DNA of 64,000 nucleotides, from NCBI RefSeq assembly GCF_002837275.1, contig NZ_NXIF01000038.1, positions 1-64,000 on the forward strand, read 5' to 3'. This document shows, piece after piece, positions 1 through 64,000 of the stretch (within the stretch, counting starts at the first letter, position 1; each line of letters starts with the position of its first letter). The position numbers and the translations under genes were made by a program. The notes beneath the pieces are model-generated. The model made no database searches and was not told where the DNA came from. It saw only the letters and a program-made list of their open reading frames with translations. Source of the stretch: Malaciobacter halophilus. Lineage in GTDB: Bacteria; Campylobacterota; Campylobacteria; Campylobacterales; Arcobacteraceae.

Positions 1-82
1 TAATATTACATCCAAATGAAATTTTTTAAAATATTATGAAATCTAAAAAGTAAAATATAAAACATGAAAAAATCAATAAATA

Positions 83-98
83 TGTTTCACGTGAAACA
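83..98. other. parS: parS site (ParB-binding centromere), perfect match
   Basis: The 16-bp palindrome TGTTTCACGTGAAACA is identical to the classical parS consensus bound by ParB/Spo0J in most bacteria. It lies in the intergenic start of the window, left of the first minus-strand gene. A second, near-identical copy occurs inside kdsD. parS sites cluster around the chromosomal origin, so this suggests the window is origin-proximal. Exact identity is seen directly; ParB binding is inferred. Confidence 0.88.
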
Positions 99-134
99 TC
101 GTAATGAAATGTAAATATATAGATTTAAATAGAC

Positions 135-167
135 AAATAATTGTAGTTTTATTAACTACAATTATTT
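135..167 (-). terminator. Terminator hairpin after the nucleoside phosphorylase-like gene
   Basis: A perfect 14-bp inverted repeat (AAATAATTGTAGTT and its complement) with a 5-base loop overlaps the stop codon of the minus-strand gene at 162-164. It is AT-rich but long enough to end the minus-strand transcript. The rest of positions 1-161 contains no credible gene. Confidence 0.6.
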
Positions 168-698
168 TATGATATTTTTTTCCATTAAGGAATTAGTGAG
201 TTTCCTCATTGCTTCTTTATGGTTTTTTAGAAAATCTTCATGAGCAGTTTCATTTGTATAGTTTGTTACAACAAAAATTCCTCCAACAGGAATCTCAAAC
301 TCTTTTGCAACTTGCAATACTGCAAAAAATTCCATATTTTCTACTCCGATTCCATAAGCATTAAATTTTTTACTTAATGAAAAATTTGATGAGATATAGT
401 TTGAACTATTTACAATTGTATCATTTTTTACAAATTTATTTTCTGATTCTAAAACATTATCTAATGGAGTATAAGAGTTATTTTCAAGAAATGATAATTC
501 AATATTTGCAGCTCTTTTTGATTCAACTATATCAAATATATTATGTTCTCCGTACGAGCCAGCACTTCCAACAAAAAGTAAAAAATCTGGTTTATCAAAA
601 AGACATCTTCTAGTTAAGTTTATAGACATTTCTATTAAGCCTACTCCCATTGGTTCAGCAAAACTAAAAGTTTCACTTCTTCCTGCACAAATTATCAT
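162..698 (-). CDS. Nucleoside phosphorylase-superfamily protein (MTA/SAH nucleosidase-like)
   Basis: A 178-aa soluble protein that looks like the PNP/UDP phosphorylase fold: a glycine-rich FVGSAGSYG segment (about residues 42-50) and GVENMEFFAVLQVAKEF (about 117-133), matching the family's ME-hydrophobic base/ribose pocket. It is shorter than the usual ~230 aa of MTAN (Pfs) enzymes and lacks the typical N-terminal strand, so substrate and activity are uncertain. Campylobacterota use MTAN-type enzymes in methionine salvage, AI-2 formation and futalosine menaquinone synthesis; this could be a divergent member of any of these. The start overlaps the stop of the upstream SIMPL gene (ATGA), so the two are co-translated. 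Confidence 0.6.
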   Translation of the reverse strand: MIICAGRSETFSFAEPMGVGLIEMSINLTRRCLFDKPDFLLFVGSAGSYGEHNIFDIVESKRAANIELSFLENNSYTPLDNVLESENKFVKNDTIVNSSNYISSNFSLSKKFNAYGIGVENMEFFAVLQVAKEFEIPVGGIFVVTNYTNETAHEDFLKNHKEAMRKLTNSLMEKNIIK

Positions 699-1378
699 TT
701 ACACTCCAATCTATAATTAACATTCATCTTAATTGGTTTGCTAGTTTGTTCAGGAACTGCAATAGCTGCATCAGAAGATTTTGCGCTATACATTACTTCT
801 CTTGAGCCTCTAAAGTATGGATTTTGTAAAGAGTTAATATTTATATTTTTTACTTTACACTCTCTTTTTAAATCTGAAGATAAGTTTTTTGCATATTTTT
901 CAGCCCAAGTTATTGCTTCAAATCTTAATAAATCAACTGCAACATTTGAAGAAGATTCCTTAACTTTCCACATTAGATTTGATACAATAATTGAAGTATC
1001 TCTATGTTCTTTTAAATTTATAAGGCCATTTATAAATCTACTAACTTTTTTAGGGTCATTTGATTTTATACTATATTTTATCTCTCCTAAATAACCATCA
1101 ATTTTTGGAGTTTTACTAACATATCTATATCTTGGTCTTATGTTAAATACTCCAAGATTCTTCTCAATATACTTAACATTTTTTATATAATCATTATATC
1201 TATCAAGTTTATTTGATACTTCCTTCTCGCTATCAAGCTCTATTCTAACTTTTATATCAGAATTTAAAGTATCAGGTAGAAGTTTTTTTGAGAATGTTTT
1301 ATTGAAATTCACTTCATATGATAGAAGTGAAAAAGGTAGAGTGGACATAAGTAGTCCACTTATTAGAATCTTTTTCAT
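695..1378 (-). CDS. SIMPL-domain (DUF541) periplasmic protein
   Basis: A 227-aa protein with an N-terminal signal peptide (MKKILISGLLMSTLPFSLLS). The C-terminal half shows the SIMPL pattern: AITWAEKYAKNLSSDL, then near the C-terminus VMYSAKSSDAAIAVPEQTSKPIKMNVNYRL, the usual ending strand. SIMPL proteins are periplasmic or outer-membrane proteins of poorly defined function, some linked to stress or oligomeric shell assembly. It follows hisF by one base and overlaps the next gene, so hisF, this gene and the phosphorylase-like gene form one minus-strand operon. The assignment rests on the C-terminal pattern only. Confidence 0.65.
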   Translation of the reverse strand: MKKILISGLLMSTLPFSLLSYEVNFNKTFSKKLLPDTLNSDIKVRIELDSEKEVSNKLDRYNDYIKNVKYIEKNLGVFNIRPRYRYVSKTPKIDGYLGEIKYSIKSNDPKKVSRFINGLINLKEHRDTSIIVSNLMWKVKESSSNVAVDLLRFEAITWAEKYAKNLSSDLKRECKVKNININSLQNPYFRGSREVMYSAKSSDAAIAVPEQTSKPIKMNVNYRLECK

Positions 1379-1379
1379 G

Positions 1380-2144
1380 TTAAATCCTTACGGGAATATT
1401 ATTTTCTTTTAAGTAGTGCTTTAAATCCATTATATCAATCTCTTTAAAGTGAAATATTGAAGCTGCAAGTGCAGCACTTGCACCATGTTCAAATGCCTCT
1501 TTTATATGTTGCATTGTACCAGCACCACCACTAGCTATAACTGGTATATCAACAATTGATGAAATCTGTTCAGTAATATTAAGTTCAAATCCAGTTTTTG
1601 CTCCATCTGTATCCATAGAAGTAAGAAGAATCTCTCCAGCTCCTCTATTATATACCTCTTTAGCCCATTGTAATGCATCAAGTCCTGTATCTTCTCTACC
1701 ACCTTTTACAAATACGTGATAAGAACCATCTTCAACTTTTTTTACATCAATTGCTACAACTATACATTGACTTCCAAATCTTTTTGCACCCTCATCTATA
1801 AAATCAGGATTTACAACAGCAGATGAGTTTACAGATACTTTATCACAACCTACATTAAGTAGTTTATATATATCATCAAGTTTTCTTATCCCTCCTCCCA
1901 CAGTTAAAGGAATAAAAACCTCTTTTGCAACATCTTTAACAATATCAACAATAGTATCTCTATTTTCATGACTTGCAGTAATGTCAAGAAAAGTAATCTC
2001 ATCTGCACCTTCATTGTTGTATCTTTTAGCTACTTCAACAGGGTCTCCTGCATCTTTTAATCCAACAAAGTTTACACCTTTAACTACTCTTCCATCTTTC
2101 ACATCTAAACAAGGTATTATTCTTTTTGCAAAATTACTCAACAT
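1380..2144 (-). CDS. hisF: Imidazole glycerol phosphate synthase cyclase subunit HisF
   Basis: HisF converts PRFAR plus HisH-derived ammonia into IGP and AICAR in histidine synthesis. The TIM-barrel hallmarks are clear: [21 protein letters not shown] at the N-terminus with catalytic Asp, LTVGGGI phosphate loop, VAIDVKK with the second catalytic Asp, and VIASGGAG. I choose the ATG at 2144 (254 aa) because GGAAGGAAAG, a strong ribosome binding site, lies directly before it; a TTG at 2156 in the same frame sits in front of that site and is unlikely. No other his genes are nearby. It is divergent from ksgA. Confidence 0.95.
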
Positions 2145-2197
2145 CTTTCCTTCCAATTAATCTGAAAAATCTTATCTAAATGTAAGTTAAAATCAGC

Positions 2198-2212
2198 TAT
2201 ACTATTGTCTTA
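2198..2212 (+). promoter_or_regulatory. Candidate -10 of ksgA, implying a leaderless transcript
   Basis: TATACT at 2198-2203 is the best -10 before ksgA and lies only 8 bases before its ATG (2212). There is no purine-rich ribosome binding site between them. Transcription would start at about the A of the start codon. This is inference from spacing. Confidence 0.4.
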
Positions 2213-3021
2213 TGGAAAATATTAAAGCTAAGAAAAAATACGGACAAAACTTTTTAATAGATAAAGCTGTTTTAAACGGAATCATCCAAGCGATGCCCAA
2301 CAATAATAATTATCTTGTTGAGATTGGGCCTGGCTTAGGTGATTTGACAGAAAAATTAGTCAAGTACAAAGATATGACTGCTTATGAAGTAGACACTGAT
2401 TTAATTGGTGTTTTAAGGTCTAAATTTCAAGACGAGATAGCAAGTAACAGATTTAAATTAGTACACAAAGATGTACTACAAGCTTGGGAAGGGCAAAATA
2501 CGTTACATGAAGGTAAATATGATTTAATAGCGAATTTACCTTACTATATCGCAACAAACATTATATTAAGAGCGTTAGAAGATGCTAATTGTGAGCATAT
2601 AATAGTTATGATACAAAAAGAAGTAGCACAGAAATTTATTGCAAAAGTAAATGAAAAAGAGTTCTCTTCTTTAGGTATTATTTCACAATTATTAACAACC
2701 GATTCTAGGATACTTTTTGATGTACCTCCTGAATCATTCAACCCTGCTCCAAAGGTTGTTTCTTCTATACTATATCTTAGAAAAGATATGACTAAATCTT
2801 TAAGTGATGATTTTAAAAAGTTTTTAAAAGCCTGTTTTTCACAGCCAAGGAAAAAACTTTCTAAGAATCTTTCCTCACTTTTAGAAAAAGCAGAGATTTC
2901 TAAGATTTTTAGTGCACTTAATATAGATGAGAACAAAAGACCTCATGAAGTTAGCGCATCTTTGTATAGCCAAATGTATACAAAGGTTAAAAATGGAAGA
3001 GAAGAAAGTTCAAGAGGATAA
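2212..3021 (+). CDS. rsmA: 16S rRNA (adenine1518-N6/adenine1519-N6)-dimethyltransferase
   Basis: KsgA/RsmA dimethylates two adjacent adenines in the 3' terminal hairpin of 16S rRNA, a late quality-control step of 30S assembly. The 269-aa protein has the family start KKKYGQNFL, SAM motif I EIGPGLG (37-43), the acidic DVLQAW segment and the catalytic NLPYY motif (108-112). The C-terminal helical domain carries FNPAPKV and CFSQPRKKL. The 3' end overlaps the next gene, rnj, by 29 bases, so the two are translationally linked. No Shine-Dalgarno sequence is visible upstream. Confidence 0.96.
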   Translation: MENIKAKKKYGQNFLIDKAVLNGIIQAMPNNNNYLVEIGPGLGDLTEKLVKYKDMTAYEVDTDLIGVLRSKFQDEIASNRFKLVHKDVLQAWEGQNTLHEGKYDLIANLPYYIATNIILRALEDANCEHIIVMIQKEVAQKFIAKVNEKEFSSLGIISQLLTTDSRILFDVPPESFNPAPKVVSSILYLRKDMTKSLSDDFKKFLKACFSQPRKKLSKNLSSLLEKAEISKIFSALNIDENKRPHEVSASLYSQMYTKVKNGREESSRG

Positions 3022-4990
3022 AGTAGAACAGCAGCAGAAGCCAAAGCAACAACAGCAAAAAAGTTCAACAAATTCAAGACAGAGAAATAGTAGAAAACCG
3101 GCTTCAAGAAATAGTAATAATTCTACTACTAACAATAAAAACAATACTCCACAAGATAATAAAAAAAATAATAGTAATAATAACAATGCTACAACTCAGA
3201 GAAAAAGAAAACCAAGACCAAAACCACTAAAAGGTGATGGATGGATAGGTGATTTAAAAAAAGCACATCAAATAAATGAGAAAATTCATAGGGATAGACT
3301 GAACCCTCATTATAAATTAAATCTAAATACTAATGCAAAAGTTAGAATTACACCACTTGGTGGATTAGGTGAGATTGGTGGAAATATGATGGTAATTGAA
3401 ACTGAAAAAAGTGCAATTATCGTTGATGTTGGGATGAGTTTTCCAGATAATGATATGCATGGTGTTGATATTTTAATTCCTGATTTTACATATATTAGAG
3501 AGATAAAGAATAAAATTGCTGGTATTGTAATAACACATGGACATGAAGACCATATTGGAGCTATGCCATATTTATTTAAAGAGATGCAGTTTCCTGTTTA
3601 TGGAACATCATTACCTTTAGAAATGATTGGTTCAAAGTTTGATGAACATAAAATGAGAGAACATAGAAAACTTTTTAGAGCAATTCAAAAAAGAACTCCT
3701 ATAAAAATTGGAGAGTTTGAAGTTGAATGGATGCATATTACTCACTCAATTATTGATTCATCTGCAATTGCAGTAAAAACAGAAGCAGGAACAATAATTC
3801 ATACAGGTGACTTTAAAATTGACCATACTCCAATTGATGGGTATCCAACTGATTTACATAGATTAGCATATTATGGAGAACAAGGAGTTTTATTATTGAC
3901 AAGTGATTCTACAAACTCACACTCTCCTGGATTTACAAAATCAGAAAAAACTGTTGGACCAACATTTGATAAGATTTTCTCTACTGCTAAAGGTAGAGTT
4001 ATTATGTCAACATTTTCATCAAATATTCACAGAGTTGCACAAGCTATTGAAAGAGGAATTAAGTTTAATAGAAAAGTCTGTATTATTGGTAGGTCAATGG
4101 AAAAAAATCTTGATTTAGCTATGAGTTTAGGTTATATAAAATTTCCAAAAGAGTCATTCATTGATCCTCATGAAGTAAATAAATATAATGATGCAGAGGT
4201 TTTAATTGTTACAACTGGTAGTCAAGGAGAAGCTATGAGTGCTTTATACAGAATGGCTATTCATGAACACAGACATATTAAAATTAAACCTAGTGACCAA
4301 GTAATACTTTCTGCAAAAGCTATTCCAGGTAATGAAGCTAGTGTTTCAGGAATTATTAATCATTTATTAAAAGCTGGAGCAAAAGTAGCTTATCAAGATT
4401 TTAGTGATATTCATGTTTCTGGACATGCTGCTCAAGAAGAGCAAAAATTAATGTTAAGATTAGTTAAACCAAAATTCTTTATGCCAGTTCATGGTGAGTA
4501 TAATCATGCATTAAAACATGGACAAACAGGTGTTGAGTGTGGTATTTTAGAAAGAAACTTATATATTATGAGTGATGGAGAACAAGTAGAAGTAACTCCA
4601 AAATATCTTAAAAAAGTAAAAACAGTTAAGACTGGAAAAGTATATATTGATAATCAATTAAATAATAAAATAGCAGATGATATAGTTATTGATAGACAAA
4701 CTATGGCAAATGAAGGTGTTGTAATGATTGTCGCTCAAGTAAATGAAAATGAAAGAACACTTGCACAAAAGCCTAAAGTTACATCATTTGGTTTAGTTCC
4801 AGATAGACAAGATAGAAGTTTTGCAAAAGAGATTGAAGATATTCTTCAAATTGCATTAAAAAATGCAAAACCAGGTATCTTTAAAAACAATAGAATTTTA
4901 GAAGATGAAATTAGAAAAGTAGTAAGAAAACATTGTTTTAGAAAATATAAAAAATATCCAATGATTGTACCTACACTAATTGTTCAGTAA
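2993..4990 (+). CDS. rnj: Ribonuclease J
   Basis: RNase J is the 5'-3' exo/endoribonuclease that dominates mRNA decay in Campylobacterota. The 665-aa protein has a low-complexity Q/N/K/R-rich leader (about 1-80), then the metallo-beta-lactamase/beta-CASP core: PLGGLGEIGGN (121-131), zinc-binding HGHEDH (182-187), GDFKID, SDSTNS, and VHGEY near the C-terminal part. I start at 2993, where AAGG precedes the ATG, giving 29 bases of overlap with ksgA; an in-frame ATG at 2927 lies deep inside ksgA and is unlikely. In Helicobacter, RNase J works with the DEAD-box helicase RhpA; a candidate partner helicase is at 20667-22103. Confidence 0.95.
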   Translation: MEEKKVQEDKVEQQQKPKQQQQKSSTNSRQRNSRKPASRNSNNSTTNNKNNTPQDNKKNNSNNNNATTQRKRKPRPKPLKGDGWIGDLKKAHQINEKIHRDRLNPHYKLNLNTNAKVRITPLGGLGEIGGNMMVIETEKSAIIVDVGMSFPDNDMHGVDILIPDFTYIREIKNKIAGIVITHGHEDHIGAMPYLFKEMQFPVYGTSLPLEMIGSKFDEHKMREHRKLFRAIQKRTPIKIGEFEVEWMHITHSIIDSSAIAVKTEAGTIIHTGDFKIDHTPIDGYPTDLHRLAYYGEQGVLLLTSDSTNSHSPGFTKSEKTVGPTFDKIFSTAKGRVIMSTFSSNIHRVAQAIERGIKFNRKVCIIGRSMEKNLDLAMSLGYIKFPKESFIDPHEVNKYNDAEVLIVTTGSQGEAMSALYRMAIHEHRHIKIKPSDQVILSAKAIPGNEASVSGIINHLLKAGAKVAYQDFSDIHVSGHAAQEEQKLMLRLVKPKFFMPVHGEYNHALKHGQTGVECGILERNLYIMSDGEQVEVTPKYLKKVKTVKTGKVYIDNQLNNKIADDIVIDRQTMANEGVVMIVAQVNENERTLAQKPKVTSFGLVPDRQDRSFAKEIEDILQIALKNAKPGIFKNNRILEDEIRKVVRKHCFRKYKKYPMIVPTLIVQ

Positions 4991-4999
4991 GGATAAAAA

Positions 5000-5962
5000 A
5001 TGAATTATAAAGAGCTTGCAAAAGAGGTGTTATTGACTGAAGCAAAAGAGTTACAATTAGCAGCACAAAATTTAGATTTTGATTTTGAAAAGCTAATTGA
5101 CTTAATTGTTAGCTCAAAAGGTAAGTTAATAGTTACTGGTGTTGGTAAATCTGGATTAGTAGGTAGTAAAATTGCTGCTACGTTAGCTAGCACTGGTACT
5201 AGTTCATTTTTTCTACATCCTACTGAAGCTATGCATGGTGATTTAGGTATGATTGGAAAAGATGATATTGTTTTAGGAATCTCATATAGTGGAGAGAGTG
5301 AAGAGTTAATTCAAATTCTTCCCCATTTAAAAAGATTTGATATTCCTTTGATTGCAATGGCAAAAAGTAAAGATTCAACTCTTGGTAAATATGCTGATTT
5401 CTTTTTGAATATTAATGTTACAAAAGAGGCATGTCCTTTAGATACTGCCCCAACCTCTTCTACTACATTAACTATGGCAATGGGAGATGTATTAGCAGTT
5501 TGTCTTATGAAAAAAAGAGAGTTTAAAAAAGAGGATTTTGCTTCATTTCATCCTGGAGGGAGTTTAGGTAAGAAACTTTTTGTAAAAGTTTCTGACTTAT
5601 TACGAAAAGATAATTTACCTGTGGTTTCACGTGAAACAAAATTAAAAGATGCTATTGTAACAATGAGTGAAGGAAGACTTGGAAGTGTTATTGTAGTAGA
5701 TGAGAATAAAAAAGTAGTTGCTTTATTAAGTGATGGTGATTTAAGAAGAGCACTTATGAATAAAGACTTCTCAATTGATTGTAATATAGAAGAAGTAGCT
5801 ACATTAAATCCAAAAGTTTTAAATGATAAAAATATATTAGCAAGTGATGCTTTACAAATTATAGAAGACTATAAAATTCAATTATTAATTGTAGTTGATG
5901 ATAACGAAAAGTTAGTTGGGGTTTTACATATTCATGATTTAATTGAAGCAGGTATAAAATAA
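5000..5962 (+). CDS. kdsD: D-arabinose 5-phosphate isomerase, KpsF/GutQ family
   Basis: The enzyme interconverts ribulose 5-phosphate and arabinose 5-phosphate, the entry to KDO for lipopolysaccharide. The 320-aa protein has an N-terminal SIS domain (about 35-170) with GVGKSGLVGSKIAATLASTGTSSFFLHPTEAMHGDLGM and SYSGESEEL, then FHPGGSLG and two CBS domains (about 205-320). This is the full family length. It follows rnj by 9 bases with its own GGA-type ribosome binding site. A near-perfect parS site is embedded in its coding sequence at 5623-5638, in the linker just before the CBS pair. Confidence 0.92.
   Translation: MNYKELAKEVLLTEAKELQLAAQNLDFDFEKLIDLIVSSKGKLIVTGVGKSGLVGSKIAATLASTGTSSFFLHPTEAMHGDLGMIGKDDIVLGISYSGESEELIQILPHLKRFDIPLIAMAKSKDSTLGKYADFFLNINVTKEACPLDTAPTSSTTLTMAMGDVLAVCLMKKREFKKEDFASFHPGGSLGKKLFVKVSDLLRKDNLPVVSRETKLKDAIVTMSEGRLGSVIVVDENKKVVALLSDGDLRRALMNKDFSIDCNIEEVATLNPKVLNDKNILASDALQIIEDYKIQLLIVVDDNEKLVGVLHIHDLIEAGIK
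5623..5638. other. parS: parS-like site inside kdsD
   Basis: GGTTTCACGTGAAACA differs from the parS consensus only at the first base. Functional parS sites inside genes are well known (for example in spo0J of Bacillus). The site is 5.5 kb from the perfect copy at 83-98, a typical spacing for origin-proximal parS clusters. Confidence 0.75.
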
Positions 5963-5970
5963 GGAAAACC

Positions 5971-6777
5971 ATGGCTAAAGATAAAAATACAAATAAAAAT
6001 AGTGTAGAATTAATTAGATTAAATAAGTTTCTATCTCATAACAGTACTTACTCAAGAAGAGAAGCTGATAAGCTAATTGAAGAAGGTAGAGTATCTGTTG
6101 ATGGAAAAGTTATCTCAAATCTAGCAACAAAAGTAACTGAAAATAGTCTTGTAAAGATTGATAAGAAAGTAATCAAAGCTGATAAAAATAGAATGTACAC
6201 AGTAATTGTATATAATAAACCAAAAGGTGAGTTAGTAACTAAAAATGATCCACAAGGTAGAAAAACTATTTATGATAGCTTAGGTAAGAAATATAGACAC
6301 TATATGCCAATAGGAAGACTAGATTATGCAAGTGAAGGTGTTATTTTACTTTCAGATAGTGTAGATGTTGTAAATAAACTTATGCACTCTAATTTAGAAA
6401 GAATATATAAATTAAAAGTTGATGGAGAGATAAACTATAAAGTAGAACACGCAATGATGGAAGGATTAGAGTTAGAAGATGCAACTTCTGGTGCTCATGA
6501 AAAATCATCAATTAAATCTATGTCTTTTGCTCCATTTGTTGCTTATCAGATAATTTCAAGTAATCATAACTTTTCTAAATTGAAAGTAGCAATTAGTGAA
6601 GGTAAAAATAGAGAGCTTAGAAGGTTTTTTGGACACTTTGGACTTAATGTTATGGATTTAAAAAGATTAGAGTTTGGAGGTATTTCGCTAAATAACCTAC
6701 CAACAGGAAAAAGTAGATACTTAAGTAAAGAAGAGTATAGAAACTTAAGAAGATATCTAAATAGTGATGATGATTGA
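5971..6777 (+). CDS. rluB: RsuA/RluB-family rRNA pseudouridine synthase
   Basis: The enzyme isomerises a uridine in rRNA to pseudouridine. The 268-aa protein has an N-terminal S4 RNA-binding domain (about 14-60, IRLNKFLSHNSTYSRREADKLIEEGRV) and the catalytic motif GRLDYASEGVILLSD with the nucleophile Asp118. The S4 plus GRLDxxxEG pattern places it in the RsuA/RluB/E/F group; RluB (23S U2605) is the likeliest by gene order, since Campylobacter also has this gene beside rnj and ksgA. The C-terminus overlaps rarA. Subfamily is inferred. Confidence 0.88.
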   Translation: MAKDKNTNKNSVELIRLNKFLSHNSTYSRREADKLIEEGRVSVDGKVISNLATKVTENSLVKIDKKVIKADKNRMYTVIVYNKPKGELVTKNDPQGRKTIYDSLGKKYRHYMPIGRLDYASEGVILLSDSVDVVNKLMHSNLERIYKLKVDGEINYKVEHAMMEGLELEDATSGAHEKSSIKSMSFAPFVAYQIISSNHNFSKLKVAISEGKNRELRRFFGHFGLNVMDLKRLEFGGISLNNLPTGKSRYLSKEEYRNLRRYLNSDDD

Positions 6778-7954
6778 TTTATCAAACCAATTAAGACCAA
6801 CAACTCTACAAGAGTTTGTTGGTCAATCTCATATAATAGGAAAAGACAAAGCTTTATATAAGCTTTTGATGAAAAAAGAGATACCACATCTATTTTTTTA
6901 TGGGAAGCCTGGCACTGGAAAAACTACTCTTGCAAAAATAATTGCAAAACACATAAATAGTGACTATTACTATTTTAATGCAACTACAATTAAAATTGAT
7001 GAATTAAGAAAAGTTTTTGATAAATATAAAAACTCTTTAATAAAGCCTATTGTTTTTATAGATGAAGTTCATAGATTATCAAAAAATCAACAAGAGGTAC
7101 TGTTACCAATAATGGAGAGTTATCAAGCTATAATTATTGGAGCAAGTACAGAAAATCCATTTTTTACTCTTACTTCTGCTATTCGTTCAAGATCTTTTTT
7201 ATATGAGTTTAAGCCACTTACAAATATTGAATTAGATGGAATAATACAAACAGCACTAAAAAATAGTGGTATAACGCTAAGTAAAGAGGCAAGAGAGTAC
7301 TTAATTGCATCAAGTAGTGGTGATGCTAGGGCAATGTTAAATTTGCTTAATTTTGCTTCTAAAATAGAAAACAATATAAGTTTTGATACTTTAAAAGAGT
7401 TGCGTTCAAATGTGATAGGTGATGGAGTTAGTTCAAGTGATAGTCACTATGATTTAGCAAGTGCAATGATAAAATCTTTAAGGGGTTCAGATATTGATGC
7501 AGCACTTTACTATTTAGGAAGATTAATCAATGGTGGTGAAAGTGTTGATTTTATAACTAGAAGAATGGTTATTTTTGCAAGTGAAGATATTGGTAATGCA
7601 AATCCAAATGCTTTGAATTTAGCAGTAAGTACAATGCATGCTTGTAATAAGATAGGTTATCCTGAAGCTAGAATAATACTTGGACAATGTGCAGTATATT
7701 TAGCCTCATCTCCAAAATCTAATAGCTCATATAATGCAATTAATAAAGCGTTAGCTGATATAAAACATGGTAGAATTTTACAGATACCAAAACATATAGA
7801 TTCACTGCATAAAGGGTATAAATATCCTCATGATTATGGTGGATGGGTAGAACAAGAGTATCTTGAAGAGCCAGTAAGTTATTATGAAAGTCAAAATATA
7901 GGTTTTGAAAAGAATTTAAATGAATGGCTTAAGAAAATTAAAGGAAAAGAATAA
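6767..7954 (+). CDS. rarA: Replication-associated recombination protein A (AAA+ ATPase)
   Basis: RarA/MgsA is a clamp-loader-like AAA+ ATPase acting at stalled forks. The protein (about 395 aa) has LRPTTLQEFVGQSHIIG at its N-terminus, Walker A GKPGTGKTT (about 46-54), Walker B FIDEVHR, and the C-terminal RarA region with FASEDIGNANP and the ending HDYGGWVEQEYL. The start is ambiguous: GTG 6764, ATG 6767 and ATG 6770 are consecutive in frame, all overlapping the end of rluB. Its stop TAA shares a base with the ATG of the next gene. Confidence 0.9.
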   Translation: MMIDLSNQLRPTTLQEFVGQSHIIGKDKALYKLLMKKEIPHLFFYGKPGTGKTTLAKIIAKHINSDYYYFNATTIKIDELRKVFDKYKNSLIKPIVFIDEVHRLSKNQQEVLLPIMESYQAIIIGASTENPFFTLTSAIRSRSFLYEFKPLTNIELDGIIQTALKNSGITLSKEAREYLIASSSGDARAMLNLLNFASKIENNISFDTLKELRSNVIGDGVSSSDSHYDLASAMIKSLRGSDIDAALYYLGRLINGGESVDFITRRMVIFASEDIGNANPNALNLAVSTMHACNKIGYPEARIILGQCAVYLASSPKSNSSYNAINKALADIKHGRILQIPKHIDSLHKGYKYPHDYGGWVEQEYLEEPVSYYESQNIGFEKNLNEWLKKIKGKE

Positions 7955-8484
7955 TGGATTTAATGCAATATTACTTATGGATAGTAGTATTTCATATCAT
8001 GGCTATGATGTCATGGATGGCAATGCTTTTTTATCAGCCAAGATTGTATGTATATCACACAGAACATAAAAATAAACCAGATTTTGTAGAGGTTGTGAAG
8101 ATTCAAGAGTATAAGATGTATAAATATATTGGTCTTCCTGCAATGTGGGCAACAGTAATAAGTGGTTTACTAATGATATATTTAAGACCAGAGATGCTTA
8201 ATCTAAATGACCCATGGCTTTTTGCAAAACTATTTTTTGCAGGACTTTTAGTAGCTTACTCTTTTTCTATGGAGTATTTTAGAAAAAGATTAGAAAAAGG
8301 TATTTATCCAAAAAGTGGTAACTTCTTTAGAGCTTATAATGAAGTTCCTACTGTTTTATCTATTTTAATAGTTGGATATGTAGTAGTAAAGACTTTTTCT
8401 TTATTATTCACTTTTATTACCCTACTTTTTGGTGCTTTTATAATCTATAAAGTACTAAGACAAAAACCAAAAGATGAATCATGA
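7954..8484 (+). CDS. hemJ: Protoporphyrinogen oxidase HemJ
   Basis: HemJ oxidises protoporphyrinogen IX to protoporphyrin IX in the inner membrane, replacing HemG/HemY in many Campylobacterota. The 176-aa protein has four to five predicted membrane helices and the HemJ signature FHIMAMMSWMAMLFYQPRLYVYH (about 13-35), with the conserved His and the PRLxVYH motif. Length matches the family (~140-180 aa). Start overlaps the rarA stop (TAATG); the end overlaps the next gene by 4 bases (ATGATG), showing tight operon packing. Confidence 0.85.
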   Translation: MDLMQYYLWIVVFHIMAMMSWMAMLFYQPRLYVYHTEHKNKPDFVEVVKIQEYKMYKYIGLPAMWATVISGLLMIYLRPEMLNLNDPWLFAKLFFAGLLVAYSFSMEYFRKRLEKGIYPKSGNFFRAYNEVPTVLSILIVGYVVVKTFSLLFTFITLLFGAFIIYKVLRQKPKDES

Positions 8485-9890
8485 TGTTTGATAAAGTTTA
8501 TACTTTAGATACAAATATTCTTTTAGAAGATGCAAAAAATATTTTTAAATTAAGTGATGAAGATAAAAACTTAATTGTATTACCAGAAACTGTTTTAGAT
8601 GAGATTGACTCAAAAAAGAGTGGATTTGATGAGATTAATTTTCAAGCAAGAGAGTTTGCGAGGATTTTAGAAAATTCACAAATCATACAGAGTAAAAAAG
8701 TTAATGATTTTAAAATTGTAAGATTGAAACTTACAGATAATATTGAAGCAACAATTGATGTAATCTCAAAAGAAGAGTACATAATTAATAGTAAAAATGT
8801 TGCTTTAAATATTATAAATGATAGAAAGATACTAGAAATTGCTAAGTTTGCACAAACATATTATGAGTGTGATACTGATTTCTTATCTCTTGATATTATG
8901 GCAAGAACAAGAGCAATTTCAATGGATATTAAAACTGACTCATTACTTGGTTCAAGTGAAGAAGAGTTTAATTATGAGTTCATAAAAACTATTGAGATTA
9001 AATTTGAACAATTAGAAACTATTAGTAACTCCCCTATTCTTGATTATGACAGTGAATATAAACCATATAATTTCGCATATTGTTTTAAGATCAAAGGTTC
9101 TGACCAAGTTTTACTTGCATGTGTACAAAATAAAAAAATTGTTGTTCTTGATGAAACTGAAGTACGAAATCAAACCATTACTCCTTTAAATAAAGAGCAA
9201 TTATTTTTCTCAAATGCTATTTTAAATCACTATTTTAATGTATTAATAATAGAAGCAAAAGCTGGGAGTGGTAAGACTTTATTAGCTTTAAGTGGAGCAT
9301 TAAAATTAGTAAGACAAAAACATTTTCAAAGAATAATATATATTAGAAACTCAATAGAATCATTAGATAAAGGTGAAGATATTGGGTATTTACCAGGATA
9401 TGAAGAGAAGTTTAAGATATATAATCACCCTTTAATGGATAGTTTAGATTATATTGTAAGAAGTGAGCATAAAAAGAAATCTAATAAGAAAAATTTTCAA
9501 TATGATGAACTTGATGATGCAGAAGTAAATGCAAGAATAGAACAGCTTATTCAAAATTATAGTATTGAAACTATGTGGGTAGGAGAGATGAGAGGAAGAA
9601 CTTTATCAAATGCATTTGTAATTATAGATGAAGCACAAAATATGTCTAATAAAACAATGCAAATGGTTTTATCAAGAATTGATAATAGCTGTAAAGTTGT
9701 AATTTTAGGAAGTAATAAACAAATTGATAACTTTTATGTAAATAAACACACGAATGCTTTAACTACTCTTTTAAAATCTACAAAAGAAGAGAGTGATTTA
9801 GTAAAACCATTTGCTATAAAACTAGAAAAAGTCTTAAGAGGTCCAATTACTGAATGGGCTGAGCAGATATTTAGTACAAAACACAAATAA
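8481..9890 (+). CDS. PIN domain-PhoH ATPase fusion (PhoH2-like)
   Basis: A 469-aa fusion of an N-terminal PIN ribonuclease-like domain (VYTLDTNILLEDA at about 6-18, with acidic residues at DTN and LDEID) and a C-terminal PhoH-type ATPase domain with Walker A EAKAGSGKTLL (about 257-267) and Walker B VIIDEAQNM. PhoH2 proteins of this layout are described as RNA helicase/RNases, often beside PhoAT. No antitoxin-like small gene precedes it here; it overlaps hemJ. The function in this organism (RNA decay, stress or toxin-like) is open. Followed by a long inverted repeat. Confidence 0.85.
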   Translation: MMFDKVYTLDTNILLEDAKNIFKLSDEDKNLIVLPETVLDEIDSKKSGFDEINFQAREFARILENSQIIQSKKVNDFKIVRLKLTDNIEATIDVISKEEYIINSKNVALNIINDRKILEIAKFAQTYYECDTDFLSLDIMARTRAISMDIKTDSLLGSSEEEFNYEFIKTIEIKFEQLETISNSPILDYDSEYKPYNFAYCFKIKGSDQVLLACVQNKKIVVLDETEVRNQTITPLNKEQLFFSNAILNHYFNVLIIEAKAGSGKTLLALSGALKLVRQKHFQRIIYIRNSIESLDKGEDIGYLPGYEEKFKIYNHPLMDSLDYIVRSEHKKKSNKKNFQYDELDDAEVNARIEQLIQNYSIETMWVGEMRGRTLSNAFVIIDEAQNMSNKTMQMVLSRIDNSCKVVILGSNKQIDNFYVNKHTNALTTLLKSTKEESDLVKPFAIKLEKVLRGPITEWAEQIFSTKHK

Positions 9891-9923
9891 AAATCATTTT
9901 AAATTAAATTTAGCTAAATTTTG

Positions 9924-9955
9924 ATACCTTTACATAATAAAATATGTAAAGGTAT
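9924..9955 (+). repeat. Perfect 13-bp inverted repeat covering the RBS of the next gene
   Basis: ATACCTTTACATA (9924-9936) and its exact complement (9943-9955) flank a 6-base AT spacer. The right arm contains AAAGG, the ribosome binding site of the dehydrogenase starting at 9961. No T-tract follows, so a simple terminator is less likely than an operator or an RBS-masking hairpin. Confidence 0.6.
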
Positions 9956-9960
9956 ACACA

Positions 9961-10887
9961 ATGAAAATAGTATTCTTAGATAGAGCTACTTTAGGATTTG
10001 ATATTTGCTTAGATGGTTTCAATAAGTTTGGGGAAGTAATAGTTTATGATGTTACAAAACCAACTGAAACACTAACTAGAGTAAAGGATGCAGATATTGT
10101 TGTTACAAATAAAGTTGTAATCAATAAAGAAATAATGGATAATTCTTCTATTAAATTAGTATGTATTGCTGCAACAGGAATGAATAATATTGACCTAGAA
10201 TACGCTAAACTCAAAAATATTGAGGTAAAAAATGTTGCTGGTTATTCAACTGCAAGCGTAACACAACTTACATTCTCTTATGTATTTTATTTCATCCAAA
10301 AACTTAACTATTATACTTCATATGTAAATGAAGGCAATTGGCAAAAATCTGATATATTCACTCATATTGACAAACCATTTTACGAACTAGAAAACAAAAA
10401 TTGGGGAATAATAGGACTTGGAAATATTGGTGAAAGTGTAGCAAATATTGCAAAATCTTTTGGTTGTAATGTGAGTTATTATTCAACTAGTGGTAAGAAT
10501 AATAATACAAAATTTGAAAGTAAAAATTTAGATAACTTACTTAAAGAATCAGATATAATTTCAATACATTGTCCTTTAAATAATACAACTACTAATTTGC
10601 TTAATAAAACAAATTTATCTTTGATTAAAGATGATGCAATTCTTATGAATTTAGGACGAGGTGGAATAATAAATGAAGAGGATTTAGCAACTATTATTGA
10701 TACTAAAAGGCTTTATTGTGGTATTGATGTAGTATCAAAGGAACCTATTGAAGAAAATTCACCTTTATTAAAAGTAGTAAATAAAGACAGGTTAGCATTG
10801 ACACCTCATATTGGTTGGGCATCAATAGAAGCTCGTAATCGACTTATAAATTCTATTATAAATAATATAGAAGAATTTGTAAAATAA
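9961..10887 (+). CDS. D-2-hydroxyacid dehydrogenase, NAD(P)-dependent
   Basis: A 308-aa dehydrogenase of the glycerate/hydroxypyruvate reductase family. It has the substrate Arg/Asn region CIAATGMNNID, the Rossmann motif GLGNIGE (about 150-156), MNLGRGGIINEEDL with the catalytic Arg area, DVVSKEP with Glu, and the catalytic His in TPHIGWAS. The family reduces 2-keto acids to D-2-hydroxy acids. Which acid is used cannot be read from the sequence; hydroxypyruvate is plausible, and D-lactate is possible in view of the lactate genes 15 kb away. It stands alone with its RBS inside a hairpin. Confidence 0.85.
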   Translation: MKIVFLDRATLGFDICLDGFNKFGEVIVYDVTKPTETLTRVKDADIVVTNKVVINKEIMDNSSIKLVCIAATGMNNIDLEYAKLKNIEVKNVAGYSTASVTQLTFSYVFYFIQKLNYYTSYVNEGNWQKSDIFTHIDKPFYELENKNWGIIGLGNIGESVANIAKSFGCNVSYYSTSGKNNNTKFESKNLDNLLKESDIISIHCPLNNTTTNLLNKTNLSLIKDDAILMNLGRGGIINEEDLATIIDTKRLYCGIDVVSKEPIEENSPLLKVVNKDRLALTPHIGWASIEARNRLINSIINNIEEFVK

Positions 10888-10917
10888 TACATACTGTAAT
10901 TTGTATTGGAGTACAAA

Positions 10918-11379
10918 ATGAATTATTTACAATATACATCTAAAGAGATGTTCTCATCAACAGAGCTAATTAGAAAAAGTAAAATGGTTTTTGAAAAACT
11001 TAATAAAAATGAGATAGAAAAAGCAGTCATTTTAAGAGATGGAAAACCTAGTTTTATGTTACTTGATTTTGATACTTATGAAACTCTCATGCAAGAGTAT
11101 ATAAAATTAAAAGATAAGACAGATATTTGTGATGTAAAGAATAAACACAAAAAAGAAGAACCAAAAGAGCAAGCAAAAGTACATAAAGTAGTTCAAAGTG
11201 ATAAAAATTCAATTGAAGAGATTGATGAGGAAGAACTAAAAAAAGCTTTTGAAGAGATTGAAAGTATAAACTTTGAAGAAAATAATAGTGCTTTAGATGA
11301 GGATAATTTTGAAGAGGTTTATATTGAAGAAAGACCAATTGATAAAAATGATGAATCCCTAAAAGATTTTTGGGATTAG
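10918..11379 (+). CDS. Phd/YefM-like protein with long acidic tail
   Basis: A 153-aa protein. Residues 1-65 resemble the Phd/YefM antitoxin fold (TSKEMFSSTELIRKSKMVFEKL, then KAVILRDGKPSFMLLDFDTYETL). The rest is a strongly acidic, Glu/Asp-rich tail ending DESLKDFWD. I start at the ATG 10918 because GGAG lies just before it; an in-frame TTG at 10906 overlaps that site. No toxin gene follows: the next gene is a chemoreceptor. It may be a stand-alone regulator rather than an antitoxin. Function unknown. Confidence 0.6.
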   Translation: MNYLQYTSKEMFSSTELIRKSKMVFEKLNKNEIEKAVILRDGKPSFMLLDFDTYETLMQEYIKLKDKTDICDVKNKHKKEEPKEQAKVHKVVQSDKNSIEEIDEEELKKAFEEIESINFEENNSALDEDNFEEVYIEERPIDKNDESLKDFWD

Positions 11380-11438
11380 GTAAATAATAATTTTTATTAA
11401 TTGAAAAAAATAATTTTTAAATTTAAGTAATATTTTAG

Positions 11439-11444
11439 TATAAT
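11439..11444 (+). promoter_or_regulatory. Candidate -10 of the chemoreceptor gene
   Basis: A perfect TATAAT preceded by TTTTAG, in a T-rich AT-rich stretch, fits the sigma-70 promoters of Campylobacterota, which depend on the -10 and T-rich upstream DNA. It lies 32 bases before the chosen ATG. Confidence 0.5.
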
Positions 11445-11475
11445 CAAAACTTATATTATATCTATAAGGATGGTT

Positions 11476-13296
11476 ATGCTAAATAGACTTACAATATTAA
11501 CAAAATTAAAGCTAAACAGCGCGTTGATAATTTTTTCATTGCTAGCTTTAGGCTTGATAATTTATAACATTTTAGACTCATTATCAAAAGAGTACAACAA
11601 CTCTCTTGCTATTTCTAAACAGAGTGAAACATTAAGTGCAATTTATATTAATGGCTTGCTGTATAACTCTTCTTCTGGTGTTGTTTTTCAAAATCCAAAC
11701 TCTGCTAAAGCAAAAAAAACTATGAAAATGGCTATAAAAAATGTTCAAGAGGCAGCTATTAAGTTTGAGAAAATAAATTATGATTTATATTTAAAGTTTA
11801 AGCCAAAAGTAATTAATTTTTTAAGTACAGCAAACTCTTTAAATAAAAAGGTAATTGAAGGTAAACTTTTAGAAAAAAATGATATGAAAAAGTCATTAAA
11901 AGCATGGAGAGATTTAAAGTTTACAATTACTGATATTATAAAAATAATAAAAAATAACTCTCATTTAGCACAGGATAAATATAACACTACAATAAATGAA
12001 TCAATTGTTACTATTATAATTTTGATGGTACTGTTTTCATCTATGCTTCTAATATTTAATATACTATTATCAAAAAATATAGTTTCTCCCCTTGAAATAT
12101 TAAAAGATGCAATGCAAAAATTGACAAGTTCAAATAGTAAAGATATAAAAATTGATATAAAAACTAAAGATGAAACAGCACAAATTGCACAAATTTTTAA
12201 CAATTATATAAATAAAATAGAAAAAGAGCACCTAGAAGATAATGAAGTAATACAAGATGTTAATTTTGTAGTAAATGAGATTAAAAAAGGTAATTTAAGT
12301 GCTAGAGTTACTAAAACTAGTTCAAATGAGTCTATAAAAAAATTAGTTAATGCATTAAATAGTATGCTTAATACTTTAAATAATATTGTAAGCCATGCTA
12401 TTGAGACATTAAATAAGTATCAACACGAAGATTTTACGCAAAAAACCTCTATAAACTCACAAGGAGAAATAGATTCTTTACTTAAAGGAATAGATTCCTT
12501 AGGCGAATCAATTTCTAATATGCTAGTTCAAAGTACAAAAAGAGGAGTTGAGTTAAAAAATAGTTCGGATATACTCCTTGAAAATGTTGATAAATTAAAT
12601 GAAAGCTCGTTATTAACAGCAAAAAGTCTTGAACAAACTACAAATTCATTAGAAATTATTACTTCAAATGTAAAAAATAGTACTGCTAAAATTAATGATA
12701 TGACTAACTTATCTAAAGATGTTAGTAATTCAACAAAAAAAGGAGAAGTTTTAGCTAAAAAAACAAGCTCTTCTATGGATGAGATTGATGAGCAAGTAAC
12801 CTTGATTAATAATGCTATTACAGTAATTGATCAAATTGCATTTCAAACAAATATTTTAGCATTAAATGCATCAGTAGAGGCTGCTACGGCAGGAGAGTTA
12901 GGAAAAGGATTTACTGTTGTTGCACAAGAAGTTAGAAATTTAGCAGCAAGATCATCTCAAGCAGCAAAACAGATAAAAGATTTAGTTGAAAATGCAACTA
13001 TAAAAGCAAAAGAAGGAAGAGATATCTCAGATGAAATGATAAATGGTTATAACACTTTAAATAAAGATATAGAACAAACATTACAATTAATAAAAGAGGT
13101 GTCTTTTTCTAGCTTAGAACAAGAAAAAAGTATTATACAAATAAACGACACAATTTCAAAACTTGAACAAAAAACGCAAAGTAATGCTACTACTTCAGCA
13201 CAAGTACAAGAAATAGCATTTTCTACAGAAAAGTTAGCTACAAATATTGTAGAAGAAGCAAAAAGTAAAAACTTTATAGGAAAAGAGCAATTATAA
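11476..13296 (+). CDS. Methyl-accepting chemotaxis protein
   Basis: A 606-aa transmembrane chemoreceptor. It has TM1 (about residues 12-33), a periplasmic helical sensor of about 140 residues, TM2 (about 178-198), a HAMP region with a second HAMP-like linker, and the cytoplasmic signalling hairpin [40 protein letters not shown]. The hairpin tip reads EAATAGE where most receptors have EAARAGE. No C-terminal CheR/CheB-tethering pentapeptide is visible. The ATG at 11476 has TAAGGA at good spacing; an ATG at 11470 overlaps that site. The ligand is unknown; the small helical sensor resembles four-helix-bundle types. Confidence 0.9.
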
Positions 13297-13327
13297 TAAT
13301 ATCAAACTCAAAAGAGTTTGATATTAT
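13296..13327. terminator. Bidirectional terminator between the chemoreceptor and dctP-like genes
   Basis: A perfect 14-bp stem (ATAATATCAAACTC and complement) with an AAAA loop lies between and overlaps the two convergent stop codons. It should serve both strands. Confidence 0.75.
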
Positions 13328-14391
13328 AGATTATCTTTAATGTATTGATAGTCAGATATTATACTCCACTCTCTAACTTTTTTCATATACTCTTCTTGTG
13401 AATTGAATATCTCTTTTAAAAGTTTAGATTTTGAAGCCATATTATCTCTTAACTTTTTATTTGCATCTTTTAAAAGCTTTTTTACATCATCAGGAAAGCT
13501 TTTGATTTTTATTTCTGGATGCTCTTTTTTCATCTTTTGCCAAGCTTTAGCATTCATATCATAATTTTGAATGTACATATCATATGCAGCTAATCTAAAA
13601 GCTAAAACTAAAACCTCTTGTAATCTTTTAGGTAATTTATTAAATACTCTTTGATTGACAATAAATTGTAACTCTGAAGCTGGTTCATGCCAACCTGTAT
13701 AGTAATATTTTGCAACTTTATGAAATCCCATATTTATATCCATTGATGGACCAACCCATTCTAATGCATCAATAGTATTTCTTTCAAATGCTGTGTAAAG
13801 TTCACCTGGTGGTATATTTGTAACTAATGCTCCTGCTTTTGCCATAATTTCTCCTGCAAAACCTGGGATTCTCATTTTTAAGCCTTTTAAATCATCAACT
13901 GATTTAATTTCATCTTTAAACCATCCACCCATTTGAACGCCAGTGTTACCACCAGGGAAAGATAATACTTTGTGTTTTTTATAAGCTTTTTGCATCAACT
14001 CTAAGCCACCTCCATGGTAAAACCATGCGTATTGTTCAGGTGCAGTCATGCCAAATGGCATAGAAGTAAAAGGTAAAGTGTTAATATCTTTTCCTTTCCA
14101 ATAATATGAAGCACTATGTCCTAAATCATACTGCCCTGCTTTAACCATATCTAATACACCTAAAGGTGCTTTATGTTTATTTGCACTATCAACTCTAATT
14201 TGTAGCTGACCATTTGACATAACTTTTGCTAAGTGTGCTACTTGTAAAGAAGTATCAATTAGTGGTGTTGCTGTTTTACCCCAAGTGGTAGCCATTTTTA
14301 GTTTATAAACTTTCTGTTTTGCACATACTGTCATACTCATAGCAATAAGTAAAACAGATATTACTCCTAATTTCCCAATTAATTTTTTCAT
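13324..14391 (-). CDS. Orphan TRAP transporter substrate-binding protein (DctP/TakP family)
   Basis: A 355-aa periplasmic binding protein with signal peptide (MKKLIGKLGVISVLLIAMSMTVCA). It is a close paralogue of the binding protein at 30941-32011: shared stretches include KMATTWG, SANKHKAPLG, GHSASYYWKGKDINTLPF, LKMRIPGFAGE and DALEWVGP. The Arg in MRIPG is the usual carboxylate anchor of the family. No DctQ/DctM genes adjoin it, so it must share a membrane unit encoded elsewhere, perhaps the one at 32162-34119. It follows bluB by 19 bases on the same strand with a GGGAG ribosome binding site. Confidence 0.88.
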   Translation of the reverse strand: MKKLIGKLGVISVLLIAMSMTVCAKQKVYKLKMATTWGKTATPLIDTSLQVAHLAKVMSNGQLQIRVDSANKHKAPLGVLDMVKAGQYDLGHSASYYWKGKDINTLPFTSMPFGMTAPEQYAWFYHGGGLELMQKAYKKHKVLSFPGGNTGVQMGGWFKDEIKSVDDLKGLKMRIPGFAGEIMAKAGALVTNIPPGELYTAFERNTIDALEWVGPSMDINMGFHKVAKYYYTGWHEPASELQFIVNQRVFNKLPKRLQEVLVLAFRLAAYDMYIQNYDMNAKAWQKMKKEHPEIKIKSFPDDVKKLLKDANKKLRDNMASKSKLLKEIFNSQEEYMKKVREWSIISDYQYIKDNL

Positions 14392-14410
14392 TTTTCTCCC
14401 TTTAAAAAAA

Positions 14411-15034
14411 TTATTTAAGAATACACTCTTTTAAGCTTTTTTTCTTTTCCCATTTTAATGTTTTCAATTCTGGCTCTTCTAAAAAATCTTTTGTATATCC
14501 AATACATAAATAACCTATTAGTTTATGCTCTTTTGAAATATTTAAGATTTTATTGATTTTTTTTGGTTTTACTATTGATACCCAACCAAGTCCAATATTC
14601 ATAGCTCTTGCTGTTAACCACATATTGCAAATTGCACAAACAACAGAGTATTCTCCACTTCTTTTCATATAAGTTTGCCCTAGTACTTGTTTTTTATTTT
14701 TTTTATAAAATACAGCAATATTTATAGGTGCTTCTTTTATACCTTCAAGCTTTAAACTTTTATAAAGTGGTCTTTTTTTAAATTTTTTAAAGCTTTTTTT
14801 ATAGCTTTTATCAAACTGTTTGAAAACTCTATTTTTTATACTTTTATTTTTTACAATTTTAAAACGCCAAGGTTGAGAATATCCTACTGATGGTGCTTGT
14901 AAAGCAGATTCTAAAATAATTTTCAACTCTTTATTAGATACTTTTTTATCATTAAAATAGTTACCTCTAACATCTCTTCTAGAGTTAATTATTTTAGTTA
15001 AAGTATCTAACTCTTTAGTAGAAAAGTTTAACAT
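14411..15034 (-). CDS. bluB: 5,6-dimethylbenzimidazole synthase-like nitroreductase (BluB)
   Basis: BluB cleaves reduced FMN to make dimethylbenzimidazole, the lower ligand of vitamin B12. The 207-aa protein has the BluB-type N-terminus INSRRDVRGNYF, the diagnostic APSVGYSQPWRF (about 52-63), and VVCAICNMWLTARAMNIGLGWVSIVKP in the C-terminal part, matching BluB better than generic nitroreductases. It overlaps the preceding small gene by 7 bases. No other cobalamin genes are in the window, so this is assigned on motif evidence alone; a general flavin nitroreductase remains possible. Confidence 0.75.
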   Translation of the reverse strand: MLNFSTKELDTLTKIINSRRDVRGNYFNDKKVSNKELKIILESALQAPSVGYSQPWRFKIVKNKSIKNRVFKQFDKSYKKSFKKFKKRPLYKSLKLEGIKEAPINIAVFYKKNKKQVLGQTYMKRSGEYSVVCAICNMWLTARAMNIGLGWVSIVKPKKINKILNISKEHKLIGYLCIGYTKDFLEEPELKTLKWEKKKSLKECILK

Positions 15035-15330
15035 TTAAGTGGTTTTAATTTTTCTAATAAAAAAGACTCAACTATTTCATCAATACTTTTTTCTTCATTT
15101 GCACTAAGAACAGCAATCTCTTTTTGCTTAAAATCAACTATATAATCAGTTTCATTTATAACAATGATGTAATCAATCCAGCAATTTGCTTCTTTTCTGT
15201 CTTTAAAAAAGTCACAATTTACTATTCTTCCTTCATCTAAGTCAATATAAGCCCAATAATTTGCTTCTTCAATGGCACTTATTATAGCTTCATGTCTACT
15301 GTTGCAGTCTACTGGAATTAGTATATTCAT
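15028..15330 (-). CDS. Small protein, possibly NifX/NifB-domain-like
   Basis: A 100-aa protein starting MNILIPVDCNS. The opening strand, the size and the YIDLDEGRIVNCDF segment vaguely resemble the dinitrogenase FeMo-cofactor (NifX/NafY-type) domain, but the glycine pattern is weak and I would not assign a function. The ATG at 15330 is chosen since GAGGGA precedes it; an ATG at 15342 lies in front of that site. It overlaps bluB by 7 bases, so it belongs to the small-protein/bluB/dctP-like operon. Confidence 0.6.
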   Translation of the reverse strand: MNILIPVDCNSRHEAIISAIEEANYWAYIDLDEGRIVNCDFFKDRKEANCWIDYIIVINETDYIVDFKQKEIAVLSANEEKSIDEIVESFLLEKLKPLKC

Positions 15331-15405
15331 TTTTTCCCTCATAATTATTAGCTTCTAAAATAATATCTAATATTGATTTAAAGATGTATATTATTTAAGC
15401 AGTTT

Positions 15406-17184
15406 TTATAAATACTCTTTTTCAAACCATTTAGAAAATATAAATAATGACCAAAGATGTTGTTTAAACTTCTTATCCTTTGCAAGCTCGTATATCTCTT
15501 TTATATAAGTTTCATTAAATAGATCTGTTTGCTTATTTACTCGTAAAATTAAGTTTAATATTTCATCTTTATACTCTTTTTGAATCCACTCATTAAAAGG
15601 AGAATTAAATCCTTTTTTTGTTCTTCTAATAATTTTTTCAGGGATATATTTTGAAGCTATTTTTTTAAGAAGATATTTATTTGTATCCCCTACTTTTATT
15701 TTAGAATCAATACTAAACATATAATTTACTAAATTGTAATCTAAAAAAGGTGTTCTAACTTCTAAAGAGTTAGCCATAGATACCCTATCAACTTTACTTA
15801 ATAAGCCCTGCCCTAGCCAAACTTTTAAATCTATATAACTCATCCAATCAACTGGGTCTTTTTTTGCCGTTTCACTTTTAAAAGTAGGTACTTTTTTAAA
15901 TAGCTTTTTCTTTTGAATAGCTGTATAAACTTCTCCAAAACCATTATAAAGATTCTCTTTTTTAATTATTCTTCTTAAATATTCGCTCTCTTTTGTATTA
16001 TTTTGTAAAGCAGATATTATACTGTTTAGGAAGTTTGTTTGATTTTTATGTAATGTTTTTTCAAACTCATAATATTTTAAAAATTTTGCATAATTATCAT
16101 AGCCTAAAAATATTTCATCACTGCCTTCTCCACTTAATACAGTTTTTATTCCCATTTGTTTAATTTTTTTTGTTAAAAGAAATAAAGGAATAGCAGCACT
16201 ATCTGCATGGGGCTCTTCTAGTGCTTCTAAAGTCTCTTCAAAGCTATTTATAAAATCTTTTTGTGATATAACTAATGGATGGTGAATTGAGCCAATATGC
16301 TTTGCTGTAAGTTGTGCATACTTTAGTTCACTATAATTTTCATATTCATCATACCCTACACTAAAAGTATGTATTTTTTTTCCTGAAATATTTGTGTAAA
16401 GTGCTGAAATCAAAGAGCTATCAATTCCTCCACTTAAAAGAGAACCCACTTCAACATCAGATGTTAGTCTTGTATTTACACTTTTATATAAAAGCTCTTC
16501 AATATCATTTATTGCAGTTTTTTCATCTTTTATTTTTTTATAGGTATTGATTTTGTAATACTTCTTAATCTCTAAAGTATTATTTTCTAAAAAAAGATAG
16601 TTTGCTGCTTTTAGTTTTTTAATATCTTGGTAAAAGGTATTTTCATCTAAACTTACAAAATATTGCATATATTGTGATAGTGCAACTTTATTTAGTTTTG
16701 GTTTTTTATCAAGTAGTTCTAATATTGATTTAATTGATGAGGAAAAGATAAACTTATTATCTTTAAAGTAGTAAAAAAATGGCTTTTTGCCATATCTATC
16801 CCTTGCACAAAAAAAAGTTTGTTTTTTCATATCAAAGATACAAAAACTAAACATTCCATTTAAAAAGTTTAAAAAATTTTTTTCATACTTCTGATAAAGT
16901 CTTATGATAACTTCTGTATCTGAGTGAGTTTGACATTTTAAATCATGCTCTTTGATTAACTCTTTATAATTATAAATTTCACCATTAAATACAAGTAGAA
17001 TTTCATCAAAAACCATAGGTTGATTTGCATTGCTATGTAAATCAATAATTGATAATCTTGTATGAGCAAAGGTATTGTTTTGTATTTGTTTAATCTCTTG
17101 ATAGTCTGGGCCACGATTTTCTATGAATTTTATTGCTTTATCAAATCTATCATCTATAAAGTTACCACCTAATATACCACACAC
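15406..17184 (-). CDS. asnB: Asparagine synthase (glutamine-hydrolysing)
   Basis: AsnB makes asparagine from aspartate, ATP and glutamine. The 592-aa protein starts MCGILGG with Cys2, the amidotransferase nucleophile, and has FNGEIYNY and the synthetase PP-loop LLSGGIDSSLISALY. It is a little longer than the usual ~555 aa and has a charged region before a C-terminal RTPFLDYNLVNYMFS. The start is GTG with GGAG 7 bases upstream; it shares one base with the stop of the AEC gene. Members of this family also amidate sugars or peptides, but no such cluster surrounds it, so plain asparagine synthesis is most likely. Confidence 0.88.
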   Translation of the reverse strand: MCGILGGNFIDDRFDKAIKFIENRGPDYQEIKQIQNNTFAHTRLSIIDLHSNANQPMVFDEILLVFNGEIYNYKELIKEHDLKCQTHSDTEVIIRLYQKYEKNFLNFLNGMFSFCIFDMKKQTFFCARDRYGKKPFFYYFKDNKFIFSSSIKSILELLDKKPKLNKVALSQYMQYFVSLDENTFYQDIKKLKAANYLFLENNTLEIKKYYKINTYKKIKDEKTAINDIEELLYKSVNTRLTSDVEVGSLLSGGIDSSLISALYTNISGKKIHTFSVGYDEYENYSELKYAQLTAKHIGSIHHPLVISQKDFINSFEETLEALEEPHADSAAIPLFLLTKKIKQMGIKTVLSGEGSDEIFLGYDNYAKFLKYYEFEKTLHKNQTNFLNSIISALQNNTKESEYLRRIIKKENLYNGFGEVYTAIQKKKLFKKVPTFKSETAKKDPVDWMSYIDLKVWLGQGLLSKVDRVSMANSLEVRTPFLDYNLVNYMFSIDSKIKVGDTNKYLLKKIASKYIPEKIIRRTKKGFNSPFNEWIQKEYKDEILNLILRVNKQTDLFNETYIKEIYELAKDKKFKQHLWSLFIFSKWFEKEYL

Positions 17185-18101
17185 TAAGCATCTCCTATAA
17201 AATATTTAATAATATATAAGTAAAAATATAGCAATCCTGAAAATAAAATAGTTGATATTAGTACACTTGCAGTTACATCATAAGGCTTACAGTTATATAA
17301 AGCTGCTAAATTTACATTATTTACTGCAAGAGGTACCATTAGCTGCATAACTAAAATTGAAGCCACATAGACGCTTAAATCACTTTGTAATACGATAATA
17401 ATTCCAACTACTGGAAGAAGAATATGTTTTATAAATGATATATGCAAAGATAATTTCCAATTTATTGTTTTTAATTTTACTTCACTTAAGTAAACACCAA
17501 ATACTATAAGTTGTAAAACCATAGCTGCATATGCACCCATTTGTAAAACTCTTGATATATCATTATGAATAGGAATTTGAAAATAGTTTATTAAGATTGC
17601 AAAAAAAGCAACCCAAAGTCCAGGAAGTTTGATAATTGAGCTTATTGATTTTTTCACACTAAAACTATCTTTTGCAAAAAAATATACACTAAATAAGTAT
17701 ATGAAAAACATATTTGCAATATTAATAATACTTGTATAAGGAACTGATTGTTCTCCAAATAGTGCAATCCCTAAAGGAACTCCTATATTCCCTGTATTCC
17801 CTACTAATGATACTGCTAAAAAAATAGTTTTATCTTTACTATTTTTAAAAATTGCATTTGAGAATAGTAAAAGCAGTGTTAAAACTGAAAAAATTGCACA
17901 ATAAAAGATAAAAGGAGACATAATAAAACCATAATCAATAGGACTTTTTGTTAATCCCCAAAATACTAAAATAGGTTGAAGAAAATAAAATGATAAAATC
18001 ACATAACTTTTTTCATCAATCTTCTCTTTAAAAGCTTTTTTTGTTATTAATCCAATAAGTATAAAAAAATAGACAGGAAGTACTGAGATTAATGTTTCGA
18101 T
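17184..18101 (-). CDS. AEC-family permease with a non-standard start codon
   Basis: An auxin-efflux-carrier-type membrane protein, roughly ten helices, with the family motifs VSLVGNTGNIGVPLGIALFGE and a C-terminal VPLAVNNVNLAALY. These proteins export or import carboxylates and amino acids; the substrate is unknown. The first standard start in frame is GTG 18002 (272 aa), but the frame stays open for another 33 codons and encodes IETLISVLPVYFFILIGLITKKAFKE, the typical AEC first helix. The only well-placed start is ATC at 18099-18101, six bases after TAAAGG. With it the protein is 305 aa, the usual family length. The gene ends inside the asnB start (TAGTG). Confidence 0.75.
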   Translation of the reverse strand: METLISVLPVYFFILIGLITKKAFKEKIDEKSYVILSFYFLQPILVFWGLTKSPIDYGFIMSPFIFYCAIFSVLTLLLLFSNAIFKNSKDKTIFLAVSLVGNTGNIGVPLGIALFGEQSVPYTSIINIANMFFIYLFSVYFFAKDSFSVKKSISSIIKLPGLWVAFFAILINYFQIPIHNDISRVLQMGAYAAMVLQLIVFGVYLSEVKLKTINWKLSLHISFIKHILLPVVGIIIVLQSDLSVYVASILVMQLMVPLAVNNVNLAALYNCKPYDVTASVLISTILFSGLLYFYLYIIKYFIGDA

Positions 18102-18147
18102 AGAATACCTTTACTTATAAAATAACTACAATTTTATCATAAAGTAA

Positions 18148-18153
18148 TATAAT
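18148..18153 (+). promoter_or_regulatory. Candidate -10 of the CheY-like gene
   Basis: A perfect TATAAT lies 18 bases before the ATG at 18172. The predicted leader would be about 12 bases and contains no ribosome binding site. Confidence 0.4.
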
Positions 18154-18171
18154 GTTTGATATATTTTCAAT

Positions 18172-18579
18172 ATGATTAAAGATTTACAAAAACTAAATAT
18201 TTTATATGTAGAAGATGATGATTTTATAAGAGAGCATACAAGTTCACTTTTGAAATCTATTTTTAAAGATGTTCTTACTGCAAAAGATGGAAGTGAAGGT
18301 ATTGATACATATAAAAAGCATCATAATAGATTAGATGCAATTATTACTGATATAAATATGCCAAAAATATCAGGTTTAGATATGGCTAAAAGAATTAGAA
18401 AAAACTGTAAACAAAAGACTCCAATAATCGCAGTTTCTGCTTATGATTGTGATGATTATGGTATAACAGAAATATCAAAGAATTTTGCTCACTATTTAAG
18501 AAAACCTATTCAAATAAAAGATTTATTAACTAGTATTGATAAGGCAATAAAAGGGGAAGTCGGAGATTACTGTAAGTAA
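18172..18579 (+). CDS. Single-domain response regulator (CheY-like)
   Basis: A 135-aa receiver domain without output domain. Acidic residues EDDD (about 14-17), phospho-acceptor Asp in AIITDINMPKISG (about 60), switch Ser in AVSAY and Lys in LRKPI are all present, so it should be phosphorylated. No kinase adjoins it; it is monocistronic between the AEC gene (divergent) and the phosphate transporter (convergent). It may relay to a hybrid kinase or the chemotaxis system. The ATG has no clear Shine-Dalgarno sequence. Confidence 0.85.
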   Translation: MIKDLQKLNILYVEDDDFIREHTSSLLKSIFKDVLTAKDGSEGIDTYKKHHNRLDAIITDINMPKISGLDMAKRIRKNCKQKTPIIAVSAYDCDDYGITEISKNFAHYLRKPIQIKDLLTSIDKAIKGEVGDYCK

Positions 18580-18588
18580 TCTTACGAC
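18559..18588. terminator. Hairpin between convergent CheY-like and pit genes
   Basis: AGATTAC-TGTAA-GTAATCT with an outer GTCG/CGAC pairing separated by a small bulge overlaps both stop codons. It is a likely bidirectional terminator. Confidence 0.5.
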
Positions 18589-20162
18589 ATAATTCCTTTT
18601 ATCATAAAGAAGATTGATGCAGATAAACAAGCAGCAGCAGGAACAGTAATAACCCAAGCAGCTACAATTTTCTTAACGGCATCTCTTTTTACATATTTAA
18701 CTCTTTTTTTAGCTTTAAAGTCTCTTTTTTCTACTCTAACTTGTTCAATTTTTTCTTCAATAAGTTTATAAAGTTCTACAATTCTTATGTAATCAGATTT
18801 GCTCTTTTTCTCTTTATCTTCAAGCTCAATTAGTTCTTTTTCATGTTTATCTAAAGTTTTTTTATCTTTTTTAAGTTTTTTTCTAATATCACTTAAGATT
18901 TTTGATTCACTAGAGTCTAAGAACTCTCTTAAGAATCCTACTCCAAATACTCCACCAACAGCAATATGTGTTGATGATACAGGAAGTCCTAGTTGACTTG
19001 CAATAATAACAGTTACAGCAGCTGCCATAGCAATAGCATAAGCTCTAACTTGATCTAATTCTGTAATTTCTGAACCAACAGTTTTAATAAGTTTTGGCCC
19101 ATAAAGTGCTAAACCAATAGCAATACCAATAGCACCTACTGCCATTACCCAAAAAGGTATACCAACTTGTGTTGAAACAGCAGAACTAACAACAGCATCG
19201 TTTATTGCTGCAAGTGGACCAATGGCATTTGCAACATCATTTGCACCATGGGCAAATGATAATAAAGCAGCAGCAAAAATAAGTGGAATTGTAAATAGTG
19301 AGTTTATTCCTGTTCTATTGTTTTCAATTTTACTTGCAGCTTTTGATATTAGTGGTTTTACTAGAAAATATACTGCTACTGCAATAAATAAACCAATAAT
19401 AGATGCAGTTAAAAAGTCAAGTTTTATTAATCTTTTTACACCTTTTAAGATTAAATATGTAGAAAAAGCCCAAGACATCACAGCAACTAAATAAGGAACA
19501 AATTTTTTAGCAGAAGTTACCATATCTTTTTGGAACATAATATTTTTCTTAATAAAAAACAAAAATCCTGCAGCAATAATACCACCAAAGAGTGGAGAAA
19601 TTATCCAAGAAGCAGCAATTTTACCCATTGTTCCCCATGAAACAATAGAGAAGCCAGCAGCTGCTATACCTGCACCCATTACTCCACCAACTATTGAGTG
19701 TGTGGTTGAAACAGGAGCACCTACTGAAGTTGCAAAGTTTAACCATATAGCAGCAGATAATAAAGCTGCAGTCATTGCCCATATAAATATATCAGGGTCA
19801 GAGATTAATGCAGGATCAATTATTCCTTTTTTTATAGTCTTAACAACATCTCCACCGGCTATTAATGCACCAGCTGCTTCAAAAGTAGCTGCTATTACAA
19901 TTGCCCAGAACATTGTCATTGCTTTTGACCCAACTGCAGGCCCAACATTATTAGCAACATCATTTGCTCCAATGTTCATAGCCATATATGCACCAAATAC
20001 TGCTCCAATAATTAAAAATGAATTATTTGGAACATTACCATGAGAAGTATAACTCCACAAAAATACAACAACTATAAATAGTAGTCCTAATGATAGTTTA
20101 GCAAAGCCTGGAAGTGTCTTATCTGTAGCTTTATCCATCTTATTGATAGTTTCAAAGTCCAA
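18582..20162 (-). CDS. pit: Inorganic phosphate transporter, PiT family
   Basis: A low-affinity phosphate/metal-phosphate symporter in the inner membrane. The 526-aa protein has the two inverted PiT signature repeats, GANDVANNVGPAVGSKA and GANDVANAIGPLAAI, plus GAPVSTTHSIVGGVMG and GLPVSSTHIAVGGVFG. Between the last helices is a highly charged coiled-coil insert of about 80 residues (around 411-490), then a final helix. The start is TTG 20162 with AAAGGG five bases upstream; the ATG eight codons later has no ribosome site. Direct repeats of TGTAAC/T lie immediately upstream. Confidence 0.93.
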   Translation of the reverse strand: MDFETINKMDKATDKTLPGFAKLSLGLLFIVVVFLWSYTSHGNVPNNSFLIIGAVFGAYMAMNIGANDVANNVGPAVGSKAMTMFWAIVIAATFEAAGALIAGGDVVKTIKKGIIDPALISDPDIFIWAMTAALLSAAIWLNFATSVGAPVSTTHSIVGGVMGAGIAAAGFSIVSWGTMGKIAASWIISPLFGGIIAAGFLFFIKKNIMFQKDMVTSAKKFVPYLVAVMSWAFSTYLILKGVKRLIKLDFLTASIIGLFIAVAVYFLVKPLISKAASKIENNRTGINSLFTIPLIFAAALLSFAHGANDVANAIGPLAAINDAVVSSAVSTQVGIPFWVMAVGAIGIAIGLALYGPKLIKTVGSEITELDQVRAYAIAMAAAVTVIIASQLGLPVSSTHIAVGGVFGVGFLREFLDSSESKILSDIRKKLKKDKKTLDKHEKELIELEDKEKKSKSDYIRIVELYKLIEEKIEQVRVEKRDFKAKKRVKYVKRDAVKKIVAAWVITVPAAACLSASIFFMIKGIMS

Positions 20163-20191
20163 TGTAACCCTTTATGTAACCATTTTGTAAT
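20163..20191 (-). promoter_or_regulatory. Phased TGTAAY repeats upstream of pit
   Basis: TGTAAC at 20163, TGTAAC at 20175 and TGTAAT at 20186 (plus-strand reading) recur every 11-12 bp, about one helical turn, directly in front of the pit start. This spacing resembles PhoB-type boxes, though the motif differs from known ones. The leftmost repeat lies within the pit ribosome-binding region. The rest of the gap to 20421 is AT-rich with no gene. Confidence 0.35.
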
Positions 20192-20377
20192 TTAATTTAT
20201 ATAGTATTGTAATGGATAATTCTTTACATAACCTTTAAGAAAGCTTAAAAAATATATAGATTTAATATTTATAATATTTAAATTCTCTATATATTATTCT
20301 TTTTGAATTTAGAAATTTAATAGTATTTAAATAGTAAAATAAAATAATTAATTAATGAGTTCTTAAGATTTTATATA

Positions 20378-20383
20378 TATAAT
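20378..20383 (+). promoter_or_regulatory. Candidate -10 of the 73-aa gene
   Basis: A perfect TATAAT 38 bases before the ATG at 20422, in a run of alternating T/A, is the likely promoter of the small gene. Confidence 0.45.
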
Positions 20384-20421
20384 GGCTATAAAATATAGAG
20401 AAAATACATAAAGGAGTAGTT

Positions 20422-20643
20422 ATGTTAAGTATTAGAATTTTAACAAAAAACGATATTCCTAAAATTGAAGAAATGAAACAAGACTTTAATATATTTAGAG
20501 TAGTTGATACTAAAAAAGGTAAACTTGAAATGGTTGAATTCTTCAATAAAGATGGAGTATTTAGAGGTTTTGGTAGAGATACTAAAGCAGCTTATAAAAA
20601 AGCAAAAAGAGCGGTAATTAAATATTACAAAAGTAGTAAATAA
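20422..20643 (+). CDS. Small basic protein of unknown function
   Basis: A 73-aa soluble protein with an excellent ribosome binding site (AAGGAG) and a strong -10. The middle reads FRVVDTKKGKLEMVEFFNKDGVFRGFGRDTKAAYKKAKRAVIKYYKSSK, a strand-rich part followed by a basic helix. No signal peptide, membrane helix or cysteine. I do not recognise the family. It is monocistronic, with its own promoter and terminator, so it is expressed as an independent unit, convergent to the DEAD-box helicase gene. Confidence 0.75.
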   Translation: MLSIRILTKNDIPKIEEMKQDFNIFRVVDTKKGKLEMVEFFNKDGVFRGFGRDTKAAYKKAKRAVIKYYKSSK

Positions 20644-20668
20644 AGAAGGGAATACCTTCTTTATTTTT
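20638..20668. terminator. Bidirectional terminator between the small gene and the helicase
   Basis: A perfect 12-bp stem (AAATAAAGAAGG and complement) with a GAATA loop is followed by a T-rich end. It lies between two convergent stop codons. Confidence 0.8.
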
Positions 20669-22103
20669 AGTTACTTCTTCGTCTTCTATTTGAAGAATTA
20701 GATTTACTTCTATTTCTAAAGTTTCCACCTCTTCTTCTGTGGTTTCCACCTCTTCTATTATCTCTTCCTCCGTGTCTTGCAGCACTTTCAATTAGTTTTT
20801 GAATATCTTTATGCGATTTACCAATTGAGTTATTACCCTTAACATAAGTTGAGTTTGTAAGCATTGAAGCTAGTTTAAATGCAATTGTAGAAATATCATA
20901 ATCTTCTTTAAGCTCTTCTACTATTTTAAGTGCAGCTTCATCAACCTCTTGCTCTTTAATTTTTCCAATTAAAGTAGTAGTTTTTTTATCTTTAACTGAC
21001 TTGATATTTGGAATAGTTTTAGCTTCAAGTTTTCCACCAGTTGTTTTTTGAATCTTTTGTAACATTCTAAATTCATGAGGAGTTACAATTGAAACTGCCA
21101 TTCCATCTTTTCCTGCTCTTCCTGTTCTTCCAATTCTATGAACATAACTTTCAGAATCAAATGGTAAGTGGTAATTAAATACATGCGTTACATCATTTAC
21201 ATCTAAACCACGAGCAGCAACATCAGTAGCTATTAGTACTTCAAGTCTTCCCTTTTTAAAAGCATTAATTGCTTCTTCTCTTTGTCTTTGTTCCATGTCT
21301 CCATGAAGACCTTTTGCACTAAAGCCTTGAGATACTAAAAATGTAGAAAGTCTATCAACTTCTTTTTTTGTTCGACAAAAAATAATAGATTTCTCTGGAT
21401 TTTTATAATCATATAATCTTAGTAGGGCATCATCTCTTTCATACTCATCTACTACATAAAATGATTGTTTGATTTTTGAGTTTGTTATTTCACTTTTTGT
21501 AATAGTAATAAACTCTGGTTCATTTAATATATTTTTTGCTAATTGCTTAATTGCACTTGGCATAGTTGCTGAAAACATAAGTGTTTGTCTATTTTCTGGC
21601 ATATATGTAAATATCTCTTTAATATCATCTAAAAATCCCATATCTAGCATTTCATCTGCTTCATCAAGAATCACAAAGTTAGGCTTGATTTCTATTTTTT
21701 TACCTCTTAATAAGTCTAAAAACCTACCAGGAGTTGCTATTAAAACTGAAGCATTAGAGATATGCTTTAATTGTCTGCTATATGATTGTCCACCATAAAC
21801 TGTTGCAGTATTTATATTTAGATTTTTACCAAACTTAAATAACTCATCTGATACTTGCATCGCAAGTTCTCTTGTAGGAACAATTACAACTGTTTCTACT
21901 TCTTTATTGCACTTCATCATATTTAAAACTGGTAAACCAAATGCTGCAGTTTTTCCTGTACCTGTATGAGCTTGACCAACTATATCTTTTCCTTTTAAAA
22001 TAACAGGAATTGCATCTTGCTGAATTGGACTAGGCTCTTTAAAACCTGCATCATCAATTGATTTTTGTAAATTTGTTTTGAAATTGAACTCTTTAAAAGT
22101 CAC
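20667..22103 (-). CDS. DEAD-box RNA helicase with RG/RN-rich tail
   Basis: A 478-aa ATP-dependent RNA helicase with all core motifs: Q-motif (FKEPSPIQQDAIP), I (AHTGTGKT), Ia (PTRELA), Ib (TPGR), II (DEAD), III (SAT), V (ATDVAARGLD) and VI (HRIGRTGRAG). The C-terminus is a disordered tail rich in Arg, Gly and Asn from about 445 on, as in RhlE/RhpA-type helicases. In Helicobacter the only DEAD-box helicase, RhpA, joins RNase J in a minimal degradosome, so this is the likely partner of the rnj product. Start is GTG with AAGG upstream. Confidence 0.93.
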   Translation of the reverse strand: MTFKEFNFKTNLQKSIDDAGFKEPSPIQQDAIPVILKGKDIVGQAHTGTGKTAAFGLPVLNMMKCNKEVETVVIVPTRELAMQVSDELFKFGKNLNINTATVYGGQSYSRQLKHISNASVLIATPGRFLDLLRGKKIEIKPNFVILDEADEMLDMGFLDDIKEIFTYMPENRQTLMFSATMPSAIKQLAKNILNEPEFITITKSEITNSKIKQSFYVVDEYERDDALLRLYDYKNPEKSIIFCRTKKEVDRLSTFLVSQGFSAKGLHGDMEQRQREEAINAFKKGRLEVLIATDVAARGLDVNDVTHVFNYHLPFDSESYVHRIGRTGRAGKDGMAVSIVTPHEFRMLQKIQKTTGGKLEAKTIPNIKSVKDKKTTTLIGKIKEQEVDEAALKIVEELKEDYDISTIAFKLASMLTNSTYVKGNNSIGKSHKDIQKLIESAARHGGRDNRRGGNHRRRGGNFRNRSKSNSSNRRRRSN

Positions 22104-22169
22104 TTCTTACCTTCGTATATTTGAATTTAAAATACACTTTATATAACTTCTTTTTTGTTCTTTTTTTTA

Positions 22170-22200
22170 AAAAAATTTATGATAAATAATTGGGTGTCAA
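22170..22200 (-). promoter_or_regulatory. Candidate promoter of the helicase gene
   Basis: On the minus strand a perfect TTGACA (complement of 22195-22200) is followed by an AT-rich stretch with TATCAT/TAAATT in the -10 zone, about 70-90 bases before the GTG. The exact -10 is unclear. The rest of 22104-22325 holds no gene. Confidence 0.35.
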
Positions 22201-22298
22201 TAATTTAAAATCTCTGAGTTGAAATCAAAGTAAAATAGGTATATAACTGTGTATAATTGCCCAATTATATCTAATTTTATATAAATTTAAGCTTTAGA

Positions 22299-22330
22299 GT
22301 TAAAGTAAGGCTTATTGCCCTACTTTTAAC
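22299..22330 (-). terminator. Terminator of the accBC operon
   Basis: An imperfect 12-13 bp stem, GTTAAAAGTAGGGC paired with GCCTTACTTTAAC across an AATAA loop (minus strand), overlaps the accC stop. One bulge and one mismatch interrupt it. Confidence 0.55.
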
Positions 22331-23666
22331 CTTTGTAGTTTTCTAAGTATTTTGTATCGTAGTTATTATTTTTAAAATCATCATTTTGCATCATTTTCAT
22401 ATGAAATGGAATAGTTGTTTTAATTCCTTCTACTTCAAATTCATTTAATGCTCTTTTCATAATATTAATCGCTTTATCTCTATCTCTTCCCCAAACAATT
22501 AGTTTTCCAATCATTGAGTCATAATATGGAGGAACATCATAGTTTGTGTAAACATGAGAATCAACTCTTACATTTCTTCCACCAGGAACCATCCATTGTT
22601 TTACTTTTCCTGGACAAGGTAAGAATGTAATAGGGTCTTCTGCTGTAATTCTACACTCAATTGCATGACCTCTAAATTTAATCTCTTCTTGCGGTGGAAC
22701 TTTTTCCCCTTCAGCAACTTTAATCATAAGTTCAATTATGTCAATTCCTGATACCATCTCTGATACTGGATGTTCTACTTGAAGTCTTGTATTCATCTCC
22801 ATAAAGTAGAAGTTTTGCTTGTCATCTGCTAAGAATTCAAATGTTCCAGCACCTTCATAATTTAAGTATTTAGTAGCTTTAACTGCAACATCTAAAAGTT
22901 TTTGTCTTGTTTCTTCATTTAATAAAATTGCAGGTGATTCTTCAATAACTTTTTGGTGTCTTCTTTGTAATGAACAATCTCTTTCACCAATATGAATTGC
23001 ATTACCATGTGAGTCACCAACAACTTGAACTTCAATATGTCTTGGATTATTGATAAATCTTTCTAAATACATAGTTCCATCACCAAAAGCTGCAAGGGCT
23101 TCAGAAGAAGCTGACATGAATAGTTGATCAAATTCTGACTCTTCATTAATAAGTCTCATTCCTCTACCACCACCACCAGCAGCAGCTTTAGCCATAATTG
23201 GATAACCAATTTGCTTTGCAATTTCTCTTCCTTCATCTAGTGAATGAATAGCTCCTTCACTACCAGGAACAACAGGAACACCTGCTCTTACCATCTCTTC
23301 TTTAGCTTTTGATTTATCAGCCATTTTTTCCATAACTTCAACAGAAGGACCAATAAATTTAATACCATGTAATCTACAAATCTCAACAAAGTCTTGATTT
23401 TCAGATAAGAAACCATAACCAGGGAAAATTGCATCACAACCTGTCATTTCAGCTGCTGTAATTATTGCTGGAATATTTAAGTAAGAATCTACTGATTTAG
23501 CTCCACCAATACAAACTGCTTCATCTGCATGTTTTAAATAAGATGCATTCTTATCACCTGCACTATAAACTGCAACTGAAGTTTTTCCCATCTCTCTAAT
23601 TGTTCTAATAGCTCTTTGAACAATTTCACCTCTATTAGCTATTAAAATTTTCTTAATTTCGGCCAT
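22326..23666 (-). CDS. accC: Acetyl-CoA carboxylase biotin carboxylase subunit
   Basis: AccC carboxylates biotin on AccB using ATP and bicarbonate, the first step of fatty acid synthesis. The 446-aa protein has the ATP-grasp features: IKKILIANRGEIVQRAIRT, the glycine-rich KAAAGGGGRGMR loop, EVQVVGDSHGN, ERDCSLQRRHQKVIEESPA and MEMNTRLQVEHPVSE with catalytic residues. Full family length. It follows accB by 13 bases in the standard accBC order. Confidence 0.96.
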   Translation of the reverse strand: MAEIKKILIANRGEIVQRAIRTIREMGKTSVAVYSAGDKNASYLKHADEAVCIGGAKSVDSYLNIPAIITAAEMTGCDAIFPGYGFLSENQDFVEICRLHGIKFIGPSVEVMEKMADKSKAKEEMVRAGVPVVPGSEGAIHSLDEGREIAKQIGYPIMAKAAAGGGGRGMRLINEESEFDQLFMSASSEALAAFGDGTMYLERFINNPRHIEVQVVGDSHGNAIHIGERDCSLQRRHQKVIEESPAILLNEETRQKLLDVAVKATKYLNYEGAGTFEFLADDKQNFYFMEMNTRLQVEHPVSEMVSGIDIIELMIKVAEGEKVPPQEEIKFRGHAIECRITAEDPITFLPCPGKVKQWMVPGGRNVRVDSHVYTNYDVPPYYDSMIGKLIVWGRDRDKAINIMKRALNEFEVEGIKTTIPFHMKMMQNDDFKNNNYDTKYLENYKG

Positions 23667-23679
23667 ATTTAGCTCTTTC

Positions 23680-24144
23680 TTATAATTTTTCTATTGTAAA
23701 CAGTGGCATATCAAATTCAACTGGATCAGCATCATTTACTAATACTTCTAAAATTTTACAATCACACTCAGCTTCTACTTCGTTCATAATTTTCATAGCT
23801 TCTAAGATACATAAAGTATCACCTTTTTTAACTGTATCCCCTGGTTTTACAAATGCTGAAGAATCAGGTGATGGAGCAGCGTAAAATGTTCCTACCATTG
23901 GTGAATTGATAGTATCAGAACAAGTTTGAGTACTCTTTTCAGTAGTACAAGAAGTTTCAACTGGTGCACTTATACTTGGAGAAGGAGCAGCAATTTGTTG
24001 TGCTACAGGTGCAGAAGCAACTTCAACAGTTCCATCAAATCCTTTCCCCATAGAAATCTCAAAATCGCTCTCTTTTATTTTTAGTTTATTAAGTTCACTT
24101 TTGTCAAATACTTTAATTAGTTCTTTAATTTCTTTAAAATCCAT
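23680..24144 (-). CDS. accB: Biotin carboxyl carrier protein of acetyl-CoA carboxylase
   Basis: AccB carries biotin between the carboxylase and the transferase. The 154-aa protein has an N-terminal helical region, an Ala/Pro/Ser/Thr-rich linker (about 42-78) and a C-terminal biotinyl domain with the EAMKIMNE motif, Lys118 being the biotinylation site, and the SPMVGTFYAAPSP thumb segment. First gene of the accBC unit, divergent from the dCMP deaminase gene. Confidence 0.95.
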   Translation of the reverse strand: MDFKEIKELIKVFDKSELNKLKIKESDFEISMGKGFDGTVEVASAPVAQQIAAPSPSISAPVETSCTTEKSTQTCSDTINSPMVGTFYAAPSPDSSAFVKPGDTVKKGDTLCILEAMKIMNEVEAECDCKILEVLVNDADPVEFDMPLFTIEKL

Positions 24145-24169
24145 GACGTACCTTTTTTGATTAATTTTC

Positions 24170-24182
24170 GCTATAATATAGC
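24170..24182. promoter_or_regulatory. Palindromic -10 region between accB and the deaminase gene
   Basis: GCTATA-A-TATAGC is a near-symmetric palindrome that contains TATAAT (24172-24177) on the plus strand, about 45 bases before the deaminase start, and TATTAT on the minus strand, about 27 bases before accB. It could be a shared promoter core for both divergent genes. Confidence 0.4.
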
Positions 24183-24222
24183 AAAAAAATGATTATAAAC
24201 CAATTTAATCTATGGAGTTTAA

Positions 24223-24666
24223 GTGTTAAGTGATAGAAATTTTATAAATATTGCTCATGAGATAGCAAGTGCATCAAAATGTGTGTCAAAACAAGTTGGT
24301 GCAGTAATAGTAAAAGATGGAAGAATACTTTCAACAGGATATAATGGAACACCAGCTGGATATGTAAACTGTTGCGAACATTGGGAAGGTGAATATACAA
24401 AAGAGCACCATGATTGGTCAAAAACTTATGAGATTCATGCAGAGATGAATGCAATTATTTGGGCAGCAAGAAATGGAATTAGTATTGAAGGTGCCACTAT
24501 TTATGTAACTTTAGAACCTTGTGCAGATTGTTCAAAAAATTTAATTGCAAGTGGTATTAAAAGAATAGTTTATGATAGAGCTTATGAACATACTAATTCA
24601 GATGTAGTTACAAAGTTCATAAAAGATAATGGTGTAATAATAGAACAAATTGTTCAATGCAGTTAG
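24223..24666 (+). CDS. dCMP deaminase (ComEB-type cytidine/deoxycytidylate deaminase)
   Basis: The enzyme deaminates dCMP to dUMP for dTTP synthesis. The 147-aa protein has the zinc-dependent motif HAEMNAI (about 72-78, His and catalytic Glu) and PCADC (Cys ligands), preceded by SKQVGAVIVKDGRILSTGYNGTPAG. Start is GTG with TGGAG upstream. Its end overlaps the next gene by 10 bases. Confidence 0.9.
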   Translation: MLSDRNFINIAHEIASASKCVSKQVGAVIVKDGRILSTGYNGTPAGYVNCCEHWEGEYTKEHHDWSKTYEIHAEMNAIIWAARNGISIEGATIYVTLEPCADCSKNLIASGIKRIVYDRAYEHTNSDVVTKFIKDNGVIIEQIVQCS

Positions 24667-25220
24667 ATAATCACACTTTTTATAAACAAGCTATTTTAAA
24701 ATATGGAATAACAGCAAGGGGAGTTCACTGGAACTCCAAATTTTCCCAATATGTAAGGTTTGAGGTTATTTCAAAATATATAAATCAAGAGCAAAATATA
24801 AGTATTATTGATGCTGGTTGTGGTTTTGCAGAGTACTTAAATTTCTTACAAAATAGAAAACTTTATTTTAAAAGTTATATTGGAATAGATTGTGAAGAGC
24901 ATATGATTCAAATCAGTAAAACAAGATTTCCAAACTATAAATTTTATAAGCTTGATGTATTAAATGATAAATTACCTTTTGCAGACTATTATATTTGTAG
25001 TGGAGCTATGAATTTATTGACTCAAGTACAGATGAAAAGTTTTATTAAAAACTGTTTTTTTGCAAGCAATAAAGGTTTTGTTTTTAATTTTTTAAAAACT
25101 CATAGCTTTACTAATATAAATAAAGATAATATTTTAAGTTATTGTAAAAAACTAAGTAATAAAGTTAGTGTAGAAGATAATTATTTAGAAAATGATTGTA
25201 CTATTTTTCTTGAAAAATAG
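24657..25220 (+). CDS. Class I SAM-dependent methyltransferase
   Basis: A 187-aa methyltransferase with motif I IIDAGCGFAEYL (about 51-62), acidic IGIDCEEHMI (end of strand 2) and DYYICSGAMNLL (motif IV region). No substrate clue can be read; the family includes small-molecule, protein and RNA methylases. The start lies inside the deaminase gene (10-base overlap), so the two are co-translated. A terminator follows. Confidence 0.75.
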   Translation: MQLDNHTFYKQAILKYGITARGVHWNSKFSQYVRFEVISKYINQEQNISIIDAGCGFAEYLNFLQNRKLYFKSYIGIDCEEHMIQISKTRFPNYKFYKLDVLNDKLPFADYYICSGAMNLLTQVQMKSFIKNCFFASNKGFVFNFLKTHSFTNINKDNILSYCKKLSNKVSVEDNYLENDCTIFLEK

Positions 25221-25238
25221 CCTAAAAAAGGCATTTTT
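25213..25238 (+). terminator. Terminator after the methyltransferase gene
   Basis: AAAAAT-A-GCCT and AGGC-ATTTTT pair around an A-rich loop with one bulged A, ending in a T-run. The right place and shape for an intrinsic terminator. Confidence 0.6.
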
Positions 25239-25273
25239 GATAAGAATATCATAACTTTTTCATATTTGTAGTG

Positions 25274-25279
25274 TAAAAT
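25274..25279 (+). promoter_or_regulatory. Candidate -10 of lutABC
   Basis: TAAAAT preceded by TGTAGTG lies 24 bases before the lutA ATG; a strong AGGAG follows. No repeat-type operator like those near the other regulated genes is obvious here. Confidence 0.35.
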
Positions 25280-25303
25280 CTGTTATAACTAAAAGGAGTT
25301 TGC

Positions 25304-26050
25304 ATGAAAATTGGATTATTTATACCTTGTTTTATGAATGAGCTTTATCCAGATATATGTATGGCAACACTTAAAATCTTAAAAGAACAAAATTTAGATG
25401 TTGATTACCCTATGAGTCAAACTTGCTGTGGTCAACCAATGGCTAATTCAGGCTGTTCAAAAGATGTTGAGACATTAGCAAAACAGTTTGTAGAGAACTT
25501 TAAAGATTATGATTATATTGTTGCTCCAAGTGGTTCTTGTGTTTCTATGGTAAAAGAGCATTATGAACCATTTTTTCACAATGATAGTGATTACAATAAA
25601 GTAAAAACATCAATATATGAGATTTGTGAGTTTTTACATGATATTATAAAAGTTGAGAAGTTTGATGTGAGTTTCCCTCATAAAGTAGGGGTACACAATT
25701 CATGTCATGGGCATAGAATGCTTAAACTTGGAAGTGCTAGTGAGCTTAATATTCCTTATGAATCTAAATTAAAAAATCTATTAGCCTTAGTAAAAGATAT
25801 TGAAATAGTTTCTTTAAAAAGAGATGATGAGTGCTGTGGTTTTGGTGGAACATTTAGTGTAACAGAAGAGGATATTTCAGTTGCTATGGGGAAAGATAGA
25901 ATTAAAGATCACATAGATTCTCAAGCACAAGTAATAACAGGTGCAGATATGTCTTGTTTGATGCATATGGATGGAATTATTAATAGAAATAATGAAAATA
26001 TTAAAGTTATGCATATAGTTGAAATACTTGCAGGAGTTAAATATGAGTAA
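25304..26050 (+). CDS. lutA: L-lactate utilisation Fe-S protein LutA (LldE)
   Basis: LutA is one of three subunits of the LutABC L-lactate dehydrogenase that oxidises L-lactate to pyruvate at the inner membrane. The 248-aa protein has two CCG domains: SQTCCGQP (Cys41-42) and NSCHGHR then DDECCGFGGTF (about 176). The Cys-Cys-Gly motifs ligate a non-cubane or [4Fe-4S] cluster in this family. First gene of lutABC; the stop overlaps the lutB start by 8 bases. Confidence 0.92.
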   Translation: MKIGLFIPCFMNELYPDICMATLKILKEQNLDVDYPMSQTCCGQPMANSGCSKDVETLAKQFVENFKDYDYIVAPSGSCVSMVKEHYEPFFHNDSDYNKVKTSIYEICEFLHDIIKVEKFDVSFPHKVGVHNSCHGHRMLKLGSASELNIPYESKLKNLLALVKDIEIVSLKRDDECCGFGGTFSVTEEDISVAMGKDRIKDHIDSQAQVITGADMSCLMHMDGIINRNNENIKVMHIVEILAGVKYE

Positions 26051-27419
26051 TAAACATCCACAAAATGCAAAAGAGTTTGTTGCAAATGATGAAAGAATGC
26101 ATTGGCATGACCAAGCTTTATGGTTTGTAAGAGAGAAAAGAGATAAGGCAACTAAATCTATTCCTGAGTGGGAACAAATAAGAGAGTATGCAAATAGTAT
26201 CAAAACTCATACAATGGCAAATCTTGATAAATATTTATTAGAGTTTGAAAAAAATGCTACAAACAAAGGAATAACTGTTCATTGGGCAAAAGATGCGCAA
26301 GAACATAATGAGATTATGTATAAAATCTTATCAAAAAACAGTGTTAAAAAAGTAGTAAAATCAAAATCTATGTTAACTGAGGAGTGCCACTTAAATCCTT
26401 TTTTAGAAGAAAAAGGAATAGAAGTTGTTGATTCAGATTTAGGAGAAAGAATTGTTCAACTGAGAAAAGAGCCACCTTCTCATATAGTTTTACCTGCAAT
26501 ACATTTGAAAAAGCAAGATGTTTCTGATACTTTTCATGAAAAAATGGGAACACAAAAAGGTAATTATGACCCTACTTATCTAACAAGAGCTGCAAGAGCT
26601 GATTTAAGACAAAAGTTTTTAGATGCAGATGCAGGAATTACGGGAGTTAATTTTGCAATTGCAGATACAGGAGCAGTTGTAGTTTGCACAAATGAGGGTA
26701 ATGCTGATATGGGTGCAAATTTACCAAAACTTCATATTGCTTCTATGGGAATAGAAAAAGTTATTCCAAGATTAGAAGATTTAGGAGTATTTACAAGATT
26801 ACTTGCAAGAAGTGCCACAGGACAAGCTATTACTTCATATACATCTCATTTTGCTGGGCCAGTTGAGGGTGGACAGATGCATATTATAATTGTAGATAAC
26901 AAACGAACACCTTTTTTACAGTCTCAAAAGTATCAAAAAGCATTAAACTGTATTAGATGTGGAGCATGTATGAATACTTGTCCTATTTATAGAAGAAGTG
27001 GAGGGCATTCATATGAGTATGTTATTCCAGGACCTATTGGTTCAACTTTAGGAACATTTAGAGACCCTAAGAAACATAAAACTCTATCATTTGCTTGTAC
27101 TTTATGTGGTTCTTGTTCTCATGTTTGTCCTGTAAAAATTGATTTGGATTCACAACTGTATAATCATAGACAAGATTTAACAGCACAAGATATTATTGAT
27201 TCTAAAAAGAAGTTTGCAATGAAAGCAACATCTTGGCTAATGTCTCATCCTTTATTATTTGATATTGCAGGAAAAGTAGCAAGAAAAATAGTTCCTATTC
27301 TTCCAAAATCATTTATTTATAATAAAGCAAATGTTTGGGGAAAACAAAGAGATTTACCACCAATGCCAAAAAATAGCTTTAAAGAGTTATATAAAAAAGG
27401 ATTAGAAGATGACAAGTAA
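26043..27419 (+). CDS. lutB: L-lactate utilisation Fe-S protein LutB
   Basis: LutB is the ferredoxin-like electron-transfer subunit. The 458-aa protein has an LUD domain (about 60-290) and two 4Fe-4S motifs, CIRCGACMNTCP (from about 303) and CTLCGSCSHVCP (from about 353). The ATG at 26043, which has an upstream GGAG, is preferred over an ATG at 26019 lying inside lutA. It overlaps lutC by 11 bases. Confidence 0.93.
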   Translation: MSNKHPQNAKEFVANDERMHWHDQALWFVREKRDKATKSIPEWEQIREYANSIKTHTMANLDKYLLEFEKNATNKGITVHWAKDAQEHNEIMYKILSKNSVKKVVKSKSMLTEECHLNPFLEEKGIEVVDSDLGERIVQLRKEPPSHIVLPAIHLKKQDVSDTFHEKMGTQKGNYDPTYLTRAARADLRQKFLDADAGITGVNFAIADTGAVVVCTNEGNADMGANLPKLHIASMGIEKVIPRLEDLGVFTRLLARSATGQAITSYTSHFAGPVEGGQMHIIIVDNKRTPFLQSQKYQKALNCIRCGACMNTCPIYRRSGGHSYEYVIPGPIGSTLGTFRDPKKHKTLSFACTLCGSCSHVCPVKIDLDSQLYNHRQDLTAQDIIDSKKKFAMKATSWLMSHPLLFDIAGKVARKIVPILPKSFIYNKANVWGKQRDLPPMPKNSFKELYKKGLEDDK

Positions 27420-27993
27420 AGAGCAAATTCTAGCTAAAATTAAACAAAATAATGTTGTAAAAGATATGCCTCTTCCATCTTATGATAACTTTGGAATTAC
27501 ATTTGAAGATAAGTTTCATATGTTTTCTCAAATGCTTGAAAATGTTGGAGGAAAAGCCTTAGATATAAAAAAAGAAGATTTAGACCAAACAATTAAAGAG
27601 CTTTATCCTGAAGCAAAAATAGTAGCTACAAATGTTGAAACTTGTTCTTTAGGAACATTTGATGCAAATGCACAAGAGGATGTACATAATTTAAAAGATA
27701 TTGATTTATGTATTGTAAAAGGAAATTTTGCCGTTGCAGAAAATGGTGCTGTATGGCTGAAAAATAAACAAAATAGACATAGAGGTTTATATTTTATTTC
27801 TGAAAATATTGTTATTGTAGTAAAAAAAGAGGATATTTTAAATAATATGCACGAAGCATATGAAAAGTTATCTTTTGATGAATCTGGTTATGGAGTGTTT
27901 GTTAGTGGACCTTCAAAAACTGCAGATATTGAACAATCTTTAGTAATTGGAGCACATGGACCAAAATCAGGATATGTAATTTTTATTTCATAA
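27409..27993 (+). CDS. lutC: L-lactate utilisation protein LutC
   Basis: A 194-aa LUD-domain (DUF162) protein, third component of LutABC. Conserved features include AVAENGAVWLKN and the C-terminal VSGPSKTADIEQSLVIGAHGPK. Together with lutA and lutB this gives the complete L-lactate oxidation unit, also found in Campylobacter jejuni. It ends just before the promoter of a two-component system that likely senses the carbon source. Confidence 0.92.
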   Translation: MTSKEQILAKIKQNNVVKDMPLPSYDNFGITFEDKFHMFSQMLENVGGKALDIKKEDLDQTIKELYPEAKIVATNVETCSLGTFDANAQEDVHNLKDIDLCIVKGNFAVAENGAVWLKNKQNRHRGLYFISENIVIVVKKEDILNNMHEAYEKLSFDESGYGVFVSGPSKTADIEQSLVIGAHGPKSGYVIFIS

Positions 27994-27996
27994 TGA

Positions 27997-28002
27997 TATA
28001 AT
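27997..28002 (+). promoter_or_regulatory. Candidate -10 of the sensor kinase/regulator pair
   Basis: A perfect TATAAT begins just after the lutC stop and 22 bases before the TTG start of the kinase gene. It would give the two-component genes their own expression besides read-through from lutABC. Confidence 0.45.
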
Positions 28003-28023
28003 ATAGGCTTAAAGGATTATATT

Positions 28024-30207
28024 TTGAGAAAGATATTAGTTTTAAGCCTATTATTACTTACATATTTATTTTCACAAGAGCCTTCAAAAGAGGTTTTGCT
28101 TTTACACTCTTACCATAAAGGTTATAAATGGAGTGATGATATCTCCAAAGCAATTGAGAATAATTTTAAACCACACTCAAATATAAACTTAACAACAATT
28201 TATATGGATACTAAAAAGGTATCTAATGAAAAATATTTTAAAAAACTTTATAAACAGCAGTTTAAAAATAGAAAATTTGATGTAATTATTGCAAGTGATA
28301 ATTCTGCTTTGGAGTTTTTAGTAGAGTATCAAAAAACACTTTTCCCTAATACTGCAATTCTTTTTTGTGGAATAAACTATTTTGATGAAAAACTTATTGA
28401 AAAAAATGGAATGCGAAAATATATAAGTGGAGTAATTGAACAAGTAGATTTAAAGAAAAACTTTGAACTAATCTCAAAGGTGCATCCAAAGTTAGATAAA
28501 TTGATTATTATAAATGATAGGTCTAAAACAGGGCTTATTATGAAAGATGATTTACAAAAAATCATACCTGAATATGAAGAAAAATTTGAAATTGAGTATA
28601 TTGATGATATGCAAATGAAAGAGTTAAAACAGCATGTATCTAAAACAAGTGATAACACAGCTTTACTTTTTGTACTTCTATTTAAAGATAAAACAGGAAA
28701 ATTTTTTACTTATAAAGAGAGTTTAGAACATATAAAAAGTTTTTCTCATGTACCTATTTATGGCTTATGGGACTTTTATTTAAATTATGGAGTAATAGGA
28801 GGGCTATTAACATCTGCACAAGCACAAGGGGATGCTGTTTCAAAAATGGCATTAGAGGTTTTAAATGGGAAAAAAGTAGATGAGATTCCTATTTTAAAAG
28901 AGTCTCCAAATAGATATATTTTTGATTTTAATGAATTAAAAAAATTTGATATTAAAATAGATAAATATATTGATGAATTTAATATTGTAAATAGACCTTT
29001 CTCTTTTTATCGAAAATATAAACTATTAGTAAATATTACAATTGCAACAATGATTGTTTTTATAGTATTAATTATTTTGATGAAAGCTAATATTAATAGA
29101 AGAAAAAAGCTTCAACGGGATTTATCAAATAGATTAGAGTTTGATAAAGTTCTTCTTGATACTATTCCAAATGCAATTTATTATAAAAATGTTGATGGAA
29201 AGTTTATGGGATGTAATTTAGCTTTTGCAAACTTAATGGGTCTTTCAAAACAAAGTGTTGTTGGAAAAACAGCTTTTGATTTTTTTCCCCATGAAATTGC
29301 AATAAAAAATACAAAAATTGATGAAAAACTATTAAAAACACTTAAAACAGATACCTCAGAAATGGCTTTACATCTTAGTAATCAAGAGATAAAGTATTTT
29401 ATTTTAAATAAAGCAGTATATAAAAATATAGATGGAAGAATTGGTGGAATAGTTTGTATTATGGATGATATAACAGAAAGAGTACAACAAAAACAGTTTT
29501 TAATTCAGCAAAGTAAATTGGCTGAAATGGGAGATATGGTTGCAGCAATTGCTCATCAATGGAATGAGCCATTAGTTGAGTTATCTGCACAAATACAAGA
29601 TATACAAACTTCATACTTGTTAAATGAACTTAAAGATTGCCAAGTTGAAGAGTTTGTAAATGACTCAATGGTTCAAATTAAATATATGTCAAGAACTCTA
29701 AGTGATTTTAGGAATTTTTTAAAACCTTCTACTAAAAAAGTGATTTTTCCTATAAAAAAAGCACTTGATGAAATCAATGAAATTATAGGAAAACAGGTAT
29801 TTTACTCAAATATTAATATGAAATTTAATTATTTAGATGATGAAGAGTTAGTTGTTTATGGATATGAAAATGAGTTTAAACAAGTGTTACTAAACTTAAT
29901 AAATAATGCAAAAACCAAGATAATTGAAAACTCTTTAAAGGAAAATAGTAAAGGAAATATTATAATAAATATCTCAAAATCAAAAGATTATAATAAAATA
30001 GAGATTATTGATGATGGTGGTAAAATAGATGAAAAAATAATCTCTTCAATCTTTGAACCATATTTTACAACAAAAAAGGATGGTACTGGAATAGGTCTTT
30101 ACATGGCAAAAGTAATTGTTGAAGATAAGATGCAAGGTAAAATCAAAGTAAAAAATATTGGAAATAGTGTGGTATTTACAATAAAAGTACCCTATAAAAA
30201 GGATTAA
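28024..30207 (+). CDS. Histidine kinase with periplasmic ABC-type substrate-binding sensor
   Basis: A 727-aa sensor. Signal segment (MRKILVLSLLLLTYLFS), then a periplasmic domain of about 300 residues resembling the ABC-sub-bind fold (EVLLLHSYHKGYKWSDDI; DVIIASDNSALEFLVEY; IYGLWDFYLNYGVIGG), one transmembrane helix (about 332-355), PAS (about 375-490), the H-box AAIAHQWNEPL (His about 510) and an ATPase domain with DGTGIGLYMAK. The start is TTG with AAAGGA upstream. It is followed by its regulator after three bases. Context (lutABC before, TRAP and D-lactate dehydrogenase after) suggests it senses lactate or a related acid, directly or with the binding protein. Inference. Confidence 0.88.
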   Translation: MRKILVLSLLLLTYLFSQEPSKEVLLLHSYHKGYKWSDDISKAIENNFKPHSNINLTTIYMDTKKVSNEKYFKKLYKQQFKNRKFDVIIASDNSALEFLVEYQKTLFPNTAILFCGINYFDEKLIEKNGMRKYISGVIEQVDLKKNFELISKVHPKLDKLIIINDRSKTGLIMKDDLQKIIPEYEEKFEIEYIDDMQMKELKQHVSKTSDNTALLFVLLFKDKTGKFFTYKESLEHIKSFSHVPIYGLWDFYLNYGVIGGLLTSAQAQGDAVSKMALEVLNGKKVDEIPILKESPNRYIFDFNELKKFDIKIDKYIDEFNIVNRPFSFYRKYKLLVNITIATMIVFIVLIILMKANINRRKKLQRDLSNRLEFDKVLLDTIPNAIYYKNVDGKFMGCNLAFANLMGLSKQSVVGKTAFDFFPHEIAIKNTKIDEKLLKTLKTDTSEMALHLSNQEIKYFILNKAVYKNIDGRIGGIVCIMDDITERVQQKQFLIQQSKLAEMGDMVAAIAHQWNEPLVELSAQIQDIQTSYLLNELKDCQVEEFVNDSMVQIKYMSRTLSDFRNFLKPSTKKVIFPIKKALDEINEIIGKQVFYSNINMKFNYLDDEELVVYGYENEFKQVLLNLINNAKTKIIENSLKENSKGNIIINISKSKDYNKIEIIDDGGKIDEKIISSIFEPYFTTKKDGTGIGLYMAKVIVEDKMQGKIKVKNIGNSVVFTIKVPYKKD

Positions 30208-30210
30208 TGT

Positions 30211-30855
30211 ATGAATATATTGCTTTTAGAAGATAATAAAAAGTTAAATCAAACAATTACTAAAAGATTAAAATTAAAAGGGTATAAAGTTGATTCTTAT
30301 CTTGATGGAAATGAGGCTTTTAACAGTATAACAGAAGGTTTTAGCTGTTTTATCCTTGATATTAATGTTCCAAATATTGATGGTATAAAAATACTTAAAA
30401 AAATTAGAGAGTTTTATGATGAGGTACCAGTAATAATTATAAGTGCATCTACAGAGTTAGAAGTAATTAAAGAGTCTTATGCTTTTGGCTGTAATGATTA
30501 TTTAAAAAAACCTTTTTTTATTGATGAACTTGAGATAAAAGTACAAAGATTATGTCAAATAAAAAATGATTTAATCTATTTTGATGGTAACTGTTATTTT
30601 GACTATAAATCTTCAGTTGTATTTATAAATAATGAAGAACAGCGACTTACAAAAAAAGAGCGATTACTTATGAATCTATTTTTAACGAAAAGAAATCAAG
30701 TTTTATCATATGACACAATCCAAAATTATGTTTGGGAAGGAAGTTTTGCTTCACTTGAATCAATAAGAAGTTTAATAAGACGCCTAAGAAAGGCTCTTTC
30801 AAATAGATATATTGAAACTGTTGTTGATACAGGTTATATCTTTAAGAGTACATAA
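30211..30855 (+). CDS. OmpR-family response regulator of the lactate/TRAP module
   Basis: A 214-aa regulator with receiver domain (acidic EDN at about 7-9; phospho-Asp in FILDINVPNIDG; Ser in IISAS; Lys in LKKPF) and a C-terminal winged-helix DNA-binding domain (RLTKKERLLMNLFL to the end). Pairs with the kinase just upstream. Directly after the gene come two perfect 10-bp direct repeats with 11-bp period at the TRAP promoter, its probable target. Confidence 0.9.
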   Translation: MNILLLEDNKKLNQTITKRLKLKGYKVDSYLDGNEAFNSITEGFSCFILDINVPNIDGIKILKKIREFYDEVPVIIISASTELEVIKESYAFGCNDYLKKPFFIDELEIKVQRLCQIKNDLIYFDGNCYFDYKSSVVFINNEEQRLTKKERLLMNLFLTKRNQVLSYDTIQNYVWEGSFASLESIRSLIRRLRKALSNRYIETVVDTGYIFKST

Positions 30856-30877
30856 AAATTACATAATAATTTCAAAA

Positions 30878-30910
30878 TATCATATCATTATCATATCAAG
30901 TAGTTACAAT
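30878..30910 (+). promoter_or_regulatory. Tandem 11-bp-period repeats and -10 before the TRAP binding-protein gene
   Basis: TATCATATCA occurs at 30878-30887 and again, identical, at 30889-30898. The period of 11 bp is one helical turn, as in OmpR/PhoB boxes. A -10-like TACAAT follows at 30905-30910, so the repeats cover the -35 position. The adjacent OmpR-type regulator is the obvious candidate to bind it. Confidence 0.65.
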
Positions 30911-30940
30911 TTGTGTCAATACAACATAAAAGGAGATGTT

Positions 30941-32011
30941 ATGATGTTAAAAAAGACAACTAAGTTACTTGTTGCTTCTGCGCTAGTTGCGGGACTAAGC
31001 ACAGCAGCATTTGCGAAAGATAGAGTATATAAGTGGAAATTGGCAACTACTTGGGGTTCAACTCTATCTCCATTTATTGATGCACCTAAAAATATGGCAA
31101 AACTTGCAAAAGAGATGTCAAATGGTAGATTAGATATTAGAGTTGATGCTTCTAATAAACATAAAGCTCCATTTGGAATTTTAGATATGGTAAAAGGTGG
31201 TCAGTATGAAATGGGTCACTCAGCTTCTTACTACTGGAAAGGTAAAGATATTAATACTTTACCATTTACAACTATGCCATTTGGTATGACTGCACCTGAA
31301 CAATATGCATGGTTTTATTATGGTGGTGGTTTAGAATTGATGCAAAAAGCATACAAAAGACATAAAGTACTATCTTTTCCAGGTGGAAACTCAGGAAATC
31401 AAATGGGTGGATGGTTTAGAAAAGAGATTAATTCGCTTGAGGACTTAAAAGGTCTTAAAATGAGAATTCCAGGTTTTGCTGGTGAAGTTATGGCAAAATT
31501 AGGTTTAGCCGTTACAAATATCCCATCAGGAGAACTTTATACATCTCTTGAAAGAGGAACTATTGATGCACTAGAGTGGGTTGGACCTGGTATGGATATT
31601 AAAATGGGATTCCATAAAATTGCTCCTTACTACTATACAGGTTGGCATGAGCCAGCAACTGAGTTACAATTTTTAGTAAATCAAAGACAATTTAAAAGAT
31701 TACCAAAAGATTTACAAAAAATCTTAGTTACAGCAATGAGAGTTGCAGCATATGATATGTATATTCAAAATTATCATATGAGTGCAGATGCTTGGTCTAA
31801 AATTGCAACTGATTATCCAAATATCAAAATTAAAACTTTCCCTAAAGAAGTTATGGATGCTATGAAAAAGGCAAATGATGAACTTTTAGTTGAAAAAGCA
31901 AAAGAGAGCCCATTATTAAAAGAGGTTTTAGATTCACAAAAAGCTTATATGAAAAAAGCAAGAGAGTGGACTAAAATGTCTGATTATAAGTACTTAAAAG
32001 ATAATTTATAA
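30941..32011 (+). CDS. dctP: TRAP transporter substrate-binding protein (DctP/TakP, likely lactate or 2-keto acid)
   Basis: A 356-aa periplasmic protein with signal peptide ending AFA. It has the TakP/TTHA0766-like features LKMRIPGFAGE (carboxylate-binding Arg), LERGTIDALEWVGP and YYYTGWHEPA. Related proteins with known ligands bind 2-keto acids or lactate, which fits the flanking lactate genes. The ATG at 30941 is chosen because AGGAG precedes it; the open frame extends further upstream into the regulator gene but has no site there. A strong terminator separates it from the membrane subunits, so the binding protein can be made in excess. Confidence 0.9.
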   Translation: MMLKKTTKLLVASALVAGLSTAAFAKDRVYKWKLATTWGSTLSPFIDAPKNMAKLAKEMSNGRLDIRVDASNKHKAPFGILDMVKGGQYEMGHSASYYWKGKDINTLPFTTMPFGMTAPEQYAWFYYGGGLELMQKAYKRHKVLSFPGGNSGNQMGGWFRKEINSLEDLKGLKMRIPGFAGEVMAKLGLAVTNIPSGELYTSLERGTIDALEWVGPGMDIKMGFHKIAPYYYTGWHEPATELQFLVNQRQFKRLPKDLQKILVTAMRVAAYDMYIQNYHMSADAWSKIATDYPNIKIKTFPKEVMDAMKKANDELLVEKAKESPLLKEVLDSQKAYMKKAREWTKMSDYKYLKDNL

Positions 32012-32045
32012 AATTACTTAATTACACACTAATTTGTAATAGTTT

Positions 32046-32074
32046 AAAATAGCCCTTTTAGGGCTATTTTTTTT
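32046..32074 (+). terminator. Strong intrinsic terminator between dctP and dctQM
   Basis: AAAATAGCCCT and its exact complement form an 11-bp stem with a TTT loop, followed by TTTTC. It is expected to stop most transcripts after dctP. Confidence 0.85.
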
Positions 32075-32088
32075 CTTTTATAGGGTTT

Positions 32089-32094
32089 TATAAT
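32089..32094 (+). promoter_or_regulatory. Candidate separate -10 for dctQM
   Basis: TATAAT preceded by TAGGGTTT occurs just after the terminator, 68 bases before the dctQ ATG. It could give dctQM a second promoter. Confidence 0.35.
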
Positions 32095-32161
32095 ATGAAT
32101 TAATTAAGTGTAAAACTTACATTTACTTAACTCATTTGAGAGAGTAAACAAAAAGGATTTT

Positions 32162-32746
32162 ATGATGCTTTTAAAACTAGAAAAGGGTTTTGATAAGTTT
32201 GCAAATATCATCGGATATTTTACAGCAATTGTACTTGTATTGATGATATTAAATGTATTTTATGATGTTATTATGAGATACTTTTTTAAGTCAGGTAGCA
32301 TTGCTATGCAAGAGATGGAGTGGCATCTTTTTTCAGTAGTAATACTTTTTGGTGTATCTTATACACTTAAAGAAGATGGTCATGTTAGAGTTGATTTGAT
32401 ATATGATAGATTAAAATCAAAAAAGAAAGCTATGATTAATATGATAGGTGCACTTACTTTTATTTTGCCTATCTCTTTATTAGTTATATTCTCTTCTATT
32501 GGTTTTGCACAAGAGGCTTTTGAATTTAATGAAATTTCTGGTGACCCAGGTGGATTAACACATAGATGGATTATTAAAGCAATGATTCCTCTATCTTTTA
32601 CTTTTTTAATTATAACAACGGTTGGTTTTTTTATAAGAAATTTAAATATTTATTTAGGTTTACATGAGTACGAAGACCATTCAATAGCACATGAAGCACA
32701 AATGTATAAAGAGCAAATAAGTAAAAAAATGCAAGGGGATAAATAA
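32162..32746 (+). CDS. dctQ: TRAP transporter small membrane subunit DctQ
   Basis: A 194-aa protein with four predicted membrane helices (about 18-38, 55-75, 92-112, 137-158) and the DctQ pattern QEMEWHLFSVVILFGVSYTLKEDGHVRVDLIYDRL. DctQ helps couple the periplasmic binding protein to the large subunit. It ends with a charged tail and its stop shares a base with the dctM start. Confidence 0.92.
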   Translation: MMLLKLEKGFDKFANIIGYFTAIVLVLMILNVFYDVIMRYFFKSGSIAMQEMEWHLFSVVILFGVSYTLKEDGHVRVDLIYDRLKSKKKAMINMIGALTFILPISLLVIFSSIGFAQEAFEFNEISGDPGGLTHRWIIKAMIPLSFTFLIITTVGFFIRNLNIYLGLHEYEDHSIAHEAQMYKEQISKKMQGDK

Positions 32747-34119
32747 TGATTGGTATAATAATGTTTTTTACAGCACTATTTATGCTGTTAATTGGATTCC
32801 CTGTTGCTTTTACATTTGGTGCAGTTTCTGTATTTTTTGGAATAGTTGCTGGTATTGTTGAGATATATACATATGCTGATGCTAGTATGGGTATTACGGC
32901 TATAATCACTGATGGTTTTGCAGAAGGTATGTATATGTTTGATTTTATGCCACATAGGATTTGGTCTATAATGAACAATACTATTTTAATGGCAGTTCCA
33001 ATGTTTATTTTTATGGGAATTGTTCTTCAAAAAACTGGACTTGCAGAAAGATTGCTAGAATCAATGGGCTTTTTATTTGGAGAAATAAGAGGTGGAGTTG
33101 CAATTTCAACTGTATTAGTTGGATCACTACTTGCTGCATCTACTGGTGTAGTTGGTGCTTCAGTTGTTGCAATGGGTGTTATCTCTCTTCCTGTTATGCT
33201 TAAGTATAAATATAATACAGAGTTAGCAACAGGAACAATTTGTGCTTCTGGAACATTAGGGCAAATTATTCCTCCTTCAATTGTATTAATTATCTTAGGA
33301 GATGTTTTTCAAGTTCCAGTAGGAGATTTATTTAAAGCAGCAATTTGGCCAGGTTTAACTTTAGTTGCAGCTTATATTCTTTTTATTTTAGTTGTTGCTT
33401 TTATAAGAAAAGATATGGCACCTGCAATTCCAGCAGACCCAAGCAGAGGAAGAAAATCTAAACAAGTAGTAAGAGCACTAATTGATATTATTCCATCTTT
33501 AACACTAATTATCTTAGTTTTAGGTTCAATTTTTGCAGGTATAGCAACTCCAACTGAGTCTTCAGCTGTGGGATGTTTAGGAGCTATTGTATTAAGTTTT
33601 ATGTATAGAAGTTTTTCATTTAGTATGGTAAAAGCTGCGGCTTTGGAATCTGTAAAAATTACTTCAATGGTATTTGCAATTTTAATAGGTGCAACTGCTT
33701 TTTCAATGGTATTTACTTATACAGGTGGTGATGAGTTAGTTGAGCACTTTATGATGAGTTTACCAGGCGATGAAAAATGGGGATTTATTATCTTTACAAT
33801 GATTGCAATTTTAATTTTAGGATTCTTTATTGATTTTGTTGAGATTTCTTATATTATTGTTCCAATTTTAGTTCCAATTGCAGCAAATTTAGATATAAAT
33901 CCAGTTTGGTTTGCTATACTTATAGCAATGAATTTACAAACATCATTCTTAACTCCACCCTTTGGCTTCTCACTTTTTTACTTAAAAGGAGTTGTTCCAG
34001 CTACTGTAAGAACGATGCAAATTTATAGAGGTGTACTGCCTTTTATTGCAATACAAATTATTGTATTAGGACTACTTGCAGTATTCCCTGAATTTTTTGG
34101 AATAAATCCAAGTCTTTAG
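32746..34119 (+). CDS. dctM: TRAP transporter large permease DctM
   Basis: The 457-aa sodium-driven permease has about 12 helices and the DctM hallmarks GFPVAFTFG, GGVAISTVLVGSLLAASTGVVGASVVAMG, GTLGQIIPPSIVLIILGD, ATPTESSAVGCLGA and NLQTSFLTPPFGFSLFYLKG. It completes the P-Q-M set. A 28-bp perfect palindrome overlaps its stop codon. Confidence 0.94.
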   Translation: MIGIIMFFTALFMLLIGFPVAFTFGAVSVFFGIVAGIVEIYTYADASMGITAIITDGFAEGMYMFDFMPHRIWSIMNNTILMAVPMFIFMGIVLQKTGLAERLLESMGFLFGEIRGGVAISTVLVGSLLAASTGVVGASVVAMGVISLPVMLKYKYNTELATGTICASGTLGQIIPPSIVLIILGDVFQVPVGDLFKAAIWPGLTLVAAYILFILVVAFIRKDMAPAIPADPSRGRKSKQVVRALIDIIPSLTLIILVLGSIFAGIATPTESSAVGCLGAIVLSFMYRSFSFSMVKAAALESVKITSMVFAILIGATAFSMVFTYTGGDELVEHFMMSLPGDEKWGFIIFTMIAILILGFFIDFVEISYIIVPILVPIAANLDINPVWFAILIAMNLQTSFLTPPFGFSLFYLKGVVPATVRTMQIYRGVLPFIAIQIIVLGLLAVFPEFFGINPSL

Positions 34120-34143
34120 GATAAGAGTTAACTCTTATCCTAA
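34116..34143 (+). terminator. 28-bp perfect palindrome at the end of dctM
   Basis: TTAGGATAAGAGTT is followed without spacer by its exact complement; the dctM stop codon lies inside. It can fold as a hairpin with a GTTAAC tip, but no T-run follows, so it may be a weak terminator, an mRNA-stabilising 3' hairpin or a protein-binding site. Confidence 0.5.
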
Positions 34144-34164
34144 GTATATTTTAGGATGAAGATT

Positions 34165-34284
34165 ATGAGTAAAAAAGATATATTAAAACTTATTGAAAAT
34201 CTTATATTTATTCAATGTGATAAGATGTTCTTTTTTATTGATGACCCCCAACAAAGAATCTACACCGTACCAAGACTTGAATAG
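34165..34284 (+). CDS. Small 39-aa protein between dctM and the D-lactate dehydrogenase
   Basis: ATG at 34165 with AGGA about eight bases upstream opens a 39-codon frame: MSKKDILKLIENLIFIQCD, then a hydrophobic KMFFFIDD segment and a polar PQQRIYTVPRLE end. It is too short for automatic calling. No recognised family. Position within the lactate cluster and the good ribosome site support translation, but it could be chance. Confidence 0.4.
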   Translation: MSKKDILKLIENLIFIQCDKMFFFIDDPQQRIYTVPRLE

Positions 34285-34340
34285 TTACTTTTTTGATTTT
34301 AATATAAATATTGCAAATAGAATAAAATTAAGGATTAAAA

Positions 34341-37178
34341 ATGTTAACTGGAAAGCATAAAGAGTTTTATAATAGTATAATTGAAAAAATACCCCAAGAT
34401 ATAGTATTTACAGATGATTTACATACCTTAGCTTATGGAACAGATGCCTCTTTTTATAGACTTATACCTAAAATTGTTATAAAAGCTGAGACTTCAAAAC
34501 AAGTAGAAGATATATTAAAAGTTGCAAGTGCTATGAAATTAAGTGTTACTTTTAGAGCTGCTGGTACTTCTTTATCAGGTCAAGCAATAAGTGACTCTAT
34601 TTTAGTTATTACTTCAAGAAATTGGACAGATTTTAAAGTTGCAAAGGATAAATCATATATCTCTTTGGCTCCTTCTTTAACTGGTGCACAAGCAAATAAT
34701 ATTTTATCTGAATATAGTAAAAAAATAGGCCCAGACCCAGCAAGTATAAATGCTGCAATGATTGGTGGAATAGCTGCAAATAACGCATCTGGTATGTGTT
34801 GTGGAGTATCACAAAACTCATATAAGACCTTAAAATCAATGAAATTGATTTTTAGTGATGGAACACATTTAGATACAGCAGATGAAAATAGTAAAGAAGA
34901 GTTTGCAAAAACTCATAAAGAGTTTTTACAAAGTTTGAAAATGTATGCACAAGATGTAAAAGCAAATAAACAACTAAATGAAAAGATTAGAAAAAAATTT
35001 AAGATGAAAAATACAACAGGGTATAGTTTAAATGCCTTAGTTGATTTTGATGATGAGTTTGAAATTTTACAACATCTAATTATTGGAAGTGAAGGTACTT
35101 TAGCTTTTATTAAAGAAGTAACTTACTATACAGTAGAAGATTATAAAGATAAAGCAAGTGCCTTGGTTTATTTTACTGATGTTAATGAAGCTTGTAAAGC
35201 AGTAACAAAATTAAAACTTGAAAAAGAGAAAAATATAATAAGTGTTGATGCTGTTGAACTTATGGATAGAGCAGGGCTTGCAAGTATTGAAGATGATCCA
35301 AAAATGCCATCATATATAAAAGATTTTGATGAAAATGTTACTGCTTTATTAATTGAAACAAGAGCAAGAGATGATAAACAATTAGATGTACAAATTAAGC
35401 AAATTGAAGATAGTTTAAATGAGTTTTCATTAGCAAGAGAGTTATATTTTACAAAAGATATTGAAGAGTATACACAATATTGGAAAATTAGAAAAGGGCT
35501 CTTCCCTGCTGTTGGTGCAGTAAGAAAAATAGGAACAACTGTAATTATTGAAGATATTGCTTTTCCAATTGAGTATCTAGCAGAAGGAACACTAAAACTT
35601 CAAGCACTATTTAAAAAGCATAATTATAATGAAGCATTGATTTTTGGACATGCTTTAGAGGGGAATTTACATTTTGTATTTACACAAGATTTCTCTACTG
35701 AAGAGGAGATAAAAAGATATGATGACTTTATGTATGATGTAACACAACTTGTTGCGGTACAGTATCAAGGTAGTTTAAAAGCAGAGCATGGAACAGGTAG
35801 AAATATGGCTGCTTTTGTTGAGTTAGAGTGGGGTAATACTGCTTATGAGATGATGAAAAAGATTAAATATCTATTTGACCCAAATAACATTTTAAATCCA
35901 GGTGTAATTATAAATGAAGATAAAAAAGCCCATATAAAAAATCTAAAACCTTTACCAAAAACAAATGAGTTAGTTGATAAGTGTATTGAGTGTGGTTTTT
36001 GTGAACCTGTATGCCCTTCAAATGTTTTAACATTAACTCCAAGACAAAGAATAGTTATTAATAGAGAAATCTCAAGATTAGAAGATGAAGAACATAATAT
36101 TGAAAAAGCAAAACAGTTAAAAGAGTTATATCAATATGATGGAATAGAGACATGTGCAACATGTAGTTTATGTTCTACTGCCTGTCCTGTTGGAATTGAT
36201 ACAGGAAGTTTAACAAAGCATTTAAGACATGAACAAATTACTATAACACAAGATAGAGTAGCAAATATGATTACAAATAATTTCTCTGCAACTTTAACAG
36301 GGATGAAATTTGGATTAAAAGCTGCAAATTTAACTCACTCTATTTTAGGTACAAATATGATGAAAGGTTTAACTTCATCACTTAGAAAAATCTCTGGGAA
36401 TAGAGTTGCTAGATGGAGTGAACACTTGCCAAAAGGTATTTCAATTAATACAAGGGTTGAACAAAAAGCTAGTGATTTAAAGGTTGTGTATTTCCCTTCA
36501 TGTATTAATAGAACTATGGGTTTAAGTAGTGCTAGTAAAGAGGAAAAAGAGTTGTTTGATACAACTGTTGAGTTATTAAATAAAGCAGGATTTGAAATAA
36601 TCTTTCCTAAAAATATTGATAATTTATGTTGTGGTATGCCTTTTTCATCAAAAGGTTTTACAAAACAAGCAGACGTAAAATCTAAACAATTAGAGAAAGC
36701 TTTACTTGAAGCTAGTAATAATGCACAGTATCCTATTCTTTGTGATACAAGCCCATGTACAAAAAAAATGGTAGAGAGTTTTAAAACTAATTTAAAACTT
36801 TTTGAGCCAATAGAGTTTGCTTTAGAGCATTTAGTAGATAAACTACATCTTGAAAAAATTGATGAAGCAATTACTATTCATACTACTTGTTCTTCAAGAA
36901 AAATGGGCTTACATGAGAAGTTTATAAAGCTTGCAAATATGTGTTCAACAAGAGTAGTTGTACCTGCTGATGTTACATGTTGTGGTTTTGCTGGAGATAG
37001 AGGTTTTAACTATCCAGAACTTAATCAAAGTGCATTAAGAAATCTTCCAAATAGTGTAAAAGATGTAAAGTATGCTTTTTCTACTTCAAAAACTTGTGAA
37101 ATTGGTCTTAGTGAGTATTCAGGTATTGATTATAACTCAATATTTTATTTAATAAATAAGTGTTCAAAGGCTAAATAA
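34341..37178 (+). CDS. dld: FAD- and Fe-S-containing D-lactate dehydrogenase (Dld-II/GlcD-type)
   Basis: A 945-aa flavo-iron-sulfur enzyme that oxidises D-lactate (or another D-2-hydroxy acid) and feeds the quinone pool. It has an N-terminal FAD-binding-4 domain (SVTFRAAGTSLSGQAISDS; GPDPASINAAMIGGIAANNASGM), an FAD oxidase C domain (GHALEGNLHFVFTQDF; EHGTGRNMAAFVELEWG), two ferredoxin motifs CIECGFCEPVCP (about 547) and CATCSLCSTACP (about 605), then two CCG motifs near 762 and 878. This fused layout matches the D-lactate dehydrogenase of Campylobacter. With lutABC it covers both lactate isomers. Confidence 0.9.
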   Translation: MLTGKHKEFYNSIIEKIPQDIVFTDDLHTLAYGTDASFYRLIPKIVIKAETSKQVEDILKVASAMKLSVTFRAAGTSLSGQAISDSILVITSRNWTDFKVAKDKSYISLAPSLTGAQANNILSEYSKKIGPDPASINAAMIGGIAANNASGMCCGVSQNSYKTLKSMKLIFSDGTHLDTADENSKEEFAKTHKEFLQSLKMYAQDVKANKQLNEKIRKKFKMKNTTGYSLNALVDFDDEFEILQHLIIGSEGTLAFIKEVTYYTVEDYKDKASALVYFTDVNEACKAVTKLKLEKEKNIISVDAVELMDRAGLASIEDDPKMPSYIKDFDENVTALLIETRARDDKQLDVQIKQIEDSLNEFSLARELYFTKDIEEYTQYWKIRKGLFPAVGAVRKIGTTVIIEDIAFPIEYLAEGTLKLQALFKKHNYNEALIFGHALEGNLHFVFTQDFSTEEEIKRYDDFMYDVTQLVAVQYQGSLKAEHGTGRNMAAFVELEWGNTAYEMMKKIKYLFDPNNILNPGVIINEDKKAHIKNLKPLPKTNELVDKCIECGFCEPVCPSNVLTLTPRQRIVINREISRLEDEEHNIEKAKQLKELYQYDGIETCATCSLCSTACPVGIDTGSLTKHLRHEQITITQDRVANMITNNFSATLTGMKFGLKAANLTHSILGTNMMKGLTSSLRKISGNRVARWSEHLPKGISINTRVEQKASDLKVVYFPSCINRTMGLSSASKEEKELFDTTVELLNKAGFEIIFPKNIDNLCCGMPFSSKGFTKQADVKSKQLEKALLEASNNAQYPILCDTSPCTKKMVESFKTNLKLFEPIEFALEHLVDKLHLEKIDEAITIHTTCSSRKMGLHEKFIKLANMCSTRVVVPADVTCCGFAGDRGFNYPELNQSALRNLPNSVKDVKYAFSTSKTCEIGLSEYSGIDYNSIFYLINKCSKAK

Positions 37179-37206
37179 AACCTAATTCTTACAATTGTTT
37201 TTTCAT

Positions 37207-37247
37207 AAAAGTGATATTTACTATTTTTTTGGTAAAATATCACTTTT
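37207..37247 (+). terminator. Hairpin between dld and the SurA-like gene
   Basis: AAAAGTGATATTTAC and GTAAAATATCACTTTT form a 15-bp stem with one bulge around a T-rich loop. It also contains a TAAAAT that could be the -10 of the next gene, so it may be a terminator, an operator, or both. Confidence 0.55.
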
Positions 37248-37266
37248 ACGATAAAGGGATTAGATT

Positions 37267-38091
37267 ATGAAAAAGCTATTAGGTACACTTTTATTATCAA
37301 CAACTATCAGTTTTGCAGGTTTAGTAGATGCAGTTGCATTAGTTGTTAATGATGAACCCATCACACTTTTTGATATTGATAAAAGAATGGTTCAAGCAAA
37401 AGTAAGTAAAAAAGAAGCGGTAAGTTCTTTAATTGATGAGGTTTTATATGAACAACTAATTAAAGATAAAAATATCAATGTTGATGTTTTTGATATAAAT
37501 AATTATTTAGAAAAAATTGCAGCTTCAAATGGTATGGATTTATATACTTTTAAATCTATTATTAAGCAAAAGTATAAGAATTACGAAGCTTATGAAGAAG
37601 AGATTAAAAGAAGAATTCAAAGAGAGAAATTAATAGGTAAGCTTGTAAGAGGAAACCTAAAAATTGCTACTGAAGAAGATTTGAAAATCTATTACGAAAA
37701 TAATAAAAATCAGTTTACAACAGCAAAGACAATTGATGTAATTCAATATGCATCAAGAAATAAAGCTGCTTTAATAGCAGTTCAGAAAAACCCTATGGCT
37801 GTAAGTAATGAAGTAAGTCAAAGTAATATCTCTTTAGAGCAAGAGAAACTAAATTCTCAAATGAGATATCTTTTAAATGATACAAAAGTAAATCAATTTA
37901 CTCCTGTAATTGCTGCTGATAATCAGTATGTAACACTATTAGTAAGAGAGAAAAAAGGAGTAAATACTTTAGCTTTTGAAGAGGTTAAAAATAAAATTTT
38001 TACAGTATTAATGCAAAAAAGAGAACAAAACTTTTTAAAAGAGTATTTTGAAAAATTAAAATTGACTGCTAATATTAAAGTTGTAAGATAA
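37267..38091 (+). CDS. SurA-like periplasmic chaperone
   Basis: A 274-aa protein with signal peptide (to about residue 17) and the SurA N-terminal fold: LVDAVALVVNDEPITLFDIDKRM, then the helical SKKEAVSSLIDEVLYEQLIKDKNI. The C-terminal half (about 140-255) could be a parvulin-like PPIase domain but lacks most parvulin active-site residues. It resembles the Campylobacter SurA-like proteins that help outer-membrane protein folding. It is followed by gatB after 10 bases. Confidence 0.8.
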   Translation: MKKLLGTLLLSTTISFAGLVDAVALVVNDEPITLFDIDKRMVQAKVSKKEAVSSLIDEVLYEQLIKDKNINVDVFDINNYLEKIAASNGMDLYTFKSIIKQKYKNYEAYEEEIKRRIQREKLIGKLVRGNLKIATEEDLKIYYENNKNQFTTAKTIDVIQYASRNKAALIAVQKNPMAVSNEVSQSNISLEQEKLNSQMRYLLNDTKVNQFTPVIAADNQYVTLLVREKKGVNTLAFEEVKNKIFTVLMQKREQNFLKEYFEKLKLTANIKVVR

Positions 38092-38101
38092 AAGGAAATA
38101 G

Positions 38102-39529
38102 ATGTTTGAAGTTATTATTGGATTAGAAGTTCATGTTCAGTTAAATACAAAAAGTAAACTATTTTGCTCTTGTGCCACAAGTTTTGGAGAAGACCCAAAT
38201 ACAAATGTATGTCCAACTTGTTTAGGTTTACCAGGCGCACTTCCTGTATTAAATAAACAAGCAGTTCATAAAGCTATAATGTTAGGAACTGCTTTAAAAT
38301 CACAAATAAATAAAAAATCAGTTTTTAATAGAAAAAACTATTTTTATCCAGATTTACCAAATGGTTATCAAATCTCTCAATTTGAAGTTCCAGTTGTGGG
38401 ATTAGGTGAGCTTGTTATTGATTTTGAAGATGGTACAAGTAAAAAAATAGGAGTTACAAGAGCTCACTTAGAGAATGATGCAGGTAAAAATATTCATGCA
38501 GGTGATGTATCTCATGTTGATTTAAATAGAGCAGGAACACCACTTCTTGAAATAGTTTCAGAACCAGATATGAGAAGTGCTCAAGAGGCTATACTTTATC
38601 TTAAAAAACTTCATTCTATTGTAAGATATTTAGGTATTAGTGATGCAAATATGCAAGAGGGTTCTTTTAGGTGTGATGTAAATGTTTCAATTAGACCAAA
38701 AGGCGATGAAAAACTTTATACAAGATGTGAAATAAAAAATATGAATTCATTTAAGTTCATTGAAAAAGCAATTAAATATGAAGTTCAAAGACAAATTGAA
38801 GCATGGGAAGATGGATATTATGAACAAGAAGTTGTTCAAGAAACTAGACTTTTTGACCCAGAAAAAGGTGAAACTAGATCTATGAGGGGAAAAGAAGATG
38901 CGGCTGATTATAGATATTTCCCAGACCCAGATTTACTTCCTTTAATAATTACTGATGAGATGATTGAAAAGTACTCAAAAATTCCTGAACTTCCAGATGA
39001 AAAGAAATCAAGATTTGTAAATGAGTATGGATTAAAAGAGTATGATGCTTCGGTTATTACTGCTTCATTAGAAACTGCTAAATTTTTTGATGAGATGATG
39101 GAAGAGAAAATTAGTGGTAAAAATGCTGCAACTTGGTTAACTGTTGAATTACCAGCAAGATTTTCAGAAGGTGTAAATATAGAAAATTCACCAGTTCAAG
39201 CTAAAACTTTAGCAGCAATTGTAAAAAGAATTGAAGATGGGACAATCTCTGGAAAAGCAGCAAAAGAAGTACTTGATTACTTAATAAAAAAACCTGATAT
39301 GCAAGTAGATGCTGTTATTGAGGAGCTTGGATTAAAACAAGTATCTGATGATGGTGCTATTTTAGATATTATTGATGGTATTCTTGCAGCAAATGAAGAT
39401 AAAGTTGCAGAGTATAAATCAGGAAAAGAGAAGCTTTTTGGATTTTTTGTAGGTCAAACTATGAAAGCATCTAAAGGTAGTGCTAATCCACAAAAAGTAA
39501 ATGAACTTTTAAAACAAAGATTATCATAA
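38102..39529 (+). CDS. gatB: Aspartyl/glutamyl-tRNA amidotransferase subunit B
   Basis: GatB is the kinase/amidase partner of GatCAB that converts Glu-tRNA(Gln) and Asp-tRNA(Asn) to the amidated forms. The 475-aa protein shows [13 protein letters not shown], zinc Cys residues in CSCATSF and [16 protein letters not shown], and [15 protein letters not shown]. The C-terminal YqeY-like tail is complete. The window also has asnB, so free asparagine can be made independently. The stop shares its last base with the gpsA start. Confidence 0.96.
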
Positions 39530-40425
39530 TGAAAGAAGGCTCAGTAGCAGTTATAGGAGCAGGAAAGTGGGGACAAGCACTTCACTATGCTCTTAGTCAA
39601 AAGCAAGAGTGTTATATCACTTCAAGAACAAAAAGAGATATAAAAAACTTTACAGATTTACAAACAGCACTGAGTTGTGAATATTTAGTAATAGCAATCC
39701 CTGCACAACAAATAAGAACTTGGTTAAGTAATCATTTTGAGTTTAAAGGACAAAAAATTCTTGTAGCTTCAAAAGGAATTGAAGCTACTACTGGAAAATT
39801 TCTAAATGAAATTTATGAGGAGTTTATTCCTACACAGAATTTAGGTTTTATTTCTGGTCCTTCTTTTGCAGCAGAGGTAATCAAAGGGTTACCTTGTGCA
39901 ATAGTTTTAAATAGTTTAAATAAACAATTATTTCTTGAGTTTGAGAAGTTTTTCCCTAATTTTATTAAAACATATTATAGTGATGATGTTATTGGCGCAG
40001 AGATTTGTGGTGCCTATAAAAACGTACTTGCAATTGCAAGTGGAATATGTGAAGGAATGGATTTAGGAAATAATGCTAGAGTTTCACTTATTTCAAGAGG
40101 TTTAGTAGAAATGCAAAGATTTGGTAGCCACTTTGGTGCAAAAATGGATACATTTATTGGATTAAGTGGTGCTGGGGATTTGTTTTTAACTGCAAGTAGT
40201 GAATTAAGTCGTAACTTTAGAGTGGGATTAGGCCTTGCAAATAATAAAACTTTAGATGAAATTTTAAAGCAGTTAGGGGAAGTTGCAGAGGGAGTTAAAA
40301 CTTCTTATGCGATAAACTCTTTAAATAAAAAACATAATATTTATACCCCAATAGCAAATGAGGTTTATTCCATTTTAGAAGGAAAAAATCCAAAGGATAG
40401 TCTAAAAGACTTATTAAAAAACTAA
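39529..40425 (+). CDS. gpsA: Glycerol-3-phosphate dehydrogenase [NAD(P)+]
   Basis: GpsA reduces dihydroxyacetone phosphate to sn-glycerol 3-phosphate for phospholipids. The 298-aa protein has the N-terminal Rossmann motif VIGAGKWGQAL (about 8-18), SGPSFAAEV, and the catalytic Lys in CGAYKNVLAIASGICEGMDLGNNARVSLISRGLVEM. Length is slightly under the usual ~330 aa because loops are short. Tightly coupled to gatB. Confidence 0.94.
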   Translation: MKEGSVAVIGAGKWGQALHYALSQKQECYITSRTKRDIKNFTDLQTALSCEYLVIAIPAQQIRTWLSNHFEFKGQKILVASKGIEATTGKFLNEIYEEFIPTQNLGFISGPSFAAEVIKGLPCAIVLNSLNKQLFLEFEKFFPNFIKTYYSDDVIGAEICGAYKNVLAIASGICEGMDLGNNARVSLISRGLVEMQRFGSHFGAKMDTFIGLSGAGDLFLTASSELSRNFRVGLGLANNKTLDEILKQLGEVAEGVKTSYAINSLNKKHNIYTPIANEVYSILEGKNPKDSLKDLLKN

Positions 40426-40437
40426 AATTGGGTTATT

Positions 40438-42456
40438 ATGAGCAATGTAAAACTATATACTAAAAAGTATTTAACCTTAGTATTTTTATTAATAGCAATT
40501 TTAAGTATATATATTTATATTGTTTATTCTAATTATACAAATAATAAAGAGCTTTTACTTGACTCTACAAGACAGAGTCAAATAAAGTTAGTTAAAGCTT
40601 ATAAATCTAAAATCGATGAAAAACTTTTACAGAAAAAAAGAATCATAAAAGCAACTGCTAACTACATAAAGAAAAAAGATAGAATAAAAGACTACTTATT
40701 AATAAAAGAGACACTTGCTTTAGCTATACGAAATGGTGACTTTAGAAGTGTTTATATAGGATACTTTGATGACTATTTTATTACTGGAATAAACTGGATA
40801 GCTCCTAGTTGGTATAAAGTAACCAAAAGGCAATGGTATAAGCAAGTAGAAAATACAAAATCAATTGTAGTAACAAAACCATATTTAGATTCAGATTTAG
40901 ACTCAAATGTAATCTCAATAGCAACTCCACTTTTTAAAGATGATAAGCTATATGCAGTTTTATCAAGTGATATTAAAATCGATGATTTTAGACATGATAT
41001 ACTATCTTTAATGCCTTTAAAAGAGGGCTTTGCTTTTATGATGACTAAAAGTGGAGATGTTGTTTTAAGACCTAAAAAATTCTCTTTTAATATTGATGAA
41101 CAGTTCTTAAAAAGTATTAGTAAAGAGTTTTCTATAAATGATTCTGGTGTTAAAACATATAAAATAGAAGATGAAAACTATATTTTTACTTATGACTCTT
41201 TAGAAAATAGTGATTGGGTTTTTATAACAGTTTTAAGTGAAAAGAAGATTTTTGAAAAGATTGATAGCTCTTTATTTAGAAATCTACTAATTGCTGCAAT
41301 ATTGATGTCAATAGGAATTATTGCAGCTTTATATTTATCAAATATTCAAAGAAAACTTTTAAGAAATAAAAATCTTTTAGAGCTTTTTGCAAAAAGCTCT
41401 AGTTGGGGAGTTTTAATGACAGATAAAGAGGGTAAAGTAGTTTTTGTAAATAAATTTTATGAAAAAATATTCTCTTTAGCTAATAAATCACTTTATGAAA
41501 AAAATATTTTAGAAATACCACATAAAATTGGTAATACTTACTATTTTGAAAATGATACACATTTTTTTACACAAGCAAAAAATAATCCTATAAAAATATC
41601 AACATATAAAGTAGGAAATGAAAATATTTTTAATTTTCAAGTAACTCCACTACTTAAAGCAAATAGATATTTTGAAGGTATTATTGTAACAGTTAATGAT
41701 ATTACAAATGAAAGACTTATAGAGAAGAATAAACAAAAACAAGAGAAGATATTTATTCAAAATAGTAAGATGATAGCTTTAGGTGAGATGGTTAGTGCAA
41801 TATCTCATCAATGGAAACAGCCTTTAAGTTCTTTACTTTTATTACTTAATAATATAGATGAAAAAATACAAGAAAAAGATTTTGAAGATATTAATGAGTA
41901 TATTTTACGTTCAAGGAAAAATATTGAACTTATGAGTGAAACTATGGATGCATTTAGAAGTTTTTATAAAGAACAAATAGAGGTAAAAGAGTTTGACTTA
42001 GTACAAATTATAAATGAAATAATCAATATTAGTTCTGCTCTTATAAAAATGAATTCAATATCTATTAACTTCTATTATAATAGTTCTTATGAGTATAAGG
42101 TGCATGGTTATCCTACATATTTAAAACAGGTTTTAATAAATTTAATCTCGAACTCTAAAGATGCACTTGTAGAGAAAATTAACAGTAGTGACTTTGATGA
42201 AGCTAAGATATCTATATATTTAGAAAAACATGATTATAATATAATATTAAGGTTTCAAGATAATGCTAATGGAGTAGATTCTTCTAAAGTTTCAGATATT
42301 TTTACTTCTGCATATACAACAAAAGGTGAAAAAGGAACAGGAACAGGTCTTCATCTTTGTAAGTTATTAATTGAAGAGAAAATGAAAGGAAAGATATTTT
42401 TAGAAAGTAATAAGAATCCAACCTCTTTTGTTATTGAACTAAAGGAGAGTAAATGA
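40438..42456 (+). CDS. Histidine kinase with dCache sensor, partner of a Tor-type reductase
   Basis: A 672-aa membrane kinase: TM1 (about 10-31), a periplasmic dCache domain (about 35-275, with WYKVTKRQWYKQV and PYLDSDLDSNVISIATPLF), TM2 (about 282-300), PAS (about 305-430), H-box SAISHQWKQPL (His about 456) and an ATPase domain ending in GTGTGLHLCK. dCache domains bind small molecules such as amino acids, amines or acids. Its regulator overlaps the last four bases. Located just before a TMAO/DMSO reductase operon, it likely senses an N- or S-oxide, or the amine product. Confidence 0.87.
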   Translation: MSNVKLYTKKYLTLVFLLIAILSIYIYIVYSNYTNNKELLLDSTRQSQIKLVKAYKSKIDEKLLQKKRIIKATANYIKKKDRIKDYLLIKETLALAIRNGDFRSVYIGYFDDYFITGINWIAPSWYKVTKRQWYKQVENTKSIVVTKPYLDSDLDSNVISIATPLFKDDKLYAVLSSDIKIDDFRHDILSLMPLKEGFAFMMTKSGDVVLRPKKFSFNIDEQFLKSISKEFSINDSGVKTYKIEDENYIFTYDSLENSDWVFITVLSEKKIFEKIDSSLFRNLLIAAILMSIGIIAALYLSNIQRKLLRNKNLLELFAKSSSWGVLMTDKEGKVVFVNKFYEKIFSLANKSLYEKNILEIPHKIGNTYYFENDTHFFTQAKNNPIKISTYKVGNENIFNFQVTPLLKANRYFEGIIVTVNDITNERLIEKNKQKQEKIFIQNSKMIALGEMVSAISHQWKQPLSSLLLLLNNIDEKIQEKDFEDINEYILRSRKNIELMSETMDAFRSFYKEQIEVKEFDLVQIINEIINISSALIKMNSISINFYYNSSYEYKVHGYPTYLKQVLINLISNSKDALVEKINSSDFDEAKISIYLEKHDYNIILRFQDNANGVDSSKVSDIFTSAYTTKGEKGTGTGLHLCKLLIEEKMKGKIFLESNKNPTSFVIELKESK

Positions 42457-43139
42457 TAAAAAAGCTAGAGACGATTTTAAAAGATATAAATGTACTATTA
42501 GTAGAAGATGAAGAGGATTTAAGATTTATTTTGCATCGTTCAATTTACAAGTACGTAAACTCTATTATTGAAGCAAAGGATGGAACAGAAGGATTAGAAA
42601 AGTTTTTATCCAATGATATTGATTTAGTTTTATCAGATATAAATATGCAAAGAATGAGTGGACTTAAGATGTTAAAAAAAATTAGAGAGTATAACTCTTT
42701 AGTTCCTGTGATTTTTTTAACAGCTTATGACACTGATGAAAATATCTTAGAAGCAATTAGTTTATCTAATAGCTATTTACTTAAAAAACCTTTTGAAAAA
42801 AAGCAATTACTTACTACAATTCAGATGGTTATTGGTCAACAAAGAAGTTCTGAAGAGTTTATTGAATTACAAAATGGCTTTACTTATTCTCTTACTAATA
42901 AAGAGTTGTATTTAAATAAACAATTAGTATCATTAACTAAAATAGAAAAAAGATTACTTGATATATTAATTCACAATAAAGAACATATAGTAACTTTTGA
43001 GATGATTGATAATTATGTGTGGCAAGAAAAAGGTGCGACACAAGAGACAATTAGAGCTTTTATAAAAAAACTTAGAAAAAAAACTTATCCAGAATTAATT
43101 GAAAATGTCCAAGGTATGGGCTACTTACTAAAAATCTAA
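42453..43139 (+). CDS. OmpR-family response regulator of the Tor module
   Basis: A 228-aa regulator: receiver domain (VEDEEDL; phospho-Asp in LVLSDINMQRMSG; Thr in FLTAY; Lys in LLKKPF) and winged-helix DNA-binding domain (LTKIEKRLLDILI to the C-terminus). Starts inside the kinase stop. Direct repeats with 11-bp period follow at the promoter of the cytochrome gene, the likely target. Confidence 0.9.
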   Translation: MIKKLETILKDINVLLVEDEEDLRFILHRSIYKYVNSIIEAKDGTEGLEKFLSNDIDLVLSDINMQRMSGLKMLKKIREYNSLVPVIFLTAYDTDENILEAISLSNSYLLKKPFEKKQLLTTIQMVIGQQRSSEEFIELQNGFTYSLTNKELYLNKQLVSLTKIEKRLLDILIHNKEHIVTFEMIDNYVWQEKGATQETIRAFIKKLRKKTYPELIENVQGMGYLLKI

Positions 43140-43153
43140 AACAGCATAAAAAA

Positions 43154-43185
43154 TTCATAGTTTGTTCACACTTTACTTATACAAT
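43154..43185 (+). promoter_or_regulatory. Tandem 11-bp-period repeats and -10 before the Tor operon
   Basis: TTCATAGTTT (43154-43163) and TTCACACTTT (43165-43174) match at 8 of 10 positions with an 11-bp period. A -10-like TACAAT is at 43180-43185. Repeats end five bases before the -10, thus covering the -35 zone. Confidence 0.5.
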
Positions 43186-43215
43186 TAGATTAAGTAAAAA
43201 ATTTAAGGAAAGACT

Positions 43216-43794
43216 ATGAAAAAGAGAAACTTAATCTTAATAGGTTTAATTTTTTCAAATTCGCTACTTTTTGCAGGACAAAAAGCTTATTTAAATAGTG
43301 ACCAAAAGGTATTTTTAAATGCAAATTCGAAAAAAGTGATTGGAAAAATTGACACTGCTACACCAGTTGAAGTTTTAGGAACAAAAGGGGACTTTAAAAA
43401 GATAAAAGTAAGTGGATGGGCTGCTTATGGATTTGAGAATGTACTTTTTAAAGATGTAGGAAAAAGAGTTTTCTATTTAGTACTTAATGATAACAAAACT
43501 AAAAAACCACAAGTTCATGACAAAAAAACAGATACATATGACACACAATGGAAAAATGTATCATATACACTTTGGATAAAAAAGGGCTCTTTGGCTAAGA
43601 GTATTGATAGTGTATATGCAAAAGGTAAAGAGCTATTTGCTAATAGATGTGGTGCGTGTCATGCTGCACCTGAGTTAGAGCACTATACAGTAAATCAATG
43701 GCCTAGTATTATTAAATCAATGAAACCAAGAGCTGGGTTAACTGATGCAGATATGCAATATGTTGTGAAATATGTTCAAGCACATGGAAAATAA
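43216..43794 (+). CDS. Monohaem cytochrome c with SH3-like domain, Tor electron donor
   Basis: A 192-aa exported cytochrome. Signal peptide to about residue 20, an SH3-like N-terminal part (GQKAYLNSDQKVFLNANSKKVIGKI), and one haem-binding CGACH (Cys145, Cys148, His149) in a C-terminal cytochrome domain; Met170 or Met180 may be the distal ligand. Just before torA-like, as with the Campylobacter Cj0265c/Cj0264c pair, it probably passes electrons to the reductase in place of a TorC pentahaem. Confidence 0.85.
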   Translation: MKKRNLILIGLIFSNSLLFAGQKAYLNSDQKVFLNANSKKVIGKIDTATPVEVLGTKGDFKKIKVSGWAAYGFENVLFKDVGKRVFYLVLNDNKTKKPQVHDKKTDTYDTQWKNVSYTLWIKKGSLAKSIDSVYAKGKELFANRCGACHAAPELEHYTVNQWPSIIKSMKPRAGLTDADMQYVVKYVQAHGK

Positions 43795-43804
43795 GGAGTA
43801 AGTT

Positions 43805-46267
43805 ATGGGTAATATTAAAAGAAGAGAGTTTCTTAAAGGAAGTAGTGCAGCAGCTGCTAGTGCACTTTTATTTAACAATTTATCAGCAAATAGTTTAATA
43901 AGTGGTCCAGTTGCAAATAAATCTAAATCAATAAGTGGTTCTCACTTTGGAGCATTTAGAGCTCACGTTAAAGGAGGACAATTTACAGGTGTTACTGCTT
44001 TTGAAGATGACCCAAATCCATCTCCAATGATTAATGCCTTACCAAGTAGAACATATGCAAAAACAAGAGTTGAGTATCCTATGGTTAGAGAAGGGTTTTT
44101 AAAACACGGACATAAAAGTGATACTTCAAAAAGAGGAACTGAGAAGTTTGTAAGAGTAAGTTGGGAAAAGGCACTTGATTTAGTTGCTTCTGAAATACAA
44201 AGAGTACAAAAAAAGTATGGATATAAAAGTATTTACGCAGGAAGCTATGGGTGGTATTGTACAGGGAAACTTCATAATCCACAAACACTAATGAATAGAA
44301 TGATGAAAATTTCAGGTGGTTATGTGGGAAGAATAGGGGATTATTCAACAGGTGCCGCTCAAATTATTCTACCTCATGTTTTAGGAAGTATTGAGGTATA
44401 TGAACAACAAACTTCTTGGCCGTTAGTTTTAAAACATGCAAAAAATGTAGTATTTTGGGGAGCAAACCCATTAGTTACTTGTCAGATTGAGTGGGATGTA
44501 GCTGGGCATGGAGCATTTCCTTACTTAGAGCAACTAAAAAAAGCTCACAAAAAAGGTCAAATTGATGTATATTCAGTTGATCCAGTGAAGAATGATACTG
44601 CAATGTATTTTGATTCAACAATGATTAAACCAAAACCAAATACAGACGTAGCAATGATGCTTGGTATGATGCACTATTTACATACAACAAAACAGTATGA
44701 TGAAGAGTTTATCAAAAAGTATACAGTTGGGTTTAAAGATTTTGAAGACTATTTACTAGGAAAAGTTGATAATACACCAAAAACATTGAAATGGGCATCA
44801 AATATTTGTGGTGTTAAAGAAGAAGAGATTAAAAAATTTGCTCAAACATTAAAAGATAAAAAAAGTATGCTAATGGCTGGATGGGGAGTTCAAAGAGCTG
44901 ACCATGGGGAACAGTTTCACTGGACTTTAGTTACATTAGCTTGTATGCTTGGGCAAATTGGTGTTCCAGGGTGTGGTTTTGGATTTAGTTATCACTATTC
45001 AAACGGGGGAACTCCTAGTTCACACGCACCAGGATTAGGAGGAATTTCTACAAATATAAATAGTTCAAGACAAGGACCATGGACAAAATATGAACCATAT
45101 AATATCCCTTGTGCAAGAATGGTAGATATGATTTCAAACCCTGGAAAAGTTATTGACTTTAATGGTAGAAAAATAGAGTATCCTGAAATAAAAATGGTTT
45201 ACTGGACAAGTGGAAATCCATTCCACCATCACCAAGATAGAAATAATATGATTGAAGCTTGGAAAAGATTAGAAACATTTATCGTGCATGAGCCACACTG
45301 GACACCAACAGCAAGAATGGCAGATATTGTTCTTCCAGCAACAACAGAGATTGAAAGAAATGATATTGAAATCATTGGAGATTATAACAGCAGTCATATT
45401 ATAGCTATGAAAAAAGCTATTGAGCCAGTAAAAGAGTCAAAAGATGATTATGAAATTTGTAGACTAATTAGTAAAAGACTAGGGTATGAAAAAGAGTTTA
45501 CAGATGGTAAAAAGACACAAATGGATTGGATAAAAGAGTTTTATAACAACTCAAAAATGCAAGGTGAAAATAAGGGTATAAAAATGCCTTCATTTGAAGA
45601 GTTTTGGGAAAAAGGTTATGTGAAGTTTGAAGTAAGGAAAGAAGATAAAAACTTTACTAGATATGAAAAATATAGACAAAATCCAATGTTGCATCCATTA
45701 GGGACACCATCTGGAAAAATTGAGATTAGTTCAAGAGTAATCAAGAAATTTAATTATGATGATTGTTTACACTATCCAAGTTGGATAGAGCCAGCAGAAT
45801 GGTTAGGTTCAAAAGAGTCTAAAAAATATCCATTACATGTGTTATCTCCACATCCAAAATATAGACTGCACTCACAGTTATCAAATACTTGGATTAGAGA
45901 TTTATATGAAGTAAATGGAAGAGAACCAATTTGGATTAATCCAGAAGATGCTAAAAAAAGAGGTATCAAAAATGGAGATATTGTAAAAGTTTATAATAAA
46001 AGAGGTTCAACTCTTGCTGGAGCAATAGTAACAAATAATGTACTTCCAGGAGTAGTAAAAATGGATGAGGGTGGATGGTACGACCCTAAAGAACCTGGAA
46101 AAGATAAAACAATGTGCAAACATGGTGATGTAAATCAACTTACAATTGATAAAGGAACATCAAAACTAGCACAAGGAAACATTTCAAACACTGCTTTAGT
46201 AGAAATAGAAAAATATACTAAGCAAGCACCAGAAATAACAGTTTTCGATAAACCTGCAATTGTATAG
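43805..46267 (+). CDS. torA: Periplasmic TMAO/DMSO reductase, molybdopterin enzyme
   Basis: The 820-aa enzyme reduces TMAO or DMSO as a terminal electron acceptor. The N-terminus has a twin-arginine signal (KRREFLKG). It shares the DMSO-reductase pattern GSYGW (Tyr148, Trp150), and GDYSTGAAQ with Ser181 as probable molybdenum ligand; also MLAAGW-type MLMAGWGVQR, HHHQDRN and DIVLPATTEIERND. Tyr at 148 is a feature of DMSO reductase and reported lacking in strict TMAO reductases, so S-oxides may also be used. It follows the cytochrome by 10 bases. No TorD chaperone is in the window. Confidence 0.9.
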   Translation: MGNIKRREFLKGSSAAAASALLFNNLSANSLISGPVANKSKSISGSHFGAFRAHVKGGQFTGVTAFEDDPNPSPMINALPSRTYAKTRVEYPMVREGFLKHGHKSDTSKRGTEKFVRVSWEKALDLVASEIQRVQKKYGYKSIYAGSYGWYCTGKLHNPQTLMNRMMKISGGYVGRIGDYSTGAAQIILPHVLGSIEVYEQQTSWPLVLKHAKNVVFWGANPLVTCQIEWDVAGHGAFPYLEQLKKAHKKGQIDVYSVDPVKNDTAMYFDSTMIKPKPNTDVAMMLGMMHYLHTTKQYDEEFIKKYTVGFKDFEDYLLGKVDNTPKTLKWASNICGVKEEEIKKFAQTLKDKKSMLMAGWGVQRADHGEQFHWTLVTLACMLGQIGVPGCGFGFSYHYSNGGTPSSHAPGLGGISTNINSSRQGPWTKYEPYNIPCARMVDMISNPGKVIDFNGRKIEYPEIKMVYWTSGNPFHHHQDRNNMIEAWKRLETFIVHEPHWTPTARMADIVLPATTEIERNDIEIIGDYNSSHIIAMKKAIEPVKESKDDYEICRLISKRLGYEKEFTDGKKTQMDWIKEFYNNSKMQGENKGIKMPSFEEFWEKGYVKFEVRKEDKNFTRYEKYRQNPMLHPLGTPSGKIEISSRVIKKFNYDDCLHYPSWIEPAEWLGSKESKKYPLHVLSPHPKYRLHSQLSNTWIRDLYEVNGREPIWINPEDAKKRGIKNGDIVKVYNKRGSTLAGAIVTNNVLPGVVKMDEGGWYDPKEPGKDKTMCKHGDVNQLTIDKGTSKLAQGNISNTALVEIEKYTKQAPEITVFDKPAIV

Positions 46268-46272
46268 TTTTA

Positions 46273-46307
46273 GAGGCTAAAGTTTTATACTTTAGCTTCT
46301 TTTATTT
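46273..46307 (+). terminator. Terminator of the Tor operon
   Basis: GAGGCTAAAGT pairs with ACTTTAGCTTC (one G-U pair) across a TTTAT loop and is followed by TTTTATTT. Confidence 0.8.
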
Positions 46308-46349
46308 AACTAAAAAGTATAATTATTAATCTTTTAAAAAAGTAATTAT

Positions 46350-47066
46350 ATGAAAACAATAGAGTTTTATGAACTATCTTTTATGCTTCTTCCTTTAGCC
46401 TTCGTAACTTACTTTTATTATAAATATACCAATGATAAAAAAGAGATAGCTTATGCAAGTGTAAGAATGGTTTTACAACTTATTTTAATTGGATATGTAC
46501 TAATTTTTATATTTAAAACAAAAGATATACTTATTGGCTCTTTTATACTTCTTTTTATGCTTATTGTATCAACTTTTATTATTTTAAGAGTAACCAAAGA
46601 CAAGAGTTTTAAAAACTATACCTCTATTTTTATAGCTACATTTGTATCATCTTTTATACATCTTTTTTTAATTATAGAATTTGTATTAAACTTACAGAGT
46701 TTTTATGAACCAAGATATGTTATTCCAATTGCTGGGATGATATTTGCAAACTCTATGAATGTTATTTCTTTAAGTATTGAAAGGTTTGAAAAAGAGTTAA
46801 GTAGAAATGAGAGTTTTGAACAAGCAAGAAAGATTAGTTTTAAGGCTTCAATGATTCCTCAAATAAACTCACTTTTAGCCGTAGGTTTAGTAGCCTTACC
46901 AGGTATGATGACAGGACAAATCTTATCAGGAGTTGACCCCTTAATTGCAGTAAGATACCAAATTATGATAATGCTAATGGCTATTTCAAGTGGTGGAATG
47001 TCAACTATTTTTTATTATATGCTAAAATCTAAAATATCTTTTAATAAATACAATTCTACACGATAA
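46350..47066 (+). CDS. FetB-like ABC transporter permease (UPF0014)
   Basis: A 238-aa protein with about seven membrane helices and the FetB family signatures VRMVLQLILIGYVL, PIAGMIFANSMNVISLSIERF and VGLVALPGMMTGQILSGVDPLIAVRYQIMIMLM. FetAB of E. coli exports iron and gives peroxide resistance. The ATPase FetA is not adjacent, unusual for the family. The promoter seems to be TATAAT at 46318, with no clear ribosome binding site. It precedes an orphan regulator. Confidence 0.85.
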   Translation: MKTIEFYELSFMLLPLAFVTYFYYKYTNDKKEIAYASVRMVLQLILIGYVLIFIFKTKDILIGSFILLFMLIVSTFIILRVTKDKSFKNYTSIFIATFVSSFIHLFLIIEFVLNLQSFYEPRYVIPIAGMIFANSMNVISLSIERFEKELSRNESFEQARKISFKASMIPQINSLLAVGLVALPGMMTGQILSGVDPLIAVRYQIMIMLMAISSGGMSTIFYYMLKSKISFNKYNSTR

Positions 47067-47108
47067 ATCCATACTATTTTTATATATTTAAATAAAAATG
47101 GTTGAAAA

Positions 47109-47768
47109 ATGAAAATATTATTACTTGAAGACGATATGGTTTTAAATGAGATTATTGAAGAGTATTTAATTGAAAATAACTATGATGTGAAAGCAACTAC
47201 TAATTCACAAGAGGCTTTAGAGTTAATCTATGATAATCTTTTTGATATTTTACTTTTAGATGTTAATGTACCTTATTTAAATGGATTTTCTTTATTAAAA
47301 AAGTTAAGAGAAAACTCTATTTATGTACCTACGATTTTTATTACATCAAAGAATCAAGCAGATGATATGCAAGAAGGATTTGAGGCAGGTTGTGATGATT
47401 ATATTAAAAAACCTTTTGAGTTAGATGAGCTAAATTTAAGAATTAGAAATCTAAAAAGATTATATAGTATAGATTCCGAATTTGTACAAATTACTTCTAC
47501 AATTGCTTATGATGTTAATAACAGGATTATTCAAAAACAGAAAATAAAATATCAACTTTCAAAAATGGAAGCAAAAGTATTTGAATATCTTTTAAAGAAT
47601 AAAAATAGAGCAGTATCCATACAAGAAATAGGTTTAAACAATTGGGTTTATGATGAAGTACCAATTGATACTACAATTAGAACTTATATTAAAAACTTAA
47701 GAAAAATTGTTGGAAAAGATACTATTGAAACTATAAAAAGTATTGGCTATAAATTAAAGACAGCATAA
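47109..47768 (+). CDS. Orphan OmpR-family response regulator
   Basis: A 219-aa regulator with a receiver domain (EDDM; phospho-Asp in ILLLDVNVPYLNG; Thr/Ser in FITSK; Lys in IKKPF) and winged helix ending IGYKLKTA. It is the same length as and clearly paralogous to the regulator at 54981-55640, sharing LLLEDDxxLNEII, DVNVPxxNGFxxLKxLR and CxDYIKKPFELxEL. No histidine kinase adjoins it. It may be activated by the copper-type kinase 6 kb away or by an unlinked one. Confidence 0.88.
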   Translation: MKILLLEDDMVLNEIIEEYLIENNYDVKATTNSQEALELIYDNLFDILLLDVNVPYLNGFSLLKKLRENSIYVPTIFITSKNQADDMQEGFEAGCDDYIKKPFELDELNLRIRNLKRLYSIDSEFVQITSTIAYDVNNRIIQKQKIKYQLSKMEAKVFEYLLKNKNRAVSIQEIGLNNWVYDEVPIDTTIRTYIKNLRKIVGKDTIETIKSIGYKLKTA

Positions 47769-47779
47769 AGCTGTCTTTA
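47755..47779. terminator. Bidirectional terminator after the orphan regulator
   Basis: A perfect 10-bp stem TAAAGACAGC with an ATAAA loop lies at the two convergent stop codons. Confidence 0.75.
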
Positions 47780-48004
47780 TCCAGAATATTTTGCTGGTTT
47801 ATTTAAATCCTCTAATAATCTATCATAATTACTCTTTTTTATACTAGATTGAGAATTTTGTTTTGTAAAAGTTTTATGCATCTTTATACATTGCTCTTTT
47901 GTCATTGATTGTTTCATATTTTGCATATCATGATGATTCATGTTTGAAGCAAAAAGTGCACTTGTAAATAAAGATACTCCTAAAATTGTAAGTTTTTTCA
48001 TCAT
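47777..48004 (-). CDS. Small exported His/Met-rich protein
   Basis: A 75-aa protein with a signal peptide (MMKKLTILGVSLFTSALFAS) and a mature part starting NMNHHDMQNMKQSMTKEQCIKMHKTF, dense in Met and His with one Cys. Such composition is typical of small periplasmic copper-binding proteins. It lies downstream of the RND efflux operon on the same strand, separated by that operon's terminator, and has its own AAGGA site. Metal binding is inferred from composition and context. Confidence 0.65.
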   Translation of the reverse strand: MMKKLTILGVSLFTSALFASNMNHHDMQNMKQSMTKEQCIKMHKTFTKQNSQSSIKKSNYDRLLEDLNKPAKYSG

Positions 48005-48067
48005 ACATCCTTTTTCTTGATTTGTAGTATGATTTTAGTAGTTTAATATGGAAAAAATATGGAAAAT

Positions 48068-48096
48068 AAAAAGTCTTCATAAAAGAAGACTTTTTA
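48068..48096 (-). terminator. Terminator of the RND efflux operon
   Basis: A perfect 11-bp stem (AAAAAGTCTTC and complement) around a 6-base loop, followed on the minus strand by T5-A-T4. It overlaps the stop of the RND pump gene. Confidence 0.85.
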
Positions 48097-51000
48097 ATGA
48101 GAAATATGAGTTTCTAAGATTTTATCAGTTCTTTTTAAAGCTAATATATAAAAAATAGCAGGAATAATTATAAGTGTTAAAAAGGCAGAAGAAACCATTC
48201 CTCCAATCATAGGAGCAGCAATTCTTTGCATTACTTCACTTCCTACTCCATTTATATACATAATAGGAATAAGACCTCCTAAGATAGCAAATAAAGTCAT
48301 AAGTTTTGGTCTTAGTCTTAAAACGGCACCTTTAAAAACTGCATGGAAAATATGTTCTTTAGTAAATTGACATCCTTTTTGTTTTAATTCAATCATTGCT
48401 TCATGCAAATATACAAGCATAACTATTGAAGTTTCTGCTGCAACACCAAGAAGAGCAAGAAAACCTACAATAACTGCAATTGAAATATTAAAGTTTAAAT
48501 ATTCAAGATAAAAAATACCACCTGTTAGTGCAAAAGGAAGAGTAAAGAAAATAATAAATGTATATGTTACATTTTTTAGTGCAAAATAGATTAATATAAA
48601 TATAATCATTAATGTTAAAGGAATAATATATGTAAGTTTTTGCATAGCTGATTCTAAATATTCACTTTGTCCTGCCCACTCAAAATAGTAACCAGTTGGT
48701 AACTGTATATCTTTTAAAATTTCTTTAGCACTGTCTTTATACTCTTTTGCACTAACTCCACTTTTAGGAGTAATATAGATAAAGTTTACATTTAATGCCT
48801 TTTCTGATTTTATAACAGAAGGACCTTCTTCATACTTTAAATTAGCAAATAGTTTTAAAGGCTGGAAACCTAATTTTGTTTTTATTTGAAGATTTTGTAA
48901 ACTTGTAATATCTTCTCTTTGTGTAGTTTCATATCTTAAACTAATAGGGTATCTTTCTAAACCTTTATAAAAAGTAGATACTTGTGTTCCTGAAACTCCT
49001 AAAGATATTGTATTTAAAACATCATCTTTAGTAATAGAGTATCTTGAAAGCATTTTATCATCAATATCAATATTTAAATAGTATCCAGAGTTTATTTTAT
49101 CAGATGATACTGCAAGAGTTTTATCATAGTTTTTTAATTTTTGTTCTATCTTAAGTGCATAGTTTTCTAAAGTTTCATGGTCATTTCCATATAGTTTTAT
49201 TCCAAGAGGAGTTCTAATACCAGTTAAAAGCATATCTATTCTTCCTCTAATAGGATAAGTCCAAGAGTTAATAAGTCCTGCAACTCTTAGTTTTTCATCC
49301 ATTTCTTGCATAAGTTTTTTGTATGTCATACCTTCTCTCCACTTCTCTTGAGGTTTAAAAGTAACAATTGTTTCAATCATTGCAAGTGGTGCAGGGTCTG
49401 TTGCTGTATTAGCTCTTCCTGCTTTTCCAAATACTGTATCAACTTCTGGAAAAGATTTTAGAATTTTATCTGTTTTTTGAGTTAACTCTTTTGACAAATC
49501 AACACCTAAACCATAAGGAGTTACAGGCATATACATAAAAGTTTGTTCATTCATCATAGGCATAAACTCCCAGTTTTGTTTTTTATAAACTGGATATGCT
49601 AAGATTATAGTTCCTAAAAATAAGGCTACAATTAAATATCTAAATCGTAAAGATAGTTTTAATAGTGGTGAATAAAGTTTTACAAAAAATCTATTTAAAA
49701 GATTTTTATCTTCACTTAAAATTTTACCTTTAATAAAAAATATCATTAAAATAGGAACAATAGTTATTGATAAAATAGCTCCACTAATCATAGCAAATGT
49801 TTTTGTAAAGGCAAGGGGAGTAAAAAGTCTTCCTTCTTGTCCTGTTAAAGCAAAGATTGGTAAGAAAGATACAACAACCAAAATCAAAGCAAAAAATATT
49901 GGACGTCCTACTTGTTTTGCAGATTTTATAATTATTTCAACTCTTTGTTTATTTGAAATATCTTGATTCTTTTGTAAATGTTTATGGGCATTTTCTACCA
50001 TTACAATTGTTGCATCAACCATAGCTCCAATTGCGATTGCAATACCACCTAAACTCATGATATTTGAACCCATTCCAAATATTTTCATAAATAAAAAAGT
50101 TAAAAGAACAGTAATTGGAAGAGTAAGAATAATAATTAGTGCTGACCTTACATGAAATAAAAATAGTGCTGTAACAACCATTACTATAATAGACTCTTCT
50201 ATTAATGTAGATTTTAAAGTATCAATGGCTTTATCAATTAATGAGCTTCTATCATATGTTTCAACTACTTCAACTCCATTAACCTTTAAACTTTCTAGTT
50301 TCTTTTTTACATTTTTGATTACTTTATAAGGATTTTCTCCATATCTAACAATTACAATCCCTCCAACAGTTTCTCCTTGGCCATTTAAATCTGCCATTCC
50401 TCTTCTGTTTGTTGAGGTTATATTTACATTTGCAATATCTTTAATCTTTAAAGGAATATTATTTTGAGTTTTTATAGTAATATTTTCAATATCATAAATA
50501 CTTTGTAAATAACCTCTTGCTGTAATAATATGTTCATAACCATTTTCTAAAATTATTCTTCCACCCTTATCATTATTACTCTTTTCAAGGGCTTTTTTTA
50601 TCTCATCAATACCAATATTGTATTGCACCATTTTGTTTTGATTTAAAGTAATTTCGTAGTTTTTTATAAATCCACCAATTGATGCAATTTCACTAACTCC
50701 ATCTACTCCTAAAAGAGCATATTTATAATAGTAATCTTGTAAAGTTCGTAACTCATCTAAACTTTTTGTATCTGATTTAAGTGCATACTCATAAGCCCAG
50801 CCAACTCCAGTAGCATCAGGCCCAATAGTAATTTTTGCATTTGAAGGAAATTCACCTTGAAGTTGAGATAGTTGCTCTAATATTCTATTTCTTGATTCAT
50901 AAAGGTCTGTATTATCCTTAAAGATAATATAAATTAATGCATTAGAAAAAGAACTCATAGCTCTTACTGTTTCAATATTTGGTAAACTCATCAAGTTTGA

Positions 51001-51210
51001 TATAAGAGGATATGAAACTTGTTCTTCAATGGTTTTAGGACTTTGTCCTGCCCATTTAACCTGTACAATCACTTGTGGAGGAGATAAGTCAGGTAAAGCA
51101 TCTAAACTAGTATTTTTAACAGCCCAAAAAGAACCTAAAGTTAATACTATAATAGAAAAAAGAACTAAAAATTTGTTTTTTATACTATAAGATATTATAT
51201 TCTCAACCAT
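48094..51210 (-). CDS. czcA: CusA/CzcA-type heavy-metal RND efflux pump
   Basis: A 1038-aa inner-membrane proton-driven pump with 12 helices and two large periplasmic loops. It is of the heavy-metal group: GGIAIAIGAMVDATIVMVENAHKHL, TDPAPLAMIETIVTFKPQEKWREGMT and IRGRIDMLLTGIRTPLGIK match CusA. The first two of the three Met used by E. coli CusA for Cu(I)/Ag(I) have equivalents (PLAM, RIDM); the third position reads SRYSITKDDV, Ile instead of Met. Cu/Ag is still the most likely substrate, given the neighbours; other metals remain possible. Last gene of the crdA-crdB-czcB-czcA-like operon. Confidence 0.92.
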   Translation of the reverse strand: MVENIISYSIKNKFLVLFSIIVLTLGSFWAVKNTSLDALPDLSPPQVIVQVKWAGQSPKTIEEQVSYPLISNLMSLPNIETVRAMSSFSNALIYIIFKDNTDLYESRNRILEQLSQLQGEFPSNAKITIGPDATGVGWAYEYALKSDTKSLDELRTLQDYYYKYALLGVDGVSEIASIGGFIKNYEITLNQNKMVQYNIGIDEIKKALEKSNNDKGGRIILENGYEHIITARGYLQSIYDIENITIKTQNNIPLKIKDIANVNITSTNRRGMADLNGQGETVGGIVIVRYGENPYKVIKNVKKKLESLKVNGVEVVETYDRSSLIDKAIDTLKSTLIEESIIVMVVTALFLFHVRSALIIILTLPITVLLTFLFMKIFGMGSNIMSLGGIAIAIGAMVDATIVMVENAHKHLQKNQDISNKQRVEIIIKSAKQVGRPIFFALILVVVSFLPIFALTGQEGRLFTPLAFTKTFAMISGAILSITIVPILMIFFIKGKILSEDKNLLNRFFVKLYSPLLKLSLRFRYLIVALFLGTIILAYPVYKKQNWEFMPMMNEQTFMYMPVTPYGLGVDLSKELTQKTDKILKSFPEVDTVFGKAGRANTATDPAPLAMIETIVTFKPQEKWREGMTYKKLMQEMDEKLRVAGLINSWTYPIRGRIDMLLTGIRTPLGIKLYGNDHETLENYALKIEQKLKNYDKTLAVSSDKINSGYYLNIDIDDKMLSRYSITKDDVLNTISLGVSGTQVSTFYKGLERYPISLRYETTQREDITSLQNLQIKTKLGFQPLKLFANLKYEEGPSVIKSEKALNVNFIYITPKSGVSAKEYKDSAKEILKDIQLPTGYYFEWAGQSEYLESAMQKLTYIIPLTLMIIFILIYFALKNVTYTFIIFFTLPFALTGGIFYLEYLNFNISIAVIVGFLALLGVAAETSIVMLVYLHEAMIELKQKGCQFTKEHIFHAVFKGAVLRLRPKLMTLFAILGGLIPIMYINGVGSEVMQRIAAPMIGGMVSSAFLTLIIIPAIFYILALKRTDKILETHISH

Positions 51211-51220
51211 AACTTATTTC

Positions 51221-52222
51221 CTACCAATCTTCATCATTGTCTTCATAAAGACCATTTGTAACTGCATCACTATCAAGTAAAAATAGTGAATTATTTATTA
51301 CTTTTTGTCCCTGTTTTAGACCACTTAGAATTTGATATTTATTTGATGAAACTCTTTTTACTTCAACCTCTATTGGTTCAAACTCACTTTTTGAAATTGG
51401 TTCAAAAACATAATATTTATTTGCTTTATTTAATACTGCTGTTTTAGGCAGAGTTAGCATACTGCTATTTGCAATTTCTACTTTTACTTTTGCAAACATA
51501 TTTGGATAAATCTTTTTGTCTTTATTATCTACAGTCATTCGTATATCAACAGTTTTACTTTTTGAATCAATATTTGGGTAAATAAAATCAATTTTTGAGT
51601 CAATAGGCTGCTTTAATCCATCAAAAAATATTTTTGTTCTTTGACCTACTTTTATATCTTTTAAATCACTTTCATAAATTTTTGCAACTACCCAAAGCTT
51701 ATCTATATTTGCAAGTTGTAAAAGAAGATTCCCTTTTTTTGCAAAAGATTTATAGTTTATATTTTTTTGTAAAACAATAGCATTTGTAGGAGAGTAAAAA
51801 GTAACGTCTTTAAACTCATTTTTTAAGTTTTTAAGCTTATTAATCTCTTTTTTATTTATAGCTAAAACTTCCAGTTTATCAAGGGTACTTTTGTATAGTT
51901 GTTTATCTAAACTTTTTGCAACTTTTAACTCTTTTGTAATATTATAAATATCATCAGAATAGATAGAAAATAGAGCTTGACCTTTTTTTACATCCATATA
52001 TAACCTATTTGCATTTAGTTTTGTAATATATCCATCAAACCTAGTTACAATATCAATTACTTTATCTTCGATAATTAAACTATTTGCATAAAACTCTTTT
52101 GTAAAAGATATATTCTCTTTTTTTACGGTTGTTATTTTTTTATTAAAAAGTTGTTCCACTTCAATTATTTTTGCATTTGCTAAAGTTAATCCAACTAAGC
52201 ATATAGTAAGTAGCTTTTTCAT
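51221..52222 (-). CDS. czcB: RND periplasmic adaptor (CusB/CzcB-like)
   Basis: A 333-aa membrane-fusion protein with signal peptide (to about residue 17), a barrel-sandwich and helical hairpin (ANRLYMDVKKGQALFSIYSDDIYNITKEL), the beta-barrel segment LWVVAKIYESDLKDIKVGQRTKIFFDGL, and a C-terminal MPD-type region. It bridges the inner-membrane pump and the outer-membrane channel. It lacks the N-terminal Met-rich extension of E. coli CusB. One base separates its start from the next gene's stop. Confidence 0.88.
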   Translation of the reverse strand: MKKLLTICLVGLTLANAKIIEVEQLFNKKITTVKKENISFTKEFYANSLIIEDKVIDIVTRFDGYITKLNANRLYMDVKKGQALFSIYSDDIYNITKELKVAKSLDKQLYKSTLDKLEVLAINKKEINKLKNLKNEFKDVTFYSPTNAIVLQKNINYKSFAKKGNLLLQLANIDKLWVVAKIYESDLKDIKVGQRTKIFFDGLKQPIDSKIDFIYPNIDSKSKTVDIRMTVDNKDKKIYPNMFAKVKVEIANSSMLTLPKTAVLNKANKYYVFEPISKSEFEPIEVEVKRVSSNKYQILSGLKQGQKVINNSLFLLDSDAVTNGLYEDNDEDW

Positions 52223-53407
52223 CTATTTCCCTTCATAATATATTGCTTTTGCTAAAGCAGTAAAGTATTTTGTTTTTTCATCTAGTGCTGCAATTTTCAA
52301 ACTAATAGTTTTATTTAGATTTTGAATTATTTTTGTTGTATTGTTTTTAAATCTATTATCAATATTTAAACTCTTTTCAATAGCTTTTTGTAGCAAAACA
52401 ATATCTTTTGTGATTAATTCATGATTTATATAACTATTATCTAGCTCTTTTTGTAATATTTTGTTTGTAATGATAAAGTTTTGTTTTAAAGTTTGTAAAT
52501 CATCTTTTGTTTTTAAATATTGAAGTTGTGCTTTTTTAACTTTTATATTTTCTGTATTATAAATAGATAAAGGAATAGAAACAGAAATATTTACATAATC
52601 TTGATACTCTGTTCTATTTGCATAAGTTGCATTTAGTTTAATATCAGAAGTTTTTGAGGCTTCTTCAAATGCTTCTTGTTGTTTATTTAACTTTAGTTGT
52701 TGTTGCAAAGCCTTTATTTTAGGATGATTATTTGCTTTTAATTTAAGATATTTTTTATTAATTGTTGTATCTATATCAATATGATTTATATTTTTATATG
52801 TTATTTCTTCTAAATTTAGTTTAAGTGTTTGAAGGTTTGTATCTAAATTATTTAATACAATATCAAAATTCTTTGTTGCAATTTTTGTATCAAATAGAGA
52901 TTTAACATCTATTTTAGAGGTTTGATACTTATAATTTTGTAATTTTTCAATCTTTTTTAGATTACTCTTTTGTTTTAATATAAAATCTCTTTTTTCTTTT
53001 AAGATAGCTATTTTATAAGCAAGTTCATAAATTTTTGATTTTAATAATAGTTTTTTATCCTCTAAACTAAGAGCTAAAATAGTTTTATTTGTAATTTGAA
53101 TTGATTCATTAATCTCTAGTTTATCAGTTATAGGAATAGCCTGAGTTATTCCTATTGACTGTGCTTGCATTGGTTCTAAATTTCTTTTATCATAGTTTTC
53201 ATTTGTATGAATACCTGTTAAACCTAAAGATAGAGTTGGATTTGTGTATTTTGTTGCAAGCATAATATTCTCATTTGCAATCAAAATAGACTTTTCTATA
53301 CTTTTAAGTTCACTGTTTTTTAATATGGCACTATTTATTAAAGTATCAATACTAGTTGCGGTTAAACTTGATATAAAAAGAGTGATTACAAATAGAGACT
53401 TTTTCAT
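52223..53407 (-). CDS. TolC-family outer-membrane channel (CusC/CrdB-like)
   Basis: A 394-aa outer-membrane efflux protein: signal peptide, then two long coiled-coil repeats typical of TolC-family channels (NPTLSLGLTGIHTNENYD; ANHPKIKALQQQLKLNKQQEAFEEASKTSDIKLNATYANR). Low in Cys and with no lipobox, unlike E. coli CusC. Gene order FixH/CrdA-like, this gene, CzcB, CzcA is the same as the Helicobacter copper operon HP1326-HP1329. It overlaps the previous stop by one base. Confidence 0.85.
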   Translation of the reverse strand: MKKSLFVITLFISSLTATSIDTLINSAILKNSELKSIEKSILIANENIMLATKYTNPTLSLGLTGIHTNENYDKRNLEPMQAQSIGITQAIPITDKLEINESIQITNKTILALSLEDKKLLLKSKIYELAYKIAILKEKRDFILKQKSNLKKIEKLQNYKYQTSKIDVKSLFDTKIATKNFDIVLNNLDTNLQTLKLNLEEITYKNINHIDIDTTINKKYLKLKANNHPKIKALQQQLKLNKQQEAFEEASKTSDIKLNATYANRTEYQDYVNISVSIPLSIYNTENIKVKKAQLQYLKTKDDLQTLKQNFIITNKILQKELDNSYINHELITKDIVLLQKAIEKSLNIDNRFKNNTTKIIQNLNKTISLKIAALDEKTKYFTALAKAIYYEGK

Positions 53408-53790
53408 TATAAGTTCACACTTCCTCTTAATTTGTGAACTTTTCCATCACTTGTTTTAAATTTTAATTGATATTGCCATGTTCCACCCATAGAGAAATTA
53501 ATATCAATTTTATATTTGTCTTTTACAAGTTTAGCCTTGTCTTTAAACTCCATATATGGCATACCTGGCATCTCTGGCATATAAAATTTTGCTTTTGCCT
53601 TTGCATTTGTAACTACCTTACCATCTTTAAAAATTTGGATATATAAGCTATTATTTCCAACAACTAATGATTTTTCTGATGTAAGTTTTACCTCATAACC
53701 ATTTTTATTTCCAGATTGTGAAAGTGAGGATGCACTTGCAATACCAAATGCTAAGATTAGAATAGAAAAAAGTTTTAAAAAACTTTTCAT
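53407..53790 (-). CDS. FixH/CrdA-like periplasmic copper-resistance protein
   Basis: A 127-aa exported protein with a FixH/YtkA-like immunoglobulin fold (NGYEVKLTSEKSLVVGNNSLYIQIFKDGKVVTNAKAKAKFYMPEMPGMPYMEF). The MPEMPGMPYM cluster is a plausible Cu(I) site. It starts a gene order like Helicobacter crdA-crdB-czcB-czcA, so it is a CrdA-type protein by position. It follows the kinase gene by 40 bases and has an AGGAG site; the operon may read through from the two-component genes. Confidence 0.75.
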   Translation of the reverse strand: MKSFLKLFSILILAFGIASASSLSQSGNKNGYEVKLTSEKSLVVGNNSLYIQIFKDGKVVTNAKAKAKFYMPEMPGMPYMEFKDKAKLVKDKYKIDINFSMGGTWQYQLKFKTSDGKVHKLRGSVNL

Positions 53791-53830
53791 AAGAACTCCT
53801 TTTTGTTATTTTAAAGGAATTCTTACATTT

Positions 53831-55033
53831 TTATTGTGCAGTTAACGTGGAATTTAGTGTCAAAGTAAAAGTTGTTCCAACATTTTGTGTAGAATCAACA
53901 TCAACATCAATATTATACTCTTTACATATTGTATATACTATATTTAAACCTATTCCAAACCCCCCTTGAACATCATTTGCTCTATAGAATCTTTTGAAAA
54001 TATCTTTTAAATTCTTTTTATCAATTCCTATTCCACTGTCTTTAACTATAAGTTTATTATTTTTTAAAATAATTGTCACATTTCCATCAATTTTATTATA
54101 CTTTATTGCATTTGATATAAGATTGTTACTTAATCTAATGAAGCTCTCTTTATCTATATAAAAAGTAGTAGGTTCAATTTGTGTGATTATCTCTATTCTT
54201 TTTTTAGAAGCTAAGGCTTTAAAGTATTCAATTTGTTCATTTAAAATCTCATCAATTTTTAAAATTTTTGGCGACTCTTTTTTCTTATCTTCTAAGAAAA
54301 GATAGATTAAGTCTTTATATATTTCTGATATTCTTTTTGCACTTAGATTTATTCTTTGAAGATTTTTTTCACTAAGTGATGAACCTTTGCTTGTACACAT
54401 TAAAATAGCTGTAATTGGTGTATTTAGTTCATGTGTTGTATCTTTTATAAAGTTATTTAACTTAAGTCTTTCATTTGTAATAGGTTTGATAAACATTTTT
54501 GCTAAATAAAACCCAGTTACAAATAAAAATGCAAAGATTAACAAAAAGGAGATAAAAATTTTCTCTTTTAATTGAAGTATCTTTTTATAAAAAATATTCT
54601 CTTTTATAACTACATAATTAACCCCTAGATGTCCTAATGCAGAATCATCAATAAGAATAAAACTATTTTTATATTGCTTTATCTTTTTTGTAAAATCTAT
54701 ATCATCTTCAATATTACCTACAAGTCTTTTAAATTTGTGATTATATAATGCAAAATCAAAATCAATATTTTTTCTAATTTTTTCAGGATTGATTTTTTGG
54801 TTTGTCATATGTGCATATATTATAGTTGAAGAGATTTTAGATGCAACACTTTTCATATTTGATGTAATCAAATCATAATATAAGTTTGATTCAACTTTGT
54901 AAAAAAGCCATGCAATAATTGTAAGTAAAATAAATGATGAGCCAAGATATAGGCTTAGAAATCTAACTAATGCAGATTTTTCACTTCTTGTTAAAACTAT
55001 AACCAACTCCTTTTCTTGTTTGAATATACTCAT
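53831..55033 (-). CDS. Sensor histidine kinase of the copper-type two-component system
   Basis: A kinase of up to 400 aa with TM1 (about 26-47), a periplasmic sensor of about 110 residues, TM2 (about 160-180), an H-box DTTHELNTPITAIL (His near 207) and an ATPase domain with FGIGLNIVYTICKEYNIDV. It is of the EnvZ/CusS type, not the HQW type of the other three kinases here. The start is uncertain: GTG 55036/ATG 55033 lie 50 bases inside the regulator gene without a good ribosome site, whereas a strong AGGAG (55007-55011) lies only six bases before an in-frame ATA. Location between copper efflux and bufferin-like genes suggests Cu sensing (CrdS/CusS-like). Confidence 0.85.
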   Translation of the reverse strand: MSIFKQEKELVIVLTRSEKSALVRFLSLYLGSSFILLTIIAWLFYKVESNLYYDLITSNMKSVASKISSTIIYAHMTNQKINPEKIRKNIDFDFALYNHKFKRLVGNIEDDIDFTKKIKQYKNSFILIDDSALGHLGVNYVVIKENIFYKKILQLKEKIFISFLLIFAFLFVTGFYLAKMFIKPITNERLKLNNFIKDTTHELNTPITAILMCTSKGSSLSEKNLQRINLSAKRISEIYKDLIYLFLEDKKKESPKILKIDEILNEQIEYFKALASKKRIEIITQIEPTTFYIDKESFIRLSNNLISNAIKYNKIDGNVTIILKNNKLIVKDSGIGIDKKNLKDIFKRFYRANDVQGGFGIGLNIVYTICKEYNIDVDVDSTQNVGTTFTLTLNSTLTAQ

Positions 55034-55640
55034 CACTTAAGATTTTTCGTAAATTCTTTATATAAGTTCTAAGAGTTGAAGAACTTGGAGTCTCTTCATA
55101 TCCCCAAACATTTGATATAAGTTCATCATGGCTTACAATTTTATTTGCATTGTTTATTAAGTATATTAAGATTTTTGATTCTTTTTGTGGTAAATGATGA
55201 ATAATCCCATCGTTATTAAGTATTAAATCTTTTGTGTCAAAGGTAATATTTTCATCAATTATTAAACTATTTGCATCAATATTAAAAGTTTTTTTAATAT
55301 TTTCAATTCTTAATCCTAACTCTTCAAGCTCAAAAGGTTTTTTAATATAATCATTACAACCTACATCAAAACCTTTTTTTAAATCATCAATTTGATTTAG
55401 CGAAGTAATAAATATAGAAGGTGTTGTAATACCCTCTTGTCTTAATCTTTTTAAAATTTCAAAGCCATTTATATTTGGAACATTTACATCTAAAAGTAAT
55501 AAATCATAAATATTTGAAAATAGATTACTTAAAGCATCTTCTCCATCATAGGTTGAAGTTACTGTAAACTCTTTAGTTTCAAGATATTCTGTGATAATTT
55601 CATTTAAAATAAGGTCATCTTCTAATAATAGTATATTCAT
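54981..55640 (-). CDS. OmpR-family response regulator (CrdR/CusR-like)
   Basis: A 219-aa regulator: receiver (EDDL; phospho-Asp in LLLLDVNVPNING; Thr/Ser in FITSL; Lys in IKKPF) and winged helix (LPQKESKILIYLI; ending KGVGYSFNKK). First gene of the minus-strand copper unit and divergent from yceI. The intergenic region carries a TACACA direct repeat with 11-bp period at the yceI promoter. Paralogue of the orphan regulator at 47109-47768. Confidence 0.9.
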   Translation of the reverse strand: MNILLLEDDLILNEIITEYLETKEFTVTSTYDGEDALSNLFSNIYDLLLLDVNVPNINGFEILKRLRQEGITTPSIFITSLNQIDDLKKGFDVGCNDYIKKPFELEELGLRIENIKKTFNIDANSLIIDENITFDTKDLILNNDGIIHHLPQKESKILIYLINNANKIVSHDELISNVWGYEETPSSSTLRTYIKNLRKILSDEYIQTRKGVGYSFNKK

Positions 55641-55691
55641 AATTAATCCTAAAAGTTAAGGCAAGTATAACATAATTATAAATAAGATTTC

Positions 55692-55723
55692 TACACAAAC
55701 AGTACACATAAGTATCTTATAAT
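55692..55723 (+). promoter_or_regulatory. 11-bp-period repeat and -10 before yceI-bufferin-like operon
   Basis: TACACA occurs at 55692-55697 and 55703-55708, 11 bp apart (TACACAAACAG then TACACATAAGT). TATAAT follows at 55718-55723. The repeat covers the expected -35 zone. The divergent CrdR/CusR-like regulator is the obvious candidate to bind here, linking the operon to the efflux system. Confidence 0.55.
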
Positions 55724-55759
55724 GTTTTTATAAGAAAAATGACACGAGAAGGAGATATT

Positions 55760-56341
55760 ATGAAGTTCACATCTAAGGTTTTAGCAGGATTGTTAATGCT
55801 AGTAGGTTTATTAAGTGCATCGCCACATGCAATTGATAAAGCACATTCAGAAGTAGGGTTTTCAGTTAAGCACCTTATGATTACAAATGTAAAAGGTGAG
55901 TTTAAAGAGTTTGATGCAAAAGTAGATTTTGATTATAAAACTAAAGTGTTTAAATCTTTAGAAGCGACAATTAAAACAAAATCAATAGATACAGGTATTG
56001 AAAAAAGAGATAATCATTTAAGAAGTGCAGATTTCTTTTTAGCACAAAAATATCCAGAACTTAAGTTTGTAATGAAATCATATGCTAAAAAAAGTGATGA
56101 TGAAGGTATCATGATTGGTGATTTAACAATAAGAGGTGTTACAAGAGAAGTAAAATTAGAAGTTGAGATTGGTGGAACAATAAAAGACTTAGAGGGTAAT
56201 AATAGAGTTGGTTTCTCACTTGAAGGGGAAATTGATAGAACAAAATATGGACTTAAATGGAATAAAGCCTTAGAGTTTGGTGGAATTGCAGTAAGTGAAG
56301 AAGTAGATATTGAAGTTCAAGTTCAAGCAGTAGAACTTTAA
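55760..56341 (+). CDS. YceI-family periplasmic lipocalin-like protein
   Basis: A 193-aa exported protein with signal peptide (MKFTSKVLAGLLMLVGLLSAS) and the YceI beta-barrel pattern IDKAHSEVGFSVKHLMITNVKGEFKEFDAKVDFD and NHLRSADFFLAQKYPELKFVMKS. YceI barrels bind isoprenoids such as polyprenyl quinones, and some members bind other small ligands. I start at the ATG 55760, preceded by AAGGAG; an in-frame ATG at 55739 is upstream of that site. First gene of a plus-strand operon with the Cys-rich precursor and its modification enzymes. Confidence 0.9.
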   Translation: MKFTSKVLAGLLMLVGLLSASPHAIDKAHSEVGFSVKHLMITNVKGEFKEFDAKVDFDYKTKVFKSLEATIKTKSIDTGIEKRDNHLRSADFFLAQKYPELKFVMKSYAKKSDDEGIMIGDLTIRGVTREVKLEVEIGGTIKDLEGNNRVGFSLEGEIDRTKYGLKWNKALEFGGIAVSEEVDIEVQVQAVEL

Positions 56342-56370
56342 TTTTAAAATTATAAAAATCAAAAGGGTTC

Positions 56371-56709
56371 ATGATGAAAAGTAATACAAAATTAAAGCTA
56401 GCAGGAGCTATGCTAGGCGCAGCACTTACTACAACAACAGCAATTGCAGGAAATGGGGGAGCTTGTGGTGCTGGTAAATGTGGTGCAGACACGAAAAAAA
56501 TAGAAAAGAAAGGTGCTTGTGGCTCTGGTAAATGCGGTGGAGATATGCAAAAAGAGATGAAAAAAAGCATGAAAGGCTCTTGTGGTGCTGGTAAGTGTGG
56601 AGGTGACATGAGAAGTAGCGATATGAAGAATGATATGCAAAATAGTAGTATGAGAAAAGATAAAAAAGTTACTGGTTCTTGTGGAGCTGGTAAATGTGGA
56701 AGTAATTAA
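56371..56709 (+). CDS. Cys-rich RiPP precursor, bufferin-like, with four CGxGKCG motifs
   Basis: A 112-aa exported peptide. A signal peptide ends near Ala26 (ATTTTTAIA-type run). The mature part holds eight Cys, all in four copies of C-G-A/S-G-K-C-G: Cys32/37, Cys50/55, Cys71/76 and Cys104/109. They are joined by charged, Met-rich linkers (GGDMQKEMKKSMKG; GGDMRSSDMKNDMQNSSMRKDKK). GKCG resembles the EGKCG motif of bufferins, secreted peptides whose Cys are oxidised by a DUF692 enzyme and which sequester copper. Such an enzyme is encoded nine bases downstream. Predicted role: periplasmic Cu(I) chelation. That it is modified is inferred from context. Confidence 0.8.
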   Translation: MMKSNTKLKLAGAMLGAALTTTTAIAGNGGACGAGKCGADTKKIEKKGACGSGKCGGDMQKEMKKSMKGSCGAGKCGGDMRSSDMKNDMQNSSMRKDKKVTGSCGAGKCGSN

Positions 56710-56718
56710 GAAATTAAT

Positions 56719-57540
56719 ATGATTAGTTTAAAAGGTTGTGGTTTAGGTTTAAGAAGTGATTTTTTATTAAACTTAGAGCATAGTAATTTCTCACCTGATT
56801 GGTGGGAGATTACTCCTGAAAACTGGATGCATATGCCAAGAGTTTATGAAAAAGCTTTTGAAAAAATAGTGTTTTCTAAGCCTACTGTTGCTCATGGTTT
56901 ATCTTTATCTATTGGTTCAGCTGACAATTTAAATAGAAGTTTTGTAAAAAAAATGAAAGAGTTTTTAGATAGATATAATATAGAGTTTTATTCTGAACAC
57001 CTTAGTTTCTCATCTTTTAATAAAAAGCAAACTTATGAACTTTTACCTTTACCTATGACAAAAAGAATGGTAAATATTATAAGTGATAGAATAAAAGAGG
57101 TTGAGGATATAATTCAAAGAAATCTAATTTTAGAAAATGCAACATACTATTTTGTTCCTTATGCAAAGATGCAAGAAGTTGATTTTATAAATGAAGTATT
57201 AGAAAAATCAGGTGCAAAACTGCTTTTGGATGTAAATAATGTATTTGTAAACTCTGTAAATCACTCTTTTAAAGCAAGAGAGTTTATAGACCAAATTGAT
57301 AAGAGTAAAGTTGCATATATGCATATAGCAGGACACTACTTTGATGAAGAATCAAATCTTAAAATTGATTCTCATGGTATGCCAATTTGTAGTGGAGTTT
57401 GGAAACTTTTACAGTACACTTTAAATCAGGTAAATGCTCCTGTTATGATTGAAAGAGATAACAATATACCACCTTTACAAGAACTTGTAACTGAATATAA
57501 TAAGATGAAAAAGATTTATAAAAGGTTTAATCATGCCTAA
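56719..57540 (+). CDS. bufB: DUF692 multinuclear non-heme iron oxidase (MNIO; BufB/MbnB-like)
   Basis: A 273-aa TIM-barrel enzyme of the DUF692/MNIO family, which uses two or three iron ions and O2 to convert Cys in a precursor to heterocycles (oxazolone/thioamide in methanobactin, thiooxazole-type groups in bufferins). Family start KGCGLGLRSDF is present. Candidate metal ligands: Glu34 (ENW), His59 (AHG), His94 (SEH), Glu139 (LILEN), Asp171 and Asn174 (DVNN), His202/His206 (MHIAGH), Asp217/His219 (DSHG) and Glu245 (IERD). Full family length. It lies between the precursor and the partner gene, with 8-base overlap to the latter. Confidence 0.9.
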   Translation: MISLKGCGLGLRSDFLLNLEHSNFSPDWWEITPENWMHMPRVYEKAFEKIVFSKPTVAHGLSLSIGSADNLNRSFVKKMKEFLDRYNIEFYSEHLSFSSFNKKQTYELLPLPMTKRMVNIISDRIKEVEDIIQRNLILENATYYFVPYAKMQEVDFINEVLEKSGAKLLLDVNNVFVNSVNHSFKAREFIDQIDKSKVAYMHIAGHYFDEESNLKIDSHGMPICSGVWKLLQYTLNQVNAPVMIERDNNIPPLQELVTEYNKMKKIYKRFNHA

Positions 57541-58225
57541 TATAGAAGAAGATATTCAAAATGAGTTTATCAATATAGTGACAAAAAGAAACAAAGAAGA
57601 GTTTAAAGATGCATATAATGTATATCAAAAGTTAGTCTATTATAGATACGAAGAGGTTATAAAAAATACTTTCATAGAGTTTAAAAAGTATATATCTGCT
57701 AAAGAGTTAGAAGAGTCTATAAGAGTTTTTTTAAAAGAACCTTGTAGCACAGAGTTTGTTTGGAAAATAGCAAATGACTATAGAAAGTTTGTAAAAAAAA
57801 ATAGACTATTTCATGATAGAAAATATCTTTATGACCTTTTATATTTTGATTGGATTGAACTTGAATTATCAATGCAAGAGTATGAATATGAACAGATAAA
57901 AGAGTTTCATTATGAGAATAGTTATAAACTCTCAAATAGTTGTAGATTAAAAAGATTTGATTATGATATTTTAAATGCAAATATAGAAAAAAAAGAGGAG
58001 AATTTTGCAATTATTTATTATGATTTTAAAGATGATGAGGTTAAATTTAGACAAATAAATCCTGTACTTTTTTATCTTTTGAAGAAAATTAATAAAACAA
58101 AAAATATTCAAAGTCACCTTTTAGAGCTTTGTTTTGAAAATGAGTTAGATTTTCAAGAAGCAAAAGAGGTTTTATATGAGCCTTTAAGTGAGTTAAATAG
58201 TAACGGAGTTTTTTTCTTTAAATAA
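57533..58225 (+). CDS. bufC: DUF2063-type RiPP recognition partner (BufC/MbnC-like)
   Basis: A 230-aa cytosolic protein, mainly helical in its first half: NVYQKLVYYRYEEVIKNTFIEFKKYI and FVWKIANDYRKFV, then DLLYFDWIELELSM, which recall the DUF2063 N-terminal helices. The C-terminal half is beta-rich (FAIIYYDFKDDEVKFRQINPVLFYLLKKI). DUF2063 proteins bind DUF692 enzymes and present the precursor. Overlap with the MNIO gene supports a stable complex. The sequence match is weaker than for the enzyme, so the family call rests partly on context. Confidence 0.75.
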   Translation: MPNIEEDIQNEFINIVTKRNKEEFKDAYNVYQKLVYYRYEEVIKNTFIEFKKYISAKELEESIRVFLKEPCSTEFVWKIANDYRKFVKKNRLFHDRKYLYDLLYFDWIELELSMQEYEYEQIKEFHYENSYKLSNSCRLKRFDYDILNANIEKKEENFAIIYYDFKDDEVKFRQINPVLFYLLKKINKTKNIQSHLLELCFENELDFQEAKEVLYEPLSELNSNGVFFFK

Positions 58226-58275
58226 TATAAGTATCATTTATAAAACTTTAACATATAACATAGTTATTATAAATT

Positions 58276-59712
58276 ATGGAAAATGAAACTTTATATTTAA
58301 AAATACTAAACAATCTTCCCCAAACAATAATATTAATTGTCAAAGATGATAAGATAATAAACTCTTATGGTGAAGTTTTTGATGAGATTAATAATACTAA
58401 ATTAAGTGAACACTTTAGTAAAGTTACTTATAACAAATTGATGTTGCTAAAATTAAAAAAAATAGATAGCTTAATTATTTGTTGGAATAAAAAAGATTAT
58501 GAAGTCTCTTGCCATGATGAAATTTATTATTTCAAAGACATTACTAAATATAGAAATATGCACTTACAGTTAAAGAAAAGTCTTAAAGACTTAAGATCTA
58601 AAAAAGAAGAACTACGAGCTGTTTTTGATTTAGCAGGAAATGGAATATCAATTTTAAATGAAAAGGGTACTTTCCTTTATGCAAATAAGTTTTTCCAAAC
58701 AATGATGGAATATACAATGGAAGAGTTATACAATGAATCTTGTATCTCTTTATCTTCTCCTGAATATGCACAACCTAGTAAAACAGCAGTACAAAGAGCA
58801 ATACAAGAAGGTATTGTTGAAAGATTTAGAAAAATATGTGTGACTAAATCGGGAAAACAAATTAATGCTAGTATGTCTTTAAGTTATATAAAAAGTACAA
58901 ATGAAATAGTAATGATTACTTCGGATATAACAGAAGATATAAAATATCAAGATGATTTAAAAAGAAGAATAAATCATGAAGTTAAAAAAAGAACACAACA
59001 GTATGAAATAATGTGTCATCAATCAAGATTGGCTTCTATGGGTGAAATGATTGAAGCAATTGCTCATCAATGGCGACAACCTTTAAATAGTTTAGGTATT
59101 ATTACTCAAGGCTTAAGACATTTATCAAATAGTGAAAATTTTGATTTTAATTTATTAAATGAGATTGAAAATGAAATGATTGAAAAAATAAATTTTATGT
59201 CTGAAACAATTGATGATTTTAGTAATTTTTTTAAAATCTCTAAAGAAAAGAAATATTTCAATATATTAAATAGTGTAAAAGATACAATTAAATTAGTAGA
59301 TATACAGCTGAAAAATGAAAATATCACTCTTAATATAAATATTGAAGATGGGGTTAATTTAGAGTTTTATGGTTTAGAAAACGAGTTTAGACAAGCTTTA
59401 TTAAATATAGTAGATAACTCTTTGGATGTACTTATAAGAAGAAAACAGCATGAAGGATTTATTAACATTGATTTTGTTCAAAATGGAAATTTTCTTGAGC
59501 TTAGTATTTCAGATAATGCTGGTGGAATTTCTGAAAAAAATTTACAAGAAATATTTAAACCTTACTTTACTACAAAAGAAGATGGGAACGGTATAGGATT
59601 GTATATGTCAAAAGTAATTATAGAAAAGAATATGAATGGAAGTTTATCGGCTAGAAATAATGAAAATGGGGCAGTATTTACTATCTCATTAAAATCAGAA
59701 GAGCAAAAATAA
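58276..59712 (+). CDS. Soluble PAS histidine kinase
   Basis: A 478-aa kinase without transmembrane helices: an N-terminal PAS-like region, a short coiled coil (about 95-115), a PAS domain (LRAVFDLAGNGISILNEKGTFLYANKFFQTMM, about 115-230), a second coiled coil, H-box EAIAHQWRQPL (about 259-269) and an ATPase domain with NGIGLYMSK. A cytoplasmic PAS sensor suggests a redox, sulfur or gas signal. No clear ribosome binding site precedes the ATG. The stop shares a base with the regulator start. It likely controls the SQR-like gene downstream. Confidence 0.87.
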   Translation: MENETLYLKILNNLPQTIILIVKDDKIINSYGEVFDEINNTKLSEHFSKVTYNKLMLLKLKKIDSLIICWNKKDYEVSCHDEIYYFKDITKYRNMHLQLKKSLKDLRSKKEELRAVFDLAGNGISILNEKGTFLYANKFFQTMMEYTMEELYNESCISLSSPEYAQPSKTAVQRAIQEGIVERFRKICVTKSGKQINASMSLSYIKSTNEIVMITSDITEDIKYQDDLKRRINHEVKKRTQQYEIMCHQSRLASMGEMIEAIAHQWRQPLNSLGIITQGLRHLSNSENFDFNLLNEIENEMIEKINFMSETIDDFSNFFKISKEKKYFNILNSVKDTIKLVDIQLKNENITLNINIEDGVNLEFYGLENEFRQALLNIVDNSLDVLIRRKQHEGFINIDFVQNGNFLELSISDNAGGISEKNLQEIFKPYFTTKEDGNGIGLYMSKVIIEKNMNGSLSARNNENGAVFTISLKSEEQK

Positions 59713-60395
59713 TGGAAAAATTACATATTAAACTACAACCTTTAACCCTATTAATTGTAGAAGATGATGAAAGTACTTTAAAATGGCTAGAAAGAATACT
59801 TTTAATCTATTTTAAAGAAGTAAAAACTGCTAGTAATGCTATGGATGCCCTTGAGATATTTAATAATCAAAATATAGATGTAGTAATAGCTGATATTCAA
59901 ATACCAGAAGTTGATGGCTTACATTTTTTGCAAAAAATTGCTATTGTTAATCCACATTGTATTCGAATAGTTATGACTGCTTTTAATAATCAAATCTATT
60001 TAAATAGAGCAATTGATGCAGAAGTAAATTTTTATTTTAAAAAACCAATTGATATTGATGAATTATTGGTTTCTATATCATTAAGTGTAAAAAACAAGCC
60101 TATGTTTTTAAATAAAGTAGAATTAAAAGAAAACTATACTTATGATTTTGTTCAAAAAGTAATAATCAATAAAAATACCAAAATAAATCTAACAAAAAAA
60201 GAGTCTTTACTTTTTGAGTTTTTATATGAAAACAAGAACTCTATTGTAAGTTTAGAACAAATTGAAAATGTAGTTTGGCAAGAACCAGCAACAAATGATG
60301 CTATTAGAATGGTAGTTTCAAGTCTTAGAAAAAAACTCTATAAAAACTCCATTGAAAATATAAAAGGGTTTGGATACAAACTTTCTTTAGAGTAA
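59712..60395 (+). CDS. OmpR-family response regulator of the SQR module
   Basis: A 227-aa regulator: receiver (VEDDES; phospho-Asp in VVIADIQIPEVDG; Thr in VMTAF; Lys in FKKPI) and winged-helix domain (LTKKESLLFEFLYE; ending IKGFGYKLSLE). Three direct repeats with 11-bp period begin at its last codons, in front of the SQR-like gene, the predicted target. Confidence 0.9.
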   Translation: MEKLHIKLQPLTLLIVEDDESTLKWLERILLIYFKEVKTASNAMDALEIFNNQNIDVVIADIQIPEVDGLHFLQKIAIVNPHCIRIVMTAFNNQIYLNRAIDAEVNFYFKKPIDIDELLVSISLSVKNKPMFLNKVELKENYTYDFVQKVIINKNTKINLTKKESLLFEFLYENKNSIVSLEQIENVVWQEPATNDAIRMVVSSLRKKLYKNSIENIKGFGYKLSLE

Positions 60396-60425
60396 ATCTT
60401 ATACAAATCTTATAGTACTCTTATT
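60395..60425 (+). promoter_or_regulatory. Three phased 11-bp repeats before the SQR-like gene
   Basis: AATCTTATA at 60395-60403 and 60406-60414, then ACTCTTATT at 60417-60425: three copies each 11 bp apart (two identical, third 7 of 9). TATTCT at 60435-60440 could be the -10. The first copy begins at the regulator stop codon. Confidence 0.6.
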
Positions 60426-60472
60426 CTTTTCTTCTATTCTTTTGTTAGACTCTCTTATATAAAGGAGTTTTA

Positions 60473-61663
60473 ATGAAGAAAAGAATTCTTATTGTTGGTG
60501 GTGGTACAGCTGGTACTATGACAGCAAATAATTTAGCAAAAAAATTGATGTATGAAATTGATAAAGATGAAATTGAAATAACAATGATTTCAAACTCAAA
60601 ATATCATTATTATAGACCTGGTGCTATGTATGTGGCTTTTCATAAAGCTTCTGGACAGGAGTTTGTAAGAGAACAAAGAACTCTTTTAATGCCTGAAATA
60701 AACTTTTTAGTAGATGAAGCTGTACAGATTGATACTAATGAAAATTTTGTAAAAGGTAAGAGTGGAACTATATATAAATATGATTTTGTAATTCTTGCAA
60801 CAGGTTGTGAAGTAGCAGTTGATAGAATTCCTGGATTAAAAGAGGGTGGAGATTGGTTTTACTCTTATGATGGAGCAAAAAAATTAGCAAAAAAATTTGG
60901 GCAGTTAAAAAAAGGAAGAGTTTTAGTAACTGTAAACTTCCCTAAAACTCCAAATGTTCCCCATCAGTGTGGTATTGCTCCTATTGAAACTACAATTATG
61001 TTACATGACCATTTAAAAGAACAGGGATTAAGAGATGATATAGAGATTGTATATACTTATCCAAAAGTTGCACAAGCAGTTACAGATGGTCTTTTCTTAC
61101 AAGGACCTACATCAAAAGTTTTACCTTCAATCTTTGATGGCATAGGTGTAAAGTATAAAACTAGTTTTACATTAAATAAAGTAGACCCTGATAAAAAAAT
61201 TGCTTATTCTCAAGAGGGTGAAGAGATTGAGTTTGATATATTAATGTCAACTCCTCCATTTATTGCAACTAAGTTTATTAGAGAATCAGGCTTATCAAAA
61301 GCAGTAGATGATGAAGGATGGTTACCAACTGATAAAAAAACTCTTAAGGTTAAAGGCTATGATAATATTTATACTTTAGGGGATACTGTTGATTTACCAG
61401 TTTCTAAAGCAGGAGGTACTATTCATAATCAAACAGATGTAGTTGCAGATAATATTGCTTCTGAAATTAGATATGGGTACCCAACTGAAAGTTATGATGG
61501 AAAAGTTATTGCAATTGCTCAGATGGGGTTATCTTGTGGAATGCCACTTTGGTATGACTATAAAGAAGATGTAAAGCCAACACCTTGTAGTAAACTAGGT
61601 AGTTTTGTTAGAAAAGGTTTTAATATGGGTATTTATTGGGCAGCAGCTCGAGGAATGGTATAG
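60473..61663 (+). CDS. Sulfide:quinone oxidoreductase-like flavoprotein
   Basis: A 396-aa FAD enzyme of the SQR/flavocytochrome c sulfide dehydrogenase family. The N-terminal dinucleotide fold is ILIVGGGTAGTM. Cys112 (ATGC), Cys166 (PHQCGIAP) and Cys355 (LSCGMP) match the three redox Cys of SQRs; Cys166 and Cys355 are the probable polysulfide-forming pair. A second FAD contact is YTLGDTVDLPVSKAGGT. The C-terminus is amphipathic for membrane contact. It would oxidise sulfide to sulfur and reduce quinone, either for energy or for detoxification. It is followed by a DUF1641 gene, a common SQR neighbour. Confidence 0.85.
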   Translation: MKKRILIVGGGTAGTMTANNLAKKLMYEIDKDEIEITMISNSKYHYYRPGAMYVAFHKASGQEFVREQRTLLMPEINFLVDEAVQIDTNENFVKGKSGTIYKYDFVILATGCEVAVDRIPGLKEGGDWFYSYDGAKKLAKKFGQLKKGRVLVTVNFPKTPNVPHQCGIAPIETTIMLHDHLKEQGLRDDIEIVYTYPKVAQAVTDGLFLQGPTSKVLPSIFDGIGVKYKTSFTLNKVDPDKKIAYSQEGEEIEFDILMSTPPFIATKFIRESGLSKAVDDEGWLPTDKKTLKVKGYDNIYTLGDTVDLPVSKAGGTIHNQTDVVADNIASEIRYGYPTESYDGKVIAIAQMGLSCGMPLWYDYKEDVKPTPCSKLGSFVRKGFNMGIYWAAARGMV

Positions 61664-61671
61664 GAGAGATT

Positions 61672-62025
61672 ATGAGTGAAAAAGTAGAAGTTTTAAAAAC
61701 TAAAGAGATGCAAGAACTTGAAGAAAAGTTTTCAATGCTAGTTCAAACAGGAAGAATTGATAATATTATTGATTTACTAGCGGTTTTATCAGATAATATT
61801 GAGATGACAACAGCTCCTATGGTTGATAAGATGGTAGGAACAGTAGATAATTTAGCAACTGCAGGATTTGTTACTCAAAATGCTGTTAGATATGCAAATA
61901 GAGAAATAAAGAAAAATGAAATACCTTCACTATTTGGCTTACTTAAGTTATTAAAAGATGAAGAGACACGAAAAGGTTTAGCTTTTATTCTTCATTTAAC
62001 AAAAGGTATTGGTAAACAAGTATAA
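61672..62025 (+). CDS. DUF1641 protein linked to SQR
   Basis: A 117-aa protein with the DUF1641 helical pattern TGRIDNIIDLLAVLSDNIEMTTAPMVDKMVGTVDNLATAG and ending FGLLKLLKDEETRKGLAFILHLTKGIGKQ. DUF1641 genes are often beside sulfide oxidoreductases and formate dehydrogenases; their role is not known to me. The ATG at 61672 has AGGAG upstream; an in-frame ATG at 61636 lies inside the SQR-like gene. Terminator follows. Confidence 0.82.
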   Translation: MSEKVEVLKTKEMQELEEKFSMLVQTGRIDNIIDLLAVLSDNIEMTTAPMVDKMVGTVDNLATAGFVTQNAVRYANREIKKNEIPSLFGLLKLLKDEETRKGLAFILHLTKGIGKQV

Positions 62026-62030
62026 CTACT

Positions 62031-62065
62031 AATATAAACTTTCTATTTTATAGGAAGTTTATATT
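62031..62065. terminator. Bidirectional terminator between DUF1641 and MATE genes
   Basis: AATATAAACTTTCTAT pairs with ATAGGAAGTTTATATT (one G-U) across a TTT loop. The hairpin spans the MATE stop codon at 62043-62045. Confidence 0.8.
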
Positions 62066-63398
62066 TACTTAATAACTTATGAGTATAAAAGTATGCAAAA
62101 ATCGCAGCACTATAAATCATGATAAGAACACCAACCCAAAGATAGATATAATCTAAAGCAAGCCAAATAACTATAACATAAGCAATAGCATATTTAGCAA
62201 TTAGCTGACGATATAAACCTATGTATACAATCATCTTAGGTTTTTTTATTCCTTGTAGCGTTGAAACACAAATAAATAGTATTACATAAGCATAAAAAAT
62301 CAATACTTCAACTACTAAATAATCATACCCAAAACCAATTACAATTGGGTCAGAATCAAACTGTGAAACAATAGTTTTCCCAAAAATATATAAAAAAATT
62401 ATTCCAAATGTAGCAATTATAAAACCATATTTTAAAGCCTTATTTACTGTTTCTTGAACTCTATCAAATCTTTTAGCACCAAAGTTATTTGAAACTAGGG
62501 ATAGTACAGCAGAACTAAGCCCAAGAGCGGGTAAAAGCATGATTTGTTCAACTCTAAAGCCTATTCCATATCCTGCAACAGCTTTTACTCCATAAAGTGA
62601 TACAAAGTACATTAAAATAAGTGAACCAATAGACATAATAAGCATATTCATAGAAGAAGGGATACCTTGATTTATCATCTGTTTATAGACTTTTTTATGA
62701 GGAAAAAAGTAGCTTATTTTTTCAAAGTGTACAAGCTTTGTATCCATAACTTTTCTAAGAAGATAAAGGGCATTTAAAAGCTGTATTAAAACTGTTGAAA
62801 GGGCTATTCCTTTTATTCCCATTGCAGGAATAAATAAAAATCCATAAATAAACAAAGGATTTAAAACTAAGTTTGCAAAGAATCCAAAGATTAAAGTATT
62901 TCTATATGATTTTGTATCTCCTCTTGATACAAGTATTGCATTTAAAGCAAAGTTTGTCATAAAAAAGATTGTACCTGCAAGAATTATATTTATATAATCT
63001 AGTGCCATATCCATATAAGCTCCACTAGCACCTAAAAGTGTAAATAGGTATGGAGATATTAAAAAACCAACTAGAGTTAAAGCAAGAGCAATAAGCTGCA
63101 TAAAGAAGATTCCTTTATGTGCATATAGTGAAGCTAAAAATCTTTTAGAACGACCACTTGCATTTCCAATAAGTGCTGTAATTGCTGATGAAAAACCATA
63201 CCCAAGCCCAATAATTGTAAAAAATATCATAAATGAAAGTGAGAGTGCTGAAATTGCTTGAGTTGAAATAAGTCCTGCATAAAATGTATCTACAACATTA
63301 TACATAGTATTAAAAAACATACCAGTACTTGCAGGAATGGCTATTTGTTTAAGTAAGGTTGGAATATCTTCTTTTATTAAATGTGAGTCTGTTTTCAA
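62043..63398 (-). CDS. MATE-family multidrug exporter
   Basis: A 451-aa membrane protein with 12 helices and the MATE patterns IAIPASTGMFFNTMYNVVDTFYAGLISTQAISALSLSFM and ALVSRGDTKSYRNTLIFGF-type loop between the bundles. MATE pumps exchange sodium or protons for cationic drugs and metabolites. The specific substrate is unknown. The start is TTG with AAGG seven bases upstream. It is separated from hom by about 70 bases and has no regulator nearby. Confidence 0.87.
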   Translation of the reverse strand: MKTDSHLIKEDIPTLLKQIAIPASTGMFFNTMYNVVDTFYAGLISTQAISALSLSFMIFFTIIGLGYGFSSAITALIGNASGRSKRFLASLYAHKGIFFMQLIALALTLVGFLISPYLFTLLGASGAYMDMALDYINIILAGTIFFMTNFALNAILVSRGDTKSYRNTLIFGFFANLVLNPLFIYGFLFIPAMGIKGIALSTVLIQLLNALYLLRKVMDTKLVHFEKISYFFPHKKVYKQMINQGIPSSMNMLIMSIGSLILMYFVSLYGVKAVAGYGIGFRVEQIMLLPALGLSSAVLSLVSNNFGAKRFDRVQETVNKALKYGFIIATFGIIFLYIFGKTIVSQFDSDPIVIGFGYDYLVVEVLIFYAYVILFICVSTLQGIKKPKMIVYIGLYRQLIAKYAIAYVIVIWLALDYIYLWVGVLIMIYSAAIFAYFYTHKLLSKYKLPIK

Positions 63399-63453
63399 AT
63401 GTTAACCTTAATTAAGTTATAAAATAGATATTAGCTAAAAAGTAAGTTTAAAA

Positions 63454-63487
63454 GATTAGAGTAGAAGATTAATCTTCTATTCTAATC
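63454..63487 (-). terminator. 34-bp near-perfect palindrome at the end of hom
   Basis: GATTAGAGTAGAAGATT and AATCTTCTATTCTAATC form a 17-bp stem with one G-U pair and no spacer. It overlaps the last codons of hom and is the probable terminator on the minus strand. Confidence 0.65.
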
Positions 63488-64000
63488 ATTGCAGGTTTTT
63501 GAGTTACTACTTTAGTATTCTCTAGTTCTTCAATTGCTTTTAAAATATCTTTTTCAACTGAAGAGTGAGTAGAAAGTAAAAGGTTTGATTTTTGATTACC
63601 TAATGGCTTTTGTAACATCTTTTCAATAGAGATGCCACATTCACCTAAAATAGAAGCAACTTTTGCTAAAACACCTGTTTTATCAGCAACTTCCAATCTT
63701 AAATAATATTTTGTTTTTATCTCTTTTTTATTTTGTAGTGAAAGTTTATTTCCATAACTTCTTTCAAAGCCAAGCATTGGAGAACCTTTCCCACGTCTTG
63801 CTATATCAACAATATTTGCAATAACAGCACTTGCCGTTGCATCACCACCTGCACCTGGCCCATAATACATTGTTTCACCAACTTTATCGCCAATTACTGA
63901 AATACCATTCATAACTCCATCAACTTTAGCAATCATTTGATTTTTTGGAACAAAAGCAGGATGTACTCTTAATTCAATATTATCATCTTCTCTTTTTGCA
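63469..64000 (-). CDS. hom: Homoserine dehydrogenase, C-terminal part (cut by window end)
   Basis: The frame runs off the right edge. The visible 177 codons hold the end of the catalytic domain (ELRVHPAFVPKNQMIAKVDGVMNGISVIG; GDKVGETMYYGPGAGGDATASAVIANIVD) and a C-terminal ACT domain (YYLRLEVADKTGVLAKVASILGECGISIEKMLQKP). Homoserine dehydrogenase makes homoserine for threonine, methionine and isoleucine; the ACT domain binds an amino-acid feedback inhibitor, usually threonine. The ATG at 63936 is internal and not the start. Confidence 0.93.
   Translation of the reverse strand, partial: AKREDDNIELRVHPAFVPKNQMIAKVDGVMNGISVIGDKVGETMYYGPGAGGDATASAVIANIVDIARRGKGSPMLGFERSYGNKLSLQNKKEIKTKYYLRLEVADKTGVLAKVASILGECGISIEKMLQKPLGNQKSNLLLSTHSSVEKDILKAIEELENTKVVTQKPAMIRIED

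Follow-up and report, generated by a model that had tools for sequence, protein, structure and literature searches.

The cassette and its genomic setting

The window, the 64,000-nucleotide stretch of the Malaciobacter halophilus genome analysed here, contains three genes packed on the forward strand as one operon (Table 1). The precursor and enzyme genes are separated by 9 bases (56710-56718), and the enzyme and partner genes overlap by 8 bases (57533-57540). The packing, spacing and coordinates given by the initial annotation were reproduced from the ORF positions. The genome (G000; 2.75 Mb in 111 contigs) has one PF05114 protein and one protein matching the HvfA model, both at this cassette.

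Table 1 Features of the HvfABC-type cassette and of its surroundings in the window
Feature	Position	Strand	Remarks
CusC-CusB-CusA-type heavy-metal RND efflux pump	48094..53407	-	TIGR00914, 1010 bits (CusA)
YtkA-domain secreted protein	53407..53790	-	PF13115
Two-component system, divergent	53831..55640	-	response regulator 54981-55640, histidine kinase 53831-55036
YceI-family secreted protein	55739..56341	+	PF04264; 29 bases upstream of precursor
HvfA-type precursor	56371..56709	+	112 aa; Sec signal peptide at about residues 1-27 (KLKLAGAMLGAAL...AIA), then four units
Unit 1, GACGAGKCG	56458..56483	+	direct repeat, family D2
Unit 2, GACGSGKCG	56512..56537	+	direct repeat
Unit 3, GSCGAGKCG	56575..56600	+	direct repeat
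Unit 4, GSCGAGKCG	56674..56699	+	direct repeat
HvfB-type MNIO (DUF692)	56719..57540	+	273 aa; sole PF05114 protein of the genome
HvfC-type partner, PME type 1 (helical DUF2063 domain and winged-helix RRE)	57533..58225	+	230 aa
Second histidine kinase and response regulator	58276..60395	+	50 bases downstream; in few relatives only

The enzyme matches PF05114 with 295 bits (cut-off 25). Its best NCBIfam family is HvfB (NF003818), with 318 bits, under the equivalog cut-off of 360. The bufferin maturase model BufB gives 254 bits and the MbnB model 44 bits (cut-off 325). The protein aligns with 3BWW, TglH and MbnB (7DZ9), and its putative iron-binding His, Glu, Asp and Asn residues are in register with 3BWW and MbnB. 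Across 42 HvfB homologues, residues H59, H94, E139, N140, D171, N173, H202, H206, D217, H219 and E245 show almost no variation; the DUF692 iron-ligand pattern had been noticed in the initial annotation. Individual residues among them are presumably iron ligands, as in MNIO structures generally. Strong purifying selection acts on HvfB, with dN/dS values between neighbours of 0.07-0.13.

The partner exceeds the cut-off of PF22106 (NGO1945_C; 30.7, cut-off 27) and stays just under that of DUF2063 (22.1, cut-off 27.2). Its sole NCBIfam match is HvfC (NF050145; 72 bits, under the cut-off of 142). Foldseek matched its AlphaFold model (pLDDT 87) to NGO1945 (3DEE, E 8e-9) and also to TglI (8HI7). No significant structural match of the model to MbnC (7dz9_C) was found. 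Its description as a DUF2063-type partner is supported.

The precursor passes the NCBIfam repeat model of the HvfA family, KCGExKCG_twice (NF050137; 38 bits, cut-off 19.5). It fails the full-length HvfA equivalog (NF050188; 22 bits, cut-off 95), and is thus a member of the family and not of the same equivalog. The family scan gave no DUF2282 match for the precursor, which had already been set apart from DUF2282-type bufferins; identity with Buf1, a DUF2282 bufferin with four conserved Cys, was rejected. The HMM check suggested for the three proteins thus returned HvfA-family, DUF692 and HvfC/NGO1945_C.

In 298 Campylobacterota genomes, a Cys-rich precursor immediately precedes the enzyme at all 14 full-length MNIO loci, and likewise at the Arcobacteraceae MNIO loci inspected. 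The pairing is therefore not due to chance. With a PF05114 enzyme, a secreted Cys-rich precursor and a PME-type-1 partner in Arcobacteraceae, the view of the locus as an MNIO RiPP operon in an Arcobacter-like genome stands. To judge from family models and partner fold, the trio is a cassette of the HvfABC (oxazolin/Buf_EGKCG/captophorin) type, and most likely makes a secreted, modified copper-binding peptide such as is known from Haemophilus and Neisseria. The proposal of a distinct or undescribed class does not hold, because the NCBIfam families, including the curated HvfA-family model passed by the precursor, the fold of the partner and the known chemistry of HvfBC and FonBC place the trio.

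The cassette contains no DoxX gene, and the only DoxX of the genome is located on another contig (C40). DoxX is frequent, not universal, in HvfABC/oxazolin/captophorin operons. No Lactamase_B_2-like gene was recognised beside the window cassette; such a gene accompanies 54% of the clusters of the CxxxxC precursor family (PMC12452194). Plasmids of Moraxella (L118) and Acinetobacter (L119) also bear HvfABC-like cassettes, in which the repeats are AKCGEAKCG and a DoxX and a sigma factor are included; on the Moraxella plasmid, MNIO and partner are separated by an IS4 transposase.

Upstream, the cassette adjoins a CusRS-YtkA-CusCBA-type cluster, and this is a syntenic site in much of Arcobacteraceae. 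In E. coli CusA, Met573, Met623 and Met672 form the copper/silver site. The window CusA has Met at all three positions aligned with these E. coli residues (3T51/3K07 alignment). CusA or CusB is found in 15 of 26 Arcobacteraceae MNIO loci (stretches of 8-18 kb), divergent or co-directional. CusA is followed by HvfA in the loci of genus g69 (Poseidonibacter), and YceI is located between CusA and HvfA in many Arcobacteraceae loci. YceI is unlikely to be a core part of the cassette, since synteny shows it at the Cus locus in genomes both with and without HvfABC. None of the kinase/regulator pairs of the window matched a copper-specific family at cut-off.

The kinase/regulator pair downstream of the cassette is of PAS type. 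It is followed, at 60473-62025, by genes for a sulfide:quinone-reductase-like protein and a small protein. These downstream genes are probably a separate unit, because they are syntenic 3' of HvfABC in few species only, and a role of the second pair in the HvfABC system is uncertain.

Repeat units and signal peptide of the precursor

As initially annotated, the precursor is built from repeated CGxGKCG units. Its 8 Cys are found in four (A/S)CG(A/S)GKCG units, encoded by direct DNA repeats, and the linkers are rich in Lys, Met and Asp. The units are irregularly spaced, 18-33 residues apart, and AlphaFold predicts disorder (pLDDT 46). A beta-helical fold, as modelled for 17-residue EGKCG repeats, is thus unsupported.

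Strict EGKCG repeats are not present. The position of the central Glu of EGKCG is occupied, in 79 Arcobacteraceae units, by Ala (72), Ser (6) or Lys (1) and never by Glu, and Ser or Ala precedes the first Cys in 71 of the 79. In other Campylobacterota, Lys precedes the first Cys in 25 of 32 units; Glu is lacking there too. In FonA, FonBC tolerate K3A and E1A (Glu to Ala at non-central positions), whereas E6A impairs turnover (PMC13097082). Because the lineage has Ala at the position of the impairing substitution, Arcobacteraceae HvfB is expected to have an adapted substrate preference, for a unit without the Glu and without the first Lys of EGKCG.

In the window precursor, a signal peptide was recognised by inspection. 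Between species, identity of HvfA is 68% in the signal peptide and 69% in the mature part; for the neighbouring YceI, the values are 40% and 70%. A motif of the form [LIVMF]G-small-small-[LIMA] (LGAAL-like) is found in 39/39 precursors with HvfB adjacent and in 10/39 without, one of these (L158) off-register. Two precursors without adjacent HvfB (L167 and L172) come from genomes with an MNIO elsewhere, and both lack the motif. In G322, the HvfA copy linked to HvfB has the motif, which is missing from the one that lies with YceI at the MATE site. Mean hydrophobicity is higher in the signal peptides of orphans, precursors that stand without a maturase, at the Arcobacteraceae site (2.32 vs 1.90).

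The motif was defined post hoc, with the sequences already known, and its association with HvfB comes down, on the tree, to three to four independent events, of which two agree, one is unchanged and none is against. The counts are therefore not independent tests, and statistical proof that the motif depends on HvfB is not reached. Published experiments show that hardly any modification of HvfA takes place once the signal peptide is removed, and that the signal peptide of bufferins also serves as their leader (PMC13419390). The observations are consistent with the HvfA signal peptide serving as a leader whose motif is kept with HvfB and mostly lost in orphans. Since the motif is universal beside HvfB and mostly lost elsewhere, modification would matter where the enzymes exist.

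Precursors in genomes without the enzyme

PF05114 matches occur in 37 of the 104 Arcobacteraceae genomes. One of them, G321 (L097:7561-8349), has a partial match only (profile positions 109-216, 50 bits). This TIM-barrel-like protein is encoded inside a NeuB-like synthase/SDR/aminotransferase cluster and, on inspection, was not considered an HvfB. It was rejected as a candidate trans-acting MNIO/HvfB, and its match is likely a false positive of the family model. Without it, 36 genomes remain. The precursor profile search identified an HvfA-like gene in 55 Arcobacteraceae genomes; subtraction of the 36 HvfB genomes therefore leaves 19 of 55 without an HvfB-type MNIO. An HvfC profile search in 17 of the 19 orphan genomes gave no match (0/17; controls E 1e-60 to 1e-100). 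Several orphan genomes are single-contig and 99-100% complete; one orphan candidate (G335) is weak and was not read as an ORF.

The orphan HvfA-like genes (L114, L153-L169) are located at the same Cus-YceI-MATE site; the genome of L167, G322, has an HvfB operon elsewhere. Within the genus of the window, G241 (L114:12099-12410) has kept YceI and an intact HvfA and lacks HvfBC, and three further genomes show Cus-YceI-MATE without the cassette. In genus g2, 13 species are orphan and two have the cassette. At one locus (L159:7510-7827 and 7871-8152), two HvfA-like genes stand in tandem with no MNIO; the gene at 7510-7827, which is the downstream one, is lipoprotein-like (LTGC) with CNC and CSC motifs.

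In the orphan precursors, 126 of 142 Cys are in intact units, and dN/dS is 0.10-0.40, a sign of purifying selection, compared with 0.11-0.49 for the precursors of maturase-bearing species. Because the Cys units are intact and dN/dS falls within the range of maturase-bearing species, the orphan precursors are not decaying. Retention of the peptide does not depend on modification, given how many relatives have the precursor and lack the enzyme. A first impression that metallothionein-like CxC motifs are enriched in orphans was dropped after counting (3/39 vs 1/39, Fisher p 0.6).

At class level, an MNIO over cut-off is absent from 24 of the 38 genomes that carry an HvfA-like gene, some of the weaker HvfA-like matches being short and of low complexity. 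Outside Arcobacteraceae, secreted KCGxxKCG-type peptides were seen in such genomes (L174-L193), with short forms of 52-56 aa (L188-L190). In a published survey, Buf_EGKCG occurred without an MNIO in 67 of 2583 genomes (PMC12452194); the contrast with 19 of 55 is indicative only, because sampling and profiles differ.

Proposed function and relation to known systems

The window system shares with oxazolin/HvfABC of nontypeable Haemophilus influenzae the A-B-C operon, the Sec signal peptide, the paired Cys of KCG, the MNIO with its RRE partner and a precursor of the HvfA-family model. The Haemophilus repeat is AEGKCGEGKCG and its operon includes the DoxX-like HvfX, whereas the window has (S/A)CG(A/S)GKCG, no DoxX and a position beside CusCBA and YceI (PMC13419390). 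Lys-Cys 5-mer repeats and the MNIO-PME1 pair are common to the captophorins fontiphorin (FonABC) and gonophorin (NGO1945 partner, 3DEE), but in the window Glu 1 and 6 are replaced by Ala/Ser and the Lys before the first Cys by Ser/Ala. For its landscape the captophorin paper covers Pseudomonadota, and Campylobacter(ota) is not named in its text (PMC13097082). Buf_EGKCG/oxazolin type 1 also has a signal peptide, repeated GKCG and a downstream MNIO and PME1; its repeats are regular, of 17 residues, and modelled as beta-helical, unlike those of the window (PMC12452194). Bulbicupramide (mmrABC, Microbulbifer), for which Cu-binding is known, is likewise an EGKCG-type RiPP with a conserved leader and a variable number of Cys in repeats, and differs in repeat sequence and genomic setting (PMC12538549). 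Finally, the bufferins Buf1/Buf2 have an MNIO, a DUF2063 partner and a Sec signal peptide acting as leader, but other precursor families.

Haemophilus HvfBC and Fontimonas FonBC turn Cys into 5-thiooxazole, and the oxazolin structure was revised accordingly (PMC13419390, PMC13097082). EGKCG peptides bind copper (PMC13097082, PMC12538549). By analogy, once the precursor is made, HvfC would bind its signal peptide, which would act as leader, and position the precursor on HvfB. HvfB, a multinuclear iron oxidase, would then convert Cys of the CGxGKCG units into 5-thiooxazoles, with a loss of 4 Da each. The modified peptide would be exported by Sec, its signal peptide removed, and the mature peptide would be a periplasmic chelator of Cu(I), working side by side with the CusCBA-type pump encoded next to it. 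For the window system, the 5-thiooxazole chemistry, how many Cys are modified and the binding of copper are inferred from relatives.

As for the initial annotation of a periplasmic copper-binding peptide, the copper role is well supported indirectly, by the adjoining CusRS/CusCBA-type cluster and by characterised relatives. The methanobactin-like part of that annotation is not retained; the product is expected to be a 5-thiooxazole, as in bufferins and oxazolin, rather than an oxazolone-thioamide.

We consider it highly probable that the trio is an HvfABC-type RiPP cassette for periplasmic copper defence, including leader-guided 5-thiooxazole formation and Cu(I) chelation. Points counted against the HvfABC reading are the scores of HvfB and HvfC under their equivalog cut-offs, the failed full-length HvfA model, the absence of DoxX from the cassette, Ala at the position of FonA Glu6, the maturase-less relatives and the regulators without a copper-specific family. 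The last but one of these would suit a precursor that is an unmodified, metallothionein-like Cu(I)-thiol peptide, with HvfBC an optional improvement gained or lost several times. The orphans described above argue for it, by their number in Arcobacteraceae and in the class, the lack of HvfC in those searched, their common site, their intact units and their dN/dS. However, HvfBC is intact in the genome of the window, HvfB is under strong purifying selection, the leader motif is universal beside HvfB and mostly lost elsewhere, orphans do not have significantly more CxC motifs, and some other enzyme may act in orphan genomes. We therefore give this explanation a small probability.

Two other identities are far less probable still. 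A copper-acquisition chalkophore like methanobactin, carrying oxazolone-thioamide and secreted for uptake, would belong to the same enzyme superfamily, and a weak MbnB match is indeed seen. The enzyme is nevertheless far nearer to HvfB and BufB, the partner is of PME type 1 (HvfC/3DEE, not MbnC), the precursor has a Sec signal peptide and the neighbourhood points to efflux, not uptake; methanobactin identity was rejected. A bufferin of the Buf1/Buf2 type, suggested by the BufB score of the enzyme, is just as improbable in view of the missing DUF2282 match, the Cys in repeated GKCG units and the passed HvfA-family model.

With HvfABC retained as the preferred reading of the window, a wider proposal can be made for Campylobacterota: the CGxGKCG peptide may be a copper-defence peptide working with or without MNIO, HvfBC being detachable, the precursor gene being kept under selection at the copper-efflux locus of many species that have no maturase, and orphan signal peptides having drifted away from the leader motif to more hydrophobic, ordinary Sec signals. 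We hold the chances of this proposal to be evenly balanced.

HvfABC/captophorin copper peptides are thereby documented in Campylobacterota with a changed repeat, and their link to CusRS-CusCBA supports the copper-defence role. Since the lineage repeats carry natural counterparts of the E6A and K3A-like substitutions examined in FonA, the substrate rules of HvfB are testable on natural pairs. Caution is called for with names such as 'oxazolone/thioamide-modified RiPP metallophore', which databases attach to peptides of genomes without the modifying enzyme. The orphans raise the question of the role of the unmodified peptide and of what is gained by 5-thiooxazole formation. If the peptide does work with or without MNIO, the unmodified thiol and thiooxazole forms of one peptide would be comparable in nature.
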